A DNA stretch of 64,000 nucleotides from Ruminococcus flavefaciens AE3010. Lineage in GTDB: Bacteria; Bacillota; Clostridia; Oscillospirales; Ruminococcaceae. The position numbers were made by a program, and so were the translations under genes. The stretch covers positions 2,896,501 to 2,960,500 of the forward strand of contig NZ_JAGT01000001.1 of assembly GCF_000526795.1 (NCBI RefSeq), written 5' to 3'. The notes under the pieces were generated by a model. It worked only from the letters and a program-made list of their open reading frames with translations, had not been told where the DNA came from and did not search any database. Positions 1 through 64,000 of the stretch are shown piece by piece (position 1 is the stretch's first letter; every line of letters begins with the position of its first letter).

Positions 1-1
1 G

Positions 2-2368
2 GCGGCTAAAACTGCCTGCGGCTGTCGGGTGCTGGTACCCTTCGGAAAAGGAAATAAGCGCAGGATAGGCGTGGTCATGGGCCTCACAGAGGGCGATACA
101 GCCCGTCTGAAGCCCCTTGTGTCCCTTGTTGACGAGGAACCCGTTGTCTCCGAGGAGCTTCTGCGGCTTGCTCTCTATCTCAGGGAGCAGACCTTCTGTA
201 CCTACTATGACGCGGTAAAGGCTATGCTTCCCCCTGCAATGAGCGTCAGCACAAAAGAAACGTTCAGGCTTGTTAAGAATTTCACGGGCAGGGACTCCCT
301 GACCCCAGCGGCGGCGGAGCTTCTTGAAAGGCTTGTATGTGCTTCGGACAATAAGGAGCTGAATCAGCTCATAGACGAGCATATCATGGAAAACGGCAGG
401 CGGCTCCCCGACGAGCTCTGCGACGCAGGCGCCATGGACTCGGACAACGTGTTCAGACAGGCGGTGGGCGACGCGGCTGTGAGAATGGTGCGGCTTTCCG
501 ACAAGTACATGAGCGCTCCCGAGAGCTTTGACCTTACGCCCAAGCAGAAGCAGGTGGCTGAGTTCCTCAGCGAGTACGGCTCTGCGGCAGTACGTGAGGC
601 TGCATACATGTGCGGCGTTACGGAATCCGTAGTGAAGCGGCTCTGCGCAGGCGGCGCAGCCGAGGAATATGAAGCCGAGGTGCTGAGAAGAGTTGAGGGC
701 GACGCGGACGAGGAAAGACGTCCCGAGGATATAGTCCTTTCAGCTGAACAGCAGAGAGCTCACGACGCAGTGCTGGCACAGCTCAGAGAGCGCAAGCCTG
801 CGGTATTTCTGCTCCACGGCGTTACGGGAAGCGGCAAGACCTCGGTCTTTGAGAAGCTCATAGACGATACGGTGAAAATGGGACGGCAGGCAATGCTGCT
901 CATTCCCGAAATAGGTCTTACTCCCCAGATACTGAAACGCTTCCGCTCGCTTTTCGGCGAAAGAGTTGCCGTTATCCACAGCGGTCTCTCTCTCGGTCAG
1001 AGACTTGACGAGTACAAGCGCATAAAGCGCGGTGACGCGGACATAGTAATAGGTACAAGAAGTGCCGTGTTTGCTCCGCTGAGCAATATAGGGCTCATTA
1101 TTATAGATGAGGAGGGCGAGCGCTCCTACAAGTCGGACAGCTCCCCGAGATATACCACACATGACATAGCCAAGCAGCGCTGTGCATATCATGGTTCCGC
1201 ACTTCTGCTGGCTTCGGCAACTCCCTCTATCGAGAGCTATTATCTCGCCGAAAGGGGAGCGTATAAGCTTCTGGAAATGAAGGAAAGGTACGGCAATGCA
1301 CCCCTGCCCGAGGTGAGTATCATTGATATGAACCTTGAGCGAGAGGCGGGCAACCGCACGGAATTCAGCCGCAAATTAGCCGAGGAGATAAGCCTTAACC
1401 TGAAAAACGGCGAGCAGTCAATACTGCTGCTGAACAGGCGGGGCTATCATACCATTATAAGCTGCTGCGACTGCTATCAGCCTGTGTACTGTCCCAACTG
1501 CTCCGTGCCGCTGACATACCACAAGAAAAACGACAAGCTCATGTGTCACTACTGCGGATATGTAAGTCCGCCTGTGGATACCTGCCCGTCCTGCGGCTCG
1601 AAGCACCTGAAAAATATGGGCTTCGGCACACAGAAGCTGGAGGAGGAGCTTTCCACATTCTTCCCGTCCGCGCGGATACTCCGCATGGACGCGGATACCA
1701 CCTTTTCGCGGTATTCCTATGAGAAGAACTTCACGGACTTCCGCGACGGGAAATATGACATAATGATAGGTACTCAGATGATAGGCAAGGGACTTGACTT
1801 CCCCAACGTTACGCTGGTGGGAGTTCTCTCCGTTGACAAGGCTCTGTACGCGGGAGATTTCCGAAGCTATGAGCGCACCTTTTCCCTTATCACTCAGGTG
1901 GTGGGACGAGGCGGACGCGGTGAGCGCAAGGGACGTGCTGTACTACAGACCTTTATCCCCGAGCACTACATCATGAACCTTGCAGCCGCTCAGGACTACA
2001 AGGGCTTCTACAATGAGGAGATAGCTATCCGCCGCGCAATGATATTTCCGCCCCTTTGCGATATGTGCATTTTCTGCTTTTCGGGAAATGAGGACATATC
2101 CGTGAGACTCGGTGCGGAGGCGGTACTGGGGCTGATGAACGGGAAACTGAAGGCCTTGCAGCCCAAAACTCCCGTGAGAGTACTGGGGCCGGTCCGCTGC
2201 TCATACGGCAGGATAAACGGCAAGTACCGCTACAGGATAATAATGAAATGCAAGAACAGTGCCGAAATGAGAGGCTTCATAAGTGAGGTGCTCACAGAGT
2301 CGGCTAAACTAAAGGAAATGAAAGGCGTCGCCCTTTATGCTGATATGAACGGCGATGTGGGCGTATAA
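2..2368 (+). CDS. priA: Primosomal protein N' (PriA helicase), 5' end missing
   Basis: DEAH-like superfamily 2 helicase that reloads the replisome at stalled forks. The reading frame is open to the left edge (codons for AAKTACGCRVLVPFGKGN precede the first possible GTG at 29), and that text matches the PriA N-terminal domain, so the true start lies outside the window. A Walker A motif (GVTGSGKT) is visible. The zinc-binding region has paired cysteines (CCDC, CPNC, CHYC, CPSC), and GKGLDFPNV and QVVGRGGRGER are helicase motifs. Motif II reads DEEG, where PriA proteins usually have DEEH; this is a real oddity. It is the first gene of the priA-def-fmt-rsmB-rlmN-prpC-prkC-rsgA-thiN-spoVM order known from Bacillus subtilis. 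The stop codon is 19 bases before def. Family assignment is certain. Confidence 0.97.
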   Translation, partial: AAKTACGCRVLVPFGKGNKRRIGVVMGLTEGDTARLKPLVSLVDEEPVVSEELLRLALYLREQTFCTYYDAVKAMLPPAMSVSTKETFRLVKNFTGRDSLTPAAAELLERLVCASDNKELNQLIDEHIMENGRRLPDELCDAGAMDSDNVFRQAVGDAAVRMVRLSDKYMSAPESFDLTPKQKQVAEFLSEYGSAAVREAAYMCGVTESVVKRLCAGGAAEEYEAEVLRRVEGDADEERRPEDIVLSAEQQRAHDAVLAQLRERKPAVFLLHGVTGSGKTSVFEKLIDDTVKMGRQAMLLIPEIGLTPQILKRFRSLFGERVAVIHSGLSLGQRLDEYKRIKRGDADIVIGTRSAVFAPLSNIGLIIIDEEGERSYKSDSSPRYTTHDIAKQRCAYHGSALLLASATPSIESYYLAERGAYKLLEMKERYGNAPLPEVSIIDMNLEREAGNRTEFSRKLAEEISLNLKNGEQSILLLNRRGYHTIISCCDCYQPVYCPNCSVPLTYHKKNDKLMCHYCGYVSPPVDTCPSCGSKHLKNMGFGTQKLEEELSTFFPSARILRMDADTTFSRYSYEKNFTDFRDGKYDIMIGTQMIGKGLDFPNVTLVGVLSVDKALYAGDFRSYERTFSLITQVVGRGGRGERKGRAVLQTFIPEHYIMNLAAAQDYKGFYNEEIAIRRAMIFPPLCDMCIFCFSGNEDISVRLGAEAVLGLMNGKLKALQPKTPVRVLGPVRCSYGRINGKYRYRIIMKCKNSAEMRGFISEVLTESAKLKEMKGVALYADMNGDVGV

Positions 2369-2386
2369 TAGAAAAGGATTGATAAA

Positions 2387-2857
2387 ATGGCACTCAGAAG
2401 GATTTTAACAGATAAGGACGAGATGCTCCATAAGGTTTGCAAGCCTGTGGAGAAGTTTGACGAGAAGCTGGCACAGCTCCTTGACGATATGCACGAGACT
2501 CTCAACAAGGCTGAGGGCGTAGGTCTTGCGGCTCCACAGATAGGCATATGCCGCAGGATATTCATCATGCATCTTGACGAGAACGACAGCATCGAGGCTA
2601 TCAACCCCGAGGTCACAAAGAAAGAGGGCAAGCAGAGAGTGCAGGAGGGCTGCCTTTCCTGCCCGAATGTGTGGGGCTATGTCACAAGGCCCATGAGCTG
2701 CCACTTAAAGGCTCAGGACAGGAACGGCAACTGGTTCGAGCGCGATTTCACAGAGCTTGGCGCACAGTGCACCTGCCATGAGAACGACCACCTTGACGGC
2801 CATGTATTCACCGAGATAGTTGAAGAATTCTTCGTACCCGAGGAGACTAAGCAATGA
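2387..2857 (+). CDS. def: Peptide deformylase
   Basis: Metalloenzyme that removes the N-formyl group from nascent proteins. All three family motifs are present: GVGLAAPQ at residues 44-51, EGCLS with metal ligand Cys89, and HENDH with His131, Glu132 and His135. The length of 156 residues is normal for a bacterial deformylase. The residue before the HExxDH motif is cysteine rather than the usual glutamine (CHENDH), a small variation. An AAAGGA ribosome site lies 8 bases before the ATG. The last four bases overlap the start of fmt (ATGA), as expected for translational coupling of the enzymes that add and remove the formyl group. Confidence 0.97.
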   Translation: MALRRILTDKDEMLHKVCKPVEKFDEKLAQLLDDMHETLNKAEGVGLAAPQIGICRRIFIMHLDENDSIEAINPEVTKKEGKQRVQEGCLSCPNVWGYVTRPMSCHLKAQDRNGNWFERDFTELGAQCTCHENDHLDGHVFTEIVEEFFVPEETKQ

Positions 2858-3783
2858 AAATAGTTTTTATGGGAACTCCCGATTTTGCCGTACCATGCCT
2901 GCGCACTCTTGCAGAGAGCAGCCATGAGGTAGCGGCGGTGTTCACACAGCCCGACAAGCCAAAGGGCAGAGGATACAAGCTTATCCCCACTCCCGTAAAG
3001 GCTGCGGCTGAGGAATACGGGATACCCGTTTATCAGCCCATTTCACTGAGAAAAGGCGACGACGCAGAGGAGTCCATGAGGATACTCCGCGATATAGCTC
3101 CCGAGCTCATAGTCGTAACGGCTTACGGACAGATACTCCCCAAGGAGATACTGGAGCTGCCGAAGTACGGCTGTATCAATATCCACGCATCCCTCCTGCC
3201 GAAGTACAGGGGAGCAGCTCCCATAAACTGGGTGCTCCTCAACGGTGAAAAGGAGACAGGCGTTACCTCAATGCAGATGGGCGAGGGACTTGACACAGGT
3301 GATATGCTCATAAAGAGAGCCACAGCCATAGGCGAAAACGAGACCTATGAGGAGCTCTACGCGCGACTTTCCGCAATGGGCGGCGAAGTCCTTGCGGAGA
3401 CTATAGAAGCTGTCGAAAAAGGCTCGTTAAAGCCCGAGGTACAGGACGACAGTCTCAGCTGCTATTCTCCTATGATACGCAAGGAGATGAGCGCTCTCGA
3501 TTTCAGCAAGTCCGCCGCTGAGGTACACAATACCATACGCGGTGTCACTGGCTTTGCAATGCTGGAGGGCAAGCGCCTGAAGGTGTTCCGCTCGGAGATA
3601 GCTCAGGGCAGCTTCGACGGTGCCGAGAACGGTGCGATAGTCGATACAGCAAGCTTTGCGGTGAAGTGCGGCGACGGAAAAGCCGTTGTATTCCGCGAGG
3701 TACAGCCCGAGGGCAAAAAACGCATGAAAACAGAGGACTTTTTAAGAGGAAAGAAGCTCGCAAAGGGCGATATCCTCGGATAA
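2854..3783 (+). CDS. fmt: Methionyl-tRNA formyltransferase
   Basis: Transfers a formyl group from 10-formyltetrahydrofolate to initiator Met-tRNA. The N-terminal formyltransferase domain begins MKIVFMGTPDFAVPCL. It carries the catalytic region with NIHASLLPKYRGAAPINW (Asn and His of the active site) and GVTSMQMGEGLDTGDML. A C-terminal domain follows from about residue 205. The length of 309 residues is typical. The start overlaps the def stop by four bases, so both are made from one message. Confidence 0.97.
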   Translation: MKIVFMGTPDFAVPCLRTLAESSHEVAAVFTQPDKPKGRGYKLIPTPVKAAAEEYGIPVYQPISLRKGDDAEESMRILRDIAPELIVVTAYGQILPKEILELPKYGCINIHASLLPKYRGAAPINWVLLNGEKETGVTSMQMGEGLDTGDMLIKRATAIGENETYEELYARLSAMGGEVLAETIEAVEKGSLKPEVQDDSLSCYSPMIRKEMSALDFSKSAAEVHNTIRGVTGFAMLEGKRLKVFRSEIAQGSFDGAENGAIVDTASFAVKCGDGKAVVFREVQPEGKKRMKTEDFLRGKKLAKGDILG

Positions 3784-3793
3784 GGAGAACGTT

Positions 3794-4552
3794 ATGTATA
3801 TCAATATGTTCATGGCACTGGCAAGATATTATCACTATGGCTATTACGGCACACGCGGTGCAGGAGACCATATCGGCATCTACATCGTACTTTATATCGC
3901 TGTTCTTATTATCCCGCTCATTGCGCAGATAAACGTAAAGTCCACATTCAATAAGTACAGCAAGATCGCCAATTCAAGAGGTCTTACCGCCGATCAGGTG
4001 GCAAGAATGATACTTGATTCAAACGGTCTGCAATATGTGCGTATCGAGCATGTAAAGGGCAAGCTCAGCGATCACTACGACCCAAAGGCAAATGTGGTAA
4101 GACTTTCCGATTCTACCTACGGACAGCGTTCAGTAGCGGCTATCGGCGTTGCTGCACATGAGTGCGGTCACGTATGTCAGCACGCCGAGAACTACGGTCC
4201 TATACTTCTCAGAAGCAAGCTGGTACCTGTTACCAATATCTGTTCACATCTCTGGTATATCGTTCTCATAATCGGTTGTATTCTCAGCAGCCTCACTATC
4301 GGAACAGGTCTTATTTATCTTTCTATCGCAATGTTTGCGGCAGTAGTCATATTCCAGACAGTTACTCTCCCCGTAGAGTTCGACGCAAGCAACAGAGCTC
4401 TCAAAACTCTTGCAAATGACGGTATACTTGAACCAAGTGAAGTTCCACATGCGAGCAAGGTACTCAAAGCAGCAGCTCTCACTTATGTAGCAGGACTTCT
4501 CTCATCTATACTCCAGCTGCTCAGACTTCTCCTTTCAGTCAGAAGAAGATAA
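3794..4552 (+). CDS. Membrane zinc metallopeptidase, YugP type
   Basis: Resembles the putative membrane zinc metallopeptidase family (YugP, Zn_peptidase_2). A zinc site motif AAHECGH is visible, with His122, Glu123 and His126. One hydrophobic segment lies near residues 25-45, two lie in the middle (about 145-195), and another is at the C-terminus. The length of 252 residues fits the family. The substrate is unknown. It is often found near fmt and rsmB in Clostridia, and here its stop codon shares one base with the rsmB start (TAATG), so it is part of the same operon. The ribosome site is AAGGAG, 7 bases before the ATG. Confidence 0.85.
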   Translation: MYINMFMALARYYHYGYYGTRGAGDHIGIYIVLYIAVLIIPLIAQINVKSTFNKYSKIANSRGLTADQVARMILDSNGLQYVRIEHVKGKLSDHYDPKANVVRLSDSTYGQRSVAAIGVAAHECGHVCQHAENYGPILLRSKLVPVTNICSHLWYIVLIIGCILSSLTIGTGLIYLSIAMFAAVVIFQTVTLPVEFDASNRALKTLANDGILEPSEVPHASKVLKAAALTYVAGLLSSILQLLRLLLSVRRR

Positions 4553-5844
4553 TGACAGATTCGCGATACCTTGCTGTAAAGCTTCTTGACAAGACCTTTT
4601 CAAGCGGCAGCTACTCAAATCTGCAGCTTGACAGCGGACTGAAAGGCTCTGACCTTGACGACCGCGACAGAAAGCTCTGCTCCGCCATATACTACGGAGT
4701 CATCGAGCGGAAGCTGACCCTCGATCATATCATCGGCGGCCTCAGCTCACGTCCCATAGGGAAGCTTGACGGCATAATACTGAATATACTGCGCTGCGGC
4801 GTGTACCAGATAATGTACATGGACAGCGTACCCGACAACGCGGCGGTAAACGAGAGCGTGGCTCTTGCCAAGAAGTTCCGCAAGACCAGTGCTTCGGGCA
4901 TGGTCAATGCGGTGCTCAGGAATTTTATCCGCAGCGGCAAGGAGCTGAAGTTCCCCAAGGACGCTGTCAAGGCAGCTTCCGTGAAGTACTCCGCTCCCGT
5001 TGAGCTGGTGAAAAGTCTCGCCGACGACTACGGCGGAGAAGCGGCGGAGAACTTTTTGGCAGCTTCTCTTGAAAAATCTGTTACATTTTTGCGTCTCAAT
5101 CCGAATATATGTAGTGAGGAAGAATTTCTTGCAGCACTGGGCGGTATCGAAGCCGAAAAGCTCTTTGACTGCTGCTATGCAGTGAAAAGCGGCGATGTTA
5201 CGGCGACGGAGGCTTTCAGAAAGGGCTTCTTCCACGTTCAGGGACTTGCCTCACAGCTGTGCTGCATGTGCCTTGCACCCACGGAGGAGGACACTGTCCT
5301 TGATATATGCGCAGCTCCCGGCGGAAAGACCTTCACCATGGCGGAGCTCATGAATGGAAAAGGGCAGATATACGCCTTCGACCTTCACGAAAAGAGGGCG
5401 GAGCTTATACGCAAGGGCGCCGAGAGACTCGGTCTCAAAAATATAAAGGCGGCGGCAGGTGACGCAACTGTGTTCAACTCCGAGCTGCCAAAGTTCACAA
5501 AGATACTCTGCGATGTCCCGTGCTCGGGACTGGGAGTCATCGGCAGCAAGCCCGAGATAAAGTACAAGGATATCTCAGACTTTGCGGGGCTCCCCGATAT
5601 ACAATATAAAATAGTGTGCAATGCGCTGAACTACCTTGCGGAGGGCGGTACTCTCGTGTACTCCACCTGCACGGTGAGAAAGGCTGAGAACGAGGAGGTC
5701 TGCGAAAGACTTCTCCGCGAACACCCCGAGCTGGAAGCAGTTGAGCTGCCGAAGCTAATGGGAGCAGACTTCGGCACAATGGCTACACTTATGCCGCCGA
5801 AATTCGGAAGCGGCTTCTTCATAGCAAAATTCAGAAAAAAGTAA
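4552..5844 (+). CDS. rsmB: 16S rRNA (cytosine-967-C5) methyltransferase
   Basis: SAM-dependent enzyme that methylates C967 of 16S rRNA. An N-terminal NusB-like RNA-binding domain occupies about residues 1-135. The Rossmann methyltransferase follows, with the SAM motif DICAAPGGKT, the catalytic motif DVPCSGLG and the second cysteine motif YSTCTV. The length of 430 residues is normal. It overlaps the previous stop by one base. Assignment is based on family motifs and on position between fmt and rlmN, as in Bacillus. Confidence 0.95.
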   Translation: MTDSRYLAVKLLDKTFSSGSYSNLQLDSGLKGSDLDDRDRKLCSAIYYGVIERKLTLDHIIGGLSSRPIGKLDGIILNILRCGVYQIMYMDSVPDNAAVNESVALAKKFRKTSASGMVNAVLRNFIRSGKELKFPKDAVKAASVKYSAPVELVKSLADDYGGEAAENFLAASLEKSVTFLRLNPNICSEEEFLAALGGIEAEKLFDCCYAVKSGDVTATEAFRKGFFHVQGLASQLCCMCLAPTEEDTVLDICAAPGGKTFTMAELMNGKGQIYAFDLHEKRAELIRKGAERLGLKNIKAAAGDATVFNSELPKFTKILCDVPCSGLGVIGSKPEIKYKDISDFAGLPDIQYKIVCNALNYLAEGGTLVYSTCTVRKAENEEVCERLLREHPELEAVELPKLMGADFGTMATLMPPKFGSGFFIAKFRKK

Positions 5845-5853
5845 GGTGATAAA

Positions 5854-6912
5854 TTGGAAAAAGTAGATATTCTCAGTCTTGATCTGGACGAACTTACGGA
5901 AGCTCTTACTGCTCTGGGAGAGAAGAAATTCCGCGCAAAGCAGATATTCCAGTGGCTTCACGTAAAAAGAGTCCTTGATTTCGACAAAATGTCTGATATA
6001 TCTATCCAATTGCGCAGTACTTTAAAAGAAAAATTTTGTATAAATGGACTATTTATACAGAAAAAGCTTGAATCTGCTATAGATAATACGGTAAAATATC
6101 TTTATAGGCTTTCTGACGGCAATTTTGTGGAGACCGTTCTGATGGAATACAGCTACGGATACAGTATCTGTGTGTCCACTCAGGTGGGGTGCAAAATGGG
6201 CTGCCGTTTTTGCGCGTCTGCAATAGCAGGCTACGTGAGAAGCCTTGCTCCCTCGGAGATACTCATGCAGATATATGAGGCTGAGAGGGACTCGGGCAAA
6301 AAGGTCTCTGGGGTGGTACTCATGGGCATCGGCGAGCCCCTTGACAACTTTGACAACGTTATGAAGTTTCTCAGCTTGCTCTCCCACAAGGACGGCAACG
6401 ATATGAGCCTTCGTCATGTGTCGCTGTCTACCTGCGGTATCGTACCGCGTATCTATGAGCTGGCTGATAAGAAGCTGCAGCTCACGCTTTCGGTGTCCCT
6501 CCACTGTGCAGACAACGAGGGCAGAAGCGAGATAATGCCCGTGAACAAAAAATACGAGCTTCCAAGCCTTATCGAGGCTTGCAGATATTACATCGACAAA
6601 ACGGGGCGCCGCGTAACCTTTGAGTACGCCGTCATCGACGATGTGAACAATTCCGCGGCGGACGCCGACAAGCTGGCAAAGCTGCTGCGGGGCATGAACT
6701 GCCATGTGAACCTTATTCCCGTTAATAAGGTAAGGGAAAGAAATTATCATACAGCCCGCTCGGGCGTTGCGGAATTCGCAAAGCAGCTGGGCAGGCGGGG
6801 AATAAACGCTACCGTGAGAAGAACTCTCGGCAGCGATATAGAAGCGGCGTGCGGACAGCTCAGACGTGACGCTGCTGCGCAAAGTCAACAGAATGGGGGT
6901 GCGGATACTTGA
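5854..6912 (+). CDS. rlmN: 23S rRNA (adenine-2503-C2) methyltransferase
   Basis: Radical-SAM enzyme that methylates A2503 of 23S rRNA and A37 of some tRNAs. The iron-sulfur cluster motif is CKMGCRFC (CxxxCxxC), and MGIGEPLDNFDNV follows as in other RlmN proteins. The likely start is TTG at 5854, preceded by AAGGTGA; no ATG fits better. The length of 352 residues is typical. The last bases (TTGA) overlap the TTG start of the phosphatase gene downstream. Confidence 0.96.
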   Translation: MEKVDILSLDLDELTEALTALGEKKFRAKQIFQWLHVKRVLDFDKMSDISIQLRSTLKEKFCINGLFIQKKLESAIDNTVKYLYRLSDGNFVETVLMEYSYGYSICVSTQVGCKMGCRFCASAIAGYVRSLAPSEILMQIYEAERDSGKKVSGVVLMGIGEPLDNFDNVMKFLSLLSHKDGNDMSLRHVSLSTCGIVPRIYELADKKLQLTLSVSLHCADNEGRSEIMPVNKKYELPSLIEACRYYIDKTGRRVTFEYAVIDDVNNSAADADKLAKLLRGMNCHVNLIPVNKVRERNYHTARSGVAEFAKQLGRRGINATVRRTLGSDIEAACGQLRRDAAAQSQQNGGADT

Positions 6913-7634
6913 GGTTTCGCTACGGCACGGATATCGGTCTGAAGCGCGAGGAAAACCAGGACGCGGTCAGATGCGAATATTTCGGCCATAATGTGCTCGC
7001 CGTCGTGTGCGACGGTATGGGCGGCGAAAGAGCTGGCAAGGAAGCCAGCGAACTCGCCATAGAAGAATTCTTCCAGCGTTTTTCGGCTGATTATAAGGAA
7101 AGTCTCAGCGATGAGGACATCCGCAAGCTCCTTATCTCCTCAATGTCGGCAGCAAATTCCGTGATATATACACGGGCGAGGTTCGATTTCAAGAACTTCG
7201 GCATGGGGACTACCTGTGTAGCTGCCTTTGTCACAAAGAAAACAGCCTTCATTGCCAACGTCGGCGACAGCAGAGCCTATCTCATCACCGACACGGGTCT
7301 TGTAAGAATAACAACTGACCACAACGTAGCCTCGGTGCTCTTTGAACAGGGCAAGATAACCGAGGAGGAAATGGAGGTCCACCCTCAGAAGCATATGCTT
7401 GTACGAGCGGTAGGCGTGGATAAAACGGTGCTCACCGACACGTTCATGCTCGACTATGAGGATAAGATAAGTCTGCTGCTGTGCTCGGACGGCCTTTCGG
7501 GATATTGCAGTGATGATGAAATATACGGCGTTATTCTAAATTCAGATTTTGATGACGCCGCAGATCAACTTATAAAATTAGCTCTCACCAAGGGCGGCCG
7601 CGATAATGTAACTGTTGCGGTAATTTCTGACTAA
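6909..7634 (+). CDS. prpC: PP2C-family serine/threonine phosphatase (PrpC/Stp)
   Basis: Metal-dependent protein phosphatase that opposes the PASTA kinase encoded next to it. PP2C motifs are visible: CDGMGGERAGKEAS, GDSRAYL, LLCSDGLSGY and GGRDNVTVAVI, giving the aspartates for the metal pair. The length of 241 residues is typical of the minimal bacterial PP2C. The start is a TTG overlapping the rlmN stop. The kinase starts 16 bases after the stop, with a strong ribosome site (AGGAGGAAAGG). The phosphatase-kinase pair is a conserved arrangement in Bacillota. Confidence 0.95.
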   Translation: MRFRYGTDIGLKREENQDAVRCEYFGHNVLAVVCDGMGGERAGKEASELAIEEFFQRFSADYKESLSDEDIRKLLISSMSAANSVIYTRARFDFKNFGMGTTCVAAFVTKKTAFIANVGDSRAYLITDTGLVRITTDHNVASVLFEQGKITEEEMEVHPQKHMLVRAVGVDKTVLTDTFMLDYEDKISLLLCSDGLSGYCSDDEIYGVILNSDFDDAADQLIKLALTKGGRDNVTVAVISD

Positions 7635-7650
7635 CGCAGGAGGAAAGGAA

Positions 7651-10002
7651 ATGGACAAGAATATTGGCAAGAAGCTCGACGGAAGATACGAGATAACCGA
7701 GCTTATCGGCGTGGGAGGTATGGCTGAGGTCTACAAGGGCGTCGATGTTATCGACAACAAGACTGTTGCCATTAAGATACTCAAAAAGGAATTCGCAGAG
7801 AACGAGGAGTTTCTCCGCCGCTTCCGCAATGAGTCAAAGGCTATCGCGGTTCTCTCGCATCCCAATATCGTAAAGATATACGACGTTGGCTTCTCCGAGA
7901 AGATACAGTATATCGTTATGGAGTACATCGACGGTATCACTCTCAAGGAGTATATCGAAGAGGAAAAGGTGCTCACATGGAAGGACACCGTACACTTTGT
8001 TATACAGATACTCCGTGCTCTCCAGCACGCTCACGACAAGGGCATAGTTCACCGTGATATCAAGCCCCAGAACATTATGATGTTCACTGACGGCACTATC
8101 AAGGTCATGGATTTCGGCATCGCAAAGTTCGCCCGTGAGGAGGGCAAGACCGCTACCGATCAGGCTATCGGAAGCGTTCACTATATCAGCCCCGAGCAGG
8201 CAAGCGGAAACGTTACCGACGCAAAGAGCGATATCTACTCCGTGGGCGCTATGATGTACGAGATGCTCACAGGCAAGAAGCCCTTTGACAGCGATAACCC
8301 CGTTGCTATCGCAGTAATGCATATGCATGATATTCCCGAGCGCCCCAGAGCTATCAATCCCGATATCCCTGACGGCCTTGAGGAAATAGTTCTCAGAGCT
8401 ATGGAAAAGGCTCCCGAGGACAGATACCAGACAACTGCCGAGATGATAAGCGATATCGAAGCCTTCAAGGCTGATCCCAGCATATCCTTCGGTTACTATA
8501 CAGAAGAGGGCGATGAGGAAGAGGAGCTCCTTGACTCAAATGCAGGCACCGAGGTACAGTCCGAGAGCAGACAGGAAGTTGCCAATGCTTATGCAGCAAA
8601 GGCTAAGGCTCCTGTGGCAGCAGCTGCCGCAGCAGGTGCAGGCTCGGGATATTCTTCGGGCGGCTCTGTATCACAGAGATACAACGACGCTTATACCGAC
8701 AATTACGATGACGGATATGATGACGACGAGGACGATGACGACGAGGAGGAAGAACGTTCTTCACTGGTAGTCCCCGTACTCACGGCTGTAGTCGTAGTAG
8801 TTATCATAGTTGCGGTGATCTTCGTTGCAACTATGCTCAGCGGACTTCTCAGAAACAGCGCTAACAAGAACGGCAAGACAATGCCCGACCTCTACGGCTG
8901 GGATTATAATCAGGCTTATGCAGCCTACAGCGGCGATATCAAGTTTGAGATCGAGAGTCAGGAATACAACGAAGCAGACGAGGGTACTATCATCAAGCAG
9001 AGCATCGAAAAGGGCGCTGTATTCAACAAGGGCGATGTCTGCAAGGTTGTTATCAGTAAGGGTATGGAGACCGTCGAAGTACCTCATGTACGAGATGTAA
9101 ATGTTGAGCTTGTAAAGACTCAGCTCAAGGAACGCGGACTGCAATTCACTGTGCAGAAGACCTCCGATGCTGAGATAAAGCCCAATTACGTTATAAAGTC
9201 AGAGCCTGAGGAGGGCACAGAGGTCCACAAGGGCACAACAGTCGTACTCTACGTCAGCATGGGTGCTAACGCAGAGCAGATCACTATGGAGGACTATATC
9301 GGCAAGACAGCAGAGGACGCTGCTATCCTTGCAGGCTATAAAAACCTCAATGTTAAGACAGAGCCTACACCTTCATATGAGAAGGAGGGTATCGTTGTAG
9401 ATCAGGAGCCTAAGAAGGGCACAAAGATCGAGGCAGGTTCAGAGATCACTCTCTATGTCAGCGACGGTACTATCCCCAACGGCAAGGTAGAAATAGACCT
9501 CAGCTTCCCCGGTGAGGCAAACGGAAGATTCAGCATCGACTTTATCCTCACAGATGAGAAGAACAAGACAAAGGCTGTATCAACAGGTACTCTTGTTTGT
9601 CCTGAGATGTCAGGCTACTCACTGCCTATCGAGGGTTCGGGACAGAGCGTAAGAGCTACTGCTATCCTTTCAAACCTCTCAACAGGTGCAAAGGCAAACT
9701 ACGGAAGCTATACACTGAACTTTGCTAAGGGCACATATACAACAGACAGCGAAAATGCATGGAACGCATTTGAGCAGGTAGGCGCATTCAAGAAGGAAGA
9801 GCCTACAACAGAGGCTCCGCCACCGGCTACTACACAACAGCAGCAGGAACAACCGACACAGAACGATGACCGTGTTCCCGGTGTCAACGGTGAATGGAAT
9901 CGTCCTAATACTCCAGATGGCTGGGAAGACTATCAGGCAGGTATAAACGGAAACTGGGAAACTCAGGAAGACGGTCAGACTGTCTGGAAATGGTTTAATT
10001 GA
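7651..10002 (+). CDS. prkC: Serine/threonine protein kinase with PASTA repeats (PrkC)
   Basis: Membrane kinase that senses cell-wall fragments and phosphorylates division, wall and translation proteins. The kinase domain spans about residues 1-275, with VAIKILKKE, HRDIKPQN and DFGIAKF. An acidic and alanine-rich linker (about 285-370) follows, then one membrane segment at about 371-398. Three outside PASTA repeats lie at about 408-473, 474-540 and 543-608. The last 175 residues are not PASTA. They hold a beta-rich region, a Thr/Pro/Gln-rich stretch and a tryptophan-rich end (GEWNRPNTPDGW, NGNWETQ). The stop overlaps the rsgA start (TGATG). The family is certain; the role of the C-terminal tail is unknown. 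Confidence 0.95.
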   Translation: MDKNIGKKLDGRYEITELIGVGGMAEVYKGVDVIDNKTVAIKILKKEFAENEEFLRRFRNESKAIAVLSHPNIVKIYDVGFSEKIQYIVMEYIDGITLKEYIEEEKVLTWKDTVHFVIQILRALQHAHDKGIVHRDIKPQNIMMFTDGTIKVMDFGIAKFAREEGKTATDQAIGSVHYISPEQASGNVTDAKSDIYSVGAMMYEMLTGKKPFDSDNPVAIAVMHMHDIPERPRAINPDIPDGLEEIVLRAMEKAPEDRYQTTAEMISDIEAFKADPSISFGYYTEEGDEEEELLDSNAGTEVQSESRQEVANAYAAKAKAPVAAAAAAGAGSGYSSGGSVSQRYNDAYTDNYDDGYDDDEDDDDEEEERSSLVVPVLTAVVVVVIIVAVIFVATMLSGLLRNSANKNGKTMPDLYGWDYNQAYAAYSGDIKFEIESQEYNEADEGTIIKQSIEKGAVFNKGDVCKVVISKGMETVEVPHVRDVNVELVKTQLKERGLQFTVQKTSDAEIKPNYVIKSEPEEGTEVHKGTTVVLYVSMGANAEQITMEDYIGKTAEDAAILAGYKNLNVKTEPTPSYEKEGIVVDQEPKKGTKIEAGSEITLYVSDGTIPNGKVEIDLSFPGEANGRFSIDFILTDEKNKTKAVSTGTLVCPEMSGYSLPIEGSGQSVRATAILSNLSTGAKANYGSYTLNFAKGTYTTDSENAWNAFEQVGAFKKEEPTTEAPPPATTQQQQEQPTQNDDRVPGVNGEWNRPNTPDGWEDYQAGINGNWETQEDGQTVWKWFN

Positions 10003-10877
10003 TGAGCGATAAGTTCAGCGGAATAATTATTAAATGCTTAGGGGGACTCTACAGTGTAGAGTCCCCTGACGGTATATATGAGTGCAAGGCGAGGGGAGTT
10101 TTCCGCAACAGAGGGATAAGTCCCTGCGTGGGGGACCGCGTTGACGTGGAGGACGGCGTCATCACGGAGATAGCTCCGCGAAAAAACTGTATCATAAGAC
10201 CTCCTCTTGCAAATCTCGACCAGCTCATATTCATAGTGTCCACCTGTGAGCCTGCCCCGAATTATCTTATTCTGGACAAGTTCATAGCCATTGCGGAGTA
10301 CAAGGGCATTACCCCTGTAGTGGTCATAACCAAAACAGACCTTGGGGACAGCCGTCCCATACATGAGATTTACGCCGGCATCGGCATAGATGTGGCTGAG
10401 ATAAGCTATGACGATGAAGCCTCGGTGGAGAGAGTGAGTCAGCTGCTAAGCGGTAAGATAAGCGCCTTTACGGGCAATTCGGGAGCAGGCAAGTCCACGC
10501 TGCTCAACGCTGTTGACCCCACACTGAATATAGCCACAGGTGAGATAAGCCGAAAGCTTGGCAGAGGCAGACATACCACCCGTCATGCGGAGCTCTATAA
10601 GCTCAGCGGCGGAGGTTATATTGCCGATACCCCCGGTTTTTCCACCTTTGAGACCAACCGCTATGACATTATCCGCAAGGAGGAGCTGGCTGGCTGCTTC
10701 CGTGAGTTCGGCGGACTTACGGACAAGTGCCGTTTCAGAGACTGCGCACACCTATGCGAAAAGGGCTGTGCGGTAGTTGAAGCAGTTGAAAAGGGAGATA
10801 TCTCCCGAAGCCGCCATGAAAGCTATAAGACCATGTATGAAGAAGCAAAGCAGATAAAGGAGTGGGAGCTCAAATGA
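10002..10877 (+). CDS. rsgA: Ribosome small-subunit-dependent GTPase A
   Basis: Circularly permuted GTPase that acts late in 30S subunit maturation. An OB-fold lies at about residues 1-70. The permuted G motifs then appear in the order TKTD (G4), GNSGAGKSTLLN (G1) and DTPGFS (G3). A C-terminal zinc motif has CRFRDCAHLCEKGC. The start is taken as the ATG at 10002, overlapping the kinase stop; a TTG three bases earlier is possible. The length is about 291 residues. In B. subtilis rpe follows this gene, but here thiN follows at once and overlaps the stop (ATGA). Confidence 0.96.
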   Translation: MSDKFSGIIIKCLGGLYSVESPDGIYECKARGVFRNRGISPCVGDRVDVEDGVITEIAPRKNCIIRPPLANLDQLIFIVSTCEPAPNYLILDKFIAIAEYKGITPVVVITKTDLGDSRPIHEIYAGIGIDVAEISYDDEASVERVSQLLSGKISAFTGNSGAGKSTLLNAVDPTLNIATGEISRKLGRGRHTTRHAELYKLSGGGYIADTPGFSTFETNRYDIIRKEELAGCFREFGGLTDKCRFRDCAHLCEKGCAVVEAVEKGDISRSRHESYKTMYEEAKQIKEWELK

Positions 10878-11518
10878 GAAGATGCGCAATATTTGCAGGC
10901 GGAGATATGCCTGACATGGATCAGTACAAAAAGGCGTCATACTGGGAGAAATACAATTGCTTTATCTGTGCCGACTGCGGCTACAGACATGCTGTAAGGC
11001 TGGGGATAATCCCCGATGTCATAGTGGGGGATTTCGATTCCTACGGCGAGGAGCTTCCCAAGGGTGTCGAGGAGCTCAGAAGCGTCCCCGAAAAGGACGA
11101 CACCGATACCCTTATGGCAATAAAAAAGGCTATAGAGCTTGGCTACAGCCATATAGACCTGTACGGAGCTCTTGGCGGAAAGCGCTTTGAGCACAGCTTT
11201 GCAAATATACAGGCGATGATATACGCTCTTCAGCAGGGCTGTCACCTTGAAATAATGGGCGAGAGCCACCTGCTGGTGCAGGAAGCCGACGAGGGCGCGG
11301 TCACCTATAAGAATATGAACGGGGGAGTGTATCTCTCTGTATTCGCACTGACCGAGAGCGTTGGCGTTGAGTACCTCAGAGGGGTCAAGTATCCTCTTGA
11401 GGACTACCGCATGGTGCAGTCCTTCCCTATAGGCGTGAGCAACGAGATAGAGGGAGATGAGGCTGTTCTGCGCATAAAGGACGGTCTTGCACTTGTCATA
11501 ATCACTCCCAAGTTCTGA
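10874..11518 (+). CDS. thiN: Thiamine pyrophosphokinase
   Basis: Converts thiamine to thiamine diphosphate using ATP. The family motifs GDFDSYGEELP and EKDDTDTLMAI (acidic metal and ATP site) are present, followed by a C-terminal beta-sandwich. The start is the ATG at 10874, which overlaps the rsgA stop; an earlier GTG at 10862 is less likely. The length of 214 residues is normal. The product cofactor is used by transketolase, whose genes lie elsewhere in this window. Position between rsgA and spoVM matches B. subtilis yloS. Confidence 0.94.
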   Translation: MRRCAIFAGGDMPDMDQYKKASYWEKYNCFICADCGYRHAVRLGIIPDVIVGDFDSYGEELPKGVEELRSVPEKDDTDTLMAIKKAIELGYSHIDLYGALGGKRFEHSFANIQAMIYALQQGCHLEIMGESHLLVQEADEGAVTYKNMNGGVYLSVFALTESVGVEYLRGVKYPLEDYRMVQSFPIGVSNEIEGDEAVLRIKDGLALVIITPKF

Positions 11519-11529
11519 TGAACAAAATG

Positions 11530-11569
11530 CCCCTTTGCTGAATATAATGAGGTATATCCTGCAAAGGGG
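11530..11569 (+). promoter_or_regulatory. Hairpin covering the spoVM ribosome site
   Basis: CCCCTTTGC at 11530-11538 is a perfect 9-base complement of GCAAAGGGG at 11561-11569. The right arm contains most of the only G-rich ribosome site in front of the spoVM TTG. If this forms in RNA, it would hide the ribosome site. The 22-base loop holds a TATAAT at 11543-11548, so a transcript starting just downstream would lack the left arm and escape the block. The pairing is seen directly; the regulatory role is inferred. Confidence 0.45.
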
Positions 11570-11578
11570 GGATACATA

Positions 11579-11662
11579 TTGAAGATAGTGGTCATAAGGA
11601 GCCCGAAGTTCATATCGGGCATACTAAGAGCCATATTCGGTATAAAAAAGGAAGAACAATAA
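11579..11662 (+). CDS. spoVM: Stage V sporulation protein M (SpoVM), 27 residues
   Basis: Tiny amphipathic helix protein that marks convex membranes and anchors SpoIVA on the forespore in B. subtilis. The predicted peptide starts MKIVVIRSPKFISGILRA and ends FGIKKEEQ. It matches the SpoVM pattern of a short N-terminus, a Pro-Lys-Phe turn (SPKF), an amphipathic helix with Gly and Arg, and a charged tail. The start is TTG, with GGGGGG seven bases upstream. Its place directly after thiN matches B. subtilis (thiN-spoVM). It is too short for most gene callers. A strong terminator follows. SpoVM in a genus where many species are not known to form spores is worth noting. Confidence 0.88.
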   Translation: MKIVVIRSPKFISGILRAIFGIKKEEQ

Positions 11663-11670
11663 TTAAAACA

Positions 11671-11703
11671 AACGGCGTGATATTATCTATCACGCCGTTT
11701 TTT
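11671..11703. terminator. Bidirectional terminator after spoVM
   Basis: A perfect 12-bp stem (11671-11682 with 11688-11699) has a 5-base loop and a T-run on the plus side. AAAA on the other side lets it also serve the convergent minus-strand gene that stops at 11705. Confidence 0.9.
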
Positions 11704-11704
11704 A

Positions 11705-12907
11705 TCAATATTCGTCTTCGTGTCTGTTGCGGGGCTTGTCGTTTCTTGTAAAGTAAAGTCCTACAGCCTCACTGCCCGAGAGCATAAAGAATGTAAATAC
11801 GGTTCCTGCCAGTGACAGTGCATACAGCACAAGTACAAGCACCATGCTGCCTTTATGTTGGGGTATCATGGGGAGTCCGGGGAATATCTGCACTATGCCG
11901 AATAAAAGGAGAACCACTGAGCAGAGTGACTTCAAGCCCTTTATGCCTGCTATGAGAGAAAGGGTGCATATTCCTACGATCCCCGCAATATAGAGCGAGG
12001 AGTTCTGAAGTGTCTTATTGATGCCGTCAAGTCCGTTTTTGTATCCCAGACCAAAGAATTCTCCCGAATAGAGCAGCAGGAATACTACTGCTGTGATAAC
12101 ACCTACCACTGCAAGTACTATGCACAGCTTGAAGCCCTTTTCGGCTTCTCTCTGACGAGCCTCTTCCTTGAGCTGGAGCATCATTTGCAGGCTTGCCTTT
12201 GAGTCCTTCTGGTCTGATACCAGCTGTGATGAGACAGCCTTTTTGGAAGCCTCAGCCTTTGCTCTTTCAAGGTCCTCGTCAACGTATTTGGGCTGATACT
12301 TCGGGGGCTCGGGCTCGTCGTCCAGTATGGGAGCTGAAACGGGAGCTTCGGGCTGCTTGGGCTCTTCCTTTTTCGGAGGAGGAGTGTAGTTATCCTCGTC
12401 CAGTACAGGTGCTGATACCTGTGCAGGAGGAGCAACTGCGCCCAGCTGAGTTCTTCTCATGTCGATTATCTGCTGCTGCTTGTCAGCAGGGAGAGCGTCA
12501 AATTTTGCTCTGAGGTCGGGGGTAAGTCCGTTTATTATGTCATCGTCTGAGAGCACGAGCTTTTCACGGGTATACGGTGCTGAGTCGTCATCGAGCACGG
12601 GAGCGGACACACCTGTGGGAGCCCCCTTTTTCTCGCCGTAGTACGGTATGTTATCGTCAAGCACAGGTGCGGATACTCCTGTGGGAGCACCTTTTTTTTC
12701 TGCGCCTGAGCCGAATGAAGCCATATCATCAAGTACAGGAGCGGAAACGCCTGTAGGGCCGTCCTTTTTAGCTGTTGGAGCAGCGTATCCAAAGTCGTCC
12801 AGTACGGGAGCAGTCACTCCTGTAGGAGCGTCCTTTCTGGGGACATTGGGGTCGTAGTTTATCTCCTCGGGCATTGCGCCGATCGGATTATTTTCGTCGT
12901 ACATCAT
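11705..12907 (-). CDS. Membrane protein with six APTGVSAPVLDD-type repeats
   Basis: Not a family I recognise. The N-terminal half (about residues 20-215) carries six spaced copies of a motif close to APTGVSAPVLDD (variants PTGVTAPVLDD, QVSAPVLDE and PVSAPILDD), separated by short acidic or aromatic spacers. A charged stretch (about 215-265) comes next. Four hydrophobic segments then make up the C-terminal third, ending in a short basic and acidic tail. There is no signal peptide, so the repeats are probably cytoplasmic. It starts inside the 3' end of the transglutaminase-dockerin gene (20-base overlap), suggesting coupled translation. The repeats could be short linear binding motifs for an adaptor domain; this is inference. 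Confidence 0.8.
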   Translation of the reverse strand: MMYDENNPIGAMPEEINYDPNVPRKDAPTGVTAPVLDDFGYAAPTAKKDGPTGVSAPVLDDMASFGSGAEKKGAPTGVSAPVLDDNIPYYGEKKGAPTGVSAPVLDDDSAPYTREKLVLSDDDIINGLTPDLRAKFDALPADKQQQIIDMRRTQLGAVAPPAQVSAPVLDEDNYTPPPKKEEPKQPEAPVSAPILDDEPEPPKYQPKYVDEDLERAKAEASKKAVSSQLVSDQKDSKASLQMMLQLKEEARQREAEKGFKLCIVLAVVGVITAVVFLLLYSGEFFGLGYKNGLDGINKTLQNSSLYIAGIVGICTLSLIAGIKGLKSLCSVVLLLFGIVQIFPGLPMIPQHKGSMVLVLVLYALSLAGTVFTFFMLSGSEAVGLYFTRNDKPRNRHEDEY

Positions 12908-14078
12908 TCAACACCTCGTTTTTAATATAATCATCTATGGAGTCCTTGCCGCCGCAGGAGCTGTAAGCGTAATAAGCAAGGACGCAGGAAGCGTCCACAG
13001 CATTGACGCTGTTGTCATTGTTTACGTCGGCGAAGCTTTTCTGCGAGATAGTCAGTGCGCTCATGCCGCAGGTTGAAAAGCGCGAATAGTCGCTGAGTAT
13101 GAAAGAAGCGTCCAGAGCATTTATGCTGCCGCTGCCGTCTATGTCTCCGCTGCTGCATCCGGGCTGAGGAGCGTTTGCGGCAGTTACGGGGTAGGCGCTT
13201 TGGAATTCGTCGGAGTTATATTCGGGAAAGGTCAGACCGTTATCGTTCTGAGGGATATGCTTCATATTGGAAACATTGTCGAATTCATCGCTGCCCTTGA
13301 GGAAATAGCGGAAGTTGTCATTTACCGCGCTCAGATCCCATGTGGGGTCGGAGAGGTAGTACTTACCGTCTATTTTTGTCAGCAGCCATACGTGGTAGCT
13401 GTCCTCGCGGACTCCGTCGGAGTCACGGGCGACACCTGCGATGATACGGCAGGGTATCCCCGAATCGTTATAAAGTCTGTAGAGAAGCTGTGCAACTCCC
13501 TGACATACGGCATTGCCGTTTTCCATTGCGCTGTACGCTGTATAGGCGTATTTGTCGGATATGTCGGAGGAATATGTGACCTTTGATGTGACATATCTGT
13601 AGATAAGCAGGGCTTTGTTGTAGTCCGAAAGCCCGTCGGTATGGAAAGAAGCTAAAAGCTCATCGGTCTTCTGAGTGAGCTTTTCCTCCTCCTCGGCAGT
13701 GGTATAGTAATCGATATGATAGACGAGCCTGTAGGAATCATTCTTCAGGTATATCTTGCAGTTCAGCTTTTTTACTCCGAAGCGGAGATAATCGCCCTCT
13801 GAGCCATTGCCTGTTTCATCAAAGGCTTTGTATATCATGATCTGTCCCACAGTTTCTTTTGGAGCCACGTTTGCGCTTATTTCTATTTCAAAATCAGAGC
13901 TGTGCTCTTTAAGGTACGCTCTCATCTGCTGAGCAGCGTCGTCAGTGGAGCTGAATACGCAGTTCTGTGATATCTGAGGTACGGACGTCTGTGCGGCAAA
14001 AGCTCTGCATGGCGCAGAGAATGCGCTGAGAACAACGAGTGCTGAGACGATCGCAAGTTTTTTTGCGGAGAATTTCAT
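12888..14078 (-). CDS. Secreted transglutaminase-like protein with dockerin
   Basis: A signal peptide (residues 1-29, ending AFAA) is followed by a region of unknown fold. A transglutaminase/cysteine-protease-like domain has the catalytic triad visible as Cys192 (NAVCQG), His229 (SYHVW) and Asp244 (SDPTWD). A type I dockerin lies at about 311-372, with two calcium loops (DIDGSGSINALD and DVNNDNSVNAVD). It should be exported and docked on a cohesin scaffold. Transglutaminase-like dockerin proteins are known in R. flavefaciens. The ribosome site AGGAGG is strong. It overlaps the next gene by 20 bases. The substrate cannot be read from the sequence. Confidence 0.9.
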   Translation of the reverse strand: MKFSAKKLAIVSALVVLSAFSAPCRAFAAQTSVPQISQNCVFSSTDDAAQQMRAYLKEHSSDFEIEISANVAPKETVGQIMIYKAFDETGNGSEGDYLRFGVKKLNCKIYLKNDSYRLVYHIDYYTTAEEEEKLTQKTDELLASFHTDGLSDYNKALLIYRYVTSKVTYSSDISDKYAYTAYSAMENGNAVCQGVAQLLYRLYNDSGIPCRIIAGVARDSDGVREDSYHVWLLTKIDGKYYLSDPTWDLSAVNDNFRYFLKGSDEFDNVSNMKHIPQNDNGLTFPEYNSDEFQSAYPVTAANAPQPGCSSGDIDGSGSINALDASFILSDYSRFSTCGMSALTISQKSFADVNNDNSVNAVDASCVLAYYAYSSCGGKDSIDDYIKNEVLNDVRRK

Positions 14079-14118
14079 ACAAAGCCTCCTTTCATGAAAA
14101 AGCGGGCTGATAAGCGAA

Positions 14119-14136
14119 CAGCCGCCGAAGCGGCTG
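14119..14136 (-). terminator. Hairpin after purA
   Basis: A 7-bp GC stem with a UUCG tetraloop on the minus strand lies 11 bases after the purA stop. There is no clear T-run, so termination may be partial and the transglutaminase-dockerin gene may receive read-through. Confidence 0.45.
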
Positions 14137-14147
14137 ACGTTTAATGT

Positions 14148-15425
14148 TTATCTTTCCAGTATCTGTGCTCTGTCAGGACCGATACCTACCATGCTTACAT
14201 GGCAGCCTACCAGCTCTTCAAGGCGTGCGATATAGCTCTTGCAGTTAGCAGGGAGCTCGTCGAAGCTTGTGCACTTTGAGATGTCCTCGGTAAAGCCGGG
14301 GAACTCCTCGTAGATAGGCTGGCAGCCCTCAAGCTCTTCCAGTGTGGGCGGGAACTCCTTGATTATGCTGCCGTCGGGCTTCTTGTAAGCTACGCACATT
14401 TTGAGTGTATCTATATTGGCGAGAGTATCAAGCTTGTTGATAGCAAGGCTGTCAAGGCCGTTTACTCTTACTGAGTGGCGGACGATAACTGCATCGAACC
14501 AGCCTGTTCTTCTTGGTCTGCCTGTGGTAGTACCGAACTCGCCGCCAACGTTTCTGATCTGATCGCCGATAGCGTCGTCAAGCTCTGTTGGGAAGGGTCC
14601 CTTGCCTACACGGGTAGTATAAGCCTTGGCAACACCGATGATGTTTGTGATGACCTTGGGACCTACGCCTGTACCTACGCAAACGCCTGCTGAGAGGGGG
14701 TGCGAAGATGTAACGTAAGGGTATGTACCGAAGTCGATATCAAGGAGAGTAGCCTGAGCGCCCTCGAACATGATGGTCTTGCCTGCCTTGTGAGCCTCGA
14801 ATGTGAGTACGGAAACATCGTCCATGTAGGGGAGAAGTCTCTTGCCGTACTCTGTGTATTCCTTTGTAACAGCGTCAAGGTCGAAAGCCTCACCGCCGTA
14901 TACCTTTGTGATTATCTCGTTCTTCAGCTTGCCTGTGGACTGTATCTTCTCAGCCAGTACCTCGGGGTGAACGAGATCGTACATACGAATGCCGCAGCGC
15001 TCGTATTTATCCATATATGTAGGACCAATGCCTCTCTTGGTAGTACCGATGTCCTTGCCGCCGCGGAAAGCCTCTGAAAGACCGTCGAGAGCGATATGCC
15101 AAGGCATAACGATCTGAGCACGGGGGTCTACTTTAAGGTGTCCCTGAGTCTTGATGCCTCTTGATTCAAGGCTGTCAAGCTCGCCGATAAAGTCCTTAGG
15201 ATCAAGAACTACACCTGCGCCGATGAGGTTGAGGGCGTTGGGGTAGAGAATACCCGATGGTACAAGGTGAAGCTTGTATACCTCACCGTTATTTACAACA
15301 GTGTGACCTGCGTTGTTGCCGCCCTGTGAGCGTACTACAACGTCTGCGCGGGAAGCAAGGATATCGATGATCTTGCCCTTTCCTTCGTCTCCCCATTGAG
15401 TTCCGACTACAATATTTGCAGGCAT
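14148..15425 (-). CDS. purA: Adenylosuccinate synthetase
   Basis: Joins IMP and aspartate using GTP in AMP synthesis. It shows the N-terminal GTP-binding loop GTQWGDEGKGK and the switch text GNNAGHTVV. Other family blocks are TTKRGIGPTYMDK, FEGAQATLLDIDFGTYPYVTSS and GRPRRTGWFD. The start chosen is the ATG at 15425 (MPANIVV), with AGAGG 7 bases upstream; a longer frame from 15443 has no ribosome site. The length of 425 residues is normal. It has its own promoter (15501-15529) and a short leader with a small hairpin. Confidence 0.97.
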   Translation of the reverse strand: MPANIVVGTQWGDEGKGKIIDILASRADVVVRSQGGNNAGHTVVNNGEVYKLHLVPSGILYPNALNLIGAGVVLDPKDFIGELDSLESRGIKTQGHLKVDPRAQIVMPWHIALDGLSEAFRGGKDIGTTKRGIGPTYMDKYERCGIRMYDLVHPEVLAEKIQSTGKLKNEIITKVYGGEAFDLDAVTKEYTEYGKRLLPYMDDVSVLTFEAHKAGKTIMFEGAQATLLDIDFGTYPYVTSSHPLSAGVCVGTGVGPKVITNIIGVAKAYTTRVGKGPFPTELDDAIGDQIRNVGGEFGTTTGRPRRTGWFDAVIVRHSVRVNGLDSLAINKLDTLANIDTLKMCVAYKKPDGSIIKEFPPTLEELEGCQPIYEEFPGFTEDISKCTSFDELPANCKSYIARLEELVGCHVSMVGIGPDRAQILER

Positions 15426-15500
15426 TTGTTTTCCTCTTTTCATAATATTAAAATTTGTGCAGGCAGAGCCTTATCTGCCAAAAATGCACGCTTACAATAC

Positions 15501-15529
15501 ATTATAACATACTATTATAGAAAATGCAA
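15501..15529 (-). promoter_or_regulatory. Sigma-A promoter of purA
   Basis: On the minus strand, TTGCAT (15524-15529) and TATAAT (15501-15506) are separated by 17 bases. The predicted leader is about 70 bases. It contains the hairpin GGCAGATAAGGCTCTGCC, for which I see no known riboswitch. Confidence 0.8.
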
Positions 15530-15594
15530 CAGTAAATATTGCTGAATTGCAGGCGATAATTGCTGTAGAAACAAGTTATTAGTGGTCATGGAGC

Positions 15595-15634
15595 AAAAAT
15601 CGGCGCGACAGAGCCGAGCCGTCACGCCGATTTT
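15595..15634 (-). terminator. Terminator of the Cache-GGDEF gene
   Basis: The AAAATCGGCG and CGCCGATTTT arms (15596-15605 and 15625-15634) are perfectly complementary. A T-run follows on the minus strand, directly after the stop codon at 15636. Confidence 0.8.
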
Positions 15635-15635
15635 A

Positions 15636-17015
15636 TCATTTTTGTTTGTTACGATAGTATCTTTCCTTGTCCTTGAACATACGCTCTCTTGCTGTAATAA
15701 AGACATGGCGGTAATTATCATATTTATCAGGTTTGTATGAGCAGGTTCCCTTAGCGATGCCCAGTTCATGAACGCTCTTTTTGCTGTTGTTGAATTCTCT
15801 CAGTTCGTAGTCAAAGCTCTGGAAAAGCTCATCCATATCAATGGTGCCCTTGTCACGCATGATAGCGATGAACTCATCACCGATGACACGGTAGATATTG
15901 TCTTTTCCGAATACCTTTTTCAGAAGTCTTGCGGAATGGAACATAAGCTCGTCGCCTGCTTCAAAACCGAAGTGCGCATTTATGTGATCCAGACCGTTCA
16001 GGTCGAAAAAGGCGACTGAGAATTTGGGTTCACCGTTTTTTATATCCTCGTCAAGTTCTCTGATAGCGTTTTTATAAGCCGCCTTGTTAAAGGTGTGTGT
16101 GAGCTCGTCCTTGTAGACGTTATTCTCTATGTATTTTGAGTATTTATCCAGCTTCTGATAAACGGATTGCAGATTTGATGTCATTTCGGCATACTCATCG
16201 TGAACAACCTGCTTGTTTTCCTCACCGTTTGCAAGCGTTTTGAGCAGAGCTCTTTCACTTTCGGGCAGAAAATCCAGCTTTTTTATTGAGGTCTGCAACA
16301 GGGTGGCGTTTATCCTTTCGGCAGCGTCGTTGAGCTGGTCGAGCTCCTTGAACATTGCGGAAAAGCGCTTTCTGTTCTGAGAAAGGATAATGAACGAAAG
16401 GACGATACCTACCGACAGAGCCATCATGAGGATAACAAGGGATATGACCCTATTATTGTTCAGCTTACCGTCGTACCAGTCCGCGTTGAAATCCACTCCG
16501 ACTATGCCTGCCACCTTGCCCTCAGAGTTGAAAACAGGGCTGTATGCCGAATAGAAGCGTCCCCATTCATCGGAGTATGCTTTTTTATCTACGTCGGCTA
16601 TACCATTGGCGGCGTTTCTGAGCGCTTCGGTTGAGACAATGGGAGCGCCGAATTCACCGGGGTCTTCTTCGGCAGGGTCAATGGTGAAGGAGAATGACCC
16701 GTCAGCCTCCTGTCTTATACCGTAAATATAGTCAAGTTCTATGTTTTCCTGAAAAGATCTGAGGATACCGAGGGCTTTATTGTAGCTTTCCGTGCCTTTA
16801 TCCTCGGCTTTTAATTCTTCAAGCTCGTCGCCGTTGAGCATATATGCCGCAGTGTTTGAGACATCAAGCATACGCTGATTTATTTGTTCGCGCAGGTTCT
16901 TTTTCGCAAGTGCGGAAAGAGTAAAAGCCATAAGCGTATTTGTCAGCATCAGCAAAATGAGAGCTAAAATGAAGTTGCGTTTGCTTGAGCGTATTCTGTT
17001 TTCGTTGTTGCCCAT
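15636..17015 (-). CDS. Membrane GGDEF-domain protein with extracellular sensor
   Basis: An N-terminal membrane segment (about residues 15-37) is followed by an extracellular Cache-like sensor region (about 40-190), where GKVAGIVGVDFNADWY is typical of Cache domains. A second membrane segment (about 195-218) and a helical linker lead to a C-terminal GGDEF domain. The signature reads VIGDEF near residue 379 rather than GGDEF: the first glycine is replaced by isoleucine, so cyclase activity may be weak or lost. No RxxD inhibitory site is seen. The start is the ATG at 17015, behind GGGGGGA. The gene stands alone between two terminators. The ligand is unknown. Confidence 0.85.
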   Translation of the reverse strand: MGNNENRIRSSKRNFILALILLMLTNTLMAFTLSALAKKNLREQINQRMLDVSNTAAYMLNGDELEELKAEDKGTESYNKALGILRSFQENIELDYIYGIRQEADGSFSFTIDPAEEDPGEFGAPIVSTEALRNAANGIADVDKKAYSDEWGRFYSAYSPVFNSEGKVAGIVGVDFNADWYDGKLNNNRVISLVILMMALSVGIVLSFIILSQNRKRFSAMFKELDQLNDAAERINATLLQTSIKKLDFLPESERALLKTLANGEENKQVVHDEYAEMTSNLQSVYQKLDKYSKYIENNVYKDELTHTFNKAAYKNAIRELDEDIKNGEPKFSVAFFDLNGLDHINAHFGFEAGDELMFHSARLLKKVFGKDNIYRVIGDEFIAIMRDKGTIDMDELFQSFDYELREFNNSKKSVHELGIAKGTCSYKPDKYDNYRHVFITARERMFKDKERYYRNKQK

Positions 17016-17115
17016 AATGATTCCCCCCAAAAAAACAATAAATAATATATATTAAATAATAACTCTATATGATGATTATATCATTTTGTTATAGGGGTTG
17101 TCAACCAAAGATAAC

Positions 17116-17144
17116 AAAAAAAAGCGACAGTGCCGCTTTTTTTT
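17116..17144 (-). terminator. Terminator of the MBL lipoprotein gene
   Basis: An A-rich 10-bp stem (17117-17126 with 17134-17143) has a 7-base loop and a T-run on both strands. It lies 9 bases after the stop of the minus-strand gene ending at 17153. Confidence 0.75.
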
Positions 17145-17152
17145 GTGAGATA

Positions 17153-18016
17153 TTACAAAGAAGAGCCCTTTTCAGCGTCGATCTTTATCTGACTGCCGTC
17201 ACTGACTGCGGTTATGTCACCGTTGAAGCAGGTAGCATAAGTGGTTATGCCTCTCTTTTTCAGCAGGTCCTGCATCTTGCCCGAGAATTCGCTGCTCGAA
17301 GTGCATACCACAGCGCATTTCGGCTCTGTAGCTTTGAGAAAATCGTCCAGATTATCCAGCTTTCTGCCGTGGTACGGGACTTTGAGAAGCGTGCATTTGC
17401 CGATATCCATTATCTCGTCAAGCCTCTCCTCCATGGCGTCGCCTGTGAACAGCAGGGTATTGTCGTGGTGAACTGCCTTTGTGACCAGCGAGAAGTTGTT
17501 CTCGGCGCTGTCGCCGTCGCCGTAGAAGTCCTTTTTCGGCGCGTATACGGTATAGTCCACGTCGTCGAGGGTAAATGAGACGTCCTCTTTCAACTTCATG
17601 ACATTGGTGCTGACGCCTGTAAGAGTCTCCTCAAACTTCTCGTATTCCTCCACATTTCCCTCATAGTCGGGAGTGAGAACGTTCTTGACCTCGAATGATT
17701 TCAGCACCTTTGAAGCTCCGCCGACGTGGTCTTTATCGAAATGGGTTATGATAAGGTAGTCGATAACGGTGGTGTCGCTGTCTTTGAGCAGATTGGAGAT
17801 ATTCTTGCCGTCGCCCTTTTCGCCGCAGTCGATGACTACAGTGGCTGTCTCCGACTGGAGCACCATGGCATCAGCCTTTCCCACGTCGAAAAAGGTCACT
17901 TTAAGGTCACTGGCATTCGCTTTGCCGCCTGACTGCTTCTCATTGCAGGCAAACAGTGATGAAGCGGCTAAAACCGATGAAAGCAGCAGAGCTGCGGTCT
18001 TCTTTATATTAAGCAT
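17153..18016 (-). CDS. Metallo-beta-lactamase-fold lipoprotein, ComEC-like hydrolase
   Basis: A lipoprotein signal has its lipobox at LFAC (Cys24), so the protein should be anchored outside the membrane. The mature part has the MBL-fold start DVGKADAMVL, IDCGEKG and the metal motif THFDKDH (residues 91-97). Further along come FTGDAMEE and KVPYHGRK, as in the hydrolase part of ComEC proteins. The length of 287 residues and the lack of membrane helices rule out a full ComEC channel. It is monocistronic. The likely role is a surface phosphodiesterase or nuclease; the substrate is not known. Confidence 0.85.
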   Translation of the reverse strand: MLNIKKTAALLLSSVLAASSLFACNEKQSGGKANASDLKVTFFDVGKADAMVLQSETATVVIDCGEKGDGKNISNLLKDSDTTVIDYLIITHFDKDHVGGASKVLKSFEVKNVLTPDYEGNVEEYEKFEETLTGVSTNVMKLKEDVSFTLDDVDYTVYAPKKDFYGDGDSAENNFSLVTKAVHHDNTLLFTGDAMEERLDEIMDIGKCTLLKVPYHGRKLDNLDDFLKATEPKCAVVCTSSSEFSGKMQDLLKKRGITTYATCFNGDITAVSDGSQIKIDAEKGSSL

Positions 18017-18142
18017 ATTTATTTCCCCTTTCTGAAGTGCAGATACACTTTTACAATTTATACTTTATCATTTCAGACTTAAAATAATCTTAACTCAGAC
18101 AGGCAGATTTGTCAATAGCTTTTGATTTTTAAATTGAGCAAT

Positions 18143-18376
18143 ATGAATGGGATTCCAAAGGGAGTATACTCCCTTTGGTCAGGTCAAGGGTTACTCCCCA
18201 CAGGGTGGGGAGATGTCGCAATGCGACAGAGGGGACGGACCCGATTAGGGGGACAGCCCTTGCAGGGTTCGGGGCAGAGCCCCGAATTCGTCAGGCGCTC
18301 CGCAAGGGTGAATTCTAAAAACAGTCCAGTGGACTGTTTTTAGAAGAGGGACGCCCTGTAAGAGAGGGCGTCCCTT
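18143..18376 (+). repeat. Dispersed ~235-bp element, copy A
   Basis: Closely similar to the reverse complement of 50346-50580. It is made of consecutive short inverted repeats: CCAAAGGGA/TCCCTTTGG, CTCCCCAC/GTGGGGAG, GTCGCAATGCGAC, AAACAGTCCAGTGGACTGTTT and GGGACGCCC/GGGCGTCCC. Base pairing is kept where the two copies differ, so it may be a structured RNA or a non-autonomous mobile element. No transposase is present. Confidence 0.8.
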
Positions 18377-18421
18377 GACGGGCGCTCGGAAATCGCCCCT
18401 ACAAGCTAACGGCTAAATGCT

Positions 18422-18447
18422 CGGGCGGATAATATCCGCCCCTACAG
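18422..18447. repeat. GGGCGGATAATATCCGCCC palindrome
   Basis: One copy of the short palindromic repeat that ends in CCCCTACA. Other copies lie at 25162, 43008, 52536 and 63244. Confidence 0.8.
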
Positions 18448-18478
18448 GCTCGGAATGTAAACCATGGCAAATCTCTGC

Positions 18479-18507
18479 TTGCATTATAATGTATTATATG
18501 GTATAAT
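18479..18507 (+). promoter_or_regulatory. Sigma-A promoter of miaB operon
   Basis: TTGCAT (18479-18484) and TATAAT (18502-18507) have 17-base spacing, about 42 bases before the TTG start. Confidence 0.8.
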
Positions 18508-18548
18508 TATTTATTACAGGATTTTCAAGGAAGGCGAGGTTCTGCCAA

Positions 18549-19928
18549 TTGAAGGACAATACCGCGGAAATAAGTGAGATAAACGCCCTGCTTGGCGATA
18601 ATACGCGAAAAGCCTATGTCAGGAGCTTCGGCTGTCAGCTGAATGTGTCCGACGGCGAAAAGATAAAGGGACTGCTGAAAAAAATGGGCTACGGCTTCAC
18701 CGAGGACGAGCACGAGGCTGACCTTATCATACTCAACACCTGTGCGGTGCGCGAGAGCGCCGAGGACAGAGTTTTCGGCATAGTGGGCAGCATGAAAAAG
18801 CTCAAGGAGCTCAAACCGTCCCTTATTATGGGCATTGCGGGCTGCATGACGGCTCAGGGCCATATTGCCGAGAAGATACGCAGGTCCTATCCGCAGGTGG
18901 ACTTCGTACTGGGAACGTCCGCCATAAGCGCCCTGCCGAGGCTGCTTCTGGAAGCGCTGAGGGGAGTAAGGTTCTCGGCGGATATAAGCGAGTACGATGA
19001 CTTCTCCGAGGTTGCGGAGCAGGTGCGCGACAGCAGCTTCAAGGCTTCTGTGCCAATAATGTTCGGCTGCAACAACTTCTGCACCTACTGCATAGTGCCC
19101 TATGTCCGCGGACGTGAGCGCAGCCGCCGTCCCGAGGATATAATCGCCGAGGTAAGGCAGCTTGTGAACGAGGGCTACAAGGAGATAATGCTCCTCGGAC
19201 AGAATGTCAACTCCTACGGCAATGACCTTGGAGGAGAGATGAGCTTTCCACAGCTCCTTCGTGAGCTGGACAAGATAGAGGGCGACTTCTGGATACGCTT
19301 CATGTCCTCCCACCCCAAGGACGCTTCAAAGGAGCTTATTGACGCCATATTCGAATGCAAAAAGGTGGCAAAGCACCTGCACCTGCCCGTACAGAGCGGC
19401 AGCAGCGCGGTGCTTGAACGAATGAACCGCCGCTATACCGTGGAAAAGTACCTCGGCATAGTGGACGAGATACGCAGCCGCGATCCTGATTTTTCACTGA
19501 CTACCGACCTTATAGTGGGCTTTCCCGATGAGACTGACGAGGAGTTCCGCGCTACGCTTGACCTTGTGAAAAAGGTGAAGTACGACAATATCTACTCGTT
19601 CATCTACTCCAAGCGCTCGGGAACAAAGGCGGCTGATCTGCCCGACGGTATTTCCGACGAGGAAAAGGGCAGGCGCATGAGAGAGCTTCTTGAAGTACAG
19701 CGGGAGGTGTCCACGGAGCACTACAAGCGCTTCATCGGCAGGACTATGAGAGTCCTTGCAGAGGGGGCTTCAAAGAAGAAAGAGGGCTGGCTGACGGGAA
19801 AGAGCAGCGAGTTCATAATAGTTGAGTTTGAGGGAGACAGCTCCCTTATAGGTCAGTTCGTTGACGTGGAGATAACCGACGCCATGAACTGGGCTGTATC
19901 AGGACATATAAAGAAAGGACAGATATAA
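18549..19928 (+). CDS. miaB: tRNA-2-methylthio-N6-dimethylallyladenosine synthase
   Basis: Radical-SAM methylthiotransferase that modifies A37 of tRNAs after MiaA has added the isopentenyl group. An N-terminal UPF0004 domain begins RSFGCQLNVSDGEK, and its cluster cysteines include NTCAVRESAEDRVFG and IAGCM. The radical-SAM motif is CNNFCTYC, followed by IVPYVRGRERSR. A C-terminal TRAM domain is at about 385-455. The start is TTG at 18549, with GGCGAGG upstream. The length of 459 residues is normal. Its partner miaA lies 10 kb downstream in the same direction, with mutS and mutL between them. Confidence 0.96.
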   Translation: MKDNTAEISEINALLGDNTRKAYVRSFGCQLNVSDGEKIKGLLKKMGYGFTEDEHEADLIILNTCAVRESAEDRVFGIVGSMKKLKELKPSLIMGIAGCMTAQGHIAEKIRRSYPQVDFVLGTSAISALPRLLLEALRGVRFSADISEYDDFSEVAEQVRDSSFKASVPIMFGCNNFCTYCIVPYVRGRERSRRPEDIIAEVRQLVNEGYKEIMLLGQNVNSYGNDLGGEMSFPQLLRELDKIEGDFWIRFMSSHPKDASKELIDAIFECKKVAKHLHLPVQSGSSAVLERMNRRYTVEKYLGIVDEIRSRDPDFSLTTDLIVGFPDETDEEFRATLDLVKKVKYDNIYSFIYSKRSGTKAADLPDGISDEEKGRRMRELLEVQREVSTEHYKRFIGRTMRVLAEGASKKKEGWLTGKSSEFIIVEFEGDSSLIGQFVDVEITDAMNWAVSGHIKKGQI

Positions 19929-19929
19929 A

Positions 19930-20715
19930 ATGAAAAAGATCATCGCATTATCATGCTTTGCAGCACTGCTTCTGGCAGGCTGCGGAAAGACACAGAAGGA
20001 CAGCTCCTCCGAGAGCACTGCGGCTGCAACAGAGCCTGCAAGCGCAGTTACCACTGCTGCTGAGGAGACTACGGAAACAGCAGAGACAACTACCACCGCT
20101 GCCGATACTACAGCAGCAACAACAGAAGCTGAGGCAGAGACCACCACTCATGAAGCAAATGTATCCGCAGGCGGTATAATGGATATGTATCCCGCTATCT
20201 ATCAGAGCTTTATCCGCGGTATGTTTGACGAGACTGTCAATGAACATGACGGCACGGCAAGTATCGAATACGCATTCCGCGACCTTGATGCAGACGGCAT
20301 ACCCGAGCTCATTCTGAAATACGGCACCTGTGAGGCTGACTTCCAGATACATATCTATAAGCTGGACAGTGAGGGCGAGGTCAAGGACCTTGGTCTGTTC
20401 GGCGGCGGACATACTGCCTTTGCCTATGACGAGAATACAGGCAATTTCGTTATCGTATGGGGACATATGGGAGCCTGCAGCATCGAATATTTTGTATGGG
20501 AGAACGGAACATTAAAGTCAGACGACAGCTACAGCTTCAATATAGACGAGCAGACACCATCCTACGATGTTGTACTCAATGAAAAGGGCATAAGATATAT
20601 CCCTTATGTATCAGCTCATCAGTATGACAAGAACGGCGAAATAAAGTCGTATATCTCTGACGGAAACGGCAGCTATGAGGAAAAAGACGGACTTTACCTT
20701 GATAACATAGGATGA
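19930..20715 (+). CDS. Thr/Ala-rich lipoprotein (first of a tandem pair)
   Basis: The lipobox LLLAGC ends at Cys18. A low-complexity linker rich in Thr, Ala and Glu (about residues 25-80) comes next, then a folded C-terminal domain of about 180 residues. That domain starts YPAIYQSFIRGMFDE and includes EYAFRDLDADGIPELILKYGTC. The DxDxDGIPEL text looks like a calcium-binding loop, as in VCBS/EF-hand-like surface proteins. It ends KDGLYLDNIG, the same as the next protein. It follows miaB by one base, so it is probably co-transcribed. Function unknown. Confidence 0.8.
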   Translation: MKKIIALSCFAALLLAGCGKTQKDSSSESTAAATEPASAVTTAAEETTETAETTTTAADTTAATTEAEAETTTHEANVSAGGIMDMYPAIYQSFIRGMFDETVNEHDGTASIEYAFRDLDADGIPELILKYGTCEADFQIHIYKLDSEGEVKDLGLFGGGHTAFAYDENTGNFVIVWGHMGACSIEYFVWENGTLKSDDSYSFNIDEQTPSYDVVLNEKGIRYIPYVSAHQYDKNGEIKSYISDGNGSYEEKDGLYLDNIG

Positions 20716-20720
20716 GATAA

Positions 20721-21431
20721 GTGATACTTAGTATAATACCGAAAAATAAGGAAATAACAGTAATTAAAAAAGCAGTGGCACTCATGTGTTTGACAGCTGT
20801 TATTATTGCAGGCTGTGGAAAGACAGAGCAGGGAAGCTCTGCTGATAGATCTTCTGAGACCGCGTTTTCAATCGAGTCAGACACAAGTTATTCCTCAGAG
20901 GAGCGTACGAAAGTGTATCCCGATATATATAAGAGTGAGATACGCCGAGCATTTGACAAAACTGCTTCGGAAAACAACGGCGCGGTGTATATAGAATATG
21001 CCTGTCAAGATATTGATTCAAACAGTGTGCCAGAGCTTTTACTGGAGTATGGTACTTGTGATGAGGATATAAAGACTTTTATTTATACCTGCGACACAGG
21101 CGGGAAACTACAATTGCTGGGAGAGGTGGAAAAACGAACTTTTTTCGCCTATGATAAGGATAATGGAGAGCTTGTGTTGTTGAACAATAAAGATAATAAA
21201 GTGTATGCAGGCCGTTATAAGGTGAAAGATGGTCTTTTGAACGAATACGAAAGCAGCGAGCTTCCGCTTGATGAGGAAGGAAATTATTATGATTCATTGA
21301 AAAAAATGAACGTGATACAGCTTGCTTCGGTACATGCGTATAACGATGGAGGGACAAAATCATATATAATTGATCCCGAAAGCGGACTTTTTGAAGGCAA
21401 AGACGGACTTTACCTTGATAACATCGGCTGA
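20721..21431 (+). CDS. Lipoprotein, diverged tandem copy of the preceding gene
   Basis: Paralogue of the gene before it. It has the same lipobox style (VIIAGC, Cys32 from the GTG start), a shorter Ser-rich linker, and matching blocks YPDIYKSEIRRAFDKT, EYACQDIDSNSVPELLLEYG and the identical end KDGLYLDNIG. The DIDSNSVPEL loop has lost several acidic residues. It is more AT-rich than the first copy. The start is uncertain: GTG at 20721 is open, but the normal signal peptide length would fit an initiation near 20763, after AAGGAAATAACAG. Function unknown. Confidence 0.75.
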   Translation: MILSIIPKNKEITVIKKAVALMCLTAVIIAGCGKTEQGSSADRSSETAFSIESDTSYSSEERTKVYPDIYKSEIRRAFDKTASENNGAVYIEYACQDIDSNSVPELLLEYGTCDEDIKTFIYTCDTGGKLQLLGEVEKRTFFAYDKDNGELVLLNNKDNKVYAGRYKVKDGLLNEYESSELPLDEEGNYYDSLKKMNVIQLASVHAYNDGGTKSYIIDPESGLFEGKDGLYLDNIG

Positions 21432-21475
21432 TAATTATATCAACAGCAAAAAATATTTTTAAGGAGAATATAAAA

Positions 21476-21883
21476 ATGGATATTATGGAAATGACAAGAG
21501 AGCTGGGAAAGGCTCTTCAGCAGGACGACAGATATACAGCTTACATGCTGGCTAAGAAGGCTAACGACGACGACAAGGAGCTTCAGGAGGACATTGCTCA
21601 TTTTGAGGATCTCCGAATGAACCTTGGCAGCGCTATGAGTGCAGAGGAGCCTGATTCCGACAACATCAAGGCTCTCGATACAGAGCTGAAATCCGTATAC
21701 AACAAGATCATGAAGAATCCAAGAATGATAGTTTTCTCGGGAGCACAGCAGGCTCTTGAAAAGCTGGTATCAAATATGCAGCAGATAATCAGCATGTGCG
21801 CTAACGGCGAGGATCCCGAGACCTGCCAGATACCCGAGGCAGGCTGTACGGGAAGCTGTGCTTCCTGCGCGGGCTGTCACTGA
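21476..21883 (+). CDS. ylbF: YlbF/YmcA family protein with cysteine-rich tail
   Basis: Helical protein of the YlbF (RicF) family, which in Bacillus forms the Ric complex with YmcA and YaaT and affects RNA processing, competence and biofilm formation. The helical domain covers about residues 1-110. The tail carries five cysteines in CQIPEAGCTGSCASCAGCH. Ric proteins from Bacillus bind iron-sulfur clusters, so a metal role for this tail is plausible but inferred. The ribosome site AAGGAG is strong. In Clostridia ylbF is usually close to miaB and mutS, as here. Confidence 0.85.
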   Translation: MDIMEMTRELGKALQQDDRYTAYMLAKKANDDDKELQEDIAHFEDLRMNLGSAMSAEEPDSDNIKALDTELKSVYNKIMKNPRMIVFSGAQQALEKLVSNMQQIISMCANGEDPETCQIPEAGCTGSCASCAGCH

Positions 21884-21891
21884 TAAAAACT

Positions 21892-22488
21892 ATGAACAAC
21901 AATAACAAAGCAGTATATGATAAAGTAGCGTCGGTCAATTACCTCATAAGGTTTTATGACGGAAGTGCGCCGCCGTACAGCTTTGAACTCAGAAACAGCG
22001 CCGAGGTCGTAAAGGTCAACAGGCAAGCTGCCTGGAGCGCACTGGCTTGCGGAGGACTTATGTTTATGCAGTCCCTGCTCAATATGACTTTTCTGAAAAA
22101 ATCAGGCTATGCAATGGCAGTACTATGCGCCATATTCAGCTTTATAAACGCTTGGTGCATAGAGAAAAAAGTCATAGCCAAAATAGAGGGCGACAGGATA
22201 ACCGTAAAGGACAGGAGCTACAGCTATTCTGAGATAACCGAGATAAGCAAGACTTCGCTGAACAATCTGAAGCTGATGGCAGGCGGTCAGAGGGTGCTTA
22301 TCGTCAACAAGAGCTGTGACGGCTGCGGCGACCTTATAAGGTGGGCAAAGCAGCATAATATACAGATAAACGATGATTCCGATGCAAGTGCAAAGACCAT
22401 TGAAAAGAAGCAGTATGCACTGGTGTTGTTTGTCATGCTGATATGTTTTGTCATAGCATTTCTGATATTCTATATGAAAAGAATGTGA
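21892..22488 (+). CDS. Hypothetical membrane protein between ylbF and mutS
   Basis: 198 residues, family not recognised. There are two hydrophobic segments at about 45-63 and 68-85. A soluble beta-rich part follows (VIAKIEGDRITVKDRSYSYSEI, resembling a bacterial PH-like fold) with the cysteine pair CDGCGD. A last membrane segment is at about 172-193, with a basic end. It lies 8 bases after ylbF and 54 bases before mutS, so it is probably in the operon. Function unknown. Confidence 0.7.
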   Translation: MNNNNKAVYDKVASVNYLIRFYDGSAPPYSFELRNSAEVVKVNRQAAWSALACGGLMFMQSLLNMTFLKKSGYAMAVLCAIFSFINAWCIEKKVIAKIEGDRITVKDRSYSYSEITEISKTSLNNLKLMAGGQRVLIVNKSCDGCGDLIRWAKQHNIQINDDSDASAKTIEKKQYALVLFVMLICFVIAFLIFYMKRM

Positions 22489-22542
22489 CTGTTGCCGCAC
22501 TGATGCGCAAATCGGAAAAATGAGATAAAAGGAGCTAAACCA

Positions 22543-25161
22543 ATGGAAATCGACAGAAGTAAGATATCCCCTATGATGCAGCAGTACTTCGAGGTCAAGG
22601 ACAAGTACAAGGACTGCATACTGTTCTTCCGTCTCGGTGACTTCTATGAGATGTTTTTTGACGACGCTGTAGTGGTATCAAAGGCTCTGGAGCTTACACT
22701 GACAGGCAGGGACTGCGGACTTGAGGAGAGAGCTCCCATGTGCGGAGTACCCTATCATGCGGCGGATATGTACATAAAGAGGCTGATAGATATGGGCTTC
22801 AAGGTGGCTGTCTGCGAGCAGCTCACCGACCCTGCCGAGACCAAGGGCATAGTTGTACGCGACGTTATCAGGGTAGTTACTCCCGGTACCCTTACCGAGA
22901 GCAGTATGCTTGACGACGGCAGCAACAACTACATTTGCAGTATATTCTACGACGAGGAGAACAAGACCTGCGGCGTGGCTTCTGCCGACCTTTCCACAGG
23001 TGAAGCGGCTCTCAGCTATTTTGAGGGCAAGGACCTGGAGGCAGGTGTCATCAATGAGCTTTCACGCTGCAAGCCTGCGGAGATAATCTTCCCTCAGAAC
23101 TTCCTGTCGCTGAAAGCGGCGGCGGAATTCGTAAAGGTAAGGCTCTCCTGTGCGGTAACTCTCCGCGATACCATATGCTTTACTCCCTCTGCACGCAGAG
23201 ACATGGCTGCGGCAGTATTCGGCGTTAAGTCCGTCACCGAGCTTGGCATAAGCGAGGACGGAGCAGACTGCGCGGCGGTCTGCGGACTTTTCGACTACAT
23301 AAACGATACCCAGAAGACCTCGGTATCAAGATTTACCGCTATCGAGCTCCTCAACGGGGAGCAGTTCATGGGGCTTGACCTCAACGCAAGGCGCAACCTT
23401 GAGCTGACGGAAACTCTCCGCAGCAAGGAGAAAAAGGGCTCACTCATGTGGGTGCTGGACTCCACAAAGACCTCAATGGGACGCAGACTGCTCAGAAACT
23501 GGATAGAGCAGCCCCTGAAAAGCCCTGCAAGGATAATCGAGCGCCTTGACGCAGTTGAAGCGCTCTACCGCAAGAGCGTTGTCCTTGCGGATATGACAGA
23601 CCTGCTGGACAGAGTTTACGACCTTGAACGTCTTATGACAAAGGTAATGTACAAGAGCGCCAATCCCCGCGACCTGAAATCACTTTCCGCTACGGCTATG
23701 CAGCTGCCCCTCATAAAACAGGAGCTGACAAAGCTCAGCGATTCAAAGCTCCTTGCACGATACAACGACGAGATATCAACTCTTGACGAGCTTGTGAACC
23801 TCGTTGAGAACGCCATTATGGACGAGCCGCCTATATCCGTAAAGGACGGCGGCGTTATCAAGGAGGGCTTCAACAAGGAGCTTGACGAGCTCCGCCATAT
23901 AATGAACAACGGCAGGAGCATAATCGACGAGATAGAGCAGCGGGAAAAGGAAAAGACAGGCATCAAGAACCTGAAAATAGGCTTCAACCGCGTGTTCGGC
24001 TACTATCTTGAGGTCACACGCTCCTACTATGACCTTATCCCCGAGGGCTGGATACGCAAGCAGACCCTTGCCAACGCCGAGCGCTTCATCACAGAGGAGC
24101 TTAAAAATGCCGAGAACTCCATTCTCGGTGCAAAGGACAAGGCTCTCTCTCTCGAAGCCGATATATTCGCAGAGGTACGTGACTTCCTTGCCACAAAGCT
24201 TGAAGCCGTTCAGAAAACAGCCTCCGCAGTTGCGGCTGTGGACGTGCTCTGCTCCTTTGCGGACGTGGCTCTCCGAAATCAGTACATAAAGCCCGATATT
24301 GCCATTGACGGCTCTATCGACATAAAGGCAGGACGCCACCCCGTTGTGGAGCTCATGCTCACTGACGAGATGTTCGTGCCGAATGACCTGTACATCGACA
24401 CAAAGGCTGACCGCATGTCCATAATCACGGGACCTAATATGTCGGGTAAATCCACATATATGCGTCAGGCTGCTCTCATAGTCCTCATGGCGCAGATAGG
24501 CTGCTTCGTGCCTGCTGATTCGGCAAAGATATCCGTGGTGGACAAGATATTCACCCGTGTTGGTGCTTCCGACGACCTTACCGCGGGACAGTCCACATTC
24601 ATGGTGGAAATGAGCGAGGTGTCGGATATACTGAAAAACGCCACCAAGGACAGCCTTGTTATACTTGACGAGGTGGGACGCGGTACGTCCACCTTTGACG
24701 GCGTCAGCATTGCCCGTGCAGTTGCGGAGTTCATCTGCAATTCCAAGAAGCTGGGCTGCAAGACCCTGTTCGCTACTCACTACCATGAGCTTATAGGACT
24801 TGAAAACGAGCTGGAGGGCGTTAAGAACTACAGCATTGCCGTAAACAAGCACGGCGGCACTATACGCTTTCTGCGTAAGATAGTCCGCGGCGGCGTGGAC
24901 GAGAGCTACGGCGTGGATGTTGCAAAGCTTGCAGGACTTCCTGCAAAGGTAGTCGCAAGAGCAAAGGAGCTCCTTGAAGAAATGGAGCGCCAGCATGCGG
25001 CGGAGCGTCCTGCGGCAGTACGTGAGGAGTCGGGACAGATAAGCTTTGGCAGTCTGGGACGCGAGGCGGCACTGGATATGCTTGAAAAGACCAATATCGA
25101 CGAGCTGACCGACAGCGAATGCCGTGAGCTGCTCAAAGATATGCTTACTGCAATACAGTAG
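22543..25161 (+). CDS. mutS: DNA mismatch repair protein MutS
   Basis: Recognises base mismatches and recruits MutL. The N-terminal mismatch domain has the Phe-x-Glu signature inside RLGDFYEMFFDDA. The core and clamp domains follow. The ATPase shows Walker A GPNMSGKSTYMRQ, DEVGRGTSTFDG and FATHYHEL. The length of 872 residues is typical. The ribosome site is AAAGGAG. The TAG stop sits at the left edge of a GGGGCGGAT palindrome and appears to be supplied by that repeat. mutL follows after two small genes. Confidence 0.98.
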   Translation: MEIDRSKISPMMQQYFEVKDKYKDCILFFRLGDFYEMFFDDAVVVSKALELTLTGRDCGLEERAPMCGVPYHAADMYIKRLIDMGFKVAVCEQLTDPAETKGIVVRDVIRVVTPGTLTESSMLDDGSNNYICSIFYDEENKTCGVASADLSTGEAALSYFEGKDLEAGVINELSRCKPAEIIFPQNFLSLKAAAEFVKVRLSCAVTLRDTICFTPSARRDMAAAVFGVKSVTELGISEDGADCAAVCGLFDYINDTQKTSVSRFTAIELLNGEQFMGLDLNARRNLELTETLRSKEKKGSLMWVLDSTKTSMGRRLLRNWIEQPLKSPARIIERLDAVEALYRKSVVLADMTDLLDRVYDLERLMTKVMYKSANPRDLKSLSATAMQLPLIKQELTKLSDSKLLARYNDEISTLDELVNLVENAIMDEPPISVKDGGVIKEGFNKELDELRHIMNNGRSIIDEIEQREKEKTGIKNLKIGFNRVFGYYLEVTRSYYDLIPEGWIRKQTLANAERFITEELKNAENSILGAKDKALSLEADIFAEVRDFLATKLEAVQKTASAVAAVDVLCSFADVALRNQYIKPDIAIDGSIDIKAGRHPVVELMLTDEMFVPNDLYIDTKADRMSIITGPNMSGKSTYMRQAALIVLMAQIGCFVPADSAKISVVDKIFTRVGASDDLTAGQSTFMVEMSEVSDILKNATKDSLVILDEVGRGTSTFDGVSIARAVAEFICNSKKLGCKTLFATHYHELIGLENELEGVKNYSIAVNKHGGTIRFLRKIVRGGVDESYGVDVAKLAGLPAKVVARAKELLEEMERQHAAERPAAVREESGQISFGSLGREAALDMLEKTNIDELTDSECRELLKDMLTAIQ

Positions 25162-25180
25162 GGGCGGATACTATCCGCCC
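25162..25180. repeat. GGGCGGATACTATCCGCCC palindrome after mutS
   Basis: A 19-base palindrome that abuts the mutS stop codon; the TAG is part of the repeat's usual GTAGGGGCGG edge. It could act as a weak transcription stop or stabilise the mRNA end. Confidence 0.75.
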
Positions 25181-25199
25181 GTAAGAAAGAGGGAACGGC

Positions 25200-25424
25200 A
25201 TGGAGTGCAGATATTGTGGAAACAAGATGCAAAAAGGCAGGATAAGGTCTAAGGCGAGCCTGCTTAATCCAATTGCTGCGTCAGACCTTGTATGGACTGA
25301 CGAAAAGGATATTGGAAAAATGAAACGTAATGAAGCTAAGCTTTCAGAGGAAAATGAAGCGTGGTACTGTGAGACCTGCAAGCTTGTTTTTTCAGAGCTG
25401 CCTGTAAAGCCGCCTGTTTTTTAA
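25200..25424 (+). CDS. Small zinc-ribbon protein (DUF6487-like)
   Basis: 74 residues with two cysteine pairs, CRYCGNKM at the N-terminus and CETCKLVF near the C-terminus. This forms a split zinc ribbon around an insert (about residues 12-48). It resembles small PF20097-type proteins of Clostridia. The ATG is preceded by GAGGGAACGGC. Function unknown. It lies between mutS and mutL. Confidence 0.75.
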   Translation: MECRYCGNKMQKGRIRSKASLLNPIAASDLVWTDEKDIGKMKRNEAKLSEENEAWYCETCKLVFSELPVKPPVF

Positions 25425-25448
25425 TTTCTTTGTTATAAAGAAAATGTA

Positions 25449-25487
25449 ATTATGCATTATGCATTATGCGTTATGAATTATGAATTA
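25449..25487. repeat. Tandem 7-bp repeat (ATTATGC)
   Basis: Five and a half units of 7 bases: three ATTATGC, one GTTATGA, one ATTATGA and a partial ATTA. It lies in the gap before the next gene. Confidence 0.9.
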
Positions 25488-25504
25488 AATCTGAGGTGAC
25501 AATT

Positions 25505-26125
25505 ATGCCTGCATATTTTTCGATGATAATGGAATTCAGCCGTGCAGAGCTGGATTTTGACAATATGAAGGAGCTCAACGCTTATATCAAGCACGCAGGG
25601 CTCGAATTCAAGGGCGGCGCTTGGCATGCCGAGGGTATGTCTCTTGATGAGATAGCTGACTGGAACCAGAAAAAGCTTGAAGAGGACTTCGTTCTCGGCT
25701 ATGATGAGAACTGCGAGAACGACTACAAGCAGATGGATCTCAGCTACGGCGGCTTTTCAGAGGTCCGCGGCTTCATAATGAACGAAGAGCCTGTCCGCGG
25801 TGAGTACATATTTTCTATCCTCATACCCGAGGAGGAAGTTGTTATCGACGCCAAGACCTACAAAAAGGAAGCCGTTGACAAGATAAAGGCTATGGCTTCA
25901 AAGCTGTGGATACTGCCCAAGACAAGAACTATCCAGACACAGCTGGAGCTCAGCGAGGGCATAGTAAACGAAATGGATATAAAGGAGGGCGCAGCTCCTG
26001 CTGCCTGTCCATTTGCCATAGTATCCGAAAAGCAGTTCGGACGCATGGACACAGCAAATTATACTGCCGAGCATATCGAATACGGCGGAGTTATCCTCAT
26101 ACCAAAGGATATAAAGCTGGTCTGA
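25505..26125 (+). CDS. Conserved hypothetical protein between mutS and mutL
   Basis: 206 residues, soluble, acidic, with no signal peptide or membrane segment. Family not recognised. It reads as a mixed alpha/beta protein, with blocks MEFSRAELDFDNMKELNAYI, WNQKKLEEDFVLGYDENCEN and YIFSILIPEEEVV. The start is taken at ATG 25505 because GAGGTG lies 8 bases upstream; a GTG at 25496 is inside the ribosome site. mutL begins 29 bases after its stop, so it is probably co-transcribed. Confidence 0.8.
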   Translation: MPAYFSMIMEFSRAELDFDNMKELNAYIKHAGLEFKGGAWHAEGMSLDEIADWNQKKLEEDFVLGYDENCENDYKQMDLSYGGFSEVRGFIMNEEPVRGEYIFSILIPEEEVVIDAKTYKKEAVDKIKAMASKLWILPKTRTIQTQLELSEGIVNEMDIKEGAAPAACPFAIVSEKQFGRMDTANYTAEHIEYGGVILIPKDIKLV

Positions 26126-26154
26126 GCTGCGCGAGATAAGAAAGGAAGTAAATC

Positions 26155-28167
26155 ATGCCCCCCATTAATGTCCTCAGCAAGGAAATATCAGAGCTTATCG
26201 CCGCAGGCGAGGTCATCGAGCGCCCCTCATCAGTTATCAAGGAGCTGGTGGAGAACTCCATTGACTCGGGCGCTTCTCACATAACCGTGGAGATAAAAAA
26301 CGGCGGAACTACATATATGCGCGTTACCGACGACGGCTGCGGAATGTCATTTGAAGACGTACCCAAAGCCTTTCTTCGTCATGCCACAAGCAAGATAAGC
26401 GCCAAGGAGGACCTTGACAATATCCTCACTCTGGGCTTTCGCGGTGAAGCTCTGGCTTCCGTTGCGGCAGTTGCCCGTGTGGAGATAATGACCAAGCAGA
26501 AGGAAGGGCTCTACGGTACTCTCTATGCTATAGAGGGCAGCGTGGAGAAGTCCCATGAGGAGAGCGGCTGTCCCGACGGTACCACAGTTATTATCCGCGA
26601 CCTGTTCTACAACGTGCCTGCACGCCGCAAGTTCATGAAAAAGGACGTTACCGAGGGCAATGCGGTGAGTACTATACTCCAGAAGATAGCCATGTCTCAC
26701 CCCGATATCGCTTTCAGATTTATCCGCGACAACCGCACTGAGTTCAACTCCAGCGGCGACGGAGAGCTGTTCTCAGCCATATATGCGGTCTACGGACGGG
26801 ACTTCGCCCGTGACCTCATGCCCGTTGACTACGACTACGAGGGCGTACACGTTGGGGGATTTGTCATCAAGCCACTCTATTCCAAGAACAACCGCGCTTT
26901 CCAGAACTTCTTCGTAAACGGCAGATACGTCCGTTCAAGGCTCTGCTCAGCGGCTCTGGAAAACGCCTACACAAATATGATAATGACGGGAAAGTTCCCT
27001 GCCTGCGTGCTGCTCATAGACCTGCCCCCAAGCACTATGGACGTCAATATCCACCCCACAAAGGCAGAGGTGCGCTTCACCAACGAGAAATCCGTGTCCG
27101 ACGCGGTGTACTTCGCTGTGAAGAACGCCATGATGAAGGACGGTCTTATATACGAATTCGAGCTGAAGCCCCACGCAGACTGGACAAAGGCTGCTCCTCA
27201 GCAGGAGGAGATGAAGCAGCAGGAGTTCATTTTTACTCCCGTTGAAAAGATAGAGGAGACCGAGCAGAAGATAGCAGAAGCTCCTGCACCTGTGTATGAA
27301 GCGCCAAAGCCTGCGGAGGAGGAACCGCCTGTTACTGCGGATATAACTCCAAGCCCTGCCTATGACAGACCTGATCCTGTACAGACTGCGGCTCCCGTAT
27401 ATGAGCGTCCTGCGGAGACAGCTCCCGCAGCAGCTGCTGCTCCCGAGCCCGTACAAGCGCCCGAGCCTGAGAAAGAGCCCGAGCCCCCAAAGGCTGTGGA
27501 GGGATTCAGCTTTATCACACAGCAGTCCTTTGCGGCAGCCCCCGTGCAGAAGCCTGCGGAGCCCGAAGCTCCAAAGGAGTCCGTATGGACTGAAAAGCCC
27601 AAGATACGCGTTATCGGCGAAGCTTTCGGGCTTTATATCGTTGCCGAGGTTGGCGACGACACCATGATAATGATAGACAAGCATGCCGCTCATGAGCGCA
27701 TAATCTTCGAGCGCCTTAAAAGCCGCAACTGCAAGCAGTACAGCCAGCAGCTCCTCACAGGAGTGAAAGTGCTCCTCACAGGGGACGAGTTCAGCGCTCT
27801 TGAAACAAATCAGGAGCTCCTTGCGGACTTGGGCTTTACATTTGACTTCTCCGAGAAGCCCTGCGCAGTGGCGACGGCTGTTCCCACATTCATAATGGAG
27901 CTTGATATGGAGGATATTATCTCCGAGATAGCAAACAATCTCCGTATGTACAATCATGACCCACAGTCTCATGTGCTGGACGATATGCTCCACACAGTTG
28001 CCTGCAAATCGGCAATAAAGGGCAATGACAAGAACGATATCGCGGAGCTCCAGTCCCTTGCGGAGCAGGTCTACTTTGACGAGAGGATACGCCATTGTCC
28101 CCACGGCAGACCTGTTATGTTCACCATGACCAAGAGTAATATCTCGCATCAGTTCGGAAGAACGTAA
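26155..28167 (+). CDS. mutL: DNA mismatch repair protein MutL
   Basis: GHKL-type ATPase that links MutS to strand incision. The N-terminal motifs are ELVENSIDSGASHI, DDGCGM and GFRGEALASV. A long Pro/Ala/Glu-rich linker spans about residues 345-470. The C-terminal dimer and endonuclease domain has DKHAAHERIIFE, the DQHAxxExxxxE metal motif with Lys instead of Gln. ACKSAIKGND and CPHGRP complete the site. Intact endonuclease motifs suggest a methylation-independent repair system. The length of 670 residues is normal for this type. The last 15 bases (AGAACGTAAGGAG region) recur before the second paralogue downstream. Confidence 0.97.
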   Translation: MPPINVLSKEISELIAAGEVIERPSSVIKELVENSIDSGASHITVEIKNGGTTYMRVTDDGCGMSFEDVPKAFLRHATSKISAKEDLDNILTLGFRGEALASVAAVARVEIMTKQKEGLYGTLYAIEGSVEKSHEESGCPDGTTVIIRDLFYNVPARRKFMKKDVTEGNAVSTILQKIAMSHPDIAFRFIRDNRTEFNSSGDGELFSAIYAVYGRDFARDLMPVDYDYEGVHVGGFVIKPLYSKNNRAFQNFFVNGRYVRSRLCSAALENAYTNMIMTGKFPACVLLIDLPPSTMDVNIHPTKAEVRFTNEKSVSDAVYFAVKNAMMKDGLIYEFELKPHADWTKAAPQQEEMKQQEFIFTPVEKIEETEQKIAEAPAPVYEAPKPAEEEPPVTADITPSPAYDRPDPVQTAAPVYERPAETAPAAAAAPEPVQAPEPEKEPEPPKAVEGFSFITQQSFAAAPVQKPAEPEAPKESVWTEKPKIRVIGEAFGLYIVAEVGDDTMIMIDKHAAHERIIFERLKSRNCKQYSQQLLTGVKVLLTGDEFSALETNQELLADLGFTFDFSEKPCAVATAVPTFIMELDMEDIISEIANNLRMYNHDPQSHVLDDMLHTVACKSAIKGNDKNDIAELQSLAEQVYFDERIRHCPHGRPVMFTMTKSNISHQFGRT

Positions 28168-28176
28168 GGAGAAATT

Positions 28177-28854
28177 ATGAAACGAGCAGTTAAAACTTTT
28201 ATTGCGCTGTTTTTTGCAGCTTTTATGTGTATCTACGGCTGTATGACTGCCTTTGCGTGGGATCACGACGAAACTTGGATGGGAGTCAAGTTTCAGAACG
28301 CTCCCGAGGGCACTGCGTATGTTGATCTTCTCTTAAAGGATAATGGAAATGACAGTACCGCTGTGGATTACAATGAGGAATACGAAAAATATATGCTTGG
28401 ACTTGGCGAAGACCGTGTCAGCTTGAAAAGGGGATGCGGACTTGCAAAGTATAATGAAGACGGCTATACAAGTATGACTCTCAGGCATAATTTTGTTGTG
28501 TTCTATGATACATATTCCGATGAGGCATCATACGATCATATGAAAATGAAAACACGTGACATTTTCAATCAGCACCGATATGTCAGGCTCGCTTACTGTG
28601 ACAGGGACGGCAATGTTATCAAAGTTACCGATGAAATAAAAGTGCCATATAATAGTTTTACATATCCTGTTATGTATTGGTTCAGCGGAGACGGAGAAAG
28701 ACTGTCATTCAAATTCGGAGGGGTGAACCAGTATCAGCCGTGGTCTGATATTCTTATTATCTGTGTGCCCATAGCACTGTTGATTTTGGGTTTTGTATTG
28801 GTGAGAATATTAATAAAGAGATCCAAAGCGAAAAAGGCAGAATGCGAACAGTAG
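28177..28854 (+). CDS. Membrane-anchored extracellular protein, tandem family copy 1
   Basis: 225 residues, family not recognised. It has an N-terminal signal or membrane segment (about 1-27), an outside domain of about 160 residues, a membrane helix at about 190-212, and a short basic tail. Family blocks shared with the next two genes are PEGTAYVDLLLKD, CGLAKYNEDGYTSMTLRHN and YVRLAYCDRDGNV. The first block also fits a small lipid- or ligand-binding fold, but nothing more can be said. The ribosome site AAGGAG lies right after the mutL stop. Probably part of the mutL-miaA operon. Confidence 0.8.
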   Translation: MKRAVKTFIALFFAAFMCIYGCMTAFAWDHDETWMGVKFQNAPEGTAYVDLLLKDNGNDSTAVDYNEEYEKYMLGLGEDRVSLKRGCGLAKYNEDGYTSMTLRHNFVVFYDTYSDEASYDHMKMKTRDIFNQHRYVRLAYCDRDGNVIKVTDEIKVPYNSFTYPVMYWFSGDGERLSFKFGGVNQYQPWSDILIICVPIALLILGFVLVRILIKRSKAKKAECEQ

Positions 28855-28898
28855 TCCTGTGTTATGTATACTGATTCGAGAGAACGTAAGGAGAGGCT

Positions 28899-29588
28899 AT
28901 GAAACGAGCAGTAAAAGTATTATTCATCGCAGTATATTTTGCAGTACTTATTTATACCTTTGTATGTCTGGCATTGTCAGGGCACGTTGATTTTGGCCAT
29001 ATGAATATTTACTTCGGAGAAGTGCCCGAGGGTACTGCCTTTGCGGATATACTCGTAAAAGGAAAAGCGGAAGATACAGAGATGGATTTTAATGTATCTA
29101 ATGGATACGTCCTCAAAGTTGACCGCAGCTGTGAGATCGCAGAATATAACGCGGACGGCTATACAAGTCTGTTCCTGAAGCATAGAGGTGTTGACCTTGA
29201 AATGCGCGACCTGTCACCCGATTCGGAAAACAAGTATATGGAAGTGGGCGGAGGAAGCCATACGCTCAGCCGATTTAGCTATATTAAGTTAGCATACTGC
29301 GATAAGGACGGCAATATTCTCGGTATCACCAAGGAGACCGAGGTGAAAAAAACGCCGCTGAATGATTTTACATACGAAATAAAAGCAGACGGTGATGACC
29401 TCAGATGCAGATTTTTTAAGGCCCCGAAGTATTATCTGCTTGCACTTGTTCTTTGGGCAGTGGTACTCTTCGCAGTGTGCGCGGCTGTAATAATTATTAA
29501 AGAAAAAATTGCAGAAAGACAGTCCGCAAAAATGAGGATGCCAATACAGTCGGGAGAGGCTGATAATGAAAGTGAAAAACAGGATTAA
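28899..29588 (+). CDS. Membrane-anchored extracellular protein, tandem family copy 2
   Basis: 229 residues, paralogue of the genes on both sides. It keeps PEGTAFADILVKG, CEIAEYNADGYTSLFLKH and YIKLAYCDKDGNILG, with the same architecture of signal segment, outer domain, membrane helix (about 182-205) and charged tail. Its upstream text (AGAACGTAAGGAGAGGCT then ATGAAACGAGCAGT) repeats the text before copy 1, including the end of mutL, which marks the duplication boundary. The end overlaps copy 3 by 23 bases. Confidence 0.8.
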   Translation: MKRAVKVLFIAVYFAVLIYTFVCLALSGHVDFGHMNIYFGEVPEGTAFADILVKGKAEDTEMDFNVSNGYVLKVDRSCEIAEYNADGYTSLFLKHRGVDLEMRDLSPDSENKYMEVGGGSHTLSRFSYIKLAYCDKDGNILGITKETEVKKTPLNDFTYEIKADGDDLRCRFFKAPKYYLLALVLWAVVLFAVCAAVIIIKEKIAERQSAKMRMPIQSGEADNESEKQD

Positions 29589-30276
29589 AAGGACGGCAAA
29601 AGCTCTTATTGCTGTATGTTTTGCGGTGTTTATGTGCATTTTCGGCGGTATAAACGCCTTTGCGGTCACATGGGATATCGACCATTCATGGCAGCTCATA
29701 CGATTTGATGAGGATAAAGTTCCCGAGGGAACGGCTTTTGCGGACATACTCATAAAGGATAAATGGCACGATAAATACGCAGTCGATTTTAACGAGGAGA
29801 ATGGAGAAGCTCTCGGAGTTGATAAAGACTGCGGACTTGCAAAATATGACAAGGACGGTTATACAAGTCTGCTTCTGCGTCACAACTGCGCGATGTTTGA
29901 TTACAGCATACAGGGAAACATATTCTATTCCTTGATAAGGGAGAAGCTGTATAATCGTTATCGCACAGTTAAGGTGGCATACTGCGACAAGGACGGTAAT
30001 GTTCTCGGAGTTACCGATGCTGTGAAGGTAAAACACGCCTCGCATAAAAATGCTGTCTACAGCTTTGATGTTGAGGGCGAAAGTCTTAGCAGCTCGGTGA
30101 GCAAGGCTCCCGAGCTGCGTTTGGGAATATCCGATGTTATAATCATAACTATTCTGCTCGTTTTGATTATTTTAATAATTTTAAGAAGAATCATAAAATA
30201 TACAGAAAAAGCGAATACGAAAAGAATGATAAAGCGCATACGATCGGGAGAAGATGATAATGAACGAAAAGAATAA
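29566..30276 (+). CDS. Membrane-anchored extracellular protein, tandem family copy 3
   Basis: 236 residues, third paralogue. Shared blocks are PEGTAFADILIKD, CGLAKYDKDGYTSLLLRHN and YRTVKVAYCDKDGNVLG. A signal segment is at about 12-34 and a C-terminal membrane helix at about 190-210. The tail EDDNERKE lies in the overlap with miaA. The start (GGGAG, 9 bases, ATG) has nearly the same sequence as the miaA start (GATAATGAA), so the duplication carried the miaA-overlapping junction with it. Confidence 0.8.
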   Translation: MKVKNRIKRTAKALIAVCFAVFMCIFGGINAFAVTWDIDHSWQLIRFDEDKVPEGTAFADILIKDKWHDKYAVDFNEENGEALGVDKDCGLAKYDKDGYTSLLLRHNCAMFDYSIQGNIFYSLIREKLYNRYRTVKVAYCDKDGNVLGVTDAVKVKHASHKNAVYSFDVEGESLSSSVSKAPELRLGISDVIIITILLVLIILIILRRIIKYTEKANTKRMIKRIRSGEDDNERKE

Positions 30277-31207
30277 CAAGCCCTTCGTGCTTGCTGTTGT
30301 GGGACCTACCGCATCGGGCAAAACATGGCTGGGCGTTGAGCTTGCAAAGATTTACGGCGGAGAGGTCATCTCCGCCGATTCCATGCAGATATACAAGGGC
30401 ATGGACATAGCCTCGGCAAAGCCCACAGAAGCCGAAAAACAGGGTATCCCCCATCACCTCATGGGTATCCTTGACAGGGACGTGAGCTTCAGTGCCGCGG
30501 ACTATGTTCAGCTGGCAAACGAGAAGATAGGGGAGGTGCTCTCCCGCGGGAAGCTGCCTATAATCGTAGGCGGTACGGGGCTTTATGTGGACTCGCTCCT
30601 TGAGAATGTGAAGTTCTCAGAGGGCGGCAGCGACGAAGCCTGCCGTGAGGAGCTCTACGACTTTGCCCGTGAAAACGGCAACGAAGCTCTCCACGCAAGG
30701 CTTGCGGAGCTTGACCCCGAAGCCGCAGAGGGCATACACCCCAATAATCTGGTGCGTGTAGTCCGCGCACTGGAGGTCTGTCACGTTACGGGACGCAGGT
30801 TCAGCGACCTGAAACGTGAGAGCAAGCTGGTGGAGAGCCCGTACAACTCTCTTATTTTAGGCTTGAATTATGAGAACAGGCAGACCCTCTATGACCGCAT
30901 AGACCTGCGTGTGGACGAAATGGTAAAGGCAGGGCTTGTGGAAGAAGCACGTCAGCTCTGGCAGGAGAGCGGCATGAAGACCGCCGCAAACGCTATCGGC
31001 TACAAGGAGCTTATCCCGTACTTCAACGGTGAAGCCGAGCTTGACCGCTGTATCGACATAATTAAACAGGAAACGCGGCATTATGCCAAGCGGCAACTGA
31101 CGTGGTTTCGGAAAAACAGGCGTATAGAATGGCTTTTTTTGGACAGATTTAATAAAAATAATGAAATATTAGAAAAATGCAAAAAAACTATAGCAAATTA
31201 TTTTTAA
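30260..31207 (+). CDS. miaA: tRNA dimethylallyltransferase
   Basis: Adds the isopentenyl group to A37 of tRNAs, the substrate then used by MiaB. A P-loop GPTASGKT, ISADSMQIYKGMDI and the block GGTGLYVDSLLE are visible. The length of about 315 residues is typical. The start is placed at the ATG at 30260 (GGGAG nine bases upstream); an ATG six bases earlier is too close to the ribosome site. It overlaps the previous gene by 17 bases. hfq follows about 100 bases later. Confidence 0.96.
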   Translation: MNEKNNKPFVLAVVGPTASGKTWLGVELAKIYGGEVISADSMQIYKGMDIASAKPTEAEKQGIPHHLMGILDRDVSFSAADYVQLANEKIGEVLSRGKLPIIVGGTGLYVDSLLENVKFSEGGSDEACREELYDFARENGNEALHARLAELDPEAAEGIHPNNLVRVVRALEVCHVTGRRFSDLKRESKLVESPYNSLILGLNYENRQTLYDRIDLRVDEMVKAGLVEEARQLWQESGMKTAANAIGYKELIPYFNGEAELDRCIDIIKQETRHYAKRQLTWFRKNRRIEWLFLDRFNKNNEILEKCKKTIANYF

Positions 31208-31219
31208 ATGTGCTATAAT
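31191..31219 (+). promoter_or_regulatory. Extended -10 promoter candidate for hfq
   Basis: TGCTATAAT (TATAAT at 31214-31219) is an extended -10. The -35 region (TAGCAA) is poor. It overlaps the miaA stop and would give hfq its own transcript. Confidence 0.5.
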
Positions 31220-31311
31220 GAACTGTGTGTATTTCTGTGCGCTCTATTTGACAAAATATTTTACTCACAAAAATACGCAGACAAACAAATATACCAGATA
31301 GGAGAATGTGT

Positions 31312-31551
31312 ATGAACAAAACAATCAATTTGCAGGATGTGTTCCTTAACCAGTGCAGAAAAGACAAGATCATGGTTACTATCATTCTGACCAACGGCTT
31401 CCAGTTCAAGGGAATGGTAAGAGGCTTTGACAGCTACGTTGCTATCTTCGACTGCGACGGTAAGCAGCAGCTGGTCTACAAGCACGCTATTTCCACTATT
31501 ATCCCTGCAAGAGCAGTTTCTATCCTCGACGCTGCGGAAAAGAACGACTAA
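31312..31551 (+). CDS. hfq: RNA chaperone Hfq
   Basis: Sm-like hexameric RNA chaperone, 79 residues. It opens [19 protein letters not shown], with the Sm1 block [20 protein letters not shown] and the Sm2 block [17 protein letters not shown]. The start ATG at 31312 has AGGAG 7 bases upstream; an ATG at 31306 is too close to it. miaA-hfq linkage is common in bacteria. Confidence 0.97.
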
Positions 31552-31562
31552 GGGTGATCTGA

Positions 31563-32828
31563 ATGAGATTTTCCAAGTCGGAAGGCAGCTTCATGGTCAA
31601 GGCTCTGAGAAACGTTGTCCTTGTGCTGCTTCTGATAGTTTTTATCAGCATAGTTTATAATTTCCGCAACAGAGAGAGCAATACCGTCTCGGCTCTTATG
31701 GCTTCGTCACTGTCCTCAAAGGAGTACAAGGGCGTTTTCATCAGAGATGAAGAGATAATCCTCTACAGCGGCAACGGCGTCCTCAGCTATAATGTCTCGG
31801 ACGGAGGCAAGGTGGGAAGCGGTACTGTTATCGCAGAAGCCTATCCCTCAGACGAACAGCTCAGCATCAAGCGCCAGAAGGCTATGCTCCGGAAGGAACT
31901 CAATATCCTGGAGAAAATCCAGAATCCGGGTACACTGGAATCTGCTCAGCCTGCAAGCATCTCGGAGAAGATAGACGAGAGCTACAGGAGCCTTATCTAC
32001 TACAGGGATATGGGGGATTACGAAAGCCTTGACACAGTAAAGGACGATCTCCTTGTGCAGCTCAGTACCTATCAGATAATGACAGAAGAGGTACAGAGCT
32101 TCAGCCAGAAGATATCCGATATAAAATCAGAGATCGACAAGCTCGAAGCAAAGACGCTTGCTTCCGGTGAGACCATAAAAGCTCAGAGATCAGCTTATTT
32201 TGCAAGCTATATCGACGGCTATGAGGAAGAGCTCAGCAGCAGATCACTGGCAAAGCTCACCTGCGACGAGATCGAGGGGATCACTGATAAGAAATCAACA
32301 GCACCAAATGTCGTCGGAAAGCTTATCGACGGCTACGGCTGGTATCTTGCCGTTGTTGCTGACAACTCCAAAAAGGAGTATGAGATCGGTGAGGAGATAA
32401 TGCTTAGATTTGATTCCTCTGCCGAGAGCTACCCTGCTGTTATTTACGATATACGTGACGAAAAGTCCGACAGGAGCCTTATCATCATCTCATGCAGCAA
32501 GTTCAATTACGAGCTTGTTCAGCACAGAGCCGAGATAGTTGAGCTCATAAAGGACGAGGTCGAGGGGCTTAAAGTTCCCCGTGAGGCTATCCGCTTTGCC
32601 GATATCAAGGAGAAGTATACCGACGATAACGGAACGGAGCACGAAAAGGTGACTACCAGAAAGGGTGTATATATCCGTAAGGGCGAACAGGTGCTCTTCA
32701 AAAAGATAGATGTAAAGTTTGAGGGAAGCGATTACGTTCTCTCGGCAGTACATCCCGAAAGCGAGTACCTTGCGCTTTACGATGATATTATGTTAGAGGG
32801 AGTCGATAAGGATGACGAAGAAGAATGA
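31563..32828 (+). CDS. HlyD-like membrane-anchored protein
   Basis: 421 residues. A short basic N-terminus and one membrane segment (about 15-33) are followed by an outside region. A lipoyl/biotinyl-like block with VIAEAYPSDEQLSI lies near residues 75-105, a helical hairpin region (coiled coil) at about 105-235, and a C-terminal beta-barrel part after that. This matches the HlyD-like adaptor-type proteins usually encoded upstream of yggS-sepF in Clostridia. No transporter partner is nearby, so a role in envelope or division assembly rather than export is likely but unproven. It overlaps yggS by 17 bases. Confidence 0.8.
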   Translation: MRFSKSEGSFMVKALRNVVLVLLLIVFISIVYNFRNRESNTVSALMASSLSSKEYKGVFIRDEEIILYSGNGVLSYNVSDGGKVGSGTVIAEAYPSDEQLSIKRQKAMLRKELNILEKIQNPGTLESAQPASISEKIDESYRSLIYYRDMGDYESLDTVKDDLLVQLSTYQIMTEEVQSFSQKISDIKSEIDKLEAKTLASGETIKAQRSAYFASYIDGYEEELSSRSLAKLTCDEIEGITDKKSTAPNVVGKLIDGYGWYLAVVADNSKKEYEIGEEIMLRFDSSAESYPAVIYDIRDEKSDRSLIIISCSKFNYELVQHRAEIVELIKDEVEGLKVPREAIRFADIKEKYTDDNGTEHEKVTTRKGVYIRKGEQVLFKKIDVKFEGSDYVLSAVHPESEYLALYDDIMLEGVDKDDEEE

Positions 32829-33507
32829 TCTCGCTTATATCGACGAGAACCTGCGCATAATAAGAGAGAGGTGCGCCGAAGCAAAGGACAGGTTCCGAAG
32901 CTCCGACGATAATATCCGCATAATGGCGGTCACAAAGACCGTTGCTCCCGAGGCTATAAATCATGCAGTGGAGCTGGGGATAGACCTTCTCGGTGAAAAC
33001 AGGGTGCAGGAGTACCTTTCAAAGGCCGACTTCTATGACAAGTCTGCCGAGGTGCAGTTTATTGGACATTTACAGACCAACAAGGTCAAATATATCATAA
33101 ATTCCGTAAGCATGATACAATCCGTTGACAGCCTGAAGCTGGGTCAGGAGATAAGCCGTCTCGCCGTTAAGAACGGTAAGGTAATGGATATCCTCTGCGA
33201 GGTAAATATAGGCGGCGAGGACTCCAAGAGCGGAGTCGCTCCAAGCGGACTTAAAGAGCTTATGGACGGGCTCTCGGAGCTCGAAGGCATACGTATAAGA
33301 GGACTTATGACTATCCCGCCGCCATCTGACAGCGATGTATTCCTCGGACGAATGAAGGAGCTCTATGAAAAGATCTCCTCAGAGTATCAGGGAATGGACA
33401 CGCTCTCAATGGGCATGACCCACGATTACGCTGAAGCCATAAAGTACGGCTCAACACTGGTGCGTATCGGCACAGGGCTTTTCGGCGCAAGAGACTATTC
33501 AAAGTAA
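32812..33507 (+). CDS. yggS: YggS/YlmE family pyridoxal-phosphate homeostasis protein
   Basis: PLP-binding protein with an alanine-racemase-like TIM barrel and no known catalytic activity; it regulates free PLP. The PLP lysine is in MAVTKTV. FIGHLQTNKVKYI, SVDSLKLGQEI, MGMTHDYAEAI and VRIGTGLFGARDY are family blocks. The length of 231 residues is normal. It is encoded next to sepF in many Bacillota and overlaps the gene before it, so it is in the division operon. Confidence 0.95.
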   Translation: MTKKNDLAYIDENLRIIRERCAEAKDRFRSSDDNIRIMAVTKTVAPEAINHAVELGIDLLGENRVQEYLSKADFYDKSAEVQFIGHLQTNKVKYIINSVSMIQSVDSLKLGQEISRLAVKNGKVMDILCEVNIGGEDSKSGVAPSGLKELMDGLSELEGIRIRGLMTIPPPSDSDVFLGRMKELYEKISSEYQGMDTLSMGMTHDYAEAIKYGSTLVRIGTGLFGARDYSK

Positions 33508-33602
33508 CTCGCAGCGGAATGCTGAGAATCAACACGGGATACTCCGCATTGATCCTGTGAAGAGATATAAAAAAACAAATAATGCGGAGAAGGAGTATTA
33601 AG

Positions 33603-34079
33603 ATGAAACTTTTTGACGGTATTAAGGATTTTTTCTTTGCTGCAGATGATGATGACTTTGAAGCTGATGTTCCCGTTCGTCACGAGCGTGAGCGCGGCGG
33701 TTTCCAGCCTTCAGACCAGGAAGATGCTCCCGTGAACGAGGGTGCTCCCAGCGGTCTTGGCGGCGGCAGAAGAAACAAAGTCGTTAATATACAGACAACC
33801 GCACAGCTTCAGGTGGTACTGGTAAAGCCTTCTGCTTTTACAGACGCTAAGCAGATCGCCGACCACCTCATTGCCAAGAAAACAGTAGTTCTCAATCTCG
33901 AGACAGCTTCTCCCGAGAACAAGAGAAGAATAATCGACTTCCTCGTAGGCGTTGCCTATGCAAACGGCGGAAGCCTCAAGCCCGTAGCTAACCTTACCTA
34001 CATCATTACTCCTTATAATGTAGGCTTCATCGGTGAAGACTTAGTAGGCGAGCTGGAGAACAACGGCGTATTCATCTGA
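33603..34079 (+). CDS. sepF: Cell division protein SepF
   Basis: Binds FtsZ and the membrane and helps assemble the septum. The N-terminal helix MKLFDGIKDFFF is the membrane anchor. A variable acidic and Gly-rich linker follows (about 18-65). The conserved C-terminal domain starts at about 70 (VVLVKPSAFTDAKQIADHL and RRIIDFLVGVAYANGG). The start at 33603 has AAGGAG upstream; a longer frame from 33582 has no ribosome site. The TGATG overlap with ylmH couples the two genes. Confidence 0.95.
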   Translation: MKLFDGIKDFFFAADDDDFEADVPVRHERERGGFQPSDQEDAPVNEGAPSGLGGGRRNKVVNIQTTAQLQVVLVKPSAFTDAKQIADHLIAKKTVVLNLETASPENKRRIIDFLVGVAYANGGSLKPVANLTYIITPYNVGFIGEDLVGELENNGVFI

Positions 34080-34837
34080 TGAACGAGCCGTCGGATAAGC
34101 TCTTTACCGCAAGGCTTGCGGACATGGTGTCTCAGTGCGAAAGGGACGGAGCTGCTGTATTTTCGGCGTTTTTCGACGAAAGACAGTGCGCCGAGGCTGA
34201 GGCGTGGTGCGCAAGGAATTCAGGCGGTCTGAGGTACAGGCTCTGGGGCGGCTACGAGGACGCAAGACGGAAAATGCTTGCGGTCTATCCCGATTACTGC
34301 GAGGACTATGTGGAGGAGGAGTACCCCTTTGTGTGTCTCACCTTTACCTATCGCAGAGAGGACAAGCTCACCCACAGGGATTTCCTCGGCAGCTTCATGG
34401 CTTTGCAGCTAAAACGCGAGATATGCGGAGATATAGTTGTCTCGGAGGGCATCACTCAGGCTTTTGTGACTGAGGTGGCTGCAAGGAGCATAACCTCTGC
34501 GGTCTCAAAGATCGGCAGAGTGGGCGTGAAGATCGCCGACGACAAGCCCTTTGAGCTGGAAAACGCTCAGAAATTCCAAACCATAAGCGGTACGGTGGCT
34601 TCGCTGCGGCTGGACTGCGTTGTGGGACTTGCCGCTCATCTGAGCCGCGAAAAGGCGGCTGCGCTTATCCGTTCAGATAAGGCAGAGGTCAATCATCTGC
34701 CTGTTTCATCTGTCTCCTACGAACTCAGGGGCGGAGATATATTGTCAATTAGGGGAATCGGAAGATTTGTACTTTCAGAAATAAACGGCTCTACTAAAAA
34801 GGGACGCATACACATTGATCTAAAAAAATATATTTAG
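34079..34837 (+). CDS. ylmH: S4-domain RNA-binding protein YlmH
   Basis: 252 residues. An N-terminal alpha/beta region contains LTHRDFLGSFMALQLKREICGDI, and a C-terminal S4 domain (about 180-245) contains LSREKAAALIRSDKAEVNH. YlmH is conserved in the sepF-divIVA cluster and has been linked to ribosome quality control in B. subtilis. It overlaps the sepF stop by one base and is followed 11 bases later by divIVA. Confidence 0.93.
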   Translation: MNEPSDKLFTARLADMVSQCERDGAAVFSAFFDERQCAEAEAWCARNSGGLRYRLWGGYEDARRKMLAVYPDYCEDYVEEEYPFVCLTFTYRREDKLTHRDFLGSFMALQLKREICGDIVVSEGITQAFVTEVAARSITSAVSKIGRVGVKIADDKPFELENAQKFQTISGTVASLRLDCVVGLAAHLSREKAAALIRSDKAEVNHLPVSSVSYELRGGDILSIRGIGRFVLSEINGSTKKGRIHIDLKKYI

Positions 34838-34848
34838 AGGTGAATGAA

Positions 34849-35418
34849 ATGATAACTTCAAAGGACGTCAGAAATAAGAGATTTGAAAAGGCAGCTTTCG
34901 GCTACAAGCAGGAGGAGATCGACGAATTCCTCTCACAGCTGGAGGCAGAGCTTGACGAAATGGAGCGTGAGCGCTCAGAGGCTAACAGCAAGATCCAGGT
35001 GCTCGCAGATAAGGTAAGAGAGTATATGAGAGACGAGGACGCTCTCAAGGACGCTCTTCTCGGCGCGCAGAAGCAGGGACATCAGGTGCTCAACGACGCT
35101 AACGAAAAGGCTGAGCAGATAATCGCAGAGGCTAAGGAAAAGGCTGCTGCTCTCGAGGACGAGGCTGTACGCCAGCACGCTGAGGCTATGGAAAAGAACC
35201 GCGAGGAGATCGCTAAGGAAAAGGAAGCTCTCATCGAGGCTCAGCAGCAGGTAGCAGACTTCAAGAAGAGCCTGTTCGATATGTATAAGAGCCACCTTGA
35301 GCTCATCTCATCTATGCCTGAGACATTCGATAACGAGGCTGAGGAAGCCGAGGAAGAGGAGAAGGCTGAGACAGCTGAGGAGATCGCTGCTGCTGTAGCT
35401 GCAGAGGTCGAGGAATAA
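34849..35418 (+). CDS. divIVA: DivIVA cell-pole and septum protein
   Basis: Coiled-coil protein that senses curved membrane at septa and poles. The N-terminal membrane-binding block reads MITSKDVRNKRFEKAAFGYK, and EEIDEFLSQLEAEL continues into the first coil. A long Glu/Lys/Ala-rich coiled coil fills residues 30-150, with an acidic C-terminal tail. The start ATG at 34849 follows AGAGGTGA. The length of 189 residues is normal. It ends the yggS-sepF-ylmH-divIVA cluster; ileS follows as in Bacillus. Confidence 0.95.
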   Translation: MITSKDVRNKRFEKAAFGYKQEEIDEFLSQLEAELDEMERERSEANSKIQVLADKVREYMRDEDALKDALLGAQKQGHQVLNDANEKAEQIIAEAKEKAAALEDEAVRQHAEAMEKNREEIAKEKEALIEAQQQVADFKKSLFDMYKSHLELISSMPETFDNEAEEAEEEEKAETAEEIAAAVAAEVEE

Positions 35419-35480
35419 TCAACAATTAAAAAGATCGAAAGGAGGATCCCTCTGAGCTTTTGAAAGGGGGATCGGATAGT

Positions 35481-38258
35481 ATGGCACAGGATTATAACAG
35501 TACTCTTAATTTACCGCAGACAGAATTTCCCATGCGCGGAAATCTGCCTAAGAGAGAGCCTGAAACTCTCAAGAAATGGGAAGATGAAAGACTCTACTAC
35601 AAGATGGTAGAGAAGAACAAGGGCAAGCCCTCTTATATTCTCCATGACGGACCTCCCTATGCAAACGGCGAGATCCACCTTGGTCATGCTCTTAACAAGT
35701 CCCTGAAGGATTTCATTGTTAAGTACAAGAATATGAACGGATTCTGTGCTCCTTACGTTCCCGGCTGGGACACTCACGGACTTCCTATCGAGCTGAAAGC
35801 CATGAAGGCTATCGGTGTTGAGAACGGCGCTATCCCTGCGGTAGATCTGAGAAAGCACTGCCGTGAATACGCTATGACACAGGTCGCAAACCAGATGAAG
35901 GGCTTCAAGAGACTGGGCTCACTGGGCGACTATGACTATCCTTACCTCACGCTTCGCCCCGAGTACGAGGCAAAGCAGGTCGAGGTATTCGGCTCAATGG
36001 TAAAGAAGGGCTATATGTACAAGGGCTTAAAGCCTGTTTACTGGTGCCCTGACTGTAATACAGCTCTTGCAGAGGCTGAGATAGAGTATTCCAACGATCC
36101 ATGCTATTCTATTTATGTCAAGTTCAACGTTACTGATGATAAGGGTATCTTCAAGGGACTGGGACTTGACCTTTCAAAGATATATTTCGTTATCTGGACA
36201 ACTACTACATGGACTATCCCGGGCAACCTTGCTATATGCCTTGGTCCCGAGTACAACTACACTCTCGTTCACGTAGGCGACGAGTATTACGTAATGGCTG
36301 AGGAGCTCGTAAAGACCACTATGGAGACTGCGGGTATCACTGAGTATACCACAGAGCATATCTTCACAGGCGCTGAGCTTGAGGGCATGAAGACAAAGCA
36401 CCCACTTTACGACCGTCTGTCACCTGTCATCGTAGGCGACCACGTTACTCTCGAAAGCGGTACAGGCTGCGTACATACAGCTCCCGGCTACGGTGTCGAG
36501 GACTTTGAGGTATGCAAGAACTACGACGATATCGGTATCATCGTATGTGTTGACTCAAAGGGCAAGCAGACTGCTGAGGCTGGCGAGTTCGAGGGCATGG
36601 ACACTGACGAGGCTAACAAGGCTATCGCTGCAAAGCTCACAGAGCTTGGCGCTATGCTGGCTACACAGAAGATCGTCCACCAGTACCCGCACTGCTGGAG
36701 ATGTAACAGTCCTATCATATACAGAGCTACAGAGCAGTGGTTCTGCTCCGTAAACGGCTTCAAGGACGAGGCTATCAAGGCTATCGAGTCTGTACAGTGG
36801 ATACCTGAGTGGGGCGAGGACCGCATCAAGGGCATGGTCCGCGACAGAAGCGACTGGTGTATCTCCCGTCAGAGAACATGGGGCGTTCCCATACCTGTTG
36901 TTTACTGTAAGGAATGCGGCAAGCCAATATGCAATGACGAGACTATCAAGGCTATCTCCGAGCTCTTCCGCAAGGAGGGCAGCGATTCATGGTGGACTAA
37001 GGATACAAGCGAGTTCATTCCCGCAAGCGTCAAGTGCGAATGCGGCTGCGGCGAATTCACCAAGGAATATGACATCATGGACGTATGGTTCGACAGCGGT
37101 GTATCACACACATCTGTAATGGAGGGCAAGGACTTCCCGAGCCTTACATGGCCTGCCGACCTCTATCTTGAGGGCGCTGACCAGTACAGAGGCTGGTTCC
37201 AGTCATCACTCCTTACTTCCGTTGTATACAAGGGACAGTCTCCTTACAAGGCAGTCTGCACACACGGCTGGGTAGTTGACGGCGAGGGCAAGGCAATGCA
37301 CAAGTCTCTCGGCAACGGTATCGACCCAAGCGAGATAACAGAGCAGTACGGTGCCGATATTCTACGTCTTTGGGCAGCTTCTTCTGACTATCACAGCGAT
37401 ATCCGTATCTCAAAGCCAATCCTCGGACAGCTTTCAGATGCTTACAAGAAGATAAGAAACACAGCTCGTTTCATACTGGGTAATCTCGGCAACGGCGCAG
37501 GCTTCGATCCCGATAAGGACTGCGTATCCGACGACCAGCTCACAGAGCTTGACAAGTGGGCTCTTATGAAGCTTGACGACCTCATCGCAAAGATGAAGGA
37601 GGGCTACGACGCATTCGATTTCCATATCGCACTGCACGCACTCCACAACTTCTGTGTAATAGATATGTCCAACTTCTATCTTGACATAATCAAGGACAGA
37701 CTTTACTGCGAGAAGGAGGATTCAGTTCTCCGCCGCGCAGCTCAGACGGCAATGTACCGCATAATCAGTGCGATGACAAGACTTGCCGCACCTATCATTT
37801 CATTCACAGCCGAGGAGATATGGCAGTTCATGCCCCACTCCGCAGGCGACGACAGAGAGAGCGTATTCCTCAATCAGATGCCCGAGAAGAGCGGCATAGA
37901 GTTCACCGCAGACTTCAAGGACAAGTGGGGTTTCATCTACAATACACGTCTCGGAGCTAACAAGGCTCTTGAGGACGCAAGAAACGAAAAGACTATCGGT
38001 AAGTCGCTGGAGGCTAAGATCATCATCAAGAGCAGCGACGCCGACTATGACAGATATGTTTCCCTTGCAGACCAGCTCAAGGATATCCTCATCGTATCAG
38101 GCGTTGAGGTTGAAAAGAGCGGTGCCGAGACTACATTCGAGGTAGCTAAGGCAGAGGGTGAAAAGTGCGAGCGCTGCTGGTGCTTCAGCAAATACGTGGG
38201 CACAAACCACGATCACCCCACACTCTGTGAGAGATGCGCCATCGCTGTTGAAGCTTAA
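35481..38258 (+). CDS. ileS: Isoleucyl-tRNA synthetase
   Basis: Class I synthetase that charges tRNA-Ile. The HIGH motif appears in PYANGEIHLGHALNK. An editing domain occupies about residues 200-390. The KMSKS motif takes the variant MHKSLGN, which is common in clostridial IleS. A C-terminal zinc ribbon has CERCWCF and CERC. The length of about 925 residues is typical of the bacterial zinc-containing type. The start ATG at 35481 has AAGGGGG upstream. No T-box leader fits in the 62 bases after divIVA. It is monocistronic or ends the division operon. Confidence 0.97.
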   Translation: MAQDYNSTLNLPQTEFPMRGNLPKREPETLKKWEDERLYYKMVEKNKGKPSYILHDGPPYANGEIHLGHALNKSLKDFIVKYKNMNGFCAPYVPGWDTHGLPIELKAMKAIGVENGAIPAVDLRKHCREYAMTQVANQMKGFKRLGSLGDYDYPYLTLRPEYEAKQVEVFGSMVKKGYMYKGLKPVYWCPDCNTALAEAEIEYSNDPCYSIYVKFNVTDDKGIFKGLGLDLSKIYFVIWTTTTWTIPGNLAICLGPEYNYTLVHVGDEYYVMAEELVKTTMETAGITEYTTEHIFTGAELEGMKTKHPLYDRLSPVIVGDHVTLESGTGCVHTAPGYGVEDFEVCKNYDDIGIIVCVDSKGKQTAEAGEFEGMDTDEANKAIAAKLTELGAMLATQKIVHQYPHCWRCNSPIIYRATEQWFCSVNGFKDEAIKAIESVQWIPEWGEDRIKGMVRDRSDWCISRQRTWGVPIPVVYCKECGKPICNDETIKAISELFRKEGSDSWWTKDTSEFIPASVKCECGCGEFTKEYDIMDVWFDSGVSHTSVMEGKDFPSLTWPADLYLEGADQYRGWFQSSLLTSVVYKGQSPYKAVCTHGWVVDGEGKAMHKSLGNGIDPSEITEQYGADILRLWAASSDYHSDIRISKPILGQLSDAYKKIRNTARFILGNLGNGAGFDPDKDCVSDDQLTELDKWALMKLDDLIAKMKEGYDAFDFHIALHALHNFCVIDMSNFYLDIIKDRLYCEKEDSVLRRAAQTAMYRIISAMTRLAAPIISFTAEEIWQFMPHSAGDDRESVFLNQMPEKSGIEFTADFKDKWGFIYNTRLGANKALEDARNEKTIGKSLEAKIIIKSSDADYDRYVSLADQLKDILIVSGVEVEKSGAETTFEVAKAEGEKCERCWCFSKYVGTNHDHPTLCERCAIAVEA

Positions 38259-38420
38259 TGATTTAAAGTGCCTCGCACATACGCAAACTAAAGTTTGCTC
38301 CGTGCTGATCGGCAAATAGCAAATGCCAAAAGTTTTTGTCGTTTGCTGTAATCTGTACTATATTGATATTGCCTGTCGGCTTTTTGGGTCGGCAGGCAGT
38401 CTTATTGAAAGGATACACAC
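38259..38420 (+). other. Gap with hairpins between ileS and lspA
   Basis: Holds GCAAACTAAAGTTTGC (38283-38298) and a 10-bp stem with wobble pairs (GCCTGTCGGC...GTCGGCAGGC, about 38372-38398). Neither is followed by a clear T-run. No gene is seen. Confidence 0.5.
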
Positions 38421-38939
38421 TTGTTGATAATACTTGCTTTGCTGGCGGCTGTTTTTGTAGGAGCTGACCAGCTCGTGAAATACTGGGCGATACATGAGCT
38501 CAAACCCGTGGGCACTATGGACTTTATCCATATCGGCGGCTTCAAGATATTCGACCTGACCTATCTTGAAAATGACGGTGCTATCTTCGGCAGTATGTCG
38601 GGACAGCGCTGGTTCCTCATAGGCTTCACAAGCCTTGTGGTGCTGGGCGGCATAGTCTTCCTTTTTAAGGCATATCGCCGTTCCAAGTTCCTTGCTACTG
38701 CAATAACACTGTTCATTGCAGGCGGTATCGGCAACCTTATAGACCGTTTCCGTTTTGCCTATGTGGTGGATATGTTTGAGTTCAAGCCTTTCAGATTTGC
38801 TATTTTCAACGTGGCTGATATCTGCGTGACCTTTGCTTTCATTATGCTCATATGGTATGCACTTTTCATCGAACCCAAGATCGAAAAGGCTAAAAAAGCG
38901 GAAAAAGCAGAGCAGGAAAAGGCGGACGAAAATGAATGA
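38421..38939 (+). CDS. lspA: Lipoprotein signal peptidase
   Basis: Membrane aspartic protease that cleaves prolipoproteins such as those found elsewhere in this window. Four hydrophobic segments are visible. The catalytic aspartates are in GGIGNLIDRF and FNVADICV, where the usual ADS is ADI. A charged Lys/Glu/Ala tail of about 20 residues ends the protein. The start is TTG at 38421, with AAAGGA 8 bases upstream. It overlaps the pseudouridine synthase gene by 8 bases, the usual lspA-rluD pair of Bacillota. Confidence 0.95.
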   Translation: MLIILALLAAVFVGADQLVKYWAIHELKPVGTMDFIHIGGFKIFDLTYLENDGAIFGSMSGQRWFLIGFTSLVVLGGIVFLFKAYRRSKFLATAITLFIAGGIGNLIDRFRFAYVVDMFEFKPFRFAIFNVADICVTFAFIMLIWYALFIEPKIEKAKKAEKAEQEKADENE

Positions 38940-39846
38940 GCAGGTTATCCTGACAGCTTCTGCCGATGACAAGGGGAGCCGTATCGATAAGTATATTTCG
39001 GACAATATTGCTGAGCTGACACGCTCTGCGGTACAGGGGCTTATAGAAAAGGGACTTGTCCTTGCGGAAGGAAAGGCTGTAAGCAAGAACTACAAGCTCA
39101 GAGGCGGCGAGGAGATATCTGTAGAGATACCCGAGCCCGAGCCAATGGACGCTGTACCCGAGGCTATACCGCTGGATATCGTCTATGAGGACGACGACCT
39201 GCTGGTAGTCAACAAGCCCAAGGGCATGGTCGTACACCCTGCTCATGGGAATTATACGGGTACCCTTGTAAACGCGCTCCTGCATCACTGCGGAGACAGT
39301 CTTTCGGGCATTAACGGCGTTATCCGTCCGGGAATAGTACACCGTATCGACAAGAATACCAGCGGACTTCTCATAGTTGCAAAGAACGACGCTTCTCATT
39401 TAAAGCTTGCGGAGCAGATAAAGGAGCACAGCTTCACCCGTGAGTACGAAGCAGTAGCCTGCGGCTATTTCAAGGATACCGAGGGCACTGTGGACGCTCC
39501 TATCGGACGGCATAAGACCGACCGCAAGAAAATGTGCGTGACCACTGAGAACTCCCGAAATGCTGTTACTCATTACAGCGTCATAAAGCAGTATGGCGGC
39601 TACGCCCATGTGAGACTTCGCCTTGAAACGGGACGCACTCACCAGATACGTGTTCACCTCAGCTATATCGGGCACCCCGTCCTCGGGGACGATGTTTACG
39701 GAAAGCCATACAAGGGCATAGAGGGACAGTGCCTCCACGCTCGAAAAATAGGCTTTATACATCCCGCAACAGGGGAGTATATGGAGTTCGTAAGCGACCT
39801 GCCCGACTACTTTGTATCCATACTTGCAAAGCTTGAAAAGATGTAG
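38932..39846 (+). CDS. RluA/RluD-family pseudouridine synthase
   Basis: 304 residues. An N-terminal S4 RNA-binding domain covers about 15-75, followed by the catalytic domain with HRIDKNTSGLLIVAKND, where Asp is the catalytic residue. RLETGRTHQIRVHL and HARKIGFIHP are family blocks. The start ATG at 38932 lies inside the end of lspA. It is of the large-subunit rRNA type (RluD/YlyB), but the exact target uridines cannot be told from sequence. Confidence 0.93.
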   Translation: MNEQVILTASADDKGSRIDKYISDNIAELTRSAVQGLIEKGLVLAEGKAVSKNYKLRGGEEISVEIPEPEPMDAVPEAIPLDIVYEDDDLLVVNKPKGMVVHPAHGNYTGTLVNALLHHCGDSLSGINGVIRPGIVHRIDKNTSGLLIVAKNDASHLKLAEQIKEHSFTREYEAVACGYFKDTEGTVDAPIGRHKTDRKKMCVTTENSRNAVTHYSVIKQYGGYAHVRLRLETGRTHQIRVHLSYIGHPVLGDDVYGKPYKGIEGQCLHARKIGFIHPATGEYMEFVSDLPDYFVSILAKLEKM

Positions 39847-39857
39847 GAGGCATATCC

Positions 39858-40676
39858 TTGTTTGAAGATATATCGAAAGTTGTCCTGCTCAGCGACATGG
39901 ACGGCACTCTTCTCAACACCAAAAAGGAGATAACCGACACGGACAGAGCTGCCATTGAACGGTTCACGGCTATGGGCGGACGCTTTACCGTTGCAACGGG
40001 ACGTACTATCCAGTCCTTTGACCAGTTCCGCACGGTGCTGGGAATGAAATACCCCATAATCATGTACAACGGAGCGGCTATCCACGACTATGAGCTTGGT
40101 AAAACGCTCTACACCCACCCGCTTCCACTTGAAGCAAAGGCTTACACGGCGGAGCTTTTAGAGCTCATGCCGCAGGCAGGTGGAGAGGTGCTGAAAACAG
40201 AGGGCACTTACGTTTTCAGCAATACAGACTACCAGCAGCTCCATACGAAGCTGTGCGGTATAGTGCCAAATTACGCGGAGCTCAGCGACATTGAGGACGG
40301 CGGCTGGCTTAAAGTCCTGTTTTCACTGTCACCCGAGGACGTAGACTATATGGAGCTCCTTGTGAAAAAGCTGCGCTTTGAGGGCGTGGATTTCGTAAAG
40401 TCCTCGGAGATATTCCTTGAAATGCTCCCCAAGGGAGTAAGCAAGGGCTCGGCTCTTGCACAGTATCGCAGGCTCGGCGGCATGGAGGGCTGTACCTTCG
40501 TGTCCATAGGCGACTTCGACAACGATATAGAGATGATAGTCGAAGCCGATGTGGGAGCTTGTCCCGCCAACGCGGAGGATTCAGTAAAAGCAAAGGCGGA
40601 TCTTGTACTCTCACGCACCAACGACGAGGGCGCTGTAGCAGAGCTTATAGACTACATAATCGAAAGGTGCAAATAG
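39858..40676 (+). CDS. HAD-superfamily Cof-type phosphatase
   Basis: 272 residues. Motif I is LLSDMDGTLLNTK, motif II is TVATGR, and motif IV is in SIGDFDNDIEMI, with a C2-type cap domain between (about 85-195). Cof-type HAD enzymes act on sugar phosphates, FMN or PLP; the substrate here is unknown. The start is TTG at 39858, with AGGAGG upstream. It follows the pseudouridine synthase by 11 bases. Confidence 0.9.
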   Translation: MFEDISKVVLLSDMDGTLLNTKKEITDTDRAAIERFTAMGGRFTVATGRTIQSFDQFRTVLGMKYPIIMYNGAAIHDYELGKTLYTHPLPLEAKAYTAELLELMPQAGGEVLKTEGTYVFSNTDYQQLHTKLCGIVPNYAELSDIEDGGWLKVLFSLSPEDVDYMELLVKKLRFEGVDFVKSSEIFLEMLPKGVSKGSALAQYRRLGGMEGCTFVSIGDFDNDIEMIVEADVGACPANAEDSVKAKADLVLSRTNDEGAVAELIDYIIERCK

Positions 40677-40683
40677 TAGAACA

Positions 40684-41007
40684 ATGAAAAAGAAGGCGGC
40701 AATAACGGTATACATAGTCGCAGTACTCATAGTACTGGGACTTCTGGGGCTGCTCATATACAGCAGCGTCAGCGGCGGAAGCTCAGACTCCGCTGCAAGC
40801 TTTACTCTCAGCGATGTTGTCACACTGGCACTTGCAGTATTCGCAATACCCATGTGGATAGCGTCATTTTGCCTGATGAAGGCACTGAGACTAAGGGGGA
40901 CTCTCCACGAAAGACAGAATAAGATGCTTATATCGCTTCCTGCGGTAGCATGCACAGGGTTCTCAATTTTTTATATCATCGTACTTATAATGATAGCTTT
41001 CAGATGA
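40684..41007 (+). CDS. Small membrane protein
   Basis: 107 residues, family not recognised. There are three hydrophobic segments at about 5-27, 40-60 and 77-103. The short loop between the first two is Ser/Gly-rich (SVSGGSSDSAAS). It lies 7 bases after the HAD phosphatase gene, with a weak ribosome site, so it is probably the last gene of that operon. Confidence 0.65.
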   Translation: MKKKAAITVYIVAVLIVLGLLGLLIYSSVSGGSSDSAASFTLSDVVTLALAVFAIPMWIASFCLMKALRLRGTLHERQNKMLISLPAVACTGFSIFYIIVLIMIAFR

Positions 41008-41044
41008 TGGACATAATAATTTTACATTTATCGCAAAAAATGTG

Positions 41045-41073
41045 TTGCATTCAGCCATTTTTTGCGGTATAAT
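41045..41073 (+). promoter_or_regulatory. Sigma-A promoter of transketolase genes
   Basis: TTGCAT (41045-41050) and TATAAT (41068-41073) have a 17-base spacer. The leader of about 135 bases contains a GC-rich repeat fragment (GGGGCGGGCGG...CCCGCCC, about 41094-41150). Confidence 0.85.
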
Positions 41074-41215
41074 AAGTGTGTAGCTAATGTTGCAGGGGCG
41101 GGCGGCTGTCTGAATAATTTATTATTAGGGGGCGACCGAGTCACCCGCCCACTGCTGTCAAAAAATAATAATCATGTAAAAAGCGGCTTATGCCGTTAAA
41201 TTTTTGGAGGTCACT

Positions 41216-42055
41216 ATGGACGCAAAGCTTAAAAAAGAATTGCAGAAAACAGCCTGCAAGGTAAGAATGGGCGTTATCGAAGGCACTTACAATGCCAAGT
41301 CCGGCCACCCCGGCGGATCCCTCTCGATAAGCGATACACTCACTTACCTCTACTTCAACAAGATGAACAACGATCCTAAGAATCCCGACGCTCCCGACAG
41401 AGACAGATTCGTTCTTTCAAAGGGACATACAGCTCCTGCTCTTTACTCGGTACTGGCTCAGAAGGGCTACTTCTCGGTAGAGGAGCTCAAGTCTCTTCGT
41501 CACATCGGCGCTCTCTTACAGGGACACCCATGTATCCATATCCCCGGCGTTGATATGTCCAGCGGTTCACTCGGACAGGGCATCTCCGCAGCATGCGGCA
41601 TGGCTCTTGCAGGAAAGCTCGACGGCAAGTCATACAAGGTATACACTGTCCTCGGCGACGGCGAGATCGAAGAGGGTCAGGTATGGGAGGCTGCTATGTT
41701 CGCAGCTCACAAGAAGCTGACAAATCTCGTTGCTATCGTAGATAACAACGGCCTCCAGATAGACGGTCCTATCAGCGAGGTATGCTCACCAGAGCCTATC
41801 ACAGACAAGTTCGCAGCATTCGGCTGGCACGTTATCACTATGGACGCTCACGACTTCGACGACATCGACAGAGCCTTCACAGAGGCTGATTCCGTAAAGG
41901 ACAAGCCTGTGGCTATTATCCAGAAGTCCACAAAGGGCAAGGGCGTTTCATTCATGGAAAATCAGGTAGGCTGGCACGGTACAGCTCCAAACAAGGAACA
42001 GTACGATCAGGCTATGTCAGAGCTCAACGCGCAGTTAAAGGAATTGGAGGACTAA
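41216..42055 (+). CDS. Transketolase, N-terminal subunit
   Basis: Thiamine diphosphate-binding half of a split transketolase (pentose phosphate pathway). The block AKSGHPGGSLSISDTL is the transketolase start. The cofactor site is GDGEIEEGQVWEAAMFAAH with NNGLQIDG. The start at ATG 41216 follows GGAGGT; a TTG at 41204 is less likely. The 279 residues match the family of separate N-terminal subunits. The partner gene starts 5 bases after the stop. Split transketolases are common in Bacillota and Archaea. Confidence 0.95.
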   Translation: MDAKLKKELQKTACKVRMGVIEGTYNAKSGHPGGSLSISDTLTYLYFNKMNNDPKNPDAPDRDRFVLSKGHTAPALYSVLAQKGYFSVEELKSLRHIGALLQGHPCIHIPGVDMSSGSLGQGISAACGMALAGKLDGKSYKVYTVLGDGEIEEGQVWEAAMFAAHKKLTNLVAIVDNNGLQIDGPISEVCSPEPITDKFAAFGWHVITMDAHDFDDIDRAFTEADSVKDKPVAIIQKSTKGKGVSFMENQVGWHGTAPNKEQYDQAMSELNAQLKELED

Positions 42056-42060
42056 TTATC

Positions 42061-43005
42061 ATGGCAGATGTAATCAAAAAGGCTACCAGAGAAAGCTACG
42101 GTGAGGCTCTCAAGGAGTATGCCGAGGAATATAAGGATTTAGTAGTTCTCGATGCAGACCTTGCTGCTGCAACAAAGACAGGCATTTTCAAGAAGGCTTA
42201 CCCCGACCGTTTCTTTGACTGCGGTATCGCTGAGGCTAACATGATGGGCGTTGCAGCCGGTCTTGCAGCATGCGGCAAGATACCTTTCGCAAGCACATTC
42301 GCAATGTTCGCAGCAGGCAGAGCTTTTGAAATAGTAAGAAACTCTATCGGCTACCCACACCTCAACGTAAAGATCGGCGCTACACACGCAGGTATCTCCG
42401 TTGGTGAGGACGGCGCTACACATCAGTGCAACGAGGATATCGCTCTTATGAGAACTATCCCCGGCATGACTATCATCAATCCCTGTGACGATGTTGAGGC
42501 AAAGGCTGCCGTAAAGGCTGCTCTCGACTTCAACGGTCCTGTTTATATGCGTTTCGGCAGACTTGCAGTACCCGTGATCAACGACGCAGCAAGCTACAAG
42601 TTCGAGCTTGGCAAGGGCGTTGTCATGAAGGACGGTAAGGACGTTACTATCGTTGCTACAGGTCTTATGGTAAACGAGGCAGTAGAGGCTGCAAAGACTC
42701 TCGAGGCTGAGGGTATCTCCGCAAGAGTGGTAAATATCCACACTATCAAGCCTCTCGATAAGGAGCTCATCTGCAAGTGTGCAAAGGAGACAGGCGTTAT
42801 CGTTACTGCTGAGGAGCACAGCATTATCGGCGGACTTGGTTCTGCTGTTGCAGAGGCTGTTACAGAGTGCTGTCCTGTTCCCGTTATCAAGATCGGCGTG
42901 AACGACGAGTTCGGTCACTCAGGTCCTGCTGTAGACCTTCTCAAGGAGTTCGGTCTCTCAGCTGAGAACATCGTTAAGACAGTAAAGAAGGCACTTAATA
43001 AGTAA
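42061..43005 (+). CDS. Transketolase, C-terminal subunit
   Basis: 314 residues, carrying the pyrimidine-binding and C-terminal domains of transketolase. FFDCGIAEANMMGVAAGLA has the conserved glutamate that activates the cofactor. Other family blocks are GATHAGISVGEDGATHQ and the C-terminal domain with TAEEHSIIGGLGSAVAE. It works as a complex with the product of the preceding gene. The TAA stop is followed at once by a TGTAGGGG palindrome. Confidence 0.95.
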   Translation: MADVIKKATRESYGEALKEYAEEYKDLVVLDADLAAATKTGIFKKAYPDRFFDCGIAEANMMGVAAGLAACGKIPFASTFAMFAAGRAFEIVRNSIGYPHLNVKIGATHAGISVGEDGATHQCNEDIALMRTIPGMTIINPCDDVEAKAAVKAALDFNGPVYMRFGRLAVPVINDAASYKFELGKGVVMKDGKDVTIVATGLMVNEAVEAAKTLEAEGISARVVNIHTIKPLDKELICKCAKETGVIVTAEEHSIIGGLGSAVAEAVTECCPVPVIKIGVNDEFGHSGPAVDLLKEFGLSAENIVKTVKKALNK

Positions 43006-43007
43006 TG

Positions 43008-43075
43008 TGTAGGGGCGGATATTATCCGCCCTTTCTAATTTGGAATTGATTTGTAGGGGCGGCGTTCCGCCGCCC
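43008..43075. repeat. Two TGTAGGGG palindromes
   Basis: Two perfect palindromes sharing the same left edge, 43008-43031 and 43052-43075, with different inner arms (GGGCGGAT... and GGGCGGCG...). Confidence 0.85.
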
Positions 43076-43305
43076 GCCAATCCCCGTAATATTTCAAATG
43101 ACACACCGTAGGGAACGGCGCCCAACAGGCGCCGCGCCCCTTTGTCACTTTGCGACATCTCCCCACACTGTGAGGAGGCACCCTTGCCGTTCCGCCAAAC
43201 ATGTTATGTAATCAATGGAACGTCGAGTGACTCCCTGCTGTGCAGGGAGATGTCCGTAGGACAGAGGGTACGTGCAGCTGTTAGCTGCGCCGTCCTCTAC
43301 ACTAC

Positions 43306-43347
43306 TCTCTACTTTCTACTCACTACTCACTAAAAACTATTCACTGA
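43306..43347. repeat. Tandem 7-bp repeat (TCACTAC type)
   Basis: Six degenerate 7-base units: TCTCTAC, TTTCTAC, TCACTAC, TCACTAA, AAACTAT and TCACTGA. Confidence 0.8.
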
Positions 43348-43367
43348 CAACTTTTTTCAAAAAATGC

Positions 43368-43396
43368 TTGACAAACGGGAAATTATCTGCTATAAT
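43368..43396 (+). promoter_or_regulatory. Strong sigma-A promoter of rplJ-rplL
   Basis: Consensus TTGACA (43368-43373) and TATAAT (43391-43396) with a 17-base spacer. This is the best promoter in the window, as expected for ribosomal protein genes. Confidence 0.95.
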
Positions 43397-43404
43397 TATA
43401 AAGC

Positions 43405-43530
43405 TGTGAAAAACAGTATCGTATTCTAAAGACAGCTGGCAGAGCGAAAGCTCAGTAAGTCCCGCCGAGGAATAGCAATTGATAGAATTATCATTGTCCA
43501 TTCTGCGCTGTCGGAATGGGCTTTTTTATT
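43405..43530 (+). promoter_or_regulatory. Ribosomal protein L10 leader with attenuator
   Basis: The leader contains the features of the Bacillota L10 leader RNA: AAAGACAGCTGGC, a hairpin AGAGCGAAAGCTC, and CCCGCCGAGG. It ends in an 8-bp hairpin (43498-43505 with 43512-43519) followed by a T-run, a transcription terminator before rplJ. Binding of the L10-L12 complex to the leader is known to repress expression; here it would favour the terminator. Confidence 0.85.
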
Positions 43531-43575
43531 GCTCTCTGAATACGATGAAAATTCATTCGGAGGTGAATACACACT

Positions 43576-44091
43576 ATGCCAAGCAATGCAGTACTCGAAG
43601 CAAAGAAGGCAAAGGTCGAGAAGCTCACCGAGATCATCAAGAACTCCGTTTCAGGCGTTCTCGTTGACTACAAGGGTATCACTGTTGAAGAGGATACCAA
43701 GCTCAGAAAGGAGCTTCGTGAGGCCGGAGTTCACTACTTTGTAGAGAAGAACACAATGCTTCTCCGCGCTTTCAAGGAATGCGGTATCGAGGGCTTTGAA
43801 GAGGCTCTCAACGGCACAACTGCTCTCGCTGTTTCCAACGACGATCAGACTGCTCCCGCAAGAATCCTCGGTAAGTTCGCAGAGAAGGCTGGCGATGAGA
43901 AGTTCAATCTCAAGGCCGGTTACGTTGAAGGCGAAGTTTACGATCAGGCAGGCGTTGTTGCTCTGTCCAAGATCCCTTCAAAGGACACTCTTCTTGCACA
44001 GCTCGTTGGCTCTCTCCAGGGCCCGCTCCAGAAGCTGGCTGCTACACTCAATGCAGTTGCAGACAAGAAGAAGGAGGAAGAAGCTGCTTAA
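43576..44091 (+). CDS. rplJ: 50S ribosomal protein L10
   Basis: Base of the ribosomal stalk, which holds L7/L12 dimers. 171 residues, with KVEKLTEIIKNSVSGVLVDY and GGVHY-like rRNA-binding blocks (KELREAGVHYFVEKNTMLL). A C-terminal helix binds L12 (SLQGPLQKLAATLNAVADK). The ribosome site GGAGGTGA is strong. It is autogenously regulated through the leader. rplL follows 99 bases later. Confidence 0.97.
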   Translation: MPSNAVLEAKKAKVEKLTEIIKNSVSGVLVDYKGITVEEDTKLRKELREAGVHYFVEKNTMLLRAFKECGIEGFEEALNGTTALAVSNDDQTAPARILGKFAEKAGDEKFNLKAGYVEGEVYDQAGVVALSKIPSKDTLLAQLVGSLQGPLQKLAATLNAVADKKKEEEAA

Positions 44092-44190
44092 TTGCCGCTT
44101 GAACCCTCATCACACATTTGCGGGGACAAGCTCCGCAGCTTAAAATCATAGTCCATAAGGGCAAATACTATTAAAAAGGAGATTATTATC

Positions 44191-44565
44191 ATGGCTTCTG
44201 AGAAGATCACAAAATTTGTTGAAGATATCAAGACTCTTTCCGTTCTTGAGCTTTCTGAGCTCGTAGACGCTATCCAGGAGGAATTCGGTGTAACAGCTGC
44301 TATCGCTGCTGCTCCTGCTGCTGGTGCTGCTGCAGGCGGCGCTGCTGCTGCTAAGACAGAGTTTGACGTAATCCTTGCTTCATTCGGTGATGCTAAGATG
44401 GGCGTTATCAAGGTTGCTAAGGAAGTTCTCGGTCTTGGCCTTAAGGAGGCTAAGGAGATAGTTGAGGCTGCTCCTAAGGCTATCAAGGAAGGCGTTTCTG
44501 AGGCTGAGGCTAACGAGCTCAAGGCTAAGTTTGAAGAGGCTGGCGCTACAATCGAGATCAAGTAA
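44191..44565 (+). CDS. rplL: 50S ribosomal protein L7/L12
   Basis: Stalk protein that recruits translation GTPases. 124 residues, with an N-terminal dimer domain ([19 protein letters not shown]), an Ala/Gly hinge (about 36-52), and a C-terminal domain ([35 protein letters not shown]). The ribosome site AAAGGAG is strong. A terminator follows. Confidence 0.98.
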
Positions 44566-44588
44566 TTTATACGGATTGTATACTATAC

Positions 44589-44621
44589 AGGGAGTTGTAC
44601 TATTTGGTACAGCTCCCTTTG
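44589..44621 (+). terminator. Terminator after rplL
   Basis: A 12-bp stem (44589-44600 with 44607-44618, one wobble) has a 6-base loop and a short T-run. Confidence 0.85.
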
Positions 44622-44682
44622 TTTATTGTGCTGTATCAGAAGTCATTCCCACTGTGTAAAGTGGGGAATCTTGCAATATCTG

Positions 44683-44711
44683 TTGACTTGGCGGAGGAAC
44701 TATGATATAAT
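44683..44711 (+). promoter_or_regulatory. Sigma-A promoter of the CAP-dockerin gene
   Basis: TTGACT (44683-44688) and TATAAT (44706-44711) have 17-base spacing. The leader of about 115 bases is unusually long; I could not match it to a known riboswitch. Confidence 0.85.
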
Positions 44712-44833
44712 AATTGTAGAGTTGGTAAAACATTATGTATAATATTTCCGACTCCGCTGTGTTGATAACGGCTTGAAAAGATAAAAACGAAGTGCATGGT
44801 TTTGGGGGAAATATGCAGAAACGGAGTGGTTTT

Positions 44834-45604
44834 ATGAAAAAGCTTTTGGCGTCTGTAATTTCATTAGCTCTGACATTATCGGCTATGATGCCGATGACGA
44901 GTTTTGCTGCCCCTGATACTGCGCTTGAGCTCGGTGACAGTATTGTAATGGCTTCATCGGTAAATGCCGACTCATATGCTGAGCAGGTAGTTAAGCTCGT
45001 AAACGAAGAAAGAACAAAAAGAGGTCTTCAGCCTGTCAAGGCACTCATATCAATGAATAAGGCTGCAAATATCCGTGCCAAGGAGATAGCTGCTTATTTC
45101 GACCATGTGCGTCCCGACGGAAGAAGTGGTTTGACCGCTATTGAGGATGCAGGTCTTAGCTGGTGGTGGATAGGCGAGAATATCGCAGCAGGACAGCCTA
45201 ATCCCCAGGAGGTTATGAAGGACTGGATGAACTCTGAAGGTCACAGAAACAATATCCTGAAAGCAAACTGCAAGTACATCGGTGTAGGTTACTACGTTGA
45301 CAACGGTTGTCCCTATTGGGTCCAGCTGTTTTTGGATTCTTCCGAAAGTTATACCGATTTTCCTGCAATTAAAGTTATCCAGAACGAGGTAAAACTGGAA
45401 AAAGGCGATATAAACGGCGATAAGGCTGTAAACTCTATCGATGCTTCCGAGGTTCTCACAGAGTACGCAAGCGTTTCCGCAGGACGCGGCTCGCGTTTTT
45501 CTGCAAGTCAGGTAACTGCCGCAGACCTGAACGGAAACAACAGGGTCGATGCAGTTGATGCATCTATGATCCTCGGTATATATGCCAAAAATGCCACTAA
45601 ATAA
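44834..45604 (+). CDS. Secreted CAP (SCP/PR1) domain protein with dockerin
   Basis: A signal peptide (about residues 1-26, ending TSFA) is followed by a CAP domain at about 50-175. It starts VKLVNEERTKRGLQPVK and includes YFDHVRPDGRSG, GENIAAG, WMNSEGHRNNIL and GVGYYVDNGCPYWVQLF, so the His and Glu positions of bacterial CAP proteins are kept. A type I dockerin at about 190-250 has loops DINGDKAVNSID and DLNGNNRVDAVD. The start at ATG 44834 has GGAG upstream. It should be attached to cell-surface scaffolds through a cohesin. The substrate is unknown. Confidence 0.9.
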   Translation: MKKLLASVISLALTLSAMMPMTSFAAPDTALELGDSIVMASSVNADSYAEQVVKLVNEERTKRGLQPVKALISMNKAANIRAKEIAAYFDHVRPDGRSGLTAIEDAGLSWWWIGENIAAGQPNPQEVMKDWMNSEGHRNNILKANCKYIGVGYYVDNGCPYWVQLFLDSSESYTDFPAIKVIQNEVKLEKGDINGDKAVNSIDASEVLTEYASVSAGRGSRFSASQVTAADLNGNNRVDAVDASMILGIYAKNATK

Positions 45605-45648
45605 AACGAAAAAGGCTGTACCGGATCGGTACAGCCCTTTTCGTTGTT
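45605..45648. terminator. Bidirectional terminator between CAP and PFL operons
   Basis: A 19-bp stem with a GAT loop (45605-45623 with 45627-45645, one wobble) and runs of A and T on its flanks. It serves the plus-strand CAP gene and the minus-strand glycyl-radical gene. Confidence 0.92.
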
Positions 45649-45700
45649 TATCAGAGACTTTTGCGAAAATTTCAATCTTTAAAAGCTGGCTCAGCTCGCG

Positions 45701-45940
45701 TCAGAGACTTGAGTGGAATGTTCTTGATATAACGTCGTCCTGCTGCTCTTTTGTCAGCTTTACGAAGTTAACTGCGTAGCCCGAAACTCTTACAGTGAGC
45801 TGGGGGTACTTCTCAGGGTGAGCCTGAGCGTCAAGGAGAGTTTCACGTGTAAAAACGTTTACGTTGAGGTGATGACCACCTTTTTCAACGTAGCCGTCAA
45901 GCAATTCAATGAGGTTATCGACCTGTTTCTGGTTATCCAT
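45701..45940 (-). CDS. grcA: Separate glycyl-radical domain of pyruvate formate-lyase (GrcA-like)
   Basis: 79 residues that align with the last part of full-length pyruvate formate-lyase, including [27 protein letters not shown] (radical glycine Gly54) and [14 protein letters not shown]. The upstream gene ending at 46256 encodes the rest of the enzyme and stops just before this region. The AAAGGAGG ribosome site is strong, so it is made as a separate polypeptide. E. coli GrcA (YfiD) is a stand-alone version used to repair oxygen-damaged enzyme. Here it is needed as the only source of the radical domain in this locus. It must be activated by a PFL-activating enzyme, which is not in the window. 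Confidence 0.93.
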
Positions 45941-45960
45941 AAAAATCCTCCTTTTATTTA

Positions 45961-46042
45961 ATTGAGAATTGAGAATGTAGAATGAATGTGTTCGCTTTCG
46001 CTCACGAATTAATAATTCTCAATTTTCAATTCTACATTCTCA
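45961..46042. repeat. Palindromic pair of 7-bp repeat arrays
   Basis: The left half has units ATTGAGA, ATTGAGA, ATGTAGA and ATGAATG. The right half has the complementary units ATTCTCA, ATTTTCA, ATTCTAC and ATTCTCA, so the whole forms a long imperfect hairpin. It lies between the small middle gene and the glycyl-radical gene of the PFL operon. Confidence 0.85.
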
Positions 46043-46047
46043 ATTAT

Positions 46048-46254
46048 TTATAGTTCGTCGTCTTTGTCAATGGCGTTCTCGGTGGGCTGACAGCATGCAC
46101 CCTTTGTGCCGCATATATCTGTACTTTTCACGGTATCCACTTTCAGCTCCGAACCGTTTCCGATTATATTCACATGACCGCTTCCCTGTGCCATGAGCTG
46201 ATCGATGAGATCGGCAAGCTCCGCAGGGGAGTTTTTTTCTTCGGGAGCTGTCAT
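46048..46254 (-). CDS. Small cysteine-containing protein in the PFL operon
   Basis: 68 residues, family not recognised. Its N-terminal part (ELADLIDQLMAQGSGHVNI) resembles the start of the glycyl-radical domain ([19 protein letters not shown]). It then diverges into a tail with three cysteines (ICGTKGACCQPTE) and an acidic end, and has no radical-glycine motif. The start is firm: GAGGAG lies in the last codons of the PFL gene, and the ATG follows its TGA by one base. Translation is therefore coupled to the large subunit. It may be a subunit or a diverged relic of the radical domain. Confidence 0.8.
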   Translation of the reverse strand: MTAPEEKNSPAELADLIDQLMAQGSGHVNIIGNGSELKVDTVKSTDICGTKGACCQPTENAIDKDDEL

Positions 46255-46255
46255 A

Positions 46256-48358
46256 TCATTCTCCTCTGAGCTTGTCAAGATCAAGATCTCCTGCGAATAC
46301 CTCCATGTCCTTGCCGAGAGCGTTAGGCACTATGGAGAAGGTATTGGAGATACCGTCCTGTGCGTGTCTGAACGGCAGCTTTGCAACGGACGAGAGCGAA
46401 GCTACAGCGCCGTGAGTGTCTCTGCCGTGCATCGGGTTAGCTCCGGGAGCAAGTGGAACTCCCTGCTTTCTGCCGTCGGGAGTGTTTCCTGTCTTTTTGC
46501 CGTATACAACGTTTGAAGTAATAGTGAGTATGGACATTGTAGGCACACTGTCACGGTAGGTGTGATGTTTTCTTACGCAGTCCATAAAGCGGCGTACTAC
46601 CTCAACTGCAAGCTGGTCAACTCTGTCGTCGTTGTTGCCGTACTTCGGGAAATCTCCCTCTATCTCATAGTCAACGACTACATTCTTTGCAACGCTTGTT
46701 ATGTTGCCTGCCTTGTCCTTTATTTCGATATCCTTGCGGACAGGCTTTACCTTAGCGTACTTGATAGCCGACAGTGAATCCGCAACAACTGAAAGTCCTG
46801 CGATACCTGTAGCAAAATAGCGCTTTACGTCCCTGTCGTGGAGAGCCATTTGCAGTCTCTCATAGCTGTACTTGTCGTGCATATAGTGGATAACGTTGAG
46901 GGTGTTTACATAAAGTCCAGCCAGCCACTCCATCATATCCATGTACTTCTCCCAAACATCGTCGAAGTCGAGATACTCGCTGTCCACAGGTCTGTACTTA
47001 GGACCTACCTGTAAGCCGAGACGCTCGTCCACACCGCCGTTTATAGCGTAAAGCAGGCACTTTGCAAGGTTTGCTCTTGCGCCGAAGAACTGCATTTCCT
47101 TGCCCACTACCATTGAGGATACACAGCAGGCAATAGCGTAGTCGTCGCCGTGGACAACTCTCATCATATCGTCGTTCTCGTACTGGATAGATGAGGTCTT
47201 GATAGACATCTTAGCGCAGTACTCCTTGAACTTTCTCGGGAGCTTTGTTGACCAGAGAATAGTCATATTGGGCTCGGGAGCTGTGCCAAGGTTCTCCAGT
47301 GTGTGGAGGTATCTGAAACTGTTCTTTGTAACGAGGTGGTGACCGTCAACGTCAACGCCGCCGATAGACTCTGTTATCCAAGTTGGGTCGCCCGAGAAGA
47401 GCTCGTTGTACTCGGGAGTACGTGCGAACTTTACGATACGGAGCTTCATGATGAAGTGGTCGATGAGCTCCTGCGCCTGTTCCTCGGTGAGTATGCCCTT
47501 ATCAAGGTCACGCTGAATGAATATATCGAGAAATGTGGAAGTTCTTCCCAGTGACATAGCCGCACCGTTCTGCTCCTTGACAGCTGCAAGATAGCCGAAG
47601 TAAAGCCACTGAACGGCTTCCTTTGCGTTAGCCGCAGGCTTTGAGATATCAAAGCCGTATATCTCGCCCAGCTCCTTGAGGTCCTGCAAAGCGCGGACCT
47701 GCTCTGCAAGCTCCTCACGGAGACGTATATTCTTTGAAGTCATTCTCACAAGTGAGGTATCTATCTGGTGCTTTTTGTCCTCGATAAGGAGATCAACACC
47801 GTAGAGTGCTACACGTCTGTAGTCGCCGATGATACGGCCTCTGCCGTAAGCGTCGGGGAGACCTGTGAGGATAGCCGAGTGACGTGCAAGTCTCATTTCG
47901 GGAGTGTATGCGTCGAATACGCCCTGATTGTGAGTTTTTCTGTACTTTGTGAAGATCTCCACTACCTCGGGATCAACTTCATAGCCGTACTCCTTGCAGG
48001 CCTGCTGAGCCATACGGATACCGCCGAAGGGCTGCAATGCACGCTTGAAGGGCTTGTCCGTCTGGAGACCAACTATCTGCTCCAGCTCCTTGTCGATGTA
48101 GCCTGCGCCGTGTGAAGTTATTGTTGATATGATCTTGGTGTCCATGTCGAGAACGCCGCCTGCTTCGCGCTCCTGTCGGGAGAGGTCCATGACCTTGTCC
48201 CAGAGCTTTTTTGTCGCTTCCGTAGGGGGTGCGAGGAAGCTTTCGTCGCCCTCATAAGGAGTGTAATTCTTCTTGATGAAATCTCTGACGTTTACTGAGG
48301 TAGTGCTCCAGCGTCCCTCGGTAAAGCCGTCCCATTCCTTTTGCCATGTATTGATCAT
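46256..48358 (-). CDS. pflB: Pyruvate formate-lyase large part, lacking the glycyl-radical domain
   Basis: Converts pyruvate and CoA to formate and acetyl-CoA in anaerobic mixed-acid fermentation. 700 residues with the ten-stranded barrel and the cysteine pair at residues 411-412 (YAIACCVSS). [30 protein letters not shown] and [19 protein letters not shown] are family blocks. Usual PFL is about 750-760 residues, ending with the RVSGYAV domain. This one continues after [11 protein letters not shown] with a novel short end ([16 protein letters not shown]) and stops. The missing domain is encoded two genes downstream. The ribosome site is AAGGAG, and a good promoter lies 30-60 bases upstream. 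Confidence 0.95.
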
Positions 48359-48390
48359 AACACATTACTCCTTTACAATGATCTAAGATA

Positions 48391-48419
48391 ATATTACCAC
48401 ATTGTTTAAATTTTGTCAA
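48391..48419 (-). promoter_or_regulatory. Sigma-A promoter of the pfl operon
   Basis: On the minus strand, TTGACA (48414-48419) and TAATAT (48391-48396) have a 17-base spacer. The leader is about 25 bases. Confidence 0.85.
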
Positions 48420-48609
48420 TCTGCCTATTAACGTCAGGTAACTAAAAAACGCCTTTTTTCGTTTTATCAGATTACAAATTGGCAGCTGTCCCCTGAGGCA
48501 GCTTATATCTCACTTCGGAGAATTGGAGCTTTCGGCTCATGCCGAATTGACGGATATCAAAAATGTGTGAACTTGTTTGGCTTATTTGTGCAATTGACAG
48601 ATTTTGCTC

Positions 48610-48680
48610 TGTAGGGGCGCCCTTTGGGCGCCCGAGACATTTTGTCGGCTTATACGGACGCCCAAAAGGGCGCCCCTACA
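48610..48680. repeat. 71-bp element with TGTAGGGGCGCCC inverted ends
   Basis: Begins TGTAGGGGCGCCCTTTGGGC and ends with the reverse complement AAGGGCGCCCCTACA. Its inner part has another GGGCGCCC/GGACGCCC pair. It looks like a miniature inverted-repeat element, with no coding capacity. It directly follows the stop of the AI-2E family gene. Confidence 0.85.
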
Positions 48681-48683
48681 CGG

Positions 48684-49910
48684 TTACTTTTTTTGAGCTT
48701 TAGCAGGCTTTTGCTTTGACTGAACAGGCTTCTTTGGATTGGCAGGTTTTTGGGGCTTCTGCGGTTTGCTGTCGTCGGGAGACTTTATTCCCAGCTCAGA
48801 CTCCTTTTTCTCAAGAACATGGAAGCTCAGCTTATACAGCGTACCTGCAAGAGGTACTCCCAGTATCATACCAAAGATACCGAACAGCCCGCCGCCCAGT
48901 GTGACAGCGGCAAGAGTCCATATGCTTGGCAGTCCCACAGTGCCGCCCACTACCTTTGGGTAGATGATATTGCCCTCGAACTGCTGGAGTATGACAAGGA
49001 ATATGATGAATATAAGCGCCTGCATGGGGCTCTCGGTGAGGATAATGAACGCGCTTATGCCTGCGCCGATGAAAGCTCCCACGATAGGGATAAAGGCGGT
49101 AACTCCAACGAGAGTTCCCGACATTGCGGCGTAGGGGAGCTTCAGTATCTTCATGCCGATGAAGCACAGTGAGCCGAGGATAATAGCCTCCACGAACTGT
49201 CCCACAAAGAAGCTCTGAAAGGTCTCATTTGCTGTATGGAAAACGCGGGAGCACTTAGCGTTGAACTCCTCGCTGAAATATGCGTGTCTTATGCGGTTGC
49301 CGTCGCGGAAGAGCTTATCCTTGCGCAGCAGCAGGTATACAGCGAATATCAGTCCCAGCACAAGGTTTGTGACTGCGGAGGTCAGCCCTCCTATTATGCC
49401 CACAGCGGAGCTGAGTATGCCTGCAAGTCCCGATGTGAGAAGCTTTGAACCCTTTTCTGCAATGTTTGCCCAGTCGAATTCCAGCGAGCTTATCTGCTCC
49501 TGTATCTCTGGGTATTCATTGAGCTTGCCGATGACGAAATCCTTTGCCGTGGTAAAGGCGGGAGGTATCTCGGCGTAGAGAACTCCGAATGCGGAGGCTA
49601 TCTCCGGGACGATTATATACATCACGAGTATTATTATCGCTATGGCGATGGCGAATGAGCATAACAGACACACAGGTCTTCGCGTTATGGCTGCTGCTTT
49701 TGAATTGCTTTTTGGGAAGTAGTGCTTCTCGAAGAAGTTCATGATGATATTGAAGATATAGGCTATCATAAAGCCCATAACAAGGGGCTTCAGAGCTCCG
49801 AGCACCAAGAGTACAAAGCTTGCCAGCACAGAGAAATTCTGGCTTATTACGCACACGGCAACAGCCAGACCTGCGATAAAGATATATTTTTTTATTTCGT
49901 TTTTGTTCAT
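48684..49910 (-). CDS. AI-2E family transporter/permease (YdiK/YtvI type)
   Basis: About 408 residues with eight hydrophobic segments in the usual pattern. A pair is at the N-terminus, then a soluble helical part (about residues 105-165, EIASAFGVLYAEIPPAF), then the C-terminal helices. Family text is GVTAFIPIVGAFIGAGISAF and GILGVPL-like GMILGVPLAGTLY. A Lys/Pro-rich tail (about 375-408) is unusual. Members export AI-2 or act as ion antiporters; the substrate here is unknown. The start is uncertain: ATG at 49910 has no clear ribosome site, and GGAGGG lies 20 bases upstream. Confidence 0.85.
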   Translation of the reverse strand: MNKNEIKKYIFIAGLAVAVCVISQNFSVLASFVLLVLGALKPLVMGFMIAYIFNIIMNFFEKHYFPKSNSKAAAITRRPVCLLCSFAIAIAIIILVMYIIVPEIASAFGVLYAEIPPAFTTAKDFVIGKLNEYPEIQEQISSLEFDWANIAEKGSKLLTSGLAGILSSAVGIIGGLTSAVTNLVLGLIFAVYLLLRKDKLFRDGNRIRHAYFSEEFNAKCSRVFHTANETFQSFFVGQFVEAIILGSLCFIGMKILKLPYAAMSGTLVGVTAFIPIVGAFIGAGISAFIILTESPMQALIFIIFLVILQQFEGNIIYPKVVGGTVGLPSIWTLAAVTLGGGLFGIFGMILGVPLAGTLYKLSFHVLEKKESELGIKSPDDSKPQKPQKPANPKKPVQSKQKPAKAQKK

Positions 49911-50114
49911 AGTCAGCCGATCAAACGGCGAACCCTCCAATCTTATATCATGCTTTTATTAATGGCTGCTCAACAAATAGAAATTGGCTTCAAAGCTTGA
50001 AATAAAGCCGATTTTTAGTTGTCAAGCTGCAAGAAAAAATAACAATACCCCACTTTTTCTTGCAACTTGTTTTGCACTTTAGGGCAAAATGAGCTGCACA
50101 TAAAGAAATGTGTT

Positions 50115-50192
50115 GCGCAAATTCTATGTTTTATTAAGAATTTGCGCGCCCTGAACAAAGTTCAGGGCAATAACCGCCTGTCGGCGGTTATT
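50115..50192. other. Three abutting perfect hairpins
   Basis: Stem 1 is 11 bp (50115-50125 with 50137-50147), stem 2 is 9 bp with an AAA loop (50148-50156 with 50160-50168), and stem 3 is 10 bp with a 4-base loop (50169-50178 with 50183-50192). There are no spacer bases between them. It could be a structured RNA or the end of a mobile element. Confidence 0.6.
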
Positions 50193-50345
50193 GATTACAC
50201 ATTTATTATACATTATATATGTGCTGATGTCACGATATTAATTGTTAACTTTGTGTGAACATTTACGAGCTGTTTAATATTATGGTATATGGATTACTTT
50301 TTCGTGCGGAGATAACTCCGCAGGCAAATAAATATCTGTTCATAC

Positions 50346-50580
50346 AAGGGGACGCCTTCTCTTACAAGGCGTCCCCTCTCAAAAAACAGTCCACCGGACT
50401 GCTTTTTGATTCACCCCTTGCGAGGCGCCTGACGTATTTGGGGCGCTGCCCCAACCCCCGCAAGGGCTGTCCCCCTGATCGGGTCCGTCCCCTCTGTCGC
50501 ATTGCGACATCTCCCCACCCTGTGGGGAGTAACCCTTGACCTGACCAAAGGAACACAGTCCCTTTGGAATCCCGTTCATG
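50346..50580 (-). repeat. Dispersed ~235-bp element, copy B
   Basis: The reverse complement is very similar to 18143-18376, with the same order of inverted repeats (CCAAAGGGA..., CTCCCCAC..., GTCGCAATGCGAC, AGTCCGGTGGACT and the GGGGACGCC pair). Sequence changes inside stems are mostly matched on the other arm. Confidence 0.85.
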
Positions 50581-50603
50581 GGTTCAGTAAAACAGGATTC
50601 TCC

Positions 50604-50638
50604 TAAAGCTAATGGCTAACGGCTAAAGGCTTTATGCT
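50604..50638. repeat. Tandem 7-bp repeat (AACGGCT type)
   Basis: Five units: TAAAGCT, AATGGCT, AACGGCT, AAAGGCT and TTATGCT. It is the same family as the repeats at 63017 and 63211. Confidence 0.9.
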
Positions 50639-50645
50639 TCGGCAC

Positions 50646-50674
50646 TTGACCTGCGCCTGATTTCGTGATATAAT
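50646..50674 (+). promoter_or_regulatory. Sigma-A promoter of the VWA-PP2C operon
   Basis: TTGACC (50646-50651) and TATAAT (50669-50674) have a 17-base spacer, about 55 bases before the ATG. Confidence 0.85.
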
Positions 50675-50729
50675 AATATAATCAGATAATTATATGTATT
50701 TGACATACAAAGATATGGAGGTAAGAAAT

Positions 50730-51467
50730 ATGCCCGGTTTAGACGATTACGCACCTGCTGTCAGAAAGGTCATGACACTTTTCTATGTCATCGATACTTC
50801 GGGAAGTATGCAGGGCAGCAAAATAGGACAAGTAGAATCAGCACTTGAAGAAGTTATGCAGACATTACAGGAAATAAGCGACGAGAGCGATGACGCTGAG
50901 ATCAAGATCGCAGTTCTTGAATTCTCCACAGGCGCTTCATGGGTGACTCCCGAGCCTGTTTCACCCGAGGGATACCGCTTCAAGACCTTTGAAGCCTGCG
51001 GCGTTACCGACCTTGGCGCTGCCTGCAAGGAGCTTGACAAAAAGCTCTCACGAAATGAATTCCTACAGACTGCCGCAGGCGCTTATCCGCCTGTAATACT
51101 CCTTTTCAGTGACGGCGGTCCTACAGATAACTGGGAGAGCGGCCTGGACGCTCTCAAAAAGAATAACTGGTACAAGCGCTCTATCAAGATAGCCTTCGCT
51201 ATCGGCGACGACGCTGACAGAGACGTTCTTGCACGCTTCTCGGGAAGCTCAGAGACAGTTCTCGATGTCAAGAACAAGGATCAGCTCCGCCTTATGATCG
51301 AAAAGGCAAGCGTTATCACCAGTGTATTCGCAAGCCATTCAAGCACAGTTGACAGCGACACAGATCCTGTCGAGATATCAAAGAAGCTGGCTGAGGACGT
51401 TCAGACTCAGACATCAGAGGCTCTCAGCGACGCCAATACCGCCGATTGGGACGAATCGGACTGGTAA
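50730..51467 (+). CDS. VWA-domain protein, TerY-like
   Basis: 245 residues of von Willebrand factor A type. The metal-ion adhesion motif DTSGS is at residues 22-26, with a conserved Thr in GVTDLGAAC and Asp in LFSDGGPTDN completing the MIDAS site. There is no signal peptide, so it is cytoplasmic. The acidic C-terminus ends WDESDW. The start ATG at 50730 has GGAGGT upstream. It resembles TerY proteins, which in many bacteria are encoded with a PP2C phosphatase and a kinase in stress-linked signalling units. The PP2C gene follows by 9 bases; the kinase is absent here. Confidence 0.88.
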   Translation: MPGLDDYAPAVRKVMTLFYVIDTSGSMQGSKIGQVESALEEVMQTLQEISDESDDAEIKIAVLEFSTGASWVTPEPVSPEGYRFKTFEACGVTDLGAACKELDKKLSRNEFLQTAAGAYPPVILLFSDGGPTDNWESGLDALKKNNWYKRSIKIAFAIGDDADRDVLARFSGSSETVLDVKNKDQLRLMIEKASVITSVFASHSSTVDSDTDPVEISKKLAEDVQTQTSEALSDANTADWDESDW

Positions 51468-51476
51468 GGTGAGGGT

Positions 51477-52529
51477 ATGGCAAAAACACTTTCCTTTGCT
51501 CAGACAAGCATAGGTGCTTCACATCTCAGCAGAGATATTATTTGTCAGGACAGCTCCCTTGCGGCGGACTATGAGAAATACTCATTTGCTGCGGCGGCTG
51601 ACGGTCACGGCAGCCCATGCTATCTCCGCACCGAAAGAGGCTCGAAGTATGCTGTGGAATGTGCGGCGGAGTGCGTGAGCGAGTTCCTTGACGGCATCGA
51701 AAACGCGGCGGAAATGCTTGCGGATCAGCGTCAGCGTGAGGAGCTATTCAATCAGCTCTGGCGCAGCATCATCGCCCGCTGGCACGACAAGACGGAGCAG
51801 GACTTCAAGAACGAGCCCTTTACCGAGGAGGAGTACAGCCGTATCCCCGAGAAGTACGCCTACTACAAAAAGCGCTACGAGAACGGCGAGTACATCGGCG
51901 CCTACGGGACCACGCTGGTATTTGCGGTAGTCACCGACGACTATGCTTTCGGAGCTCAGATAGGCGACGGAAAATGCGTGGTGATAGACGGCGACAGCAA
52001 TGTTTTTGCGCCTATCCCCGAGGATCCCCGCTGCTATGAGAACGTTACCACATCAATGTGTCAGGACGACGCGGCACTTTCGGCAAGATTCTTCTATCTG
52101 CCAAAGGGCTTTATGCCTGCGGCAGTATTCCTGTGTACTGACGGTGTGGAGAACTCCTACTGGAACGAGGAGCAGCTTTTCAGCTTCTTCCGCGGACTTG
52201 CTCTTACTATAGTTGAAAACGGCATGGAGGACGGCATAGCTCAGCTTGCAGAGTTCCTGCCTGCAATGACTAAAAAGGGCAGCGGCGACGACGTTACCTG
52301 CTCGGGTATAATCAATATGCCCAAGCTCAGCGCCTGCTCGGACGGCATACGGGAGGACCTTGCGGAGGCAGCAGCCATTGCTGAGGAAGCTGTTCCCGAG
52401 AATATGGAGTACGACGACGAGACCTCTCAGCAGGTCATCTCAGATGTTGAAAATGGAGAATTGAGAATTGAGAATGAAGAATGTGCTGGGACGGAAGAAA
52501 CTGACAGTGATCCTGTAAATGAAGAATGA
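51477..52529 (+). CDS. PP2C-like phosphatase paired with VWA protein
   Basis: 350 residues. The PP2C metal motifs are visible as AAADGHGS, GTTLVFAVV, GDGKCVVID, LCTDGVENSY and GSGDDVTCSG. It differs from PrpC in this window by having a long helical insert (about residues 75-135) and an acidic tail after about 285. The tail from about residue 325 (VENGELRIENEECAG) is encoded by a tandem 7-bp repeat that also occurs in noncoding DNA at 45961. A terminator made from a GGGCGGAT palindrome follows. Confidence 0.88.
   Translation: MAKTLSFAQTSIGASHLSRDIICQDSSLAADYEKYSFAAAADGHGSPCYLRTERGSKYAVECAAECVSEFLDGIENAAEMLADQRQREELFNQLWRSIIARWHDKTEQDFKNEPFTEEEYSRIPEKYAYYKKRYENGEYIGAYGTTLVFAVVTDDYAFGAQIGDGKCVVIDGDSNVFAPIPEDPRCYENVTTSMCQDDAALSARFFYLPKGFMPAAVFLCTDGVENSYWNEEQLFSFFRGLALTIVENGMEDGIAQLAEFLPAMTKKGSGDDVTCSGIINMPKLSACSDGIREDLAEAAAIAEEAVPENMEYDDETSQQVISDVENGELRIENEECAGTEETDSDPVNEE
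52456..52483. repeat. 7-bp tandem repeat (GAGAATT) inside a coding region
   Basis: Units GAGAATT, GAGAATT, GAGAATG and AAGAATG lie within the last 25 codons of the PP2C gene. They match the units at 45961-46042. Confidence 0.9.
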
Positions 52530-52533
52530 TATC

Positions 52534-52560
52534 AAGGGCGGATAATATCCGCCCTTTTTT
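52534..52560 (+). terminator. Terminator built from a GGGCGGAT palindrome
   Basis: A 10-bp stem (52534-52543 with 52547-52556) with an AAT loop and a run of T. It belongs to the same palindrome family as 25162 and 43008, but with a T-run that gives it terminator form. Confidence 0.88.
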
Positions 52561-52621
52561 GCTGCCCGTACATAATATATGTACATTTTTTGACATTGGT
52601 TGCGCCAATTTAGTAAAAACA

Positions 52622-52656
52622 GTGACAAATGTCACTCTGAAAGTGACAAATGACAC
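52622..52656 (+). promoter_or_regulatory. Two CRP/FNR-like dyads upstream of a weak promoter
   Basis: GTGACAAATGTCAC (52622-52635, perfect 6-bp arms) and GTGACAAATGACAC (52643-52656, imperfect) are centred 21 bases apart, two helical turns. The second is centred about 43 bases before the expected start of transcription, close to the class II activator position of CRP-type regulators. The regulator is not in the window. Confidence 0.55.
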
Positions 52657-52657
52657 C

Positions 52658-52686
52658 TTTTCAAGCTCTGATGAACGTGATATAAT
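52658..52686 (+). promoter_or_regulatory. Promoter of the Ig-like protein gene
   Basis: A weak -35 (TTTTCA, 52658-52663), 17 bases, then a consensus TATAAT (52681-52686). The poor -35 fits a promoter that needs an activator. Confidence 0.7.
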
Positions 52687-52771
52687 CAAGTTATACTAAA
52701 CGTGAAAAACAAGCAGGCGCCAAACTTGTTTTAATAAACAAAAACTAATATCAAATACGGAGGTTGAAAAA

Positions 52772-53992
52772 ATGAAGGCATTATTAAAAAAGACATTATG
52801 TATTATTTCAAGCGCTATTATGTTGTGCGGAGCAAGCGCTATCCCTGCAAACGCAAAAGACCCTACATTCAGACCTGAGCTGAATCTGCCTGAACTGATA
52901 GTTGACGTAGGAAGAAAACCGCTTTGTTTGGGCTATTATCTCAATAGCTACAACTTTGAGATAACACCATCAGAGACAGCAATAATCGAAGCAAAGACCG
53001 ATAGAAGTCTCCCTTTTGGCAAGGTAGCAGAGTATCAGTGGTACAAGGACGGAAAAGCTATAAAGGGAGCTACACTAAGCGCATATCCTGCTACAGAAGC
53101 CGGAAAGTATTACTGTGAGATAACTGAGCGTGACAGGGAGTTTCAGACTATGGAAATAGCAACAACAACGACGACTACTAAATCAATAGGGCTCAGACCA
53201 GTGGGAACAAGAACAACAACAGCAGCAATGCAGAAGCAAACAATAGATATTGGTCAGCGTTTAACACCTGTAACAACGACTGCTGAATCTATGAAGATAT
53301 CAAGTGTTAAAAAGTTTACGACAGGCGAAGCTACGGTAAAGACAGTACCTGAATTAACGATCAAGTCGCAGTCATATTGTCAAGATCTCAAATATAATAC
53401 ACAGCTCTATGTGAATCCAACAGGCGGTTCTGGAACCTATTATTATACATGGACAGATGCGAATGGCAATTGGGTCGGAAACACGCAGAAGCTTTCTGTA
53501 GCATCTGTAGGAACCTATAAGTGTGAAGTAAGAGACAGCAAAGGCAGAAAAGTTGCAAGCGGACCAATATATGTTGAATACAGTGAAATGATATTAAATT
53601 ATGGAATAATTAATGGTTGGGTTTATGATTTTGATTTTGAGCAATCTGATAAAAATGATGCGACTATAGATGTTACTGTTGAAGTGAAAGGTGGCGGTAC
53701 AGGTAAGTATAAATATAACTGGCAGAGATTAGTAGGCGACAAATGGGTAGATATGGACTGGCATTCAGCTACTTTAACTGTAAGAAAAGATGAGGTTAAA
53801 GATCATGAAAGCCGTTATTATGATGAATACATTGGCGGAAATCGATATTGGATGCAGCATATGCTGTATAATGATTATCGCTGTCAGGTTAGCTCTTTGA
53901 ATTGTAAAGGAGAAGTAGTAGGGACAACGAATACAGCCACTATACAGATCAACTCACTCTTAGAGCGCTATATTGGATATAAGCCATATTAA
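52772..53992 (+). CDS. Secreted Ig-like repeat protein
   Basis: A signal peptide (residues 1-28, ending ANA) is followed by three Ig-like domains. The first is at about 40-135 (AEYQWYKDGKAIKGAT, AGKYYCEI). A Thr-rich linker at about 135-200 comes next. The second is at about 205-275 (YYYTWTDANGNWVG, GTYKCEVRD) and the third at about 285-390 (YKYNWQRL, YRCQVSS). No dockerin, sortase motif or catalytic residue is seen. The second half uses more AT-rich codons than its neighbours, suggesting fast change or transfer. The ribosome site is GGAGG. Probably an adhesin-like or carbohydrate-binding surface protein; unproven. Confidence 0.8.
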   Translation: MKALLKKTLCIISSAIMLCGASAIPANAKDPTFRPELNLPELIVDVGRKPLCLGYYLNSYNFEITPSETAIIEAKTDRSLPFGKVAEYQWYKDGKAIKGATLSAYPATEAGKYYCEITERDREFQTMEIATTTTTTKSIGLRPVGTRTTTAAMQKQTIDIGQRLTPVTTTAESMKISSVKKFTTGEATVKTVPELTIKSQSYCQDLKYNTQLYVNPTGGSGTYYYTWTDANGNWVGNTQKLSVASVGTYKCEVRDSKGRKVASGPIYVEYSEMILNYGIINGWVYDFDFEQSDKNDATIDVTVEVKGGGTGKYKYNWQRLVGDKWVDMDWHSATLTVRKDEVKDHESRYYDEYIGGNRYWMQHMLYNDYRCQVSSLNCKGEVVGTTNTATIQINSLLERYIGYKPY

Positions 53993-54020
53993 TGATCCGT
54001 CTTGGATATATGTGATCCTG

Positions 54021-54052
54021 AAAAAGGAACTGCAATTGCAGTTCCTTTTTTT
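54021..54052 (+). terminator. Terminator after the Ig-like protein gene
   Basis: AAAAAGGAACTGCAATTGCAGTTCC followed by T7; a near-perfect stem centred on AATT. Confidence 0.92.
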
Positions 54053-54091
54053 GTCGTCTTTTGTCGGAAATAAATTTTTGTAAAAAAGCTC

Positions 54092-54120
54092 TTGACAAAT
54101 CAGAACAGATGTTCTATAAT
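54092..54120 (+). promoter_or_regulatory. LexA-controlled sigma-A promoter
   Basis: TTGACA (54092-54097) and TATAAT (54115-54120) have a 17-base spacer. The spacer contains GAACAGATGTTC (54103-54114), a perfect GAACN4GTTC SOS box. Confidence 0.85.
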
Positions 54121-54148
54121 ATAATCACAAGGAATAGAACGTAAGTTC
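54103..54148 (+). promoter_or_regulatory. Two SOS (LexA) boxes
   Basis: GAACAGATGTTC at 54103-54114 and GAACGTAAGTTC at 54137-54148 both fit GAACN4GTTC, the core of the Bacillota LexA operator. They lie between -35 and -10 and just after the transcription start, the expected places for repression. Confidence 0.85.
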
Positions 54149-54225
54149 GCAGAGCTATCTTTCAGACGTTACAAGGGTGCAGCATTTGCTGCTCGTGCTT
54201 CTTTTTCTTAATAAGGGGGCAAATC

Positions 54226-54459
54226 ATGACACAACTTATCCAAAACTACACCAACAGCCGCGATCTCGTCAAACAGCGTATCACCGAGCTTTCTGAGCTG
54301 CGGAGCTCTCTCATGAAAAAGGGGGACTCCGCAAGGGTCATAGAGCTCGATTTAGACCGCCGTATCCGTCTGCTCTATGAGGAGCACGGCGAGATGCAGG
54401 AGATAATCTCTCATCTGACTTCGTATAACAGGAGGCGGGAGAGCTTTGGCAAGATGTGA
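54226..54459 (+). CDS. Small helical protein, first gene of SOS operon
   Basis: 77 residues, highly charged and helical, with no signal peptide; family not recognised. Blocks are RDLVKQRITELSELRSSLMKK and RRIRLLYEEHGEMQEIISHL, probably a short coiled coil. The ATG has AGGGGG upstream. The 14-base overlap with the sigma-like gene implies coupled translation. The 77 bases after the second LexA box include a GCAGCATTTGCTGC hairpin followed by T-rich text, a possible attenuator. Confidence 0.75.
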   Translation: MTQLIQNYTNSRDLVKQRITELSELRSSLMKKGDSARVIELDLDRRIRLLYEEHGEMQEIISHLTSYNRRRESFGKM

Positions 54460-54745
54460 TATCAATTATTCCGACAAGATAGGGGGCAGGGAGGACCTCG
54501 GCATAAAGCGTATTCTTGGCTATGGGAATAAGGACGGGAACGCATCGAGGCTCCGCAGTATTCTGTTAAAAGTTATTAATAATGAGCTGACACCGAGACA
54601 AAAGGAAATAATTATGCTATACTATTTTAAGGGTGCAGATGTGGCTTGCATAAGCGAAAGGCTGGGAGTGTCTCAGCAGGCGGTCTATGCGGCTATGTCA
54701 CGCGCCAAAAAGAAAATTTACAGTATACTTCAATATTACATCTGA
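54446..54745 (+). CDS. Sigma region 4-like DNA-binding protein
   Basis: 99 residues. The C-terminal half is a sigma-70 region 4 helix-turn-helix (LTPRQKEIIMLYYFKGADVACIS with ERLGVSQQAVYAAMSRAKKK). The N-terminal part lacks region 2, so it is not a full sigma factor. Similar small proteins occur in phages and mobile elements of Bacillota. The start is TTG at 54446, with AGGAGG 10 bases upstream. Control by two LexA boxes suggests a role in the DNA damage response. The decarboxylase gene starts 10 bases after the stop. Confidence 0.82.
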   Translation: MARCDINYSDKIGGREDLGIKRILGYGNKDGNASRLRSILLKVINNELTPRQKEIIMLYYFKGADVACISERLGVSQQAVYAAMSRAKKKIYSILQYYI

Positions 54746-54755
54746 GGAGAAGAAA

Positions 54756-56087
54756 ATGAATACTCCTATATATGATTTTTTGCGGAATTACGCCGCTTCT
54801 GGCGTTCTGCGAGCTCATATGCCGGGGCATAAGGGGAATGCTCCCGCGGCTGAGCTGGGGGAGCTCTTCAAGCTTGACATCACCGAGATAAAGGGTGCGG
54901 ACAGCCTCTTTGAAGCTGACGGCATTATAGCCGAGAGTGAGCGGAATACCGCGGAGCTCTATGGCAGCAGGGTTTCCGTATTCTCGGCAGGGGGCTCTAC
55001 TCTTTGCATACAGGCTATGCTGGCTCTTATGAAGCAGGAGCGCCGCCGCGTTATCGCGTCAAGGAACGTTCACCGCGCTTTTCTCAATGCAGCGGCGCTT
55101 CTTGATATTGACGTTCAGTGGATAATGCCATGCTACAGCGGCGGTATCCTGTCGGGGGAGCTTCAGCTCGCCCGCATGGAGGCGGCTTTAGCCGCCGACC
55201 ACACGCCGGCCTGTGTATATGTGACGTCGCCTGATTATACGGGCAGGCTGGCGGATACCGCCGCACTGGCGAAGCTCTGCCGCCGCTATGGAGCGAAGCT
55301 ACTTGTGGACAACGCCCACGGTGCGCACCTTGCCTTTTTTGAGGAGAATCTGCACCCTATAGCTCTGGGAGCTGACCTGTGCTGCGACTCGGCGCATAAG
55401 ATGCTGCCTGCTCTTACGGGAGCAGCGGTGCTTCATACCTCCTGTGATGAGTACGTCCCGAAGCTGAAACAGGCAATGAGTCTTTTCGGCTCTACGAGTC
55501 CGTCCTATCTTATAATGGCTTCACTTGACCTGTGCAATCGTTATATTGCAGATAATATACGTGGAGATATTGCCGCGGCTTTGCCGCTGCTGTCGGCGCT
55601 TCGCGCCGCCCTGGCCGACAGGCTCATATTCGCAGACAGCGAGCCATTCCACATTACGGTAAAAGCCGCTGAAAGCGGATTCTGCGGCACCGAGCTTGCG
55701 GAGCTTCTCCGTGAAAGGGGAGTTGAATGTGAGTATGCCGACGCCGAGCTTGTGGTGCTTCTCATGTCGCCTTTTTCGCCTGCCGAGGACTACAGGCGGC
55801 TTCGCGCCGCGCTTGAGAGCGCGGTGGCGGGAGCTTCCCGTACAGCAAAGAAGTCCTTTATTTTTCAGCCGAAGCTCCCGCAGATGGCTTTAGCCATCCG
55901 CGAAGCCGCCTTTGCGGACGCCGAGGAAATTCCTGTGGAGGAAGCAGAGGGCAGGATATGCGCGTCGGTAAAGGTTCCATGTCCACCTGCCATACCCATA
56001 GCTGTCAGCGGAGAGATCATCGACAGGGACTGCATAGGGCTGTTCCGTGCATACGGCATAAAAACCGTTCTTGTGGTGAAAAATTAG
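54756..56087 (+). CDS. Orn/Lys/Arg decarboxylase family protein
   Basis: PLP-dependent amino acid decarboxylase of the short type (443 residues, no N-terminal receiver-like wing domain), as in Bacillus SpeA/YaaO. It begins YDFLRNYAASGVLRAHMPGHKG. The PLP lysine is Lys215 in CDSAHKMLPAL, and LLVDNAHGAHL precedes it. The C-terminal domain ends RICASVKVPCPPAIPIAVSGE. The start ATG at 54756 has GAGGAG upstream. It may be co-transcribed with the two SOS-controlled genes, which would be unusual. Which amino acid is used cannot be told. Confidence 0.9.
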   Translation: MNTPIYDFLRNYAASGVLRAHMPGHKGNAPAAELGELFKLDITEIKGADSLFEADGIIAESERNTAELYGSRVSVFSAGGSTLCIQAMLALMKQERRRVIASRNVHRAFLNAAALLDIDVQWIMPCYSGGILSGELQLARMEAALAADHTPACVYVTSPDYTGRLADTAALAKLCRRYGAKLLVDNAHGAHLAFFEENLHPIALGADLCCDSAHKMLPALTGAAVLHTSCDEYVPKLKQAMSLFGSTSPSYLIMASLDLCNRYIADNIRGDIAAALPLLSALRAALADRLIFADSEPFHITVKAAESGFCGTELAELLRERGVECEYADAELVVLLMSPFSPAEDYRRLRAALESAVAGASRTAKKSFIFQPKLPQMALAIREAAFADAEEIPVEEAEGRICASVKVPCPPAIPIAVSGEIIDRDCIGLFRAYGIKTVLVVKN

Positions 56088-56096
56088 CGCGGACTA

Positions 56097-56125
56097 TTGC
56101 AATTTCCGAGTATATGTGTTAGAAT
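56097..56125 (+). promoter_or_regulatory. Sigma-A promoter of the DUF1292 gene
   Basis: TTGCAA (56097-56102) and TAGAAT (56120-56125) have a 17-base spacer, 30 bases before the ATG. Confidence 0.7.
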
Positions 56126-56155
56126 TAATTATATTATTGATTGGGAGGTAATACC

Positions 56156-56467
56156 ATGAGCGATATGAACGAAAAAGACCTTGACGAGCTCGAGGAAGAA
56201 GATGAAATAGAGAATTACATCACTCTCACAGATGACGACGGCAACGAGGTATCCTTTGAGATAATCGGTACTGTTGAGTACAGCGACCACCTTTACGCAG
56301 TTCTCCTGCCCTTTGACGATGAGGACGATGAGGTCGTCATACTCGAGGTCATCCCCGGGGAGACACCGGAAGAGGACGACTTTGTTTCCGTTAATGATGA
56401 CGAGCTTCTTGGCAAGGTGTTCGAGGAATTCAAGAAGAATTACGACGGCGAGTACGAATTTGAATAA
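56156..56467 (+). CDS. DUF1292 (YrzB-like) acidic protein
   Basis: 103 residues, very acidic. The DUF1292 block appears as ITLTDDDGNEVSFEIIGTVEY, YAVLLPFDDEDDEVVILEV and LLGKVFEEFKK. The family is common in Bacillota and often near the alaS/ruvX (yrrK) genes, but here it stands alone with its own promoter and terminator. Function unknown. The ribosome site GGGAGGTAA sets the start at 56156. Confidence 0.88.
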   Translation: MSDMNEKDLDELEEEDEIENYITLTDDDGNEVSFEIIGTVEYSDHLYAVLLPFDDEDDEVVILEVIPGETPEEDDFVSVNDDELLGKVFEEFKKNYDGEYEFE

Positions 56468-56479
56468 TGTGATATTAAG

Positions 56480-56509
56480 GCTTCCATGTTTTTCATGGGA
56501 GCTTTTTTT
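56480..56509 (+). terminator. Terminator after DUF1292 gene
   Basis: A 9-bp stem (GCTTCCATG with CATGGGAGC) with a 5-base T loop and a run of seven T. Confidence 0.88.
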
Positions 56510-56639
56510 GTCAATTCCCCTAAAGACTCCTGCTCTTCATTGTTCAATTCTACAAATAAAAATGGCTTTATAAGTTTGTTCACAAAAAATTCACAATTAT
56601 AACAGCAAAATGTGGTATTATTTTTATATATAGATCATG

Positions 56640-56740
56640 TTTTAAACAGCTGTAATAAGCTGTTGATAAGAGGATATGCTCTGAATGTGTTTCAGACCGG
56701 TCCGATGCTTTACGGATTATTGAAAAATCTTTTTAGGGGG
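56640..56740 (+). promoter_or_regulatory. Possible structured leader of the GGDEF gene
   Basis: Four small hairpins in a row precede the diguanylate cyclase: CAGCTGTAATAAGCTG, AGAGGATATGCTCT, CTGAATGTGTTTCAG and CCGATGCTTTACGG. They do not match the c-di-GMP riboswitch consensus as I know it. The structure is seen; a regulatory role is inferred. Confidence 0.35.
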
Positions 56741-56747
56741 ACATTTT

Positions 56748-58049
56748 ATGGACAGTCATAATATTGATAACATGACATTGGAAGATGCTATAGACTTCTT
56801 CAAGGACAACGTGGACGCGCTTGTGCTTGTTGACGGTAAGGTCAATAAGTATAAGTCTATTATCAGAAAAGGTATTTTTAATAAGCTGCTAAAGCCAACA
56901 GGTGAGTATAATGAGCTTATTGAAAAGCTTTGGTATCATTTAAGCAAATCCTCTGATAACGTGTCGGAGAAGTACAAGGTCTTTATCCCGACCTCGGGAC
57001 ATTTTTCAGGCAAATATGCAAGAAGGGTAAGTGTTAAGATAGAAGAGACACTCTGTGTTATACAGGTCTCGATCTATCCGCTCAACGGAGATGAAAAATA
57101 TCTTTTTGTACTTGACGAGCTTGATGACAGACAGTCCGTTGACGAGTCGCTGACTACCGAAAAGGTAAAGTCTTTCCAGAATACCTACCTGTTCTCAATG
57201 TACATAGACCTGGAAAAGGATTCTATCAACAGTATCAGCGTTACAGAGCTGTCTGACGATATAATCAATCAGGAGCTGAAATTCTCTCAGTGGCGATTAA
57301 TGATAGTAAATGCCATAAATACGGATTATCAGGCACAGTTCATGGAATGGACCGAGCCTGAGTATCTGAAAAATAATTTTGCACCCGGCAAGACAGCTTC
57401 CTTTGACTGCCTTATGATGAATCTTGAAGGCAAGGAGATCTGGGTAAAGCTCATATTCAGCCGTGTCCAGACCACTATCCCCGATGACTACCGTTTTGTA
57501 TACATGGTCCAGGATATCAACGAAACTACCCTTGATCTTATAGAAACAATGAACAGATATGAGGACCTTGCTTCAAAGGATCCTCTTACTCAGATCTACA
57601 ATCACGGCAGAATGGAAACAGAGATCAAAAACGCCATAAATAAATTTGTTGAGGAACATATCCCTGTTTCGCTGATGATAATGGATATCGACTTCTTCAA
57701 GCACGTAAACGATAACTACGGTCATGCCGTGGGAGACCTTACTCTCAAACGATTCGCAAATATCGTAACTGATTATTTCGATGACAACAACGGAGTAGTC
57801 GGACGCTGGGGCGGTGAGGAGTTCGTGGCTGTATGCTGCGGAGCCGGCCGCGAAAGAGCTCTGGAAATGGCTGAGGAGATACGTCAGAAGGTATCTTTCG
57901 AGACATTCGCAAATGTAGGAAATATCACCTGCAGCGTCGGCGTTACCACTGTTATTGACGGAGATGATTTTGAGAAAGCCTACAGACGTATGGATAATGC
58001 ACTGTATGAAGCAAAATCAAGCGGAAGAAACTGCGTAAGAATATCATAA
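56748..58049 (+). CDS. Diguanylate cyclase (GGEEF domain)
   Basis: 433 residues, no membrane segment. The N-terminal two thirds hold two PAS-like regions (about 20-130 and 145-255). The C-terminal GGDEF domain starts near residue 275 (SKDPLTQIYNHGRMETEI). It has DIDFFKHVNDNYGHAVGD and the active-site motif RWGGEEF near residue 356. All catalytic residues are present, unlike the degenerate GGDEF protein at 15636. No RxxD feedback site is seen. It is monocistronic, behind a structured leader and before a terminator. It probably makes c-di-GMP in response to an internal signal. Confidence 0.92.
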   Translation: MDSHNIDNMTLEDAIDFFKDNVDALVLVDGKVNKYKSIIRKGIFNKLLKPTGEYNELIEKLWYHLSKSSDNVSEKYKVFIPTSGHFSGKYARRVSVKIEETLCVIQVSIYPLNGDEKYLFVLDELDDRQSVDESLTTEKVKSFQNTYLFSMYIDLEKDSINSISVTELSDDIINQELKFSQWRLMIVNAINTDYQAQFMEWTEPEYLKNNFAPGKTASFDCLMMNLEGKEIWVKLIFSRVQTTIPDDYRFVYMVQDINETTLDLIETMNRYEDLASKDPLTQIYNHGRMETEIKNAINKFVEEHIPVSLMIMDIDFFKHVNDNYGHAVGDLTLKRFANIVTDYFDDNNGVVGRWGGEEFVAVCCGAGRERALEMAEEIRQKVSFETFANVGNITCSVGVTTVIDGDDFEKAYRRMDNALYEAKSSGRNCVRIS

Positions 58050-58052
58050 AAC

Positions 58053-58083
58053 AAAAGCTGTACCCTTGCGGTACAGCTTTTTT
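58053..58083 (+). terminator. Terminator after the diguanylate cyclase
   Basis: A 12-bp stem (AAAAGCTGTACC with GGTACAGCTTTT) with a 5-base loop and a T-run. Confidence 0.9.
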
Positions 58084-58229
58084 GCTTTGCAGAAAAGATT
58101 TTTTGAAAAAGAGTGAGAGTTTTTCGTTTTTCATACGACTAATAAGTGAAAGCTATAAAACAGGCAGTTCGTGCCCCGAGTGGCTGCTGCGCAGCGAGCT
58201 GTCATGCTTTAATAAAAGGAGGGTCTACT

Positions 58230-60560
58230 ATGAACAAAAGGAAAATACTGACGCTTTTAACAGCGCTGACAATGAGTATGACATCTATGGCGTTCACTCC
58301 TGCTTACGCTGTTGCGGAGAGCGATACCGCAGCAGCTGTGTCCGAGGAAAACAGCGGTATACACTTCAATGTGAAAAACGACTGCATTTCTGTGGAATTG
58401 GGCTTGAATACCGCAGTGTCCATTTCAGGATATGATGACGGCAAGCAGTATGAGGTGGGAGAATCTCCCATAAAGTTCACTGTTGATGATGAGAGCGTTG
58501 CAAAGGTAACTCAGGTGCAGGGCAAGCTTGTAAATATCAAGGGCGTATCCATGGGAGTGACCGTGCTTCGTGCAGAGACTCCCGACGGAAAGAAAGCTTC
58601 CGTCAGGGTTGCCATAATAGAGATACCGCCTGCTCTTACATCAACGGCATTGACGAATACCACAACAGTCACTACTACTGCGACTGCGACTCATGTCACA
58701 ACTTCCACTGTTATCTATGACTATGCTCCTACAGTTGAGTTTGACAAGTCCGCCATGAAGGTGGGTGAGGTAAGAGAGGGACGCTTCTACAATCCCGAGA
58801 CCAAAAAGAATGAAGGCGGCTGGGTAGAAGCAGGAACAGACAATATCTCTGTTGAGTATACCGAGGGAAGCGATATCTTCACGGTAAGGGCTCTCGAAGC
58901 AGGCGAGGCAAAGCTTGGCTGCTGGACAAAGGGCTGCGCGTTCACAAACTATGTATACTTTGATGTCGTAGATGATGAGGTGCTTCCCGACTTTGCACCT
59001 ACAGTCGAGTTCGATAACTCTGATATGAAAGTGGGAGAAACAAGAGAGGGACGCTTTTACAATCCTGTCTCAGGAAGATCCACAGGCGGCAATATAAAGG
59101 CTTCGGACAATGTGCTTGTAACATTGGAAAAAGACGGTCATTTCAGTGTAACGGCTGTTAAGGCAGGCTCCGTAAGTATGGAGATAACAGATAACGGCTG
59201 TCCTTTCGTTGGTCATGTTGCTTTCACAGTTAAGGATGCTGATACAACGACAACTGCTGTGACTATGACTACAACACAGCTGACTACTTCTACAGTTCAT
59301 ATCGACTATATGACAAAGGTGGAATTTGACAATACGCCTTTGAATGTAGGTGAGGTAAGAAAAATCAAATTCGGTCACCCCAATGGCGAGACAGAGGGCG
59401 GTTCAGTATACTCATCATCTGAGCTGATCGAGGTAAGCTATGAAAAAGGGACCAACAGCTTTGAGGTAAAGGCGCTCAAGGAGGGCGAAGCAAGTATATC
59501 TGTCCATGCAAGGGGCTGTGCATTTGATCCCACTGTGACTATAAAGGTAGTATCCGCAAGCAAGCTCAAGGGCGACGCAAACTGCGACAACGGCACAGAT
59601 ATGGCAGACGTTGTATACGTAATGCAGAGCCTTGCAAATCCCGATAAGTATAAGCTTTCAACATGCGGCAAGGATAATGCAGACCTTAACGGCGACGGCG
59701 TTACAGTAGGCGACGCACAGAAGATACAGCTGAAGCTTCTCGGTCTCGATGATGACAGCGAGCCTTTAACTCCTTTAGCACAGGCTGTAGGCGTTGATAC
59801 AACAGACGAAGCAATAAAGCTTATCAGAAGCTATGACCTTAACGACTACAATGTAAACGCCCGCGAGACCATGAAGCAGATGTTCGAGAGCTTCAAAAAG
59901 GACGGCTTTATCTATCGCTTTGCCGAAGTCACAGGCGATGACGCAGTAAAGCTCCGCGACGACTATGTAAATCCGCCTGTCTGGCTCGGTCCTTATGCGA
60001 ATTTTGAGGATATAGGCATTCTCTATCATGTAAAGGCATATGACATGAACTATCAGTTATACTACTTCAACAGAGGCAATGATTACGCAGGTCAGTCTAT
60101 GGCTGGTTATATCAAGAACCGCTTTGGCTTTAATGTAACAAAGGTCATCGACGATAAATACTTTATCTTCGACAGCAGCAAGGACGGTCAGAACGATATC
60201 AGCGTGATTTTCGCTTTAGACGACGGACATTACTGCAAGGTAAGATGTTTCGGCTCAGAAGCAGAGCTTATGAAGCTTGCAAAGTCGCTGAAAAGCGTGA
60301 AGCTCCCTCTCGGTGAGAAAAAGATAACCGACCTTAACGACGTAAACGCTCTTCTGATTGCCTATGAGACAGAGCACAAGCTCCCTGTTTCCATGATTAC
60401 ATCAATCAGTCAGGGTGACAAGCAGGTTTATGTATATCTGGGCACATTTGATATCAAAGAGCAGGAAAAGGTCATTGAACAGATGAAGAACTATATGAAG
60501 TTCATGAACATCGACGAGGAACTTGTATGTTTTGCAATTCCTCAGACCATTGCAGAATGA
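58230..60560 (+). CDS. Large secreted protein with three repeats and an internal dockerin
   Basis: 776 residues. A signal peptide (1-25, ending AYA) precedes a BIG2-like domain at about 35-130 (SGYDDGKQYEVGESPIKFTV). Three copies of a module of about 85-95 residues then start near 167, 257 and 361. They share VEFDxSxMKVGE, GRFYNP and a Gly-Cys-Ala/Pro-Phe end, and are separated by Thr-rich linkers. A type I dockerin at about 446-510 (DANCDNGTDMADVV, DLNGDGVTVGDAQK) lies in the middle. The last 265 residues form an unknown domain (QTNDV-like YELNDYNVNARETMKQM, GNDYAGQSMAGYIKNRF). The start at 58230 has AGGAGGG upstream. Function unknown; probably a surface or cellulosome protein. Confidence 0.88.
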   Translation: MNKRKILTLLTALTMSMTSMAFTPAYAVAESDTAAAVSEENSGIHFNVKNDCISVELGLNTAVSISGYDDGKQYEVGESPIKFTVDDESVAKVTQVQGKLVNIKGVSMGVTVLRAETPDGKKASVRVAIIEIPPALTSTALTNTTTVTTTATATHVTTSTVIYDYAPTVEFDKSAMKVGEVREGRFYNPETKKNEGGWVEAGTDNISVEYTEGSDIFTVRALEAGEAKLGCWTKGCAFTNYVYFDVVDDEVLPDFAPTVEFDNSDMKVGETREGRFYNPVSGRSTGGNIKASDNVLVTLEKDGHFSVTAVKAGSVSMEITDNGCPFVGHVAFTVKDADTTTTAVTMTTTQLTTSTVHIDYMTKVEFDNTPLNVGEVRKIKFGHPNGETEGGSVYSSSELIEVSYEKGTNSFEVKALKEGEASISVHARGCAFDPTVTIKVVSASKLKGDANCDNGTDMADVVYVMQSLANPDKYKLSTCGKDNADLNGDGVTVGDAQKIQLKLLGLDDDSEPLTPLAQAVGVDTTDEAIKLIRSYDLNDYNVNARETMKQMFESFKKDGFIYRFAEVTGDDAVKLRDDYVNPPVWLGPYANFEDIGILYHVKAYDMNYQLYYFNRGNDYAGQSMAGYIKNRFGFNVTKVIDDKYFIFDSSKDGQNDISVIFALDDGHYCKVRCFGSEAELMKLAKSLKSVKLPLGEKKITDLNDVNALLIAYETEHKLPVSMITSISQGDKQVYVYLGTFDIKEQEKVIEQMKNYMKFMNIDEELVCFAIPQTIAE

Positions 60561-60596
60561 AAGAAAACATGATAAATATAGAGAAAAAGAGAAAAG

Positions 60597-60626
60597 AAAA
60601 AGGGCTTCCCTCGGGAAGTCCTTTTT
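60597..60626. terminator. Bidirectional terminator between dockerin and GH9 genes
   Basis: AAAAAGGGCTTCCC with GGGAAGTCCTTTTT, flanked by A and T runs. It serves both convergent genes. Confidence 0.9.
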
Positions 60627-60633
60627 CGTTATA

Positions 60634-62994
60634 TCAGCCCTGCTTTAAGAGGAGCTTTCTCAGCTCTATCTCGTCGTACAGGTCTATATTCTTATCGCCG
60701 TTGAAGTCGAACTGGTCTGCGGCTTCCTTGCTGCTGAAAGGTGATACGCCAAGTATCATCTTGCGGAGCCTTACCAGCTGAGCTACCTTGTATACCTTTG
60801 CAGGCTTTGTGCCGTCGGGCTCAATACCGCCTACAAGCTTTCCGTCTGCGTAAACGCATACGTTGTCACAGCACTTTGCAAGCTCAACGCCGCTTACGAT
60901 GTTGTCGTAGTCCTCGCCCTCTTCATCAAGGTCTATCATGCCCTTTCTGCTCCAGTCGTTGGAGGAGTCCCACTTCTCGCCGAAGTAGTTGCCGATAATA
61001 AGCTGATACTTCTTGTTGGAGTTTGCAACAGCGTAGTCAGGCCACGATATCTCGATGTAGTAGATATCGTCCTTGTACTGCTTTGGCTGTGAGAGCACAG
61101 CGGACTTGTCAGTTACCTCGGTCTCCACCTGGTCGTAGGTCTTTTGGAGCACGAAGCTTCCCGGGATAGTCTTGTTCTCGAATTCCTCAATGCTGAAATA
61201 GTAGCGTACAGACAGGTCGGTATGGGGTTCAAGGCAGTCAGTGTTCACGAAGAATGTGAGCTTTGTAACGCCTGAGCCTGTAGTCTCGGGAGCCTCCGAG
61301 CAGTAGCCCGATACCCAGAAATCATCACCTGAGAAGAGCTGTGTATCATCGACCTTTTCAGCAGGCGGGAAGTTCTCCTCGGGCTTCATGGTCTCATCGC
61401 CCTTGAAGAGGTAAAGACCTGCCGCCGCGCCTACGATAGCCGCATTGTAGTCGATAGTTACCTCGTTGTATATCCAGTCGCTGGTAACGTCGTTGTGCTG
61501 GTCGTTACCGTCGGGACCGCCTGCAAGAGCGCCGTAGAGTACGTGCTTGTGCTCGGCAGGGTCCTCAGCCATTGTAAGTCCCGAAGCCGCACGGTGGTGT
61601 GGATATTTTACGGAGTTCTCGCCGTAGCCAACAACGTAGCTTCTGCCCAGCGGGTTATCACCGATGATGTATTCCATCTGTCCAAGAGCCCAGTTGGAGA
61701 ATGCATAGTCGGGGTTCTTGTCGTTGTACTTGTCCTTGCCCTTGTTGTATTTATCATAAACGAGAGCCGTGAACTGAACTGCGGTGTTGTATCTTGCACT
61801 GCCCCATGTATCAAGGTAGAAGTAGCCCGCAGGAGTTATCTTACCCTTTTTGCCCTCCATTACGGTGTTGATAGCCTTGGCTTCCATTTCCCAGAAGTCG
61901 AGGACTTCATACTGACCTCTGCCGATAGCCACACGGGTCTCCTCGCAGACCTCGGGGTACATATCCTGTATGCGTCCGAAGATTATACCCACGCCGTTCC
62001 ACATATCGTTCCAGCAGAGAACATATCCGGGAGGAGCGTAGTAGTCGATGTACTGCTCACAGGCTTCAAGGTAGTCATGGTCCTGTGTGATAAGGTAGAG
62101 CCAGCCTGCCGCAAAGCAGAAGTCGTCCTCCCACTTGTTGGAGGTGTAGAAGCTCATAGGACCGTCGCCGCCTGCGCCGACCTTCTTCTCGTTCTTGTTT
62201 GCGAAGTCAAAGAGCGCCTTTGCATAGTCGAGACACTTCTCGGCGTACTCGGGGTCGGTGTCCTTGAAGTTGTAGTAGTTGATAGCTAAAGCCGCCGCGC
62301 TTTCGGAAACATCATCTGTGGTAGGGAGCTCGGAGGTGGCAAAGAATGCAGGGCGTCCCATAGCGTCTATCTCGGGAGACTGCCAGTAGGAATGGTCAAC
62401 GCTTCCGTCGCCCACCTGATAGCAGAACGCAAGGACGTCGCCGTTCTTGTCGCGGAATGTGCTCTTCATGAAGTAGTCGCAGAAGTAGCGGCAGATAGTC
62501 TCGGCGTGGGCGTCCTGACCTGTCTCCTTGTAGGCGTCGCGGAACTCATAATAGCCCCATGAAACAACAGAAGCGGCATAAGCCTCGGGAAGTCCGAACT
62601 TTACGTGGTCGCCTGCGTCGTGGAAGCCGCCTGCAACGTCGATGAAGCCGTCGCCGTCGGGGTCGAGGATATCCTTGTACTTGGTCATGAAATCCTCAGG
62701 GAGATTAGTGCCGAAGTGGTCGTCATCAATAGAGTGCATAGGCACCTTTGCGTCGTATACGTGGCAGTTTCCGCGCCATGAAAGGCGGTTGTTTTCGGCA
62801 ACTCCCGTACCGCACATATTGGCGTCGTAGAAGTACAGGGTGTACTGTAAGAGCTTAGCCCAGTTGTTCTCTGTCTCCGTATAGTCCACTACATCGGGCG
62901 TAGCCTTTGCGAATGCAGGGAGAGCCGCCGCAGAAGCCGAAACAGCAGTCACTGCCGCAGCTGTAAAAGCGAACAGGCGCTTGAATATTTTCAT
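60634..62994 (-). CDS. Glycoside hydrolase family 9 cellulase with CBM3c-like module and dockerin
   Basis: 786 residues. A signal peptide (about 1-29) is followed by the GH9 catalytic domain at about 38-525. The catalytic aspartates are in GGFHDAGDHVKFG (Asp126, Asp129), HHRAASG binds substrate, and the general acid Glu is in NEVTIDYNAAIVGAAAGLY. An insert with DPDGDGFID precedes the aspartates. A CBM3c-like module follows (VRYYFSIEEF, YYIEISWPD, WDSSNDWSRKG), the arrangement of processive GH9 endoglucanases. The C-terminal dockerin has only one clear calcium loop (DFNGDKNIDLYD); the first is degenerate (EPDGTKPAKVYK). The leader carries a 7-bp tandem repeat. It should bind a cohesin scaffold and degrade cellulose. 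Confidence 0.95.
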   Translation of the reverse strand: MKIFKRLFAFTAAAVTAVSASAAALPAFAKATPDVVDYTETENNWAKLLQYTLYFYDANMCGTGVAENNRLSWRGNCHVYDAKVPMHSIDDDHFGTNLPEDFMTKYKDILDPDGDGFIDVAGGFHDAGDHVKFGLPEAYAASVVSWGYYEFRDAYKETGQDAHAETICRYFCDYFMKSTFRDKNGDVLAFCYQVGDGSVDHSYWQSPEIDAMGRPAFFATSELPTTDDVSESAAALAINYYNFKDTDPEYAEKCLDYAKALFDFANKNEKKVGAGGDGPMSFYTSNKWEDDFCFAAGWLYLITQDHDYLEACEQYIDYYAPPGYVLCWNDMWNGVGIIFGRIQDMYPEVCEETRVAIGRGQYEVLDFWEMEAKAINTVMEGKKGKITPAGYFYLDTWGSARYNTAVQFTALVYDKYNKGKDKYNDKNPDYAFSNWALGQMEYIIGDNPLGRSYVVGYGENSVKYPHHRAASGLTMAEDPAEHKHVLYGALAGGPDGNDQHNDVTSDWIYNEVTIDYNAAIVGAAAGLYLFKGDETMKPEENFPPAEKVDDTQLFSGDDFWVSGYCSEAPETTGSGVTKLTFFVNTDCLEPHTDLSVRYYFSIEEFENKTIPGSFVLQKTYDQVETEVTDKSAVLSQPKQYKDDIYYIEISWPDYAVANSNKKYQLIIGNYFGEKWDSSNDWSRKGMIDLDEEGEDYDNIVSGVELAKCCDNVCVYADGKLVGGIEPDGTKPAKVYKVAQLVRLRKMILGVSPFSSKEAADQFDFNGDKNIDLYDEIELRKLLLKQG

Positions 62995-63016
62995 AAACTC
63001 AGTCCTTTCTGATTTG

Positions 63017-63044
63017 TAGCCTTTAGCCGTTAGCCTTTAGCTGT
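63017..63044. repeat. Tandem 7-bp repeat in the GH9 leader
   Basis: Units TAGCCTT, TAGCCGT, TAGCCTT and TAGCTGT; the reverse complement is of the AAGGCTA/ACGGCTA type seen at 50604 and 63211. Confidence 0.9.
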
Positions 63045-63132
63045 AAGGCTGAATGCCGAGTGAATATTGTCATAACTTAATTTTACCGCATATCGCCGCA
63101 AATGTCAACGCATAACTTGCGGTTTTGTTTTT

Positions 63133-63210
63133 TGTAGGGGACGCCGCCTTCGGCGTCCCGTAATGCAAGAGAGGGCGTCCCTTAACGGGCGGCGGAACGC
63201 CGCCCCTACA
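63133..63210. repeat. 78-bp TGTAGGGG element
   Basis: Starts TGTAGGGGACGCCGCC and ends GGCGGCGGAACGCCGCCCCTACA, with internal GGGACGCC and GGGCGTCCC pairs. It belongs to the same terminal-repeat family as 48610-48680. Confidence 0.85.
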
Positions 63211-63242
63211 AGCTAACGGCTAATGGCTAACGGCTGATAGCT
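63211..63242. repeat. Tandem 7-bp repeat (AACGGCT type)
   Basis: AACGGCT, AATGGCT, AACGGCT and GATAGCT, after a partial AGCT. It joins the TGTAGGGG element to the next palindrome. Confidence 0.9.
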
Positions 63243-63275
63243 TGGGCGGATAATATCCGCCCCTACAATAGGCTA

Positions 63276-63312
63276 AAGCCCATATTTAGCTTTGCTAAAT
63301 ATGGGCTTTATA
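63276..63312 (-). terminator. Hairpin overlapping the end of the RyR-domain gene
   Basis: AAAGCCCATATTTAGC and GCTAAATATGGGCTTT form a perfect 16-bp stem with a short loop. The last codons and stop of the minus-strand gene lie inside the right arm. It has no long T-run. Confidence 0.6.
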
Positions 63313-63999
63313 TCTCGCCATAAGTGACATAAGGTCGTATTTGCACATTTCGGGCTTGGTCTCCATAAGTCTCTGCTGAGTAACAAGGCAGGGGTTCCTG
63401 CGGAACTTGTCGCTGCGCTCTCCCGAGCGCCAGCCTATGGAAGCCATATAGCAGCACCAGCGGCGGTGCTCCAGAGCAGCAAGTCCGTAGGCGAAGCTGT
63501 CCTTTTTCAGCTTTTCCAGCACCTCTTCCTCAGAGCCGTTCATCTGCCATGCAGAGCCTGTATACCTCATAAGGGAGCCGTCCCTGCCAAGGAGCTCTTC
63601 AAGCTTTTTGGCAAGCTCTGCGCCGTTTTCAGCGGCAAGCTTGGGAATGATATCGTTCTTTACTTCGTCGTGATATGCGGCAGCCTTGCTTGAGGAGCGG
63701 CGGAAAAGACGAAGCCTGTTCCACTCCTGCTCGGGGTCCTCGTCGGAGTTGTCAGCAGTGCCTGTTTCGTCAGCGGTTATGAGCTTGATATTGTTGTAGA
63801 AGTGGTTGTAATCCTTGGCGCGGCGGTCTACCTCGCGGTTGATTATCATGTCGAGGGTGATGACTATGCTTCTGTCGTCGATAAGGCTTACATCTGCAAG
63901 GGAGCTGTTCTCGGCGGAGATATAGCCTGCAAGACGTCTGTCGGTGTCCATGCGCATGAGGATAGGCAGTTTAAGACCGCGCTCGTCAAAGAGCTCCTC
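63295..63999 (-). CDS. RyR-domain protein, 5' end outside the window
   Basis: The frame is open to the right edge, so only the C-terminal 234 residues are seen. The end has LEHRRWCCYMASIGWRSGERSDKFRRNPC, close to the RyR domain found in ryanodine receptors and in some bacterial proteins. There it often follows a TrkA-like or potassium-channel region. Upstream is a mixed region with DDRSIVITLDMIINREVDRR. Whether the missing N-terminus holds membrane or nucleotide-binding domains cannot be told. Confidence 0.65.
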   Translation of the reverse strand, partial: EELFDERGLKLPILMRMDTDRRLAGYISAENSSLADVSLIDDRSIVITLDMIINREVDRRAKDYNHFYNNIKLITADETGTADNSDEDPEQEWNRLRLFRRSSSKAAAYHDEVKNDIIPKLAAENGAELAKKLEELLGRDGSLMRYTGSAWQMNGSEEEVLEKLKKDSFAYGLAALEHRRWCCYMASIGWRSGERSDKFRRNPCLVTQQRLMETKPEMCKYDLMSLMARYKAHI

Positions 64000-64000
64000 A

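Follow-up and report, generated by a model that had tools for sequence, protein, structure and literature searches.

A split pyruvate formate-lyase in Ruminococcus flavefaciens and the conserved cysteine-tipped protein encoded between its two parts

Pyruvate formate-lyase (PFL) provides a main pyruvate route in gut and rumen anaerobes, and its radical domain leaves the barrel of the enzyme for activation and enters it for catalysis. A locus of Ruminococcus flavefaciens AE3010, in which this domain is encoded apart from the catalytic core with a further small gene in between, raises two questions: whether the free radical protein is a spare or an indispensable part of the enzyme, and what the middle protein, here named MID, contributes to it. 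The locus lies in the window, the whole stretch of 64,000 nucleotides that was analysed, and its features are as follows.

46256..48358, minus strand: PFL catalytic core, 700 aa, with C411-C412 and without radical domain (TIGR01255, PDB alignments, residue numbers)
46048..46254, minus strand: MID, 68 aa, read as a pseudo-radical domain with a cysteine tip (profile matches, dN/dS, ribosome site)
46159..46227, minus strand: MID residues 10-32, homologous by hhalign columns to the first half (helix and strand) of the glycyl-radical domain
46081..46113, minus strand: MID residues 48-58, the cysteine tip C48-x5-C54-C55-x-P57-T58 (alignments, cysteine counts)
45960..46047, no strand assigned: inverted repeat in the gap between MID and grcA3, its arm a dispersed genome repeat
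45701..45940, minus strand: GrcA3, 79 aa, separate glycyl-radical protein with Gly54 in RVSGYAV (NF038360, E. coli PFL alignment)

The sequence-only reading of this DNA had proposed a PFL divided into a catalytic and a radical protein, and this division is borne out together with the details it relied on. The large protein contains the cysteine pair C411-C412 and ends early, stopping 16 residues after the ALGKD stretch at positions 680-684; the radical glycine is indeed Gly54 in the RVSGYAV of the 79-aa protein, and grcA3 is preceded by its own strong ribosome site, AAAGGAGG. MID begins with an ATG at 46254, four bases past the last codon of the PFL core, and its ribosome site is found inside the end of the core gene in the order GGAG, TGA stop, ATG. 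The core and grcA3 genes are in a common reading frame, separated by a gap of about 315 bases with four in-frame TGA stops, and this gap encodes the conserved MID protein from another frame. The arm of the inverted repeat has 18 matches in the genome at two mismatches or fewer, and a reversed control pattern has none.

An automatic ORF search gives a frame of 887 aa across 45701-48358, the frame of PFL core and GrcA3 being broken by TGA stops only. A sequencing error or a recoded stop, either of which would join the frames into one and undo the proposed split, is ruled out by the four in-frame TGA codons, by the conserved frame that intervenes and by an equal break in every one of the 80 named relatives, where core and radical protein lie in different open frames.

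Both pieces can be assigned to families. The large protein matches the formate C-acetyltransferase model TIGR01255 with 1117 bits over model positions 1-666 of 744, which identifies it as the core of this enzyme; it stops ahead of the C-terminal glycyl-radical domain that the model has on the same chain and that is here a separate gene. The 79-aa protein matches Pfam Gly_radical at model positions 50-106 and passes the cut-off of NCBIfam NF038360 (GrcA3) with 167.1 bits against 158, a family whose name covers the radical protein only and not MID. It comprises the whole glycyl-radical domain, equivalent to residues 677-758 of E. coli PFL, and scores below the cut-offs of the two models of GrcA spare parts, TIGR04365 (97.4 against 170 bits) and PRK11127 (107.7 against 145 bits). 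The solved sequences closest to the core are PDB 38la and 38lb, formate acetyltransferase chains which like the core lack the radical domain and which are absent from the 34 PDB sequences matched by the radical protein; sequence searches fit either a natural split or an engineered truncation in these two chains.

A GrcA spare part accompanies a full-length PFL in order to repair it. The 3.7-Mb genome, which is assembled into three contigs and is 98.9% complete, yielded neither a full-length PFL nor a further Pfam Gly_radical domain, and the core and GrcA3 are its only PFL or Gly_radical matches. The earlier remark that the locus has no full-length copy accordingly holds for the genome search as well. 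Because no full-length PFL was found, the radical protein is, judged by the gene content of this genome, an indispensable component and not a spare. One activating enzyme above its cut-off is encoded about 178 kb past the window end.

The same division is the rule in the genus. Sixty genomes were drawn, 56 of which have a TIGR01255 match, and among these 56 the two pieces are separate in 53, while one has a full-length gene, one a core fragment only and one the radical piece only. The lone full-length PFL (G350) comes from a genome that is 81% complete; its branch in the tree is long, and contamination or transfer may account for its presence. The idea that the split is itself the notable feature stands only in part: it is real, and the third gene deserves notice, but a split that is the rule in 53 of 56 genomes and whose radical protein NCBI has already named GrcA3 is not in itself new. 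The further suggestion, that by means of the split a cell could renew a part damaged by oxygen or regulate the enzyme via subunit exchange, is plausible.

The named loci represent the best 80 among 570 relatives confirmed for the radical protein, and the sample therefore favours its close kin. In all of these 80 the PFL core is located directly upstream of the radical gene and in a different open frame, and they span Ruminococcus, other Oscillospiraceae, Lachnospiraceae, Erysipelotrichaceae and Gastranaerophilales. Among the 293 genomes of a class-wide set, 218 have a PFL-family match and at least 16 have GrcA3 as a protein by itself, encoded in a frame 78-106 aa long. The split cores form one group on both trees (support 98 and 97); the first tree, from which seven loci with short cores were omitted, also places the long branch of L154 in this group. 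In two loci the core itself is broken, by a shift between frames in L064 and by a stop in L128. Nested within the group is the full-length PFL of L135, which by its position reads as a re-fusion inside the split clade; it has no junction cysteines and its genome has no MID.

Three minor observations belong to the same survey. The full-length PFL of L159 (genome G285, 2528-4828) is nested in the split clade without the cysteine tip and is likely a re-fusion of core and radical domain. The contig of L026 is labelled Alistipes senegalensis and has a Ruminococcus-type split PFL cluster, so that it is probably wrongly binned. Four loci of the Gastranaerophilales branch (L055, L072, L076 and L079, near 5225) have a GrcA3 in which the radical domain is followed by a long C-terminal extension with a recurring GSM-MPS-F-like stretch.

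MID has no match of its own in Pfam or NCBIfam, no Pfam name appears among the 120 relatives listed in either search, where the names shown are 'hypothetical protein', and no MID-like chain is found in the PDB by sequence. Its origin emerges from profile comparisons. Aligned by hhalign with GrcA3, the MID profile reaches an E value of 9.1e-7 and a score of 39.1, against a maximum of 13.6 over 100 column shuffles, and another alignment pair gives 1.9e-6. Taken on their own, 17 of 43 MID sequences are recognised by NF038360, the GrcA3 model, with a best E of 2.5e-5, and each other NCBIfam family matches at most one of the 43; Pfam Gly_radical is matched by a single one of them at E 0.2. A model of MID alone, run over the 293 genomes, returns 49 rows that consist of 8 MIDs and 41 weaker matches (E 2.6e-5 to 9.9e-4), 40 of which fall within radical domains of GrcA3 or PFL, 39 of them by comparison of coordinates. 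By these profile matches, MID is homologous in its first half to the corresponding half of the glycyl-radical domain. The radical loop RVSGYA with its glycine is absent from the rows of the MID alignment.

All eight of these MIDs occur in the 16 genomes listed with a stand-alone GrcA3 and none in the other 277. The dN/dS ratio of MID is 0.12-0.30 in the seven of nine comparisons that have a finite dS, dS being saturated in the other two, and by this measure MID is under purifying selection and conserved as a protein. As far as sequence can tell, MID is a relative of the radical domain in which a cysteine-pair tip stands in place of the radical half, and not a bystander. The MID of L051 is found with a GTG start only, and for that of L043 a TTG start was used. 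The position of MID in the cluster is not fixed, since L120 has it downstream of grcA3. One weak match of the MID model (G076:C6:133404-133529, L155; E 8.6e-4) lies outside any PFL or GrcA3 gene.

In the tip of MID, C54 is invariant in alignments of 60 and of 43 sequences; a second cysteine usually precedes it at a distance of five or six residues, and P-T or P-N follows. Every one of the 65 MIDs has two to four cysteines, and the 28 core tails that contain cysteines have two to five each, so that a C-terminal cysteine pair of the kind known from the ribonucleotide reductase tail is found in MIDs and tails alike. The full motif C-x(2-7)-C-x-x-P-[TN] occurs in 62 of the 65 MIDs and 13 of the 28 tails, and the C-x(2-7)-C pair in none of 28 C-terminal parts of full-length PFLs (34 loci tried).

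MID and tail replace each other. Tail cysteines were defined as C-x(2-7)-C or CC after ALGK, in a wording chosen after the tails had been inspected, and by this definition the best 80 of 570 loci divide into 58 with MID only and 22 with tail cysteines only, none having both and none neither. Fifteen further class-wide loci, which may overlap with the 80, comprise seven with MID only, six with the tail only, none with both and two with neither (L129 and L133). Where MID is absent, the tail of the PFL core is, by these counts, the carrier of the cysteines instead. The best first tree has seven changes between MID and tail and the second six, four to five of these switches being forced by well-supported branches; a count of independent pairs, five of them on well-supported branches, gives the swap a p of only about 0.06. 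Some tails closely resemble the MID tip (DCSNGACASPTLFEGLD against DCAAGDLACNVPTLMEGMD). Since the cysteines are mostly five or six residues apart in MIDs and mostly four in tails, and since the full motif is confined to 13 of 28 tails and C-x-x-G-A-C to a minority of tails and MIDs, the sequences do not establish that tip and tail share an origin.

The reading that we prefer, at somewhat less than an even chance, is that of a three-part PFL in which MID acts as a decoy radical domain that brings thiols to the active site in the manner of the ribonucleotide reductase tail. The catalytic core would be the first part, and GrcA3, beside which the genome search found no other glycyl-radical domain, would be the second, docking into the core to give the active enzyme. 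The third part, MID, would keep the half of the radical domain that forms a barrel helix and strand in full-length PFL, its radical loop having been exchanged for the cysteine-pair tip. The barrel of a split enzyme could stay open for long, and MID may then fill, in competition with GrcA3, the radical-domain site of cores that hold no GrcA3, with its cysteines placed at the open mouth of the active site where they might keep C411-C412 reduced. In relatives without MID the tail cysteines of the core would do the same job, delivery being by a tether rather than by a decoy domain. Against this reading stand the two loci with neither form of the cysteines, L129 and L133, and the fact that PFL turnover consumes no thiols, unlike that of ribonucleotide reductase. 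Modelled alone, MID is predicted with low confidence (pLDDT 60) to form a helix at residues 10-23 and a strand at 26-33, and the joined model of core and MID has a pLDDT of 53, so that docking is without structural support; the tail forms have no radical-domain-like half, and docking therefore cannot be essential for the function of the cysteines.

The comparison with ribonucleotide reductase concerns a related radical-barrel enzyme, the class I form of which (as well as the monomeric class II form) has a cysteine pair on a flexible C-terminus. The class I pair is believed to re-reduce the active-site disulfide (PMC5704485). NrdA of E. coli K-12 ends in DDGCESGACKI, and comparable tails read CSNGAC, CQGGAC and CASGAC; the exact NrdA-like C-x-x-G-A-C occurs in eight of 28 tails and in only four of 65 MIDs. 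The PFL pair differs in being located on a separate decoy domain or a tail, often with P-T or P-N after it, and in that PFL forms no disulfide at each turnover. The more specific proposal, that the decoy domain of a three-subunit PFL delivers a redox cysteine pair in convergence with the reductase tail and that this thiol service has moved repeatedly between protein and tail, is doubtful.

Other functions of MID may be envisaged. It might be a placeholder or brake that competes with GrcA3 for the radical-domain site and so sets the active share of the enzyme, the cysteines serving as an anchor, for example by a disulfide to the core. Such a role would suit the homology of MID to that half of the radical domain from which a barrel strand comes, as well as the adjoining genes with their overlapping ribosome site. 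However, tail-type enzymes keep the cysteines and not the radical-domain half, so that the cysteines rather than competition seem essential, and we regard a brake as unlikely.

Small iron-sulfur subunits are present in some other glycyl radical enzymes such as benzylsuccinate synthase and hydroxyphenylacetate decarboxylase, and have a conserved four-cysteine cluster site. The cysteines of MID might similarly bind a metal or an iron-sulfur cluster, perhaps one shared across the PFL dimer, and their number, at two to four in every MID and two to five in every tail, could accommodate this. Only two of them are general, however, and their spacing is variable; a four-cysteine set of the kind seen in the iron-sulfur subunits is not conserved in the MID alignment, and no NCBIfam or Pfam iron-sulfur family is matched by several members, which leaves a cluster quite unlikely.

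Thirdly, the cysteines could act as a contact or hydrogen donor with the activating enzyme, loading or quenching the radical of the free radical protein. A PflA-like frame, as read from the sequence, follows grcA3 in 12 of the 15 other class-wide GrcA3 loci and would fit a partnership of this sort, whereas the activating enzyme of the window genome lies far from the cluster and nothing ties the tip to it, making this function very unlikely.

That the split is a functionless gene fission and MID a decaying duplicate of the radical domain is scarcely credible. The position of the break, in the linker that joins the radical domain to the core, would agree with it, as would the re-fusion in L135 and the two loci that lack both MID and tail cysteines. 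Against it, MID evolves under purifying selection, retains its invariant cysteine and stands beside split PFLs in 65 loci, and where it is absent the tail provides the cysteines in its stead.

For the three-part enzyme, the nearest known system is GrcA/YfiD of E. coli, likewise a stand-alone protein, which shares fold and radical loop with the C-terminus of PFL and acts in trans. GrcA/YfiD repairs a full-length PFL, whereas the core described here never has a radical domain of its own and is complemented by a GrcA3 that spans the whole domain. An E. coli core cut at residue 695 is reported to show no detectable binding of YfiD and poor activation, yet to have full activity once activated (PMC8683613). 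A literature search, with most subscription papers and preprints outside its coverage, returned no paper on GrcA3, NF038360, split PFL or the middle gene. The split has already been met by curators, in the form of GrcA3, and perhaps by structural biologists (38la, 38lb); it is known to databases, and MID, annotated as hypothetical, is the unreported part.

A radical protein that is always separate offers a ready natural test system for the movement of the radical domain in and out of the barrel, which to our knowledge has so far been studied with truncated E. coli constructs. Many Oscillospiraceae genomes encode MID next to the split PFL, and it would add a third component to this enzyme. Should MID protect the thiols of the active site, this would be a new answer to the question of how a glycyl radical enzyme endures the time without its radical domain in place.

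Two neighbours of the PFL cluster may be added. The window contains two adjoining ORFs at 41204-43005, which we take to resemble the two halves of a transketolase, presumably a common arrangement, and directly beside the cluster, on the opposite strand at 44792-45604, there is a presumably secreted, CAP-like protein that ends in a dockerin-like stretch.
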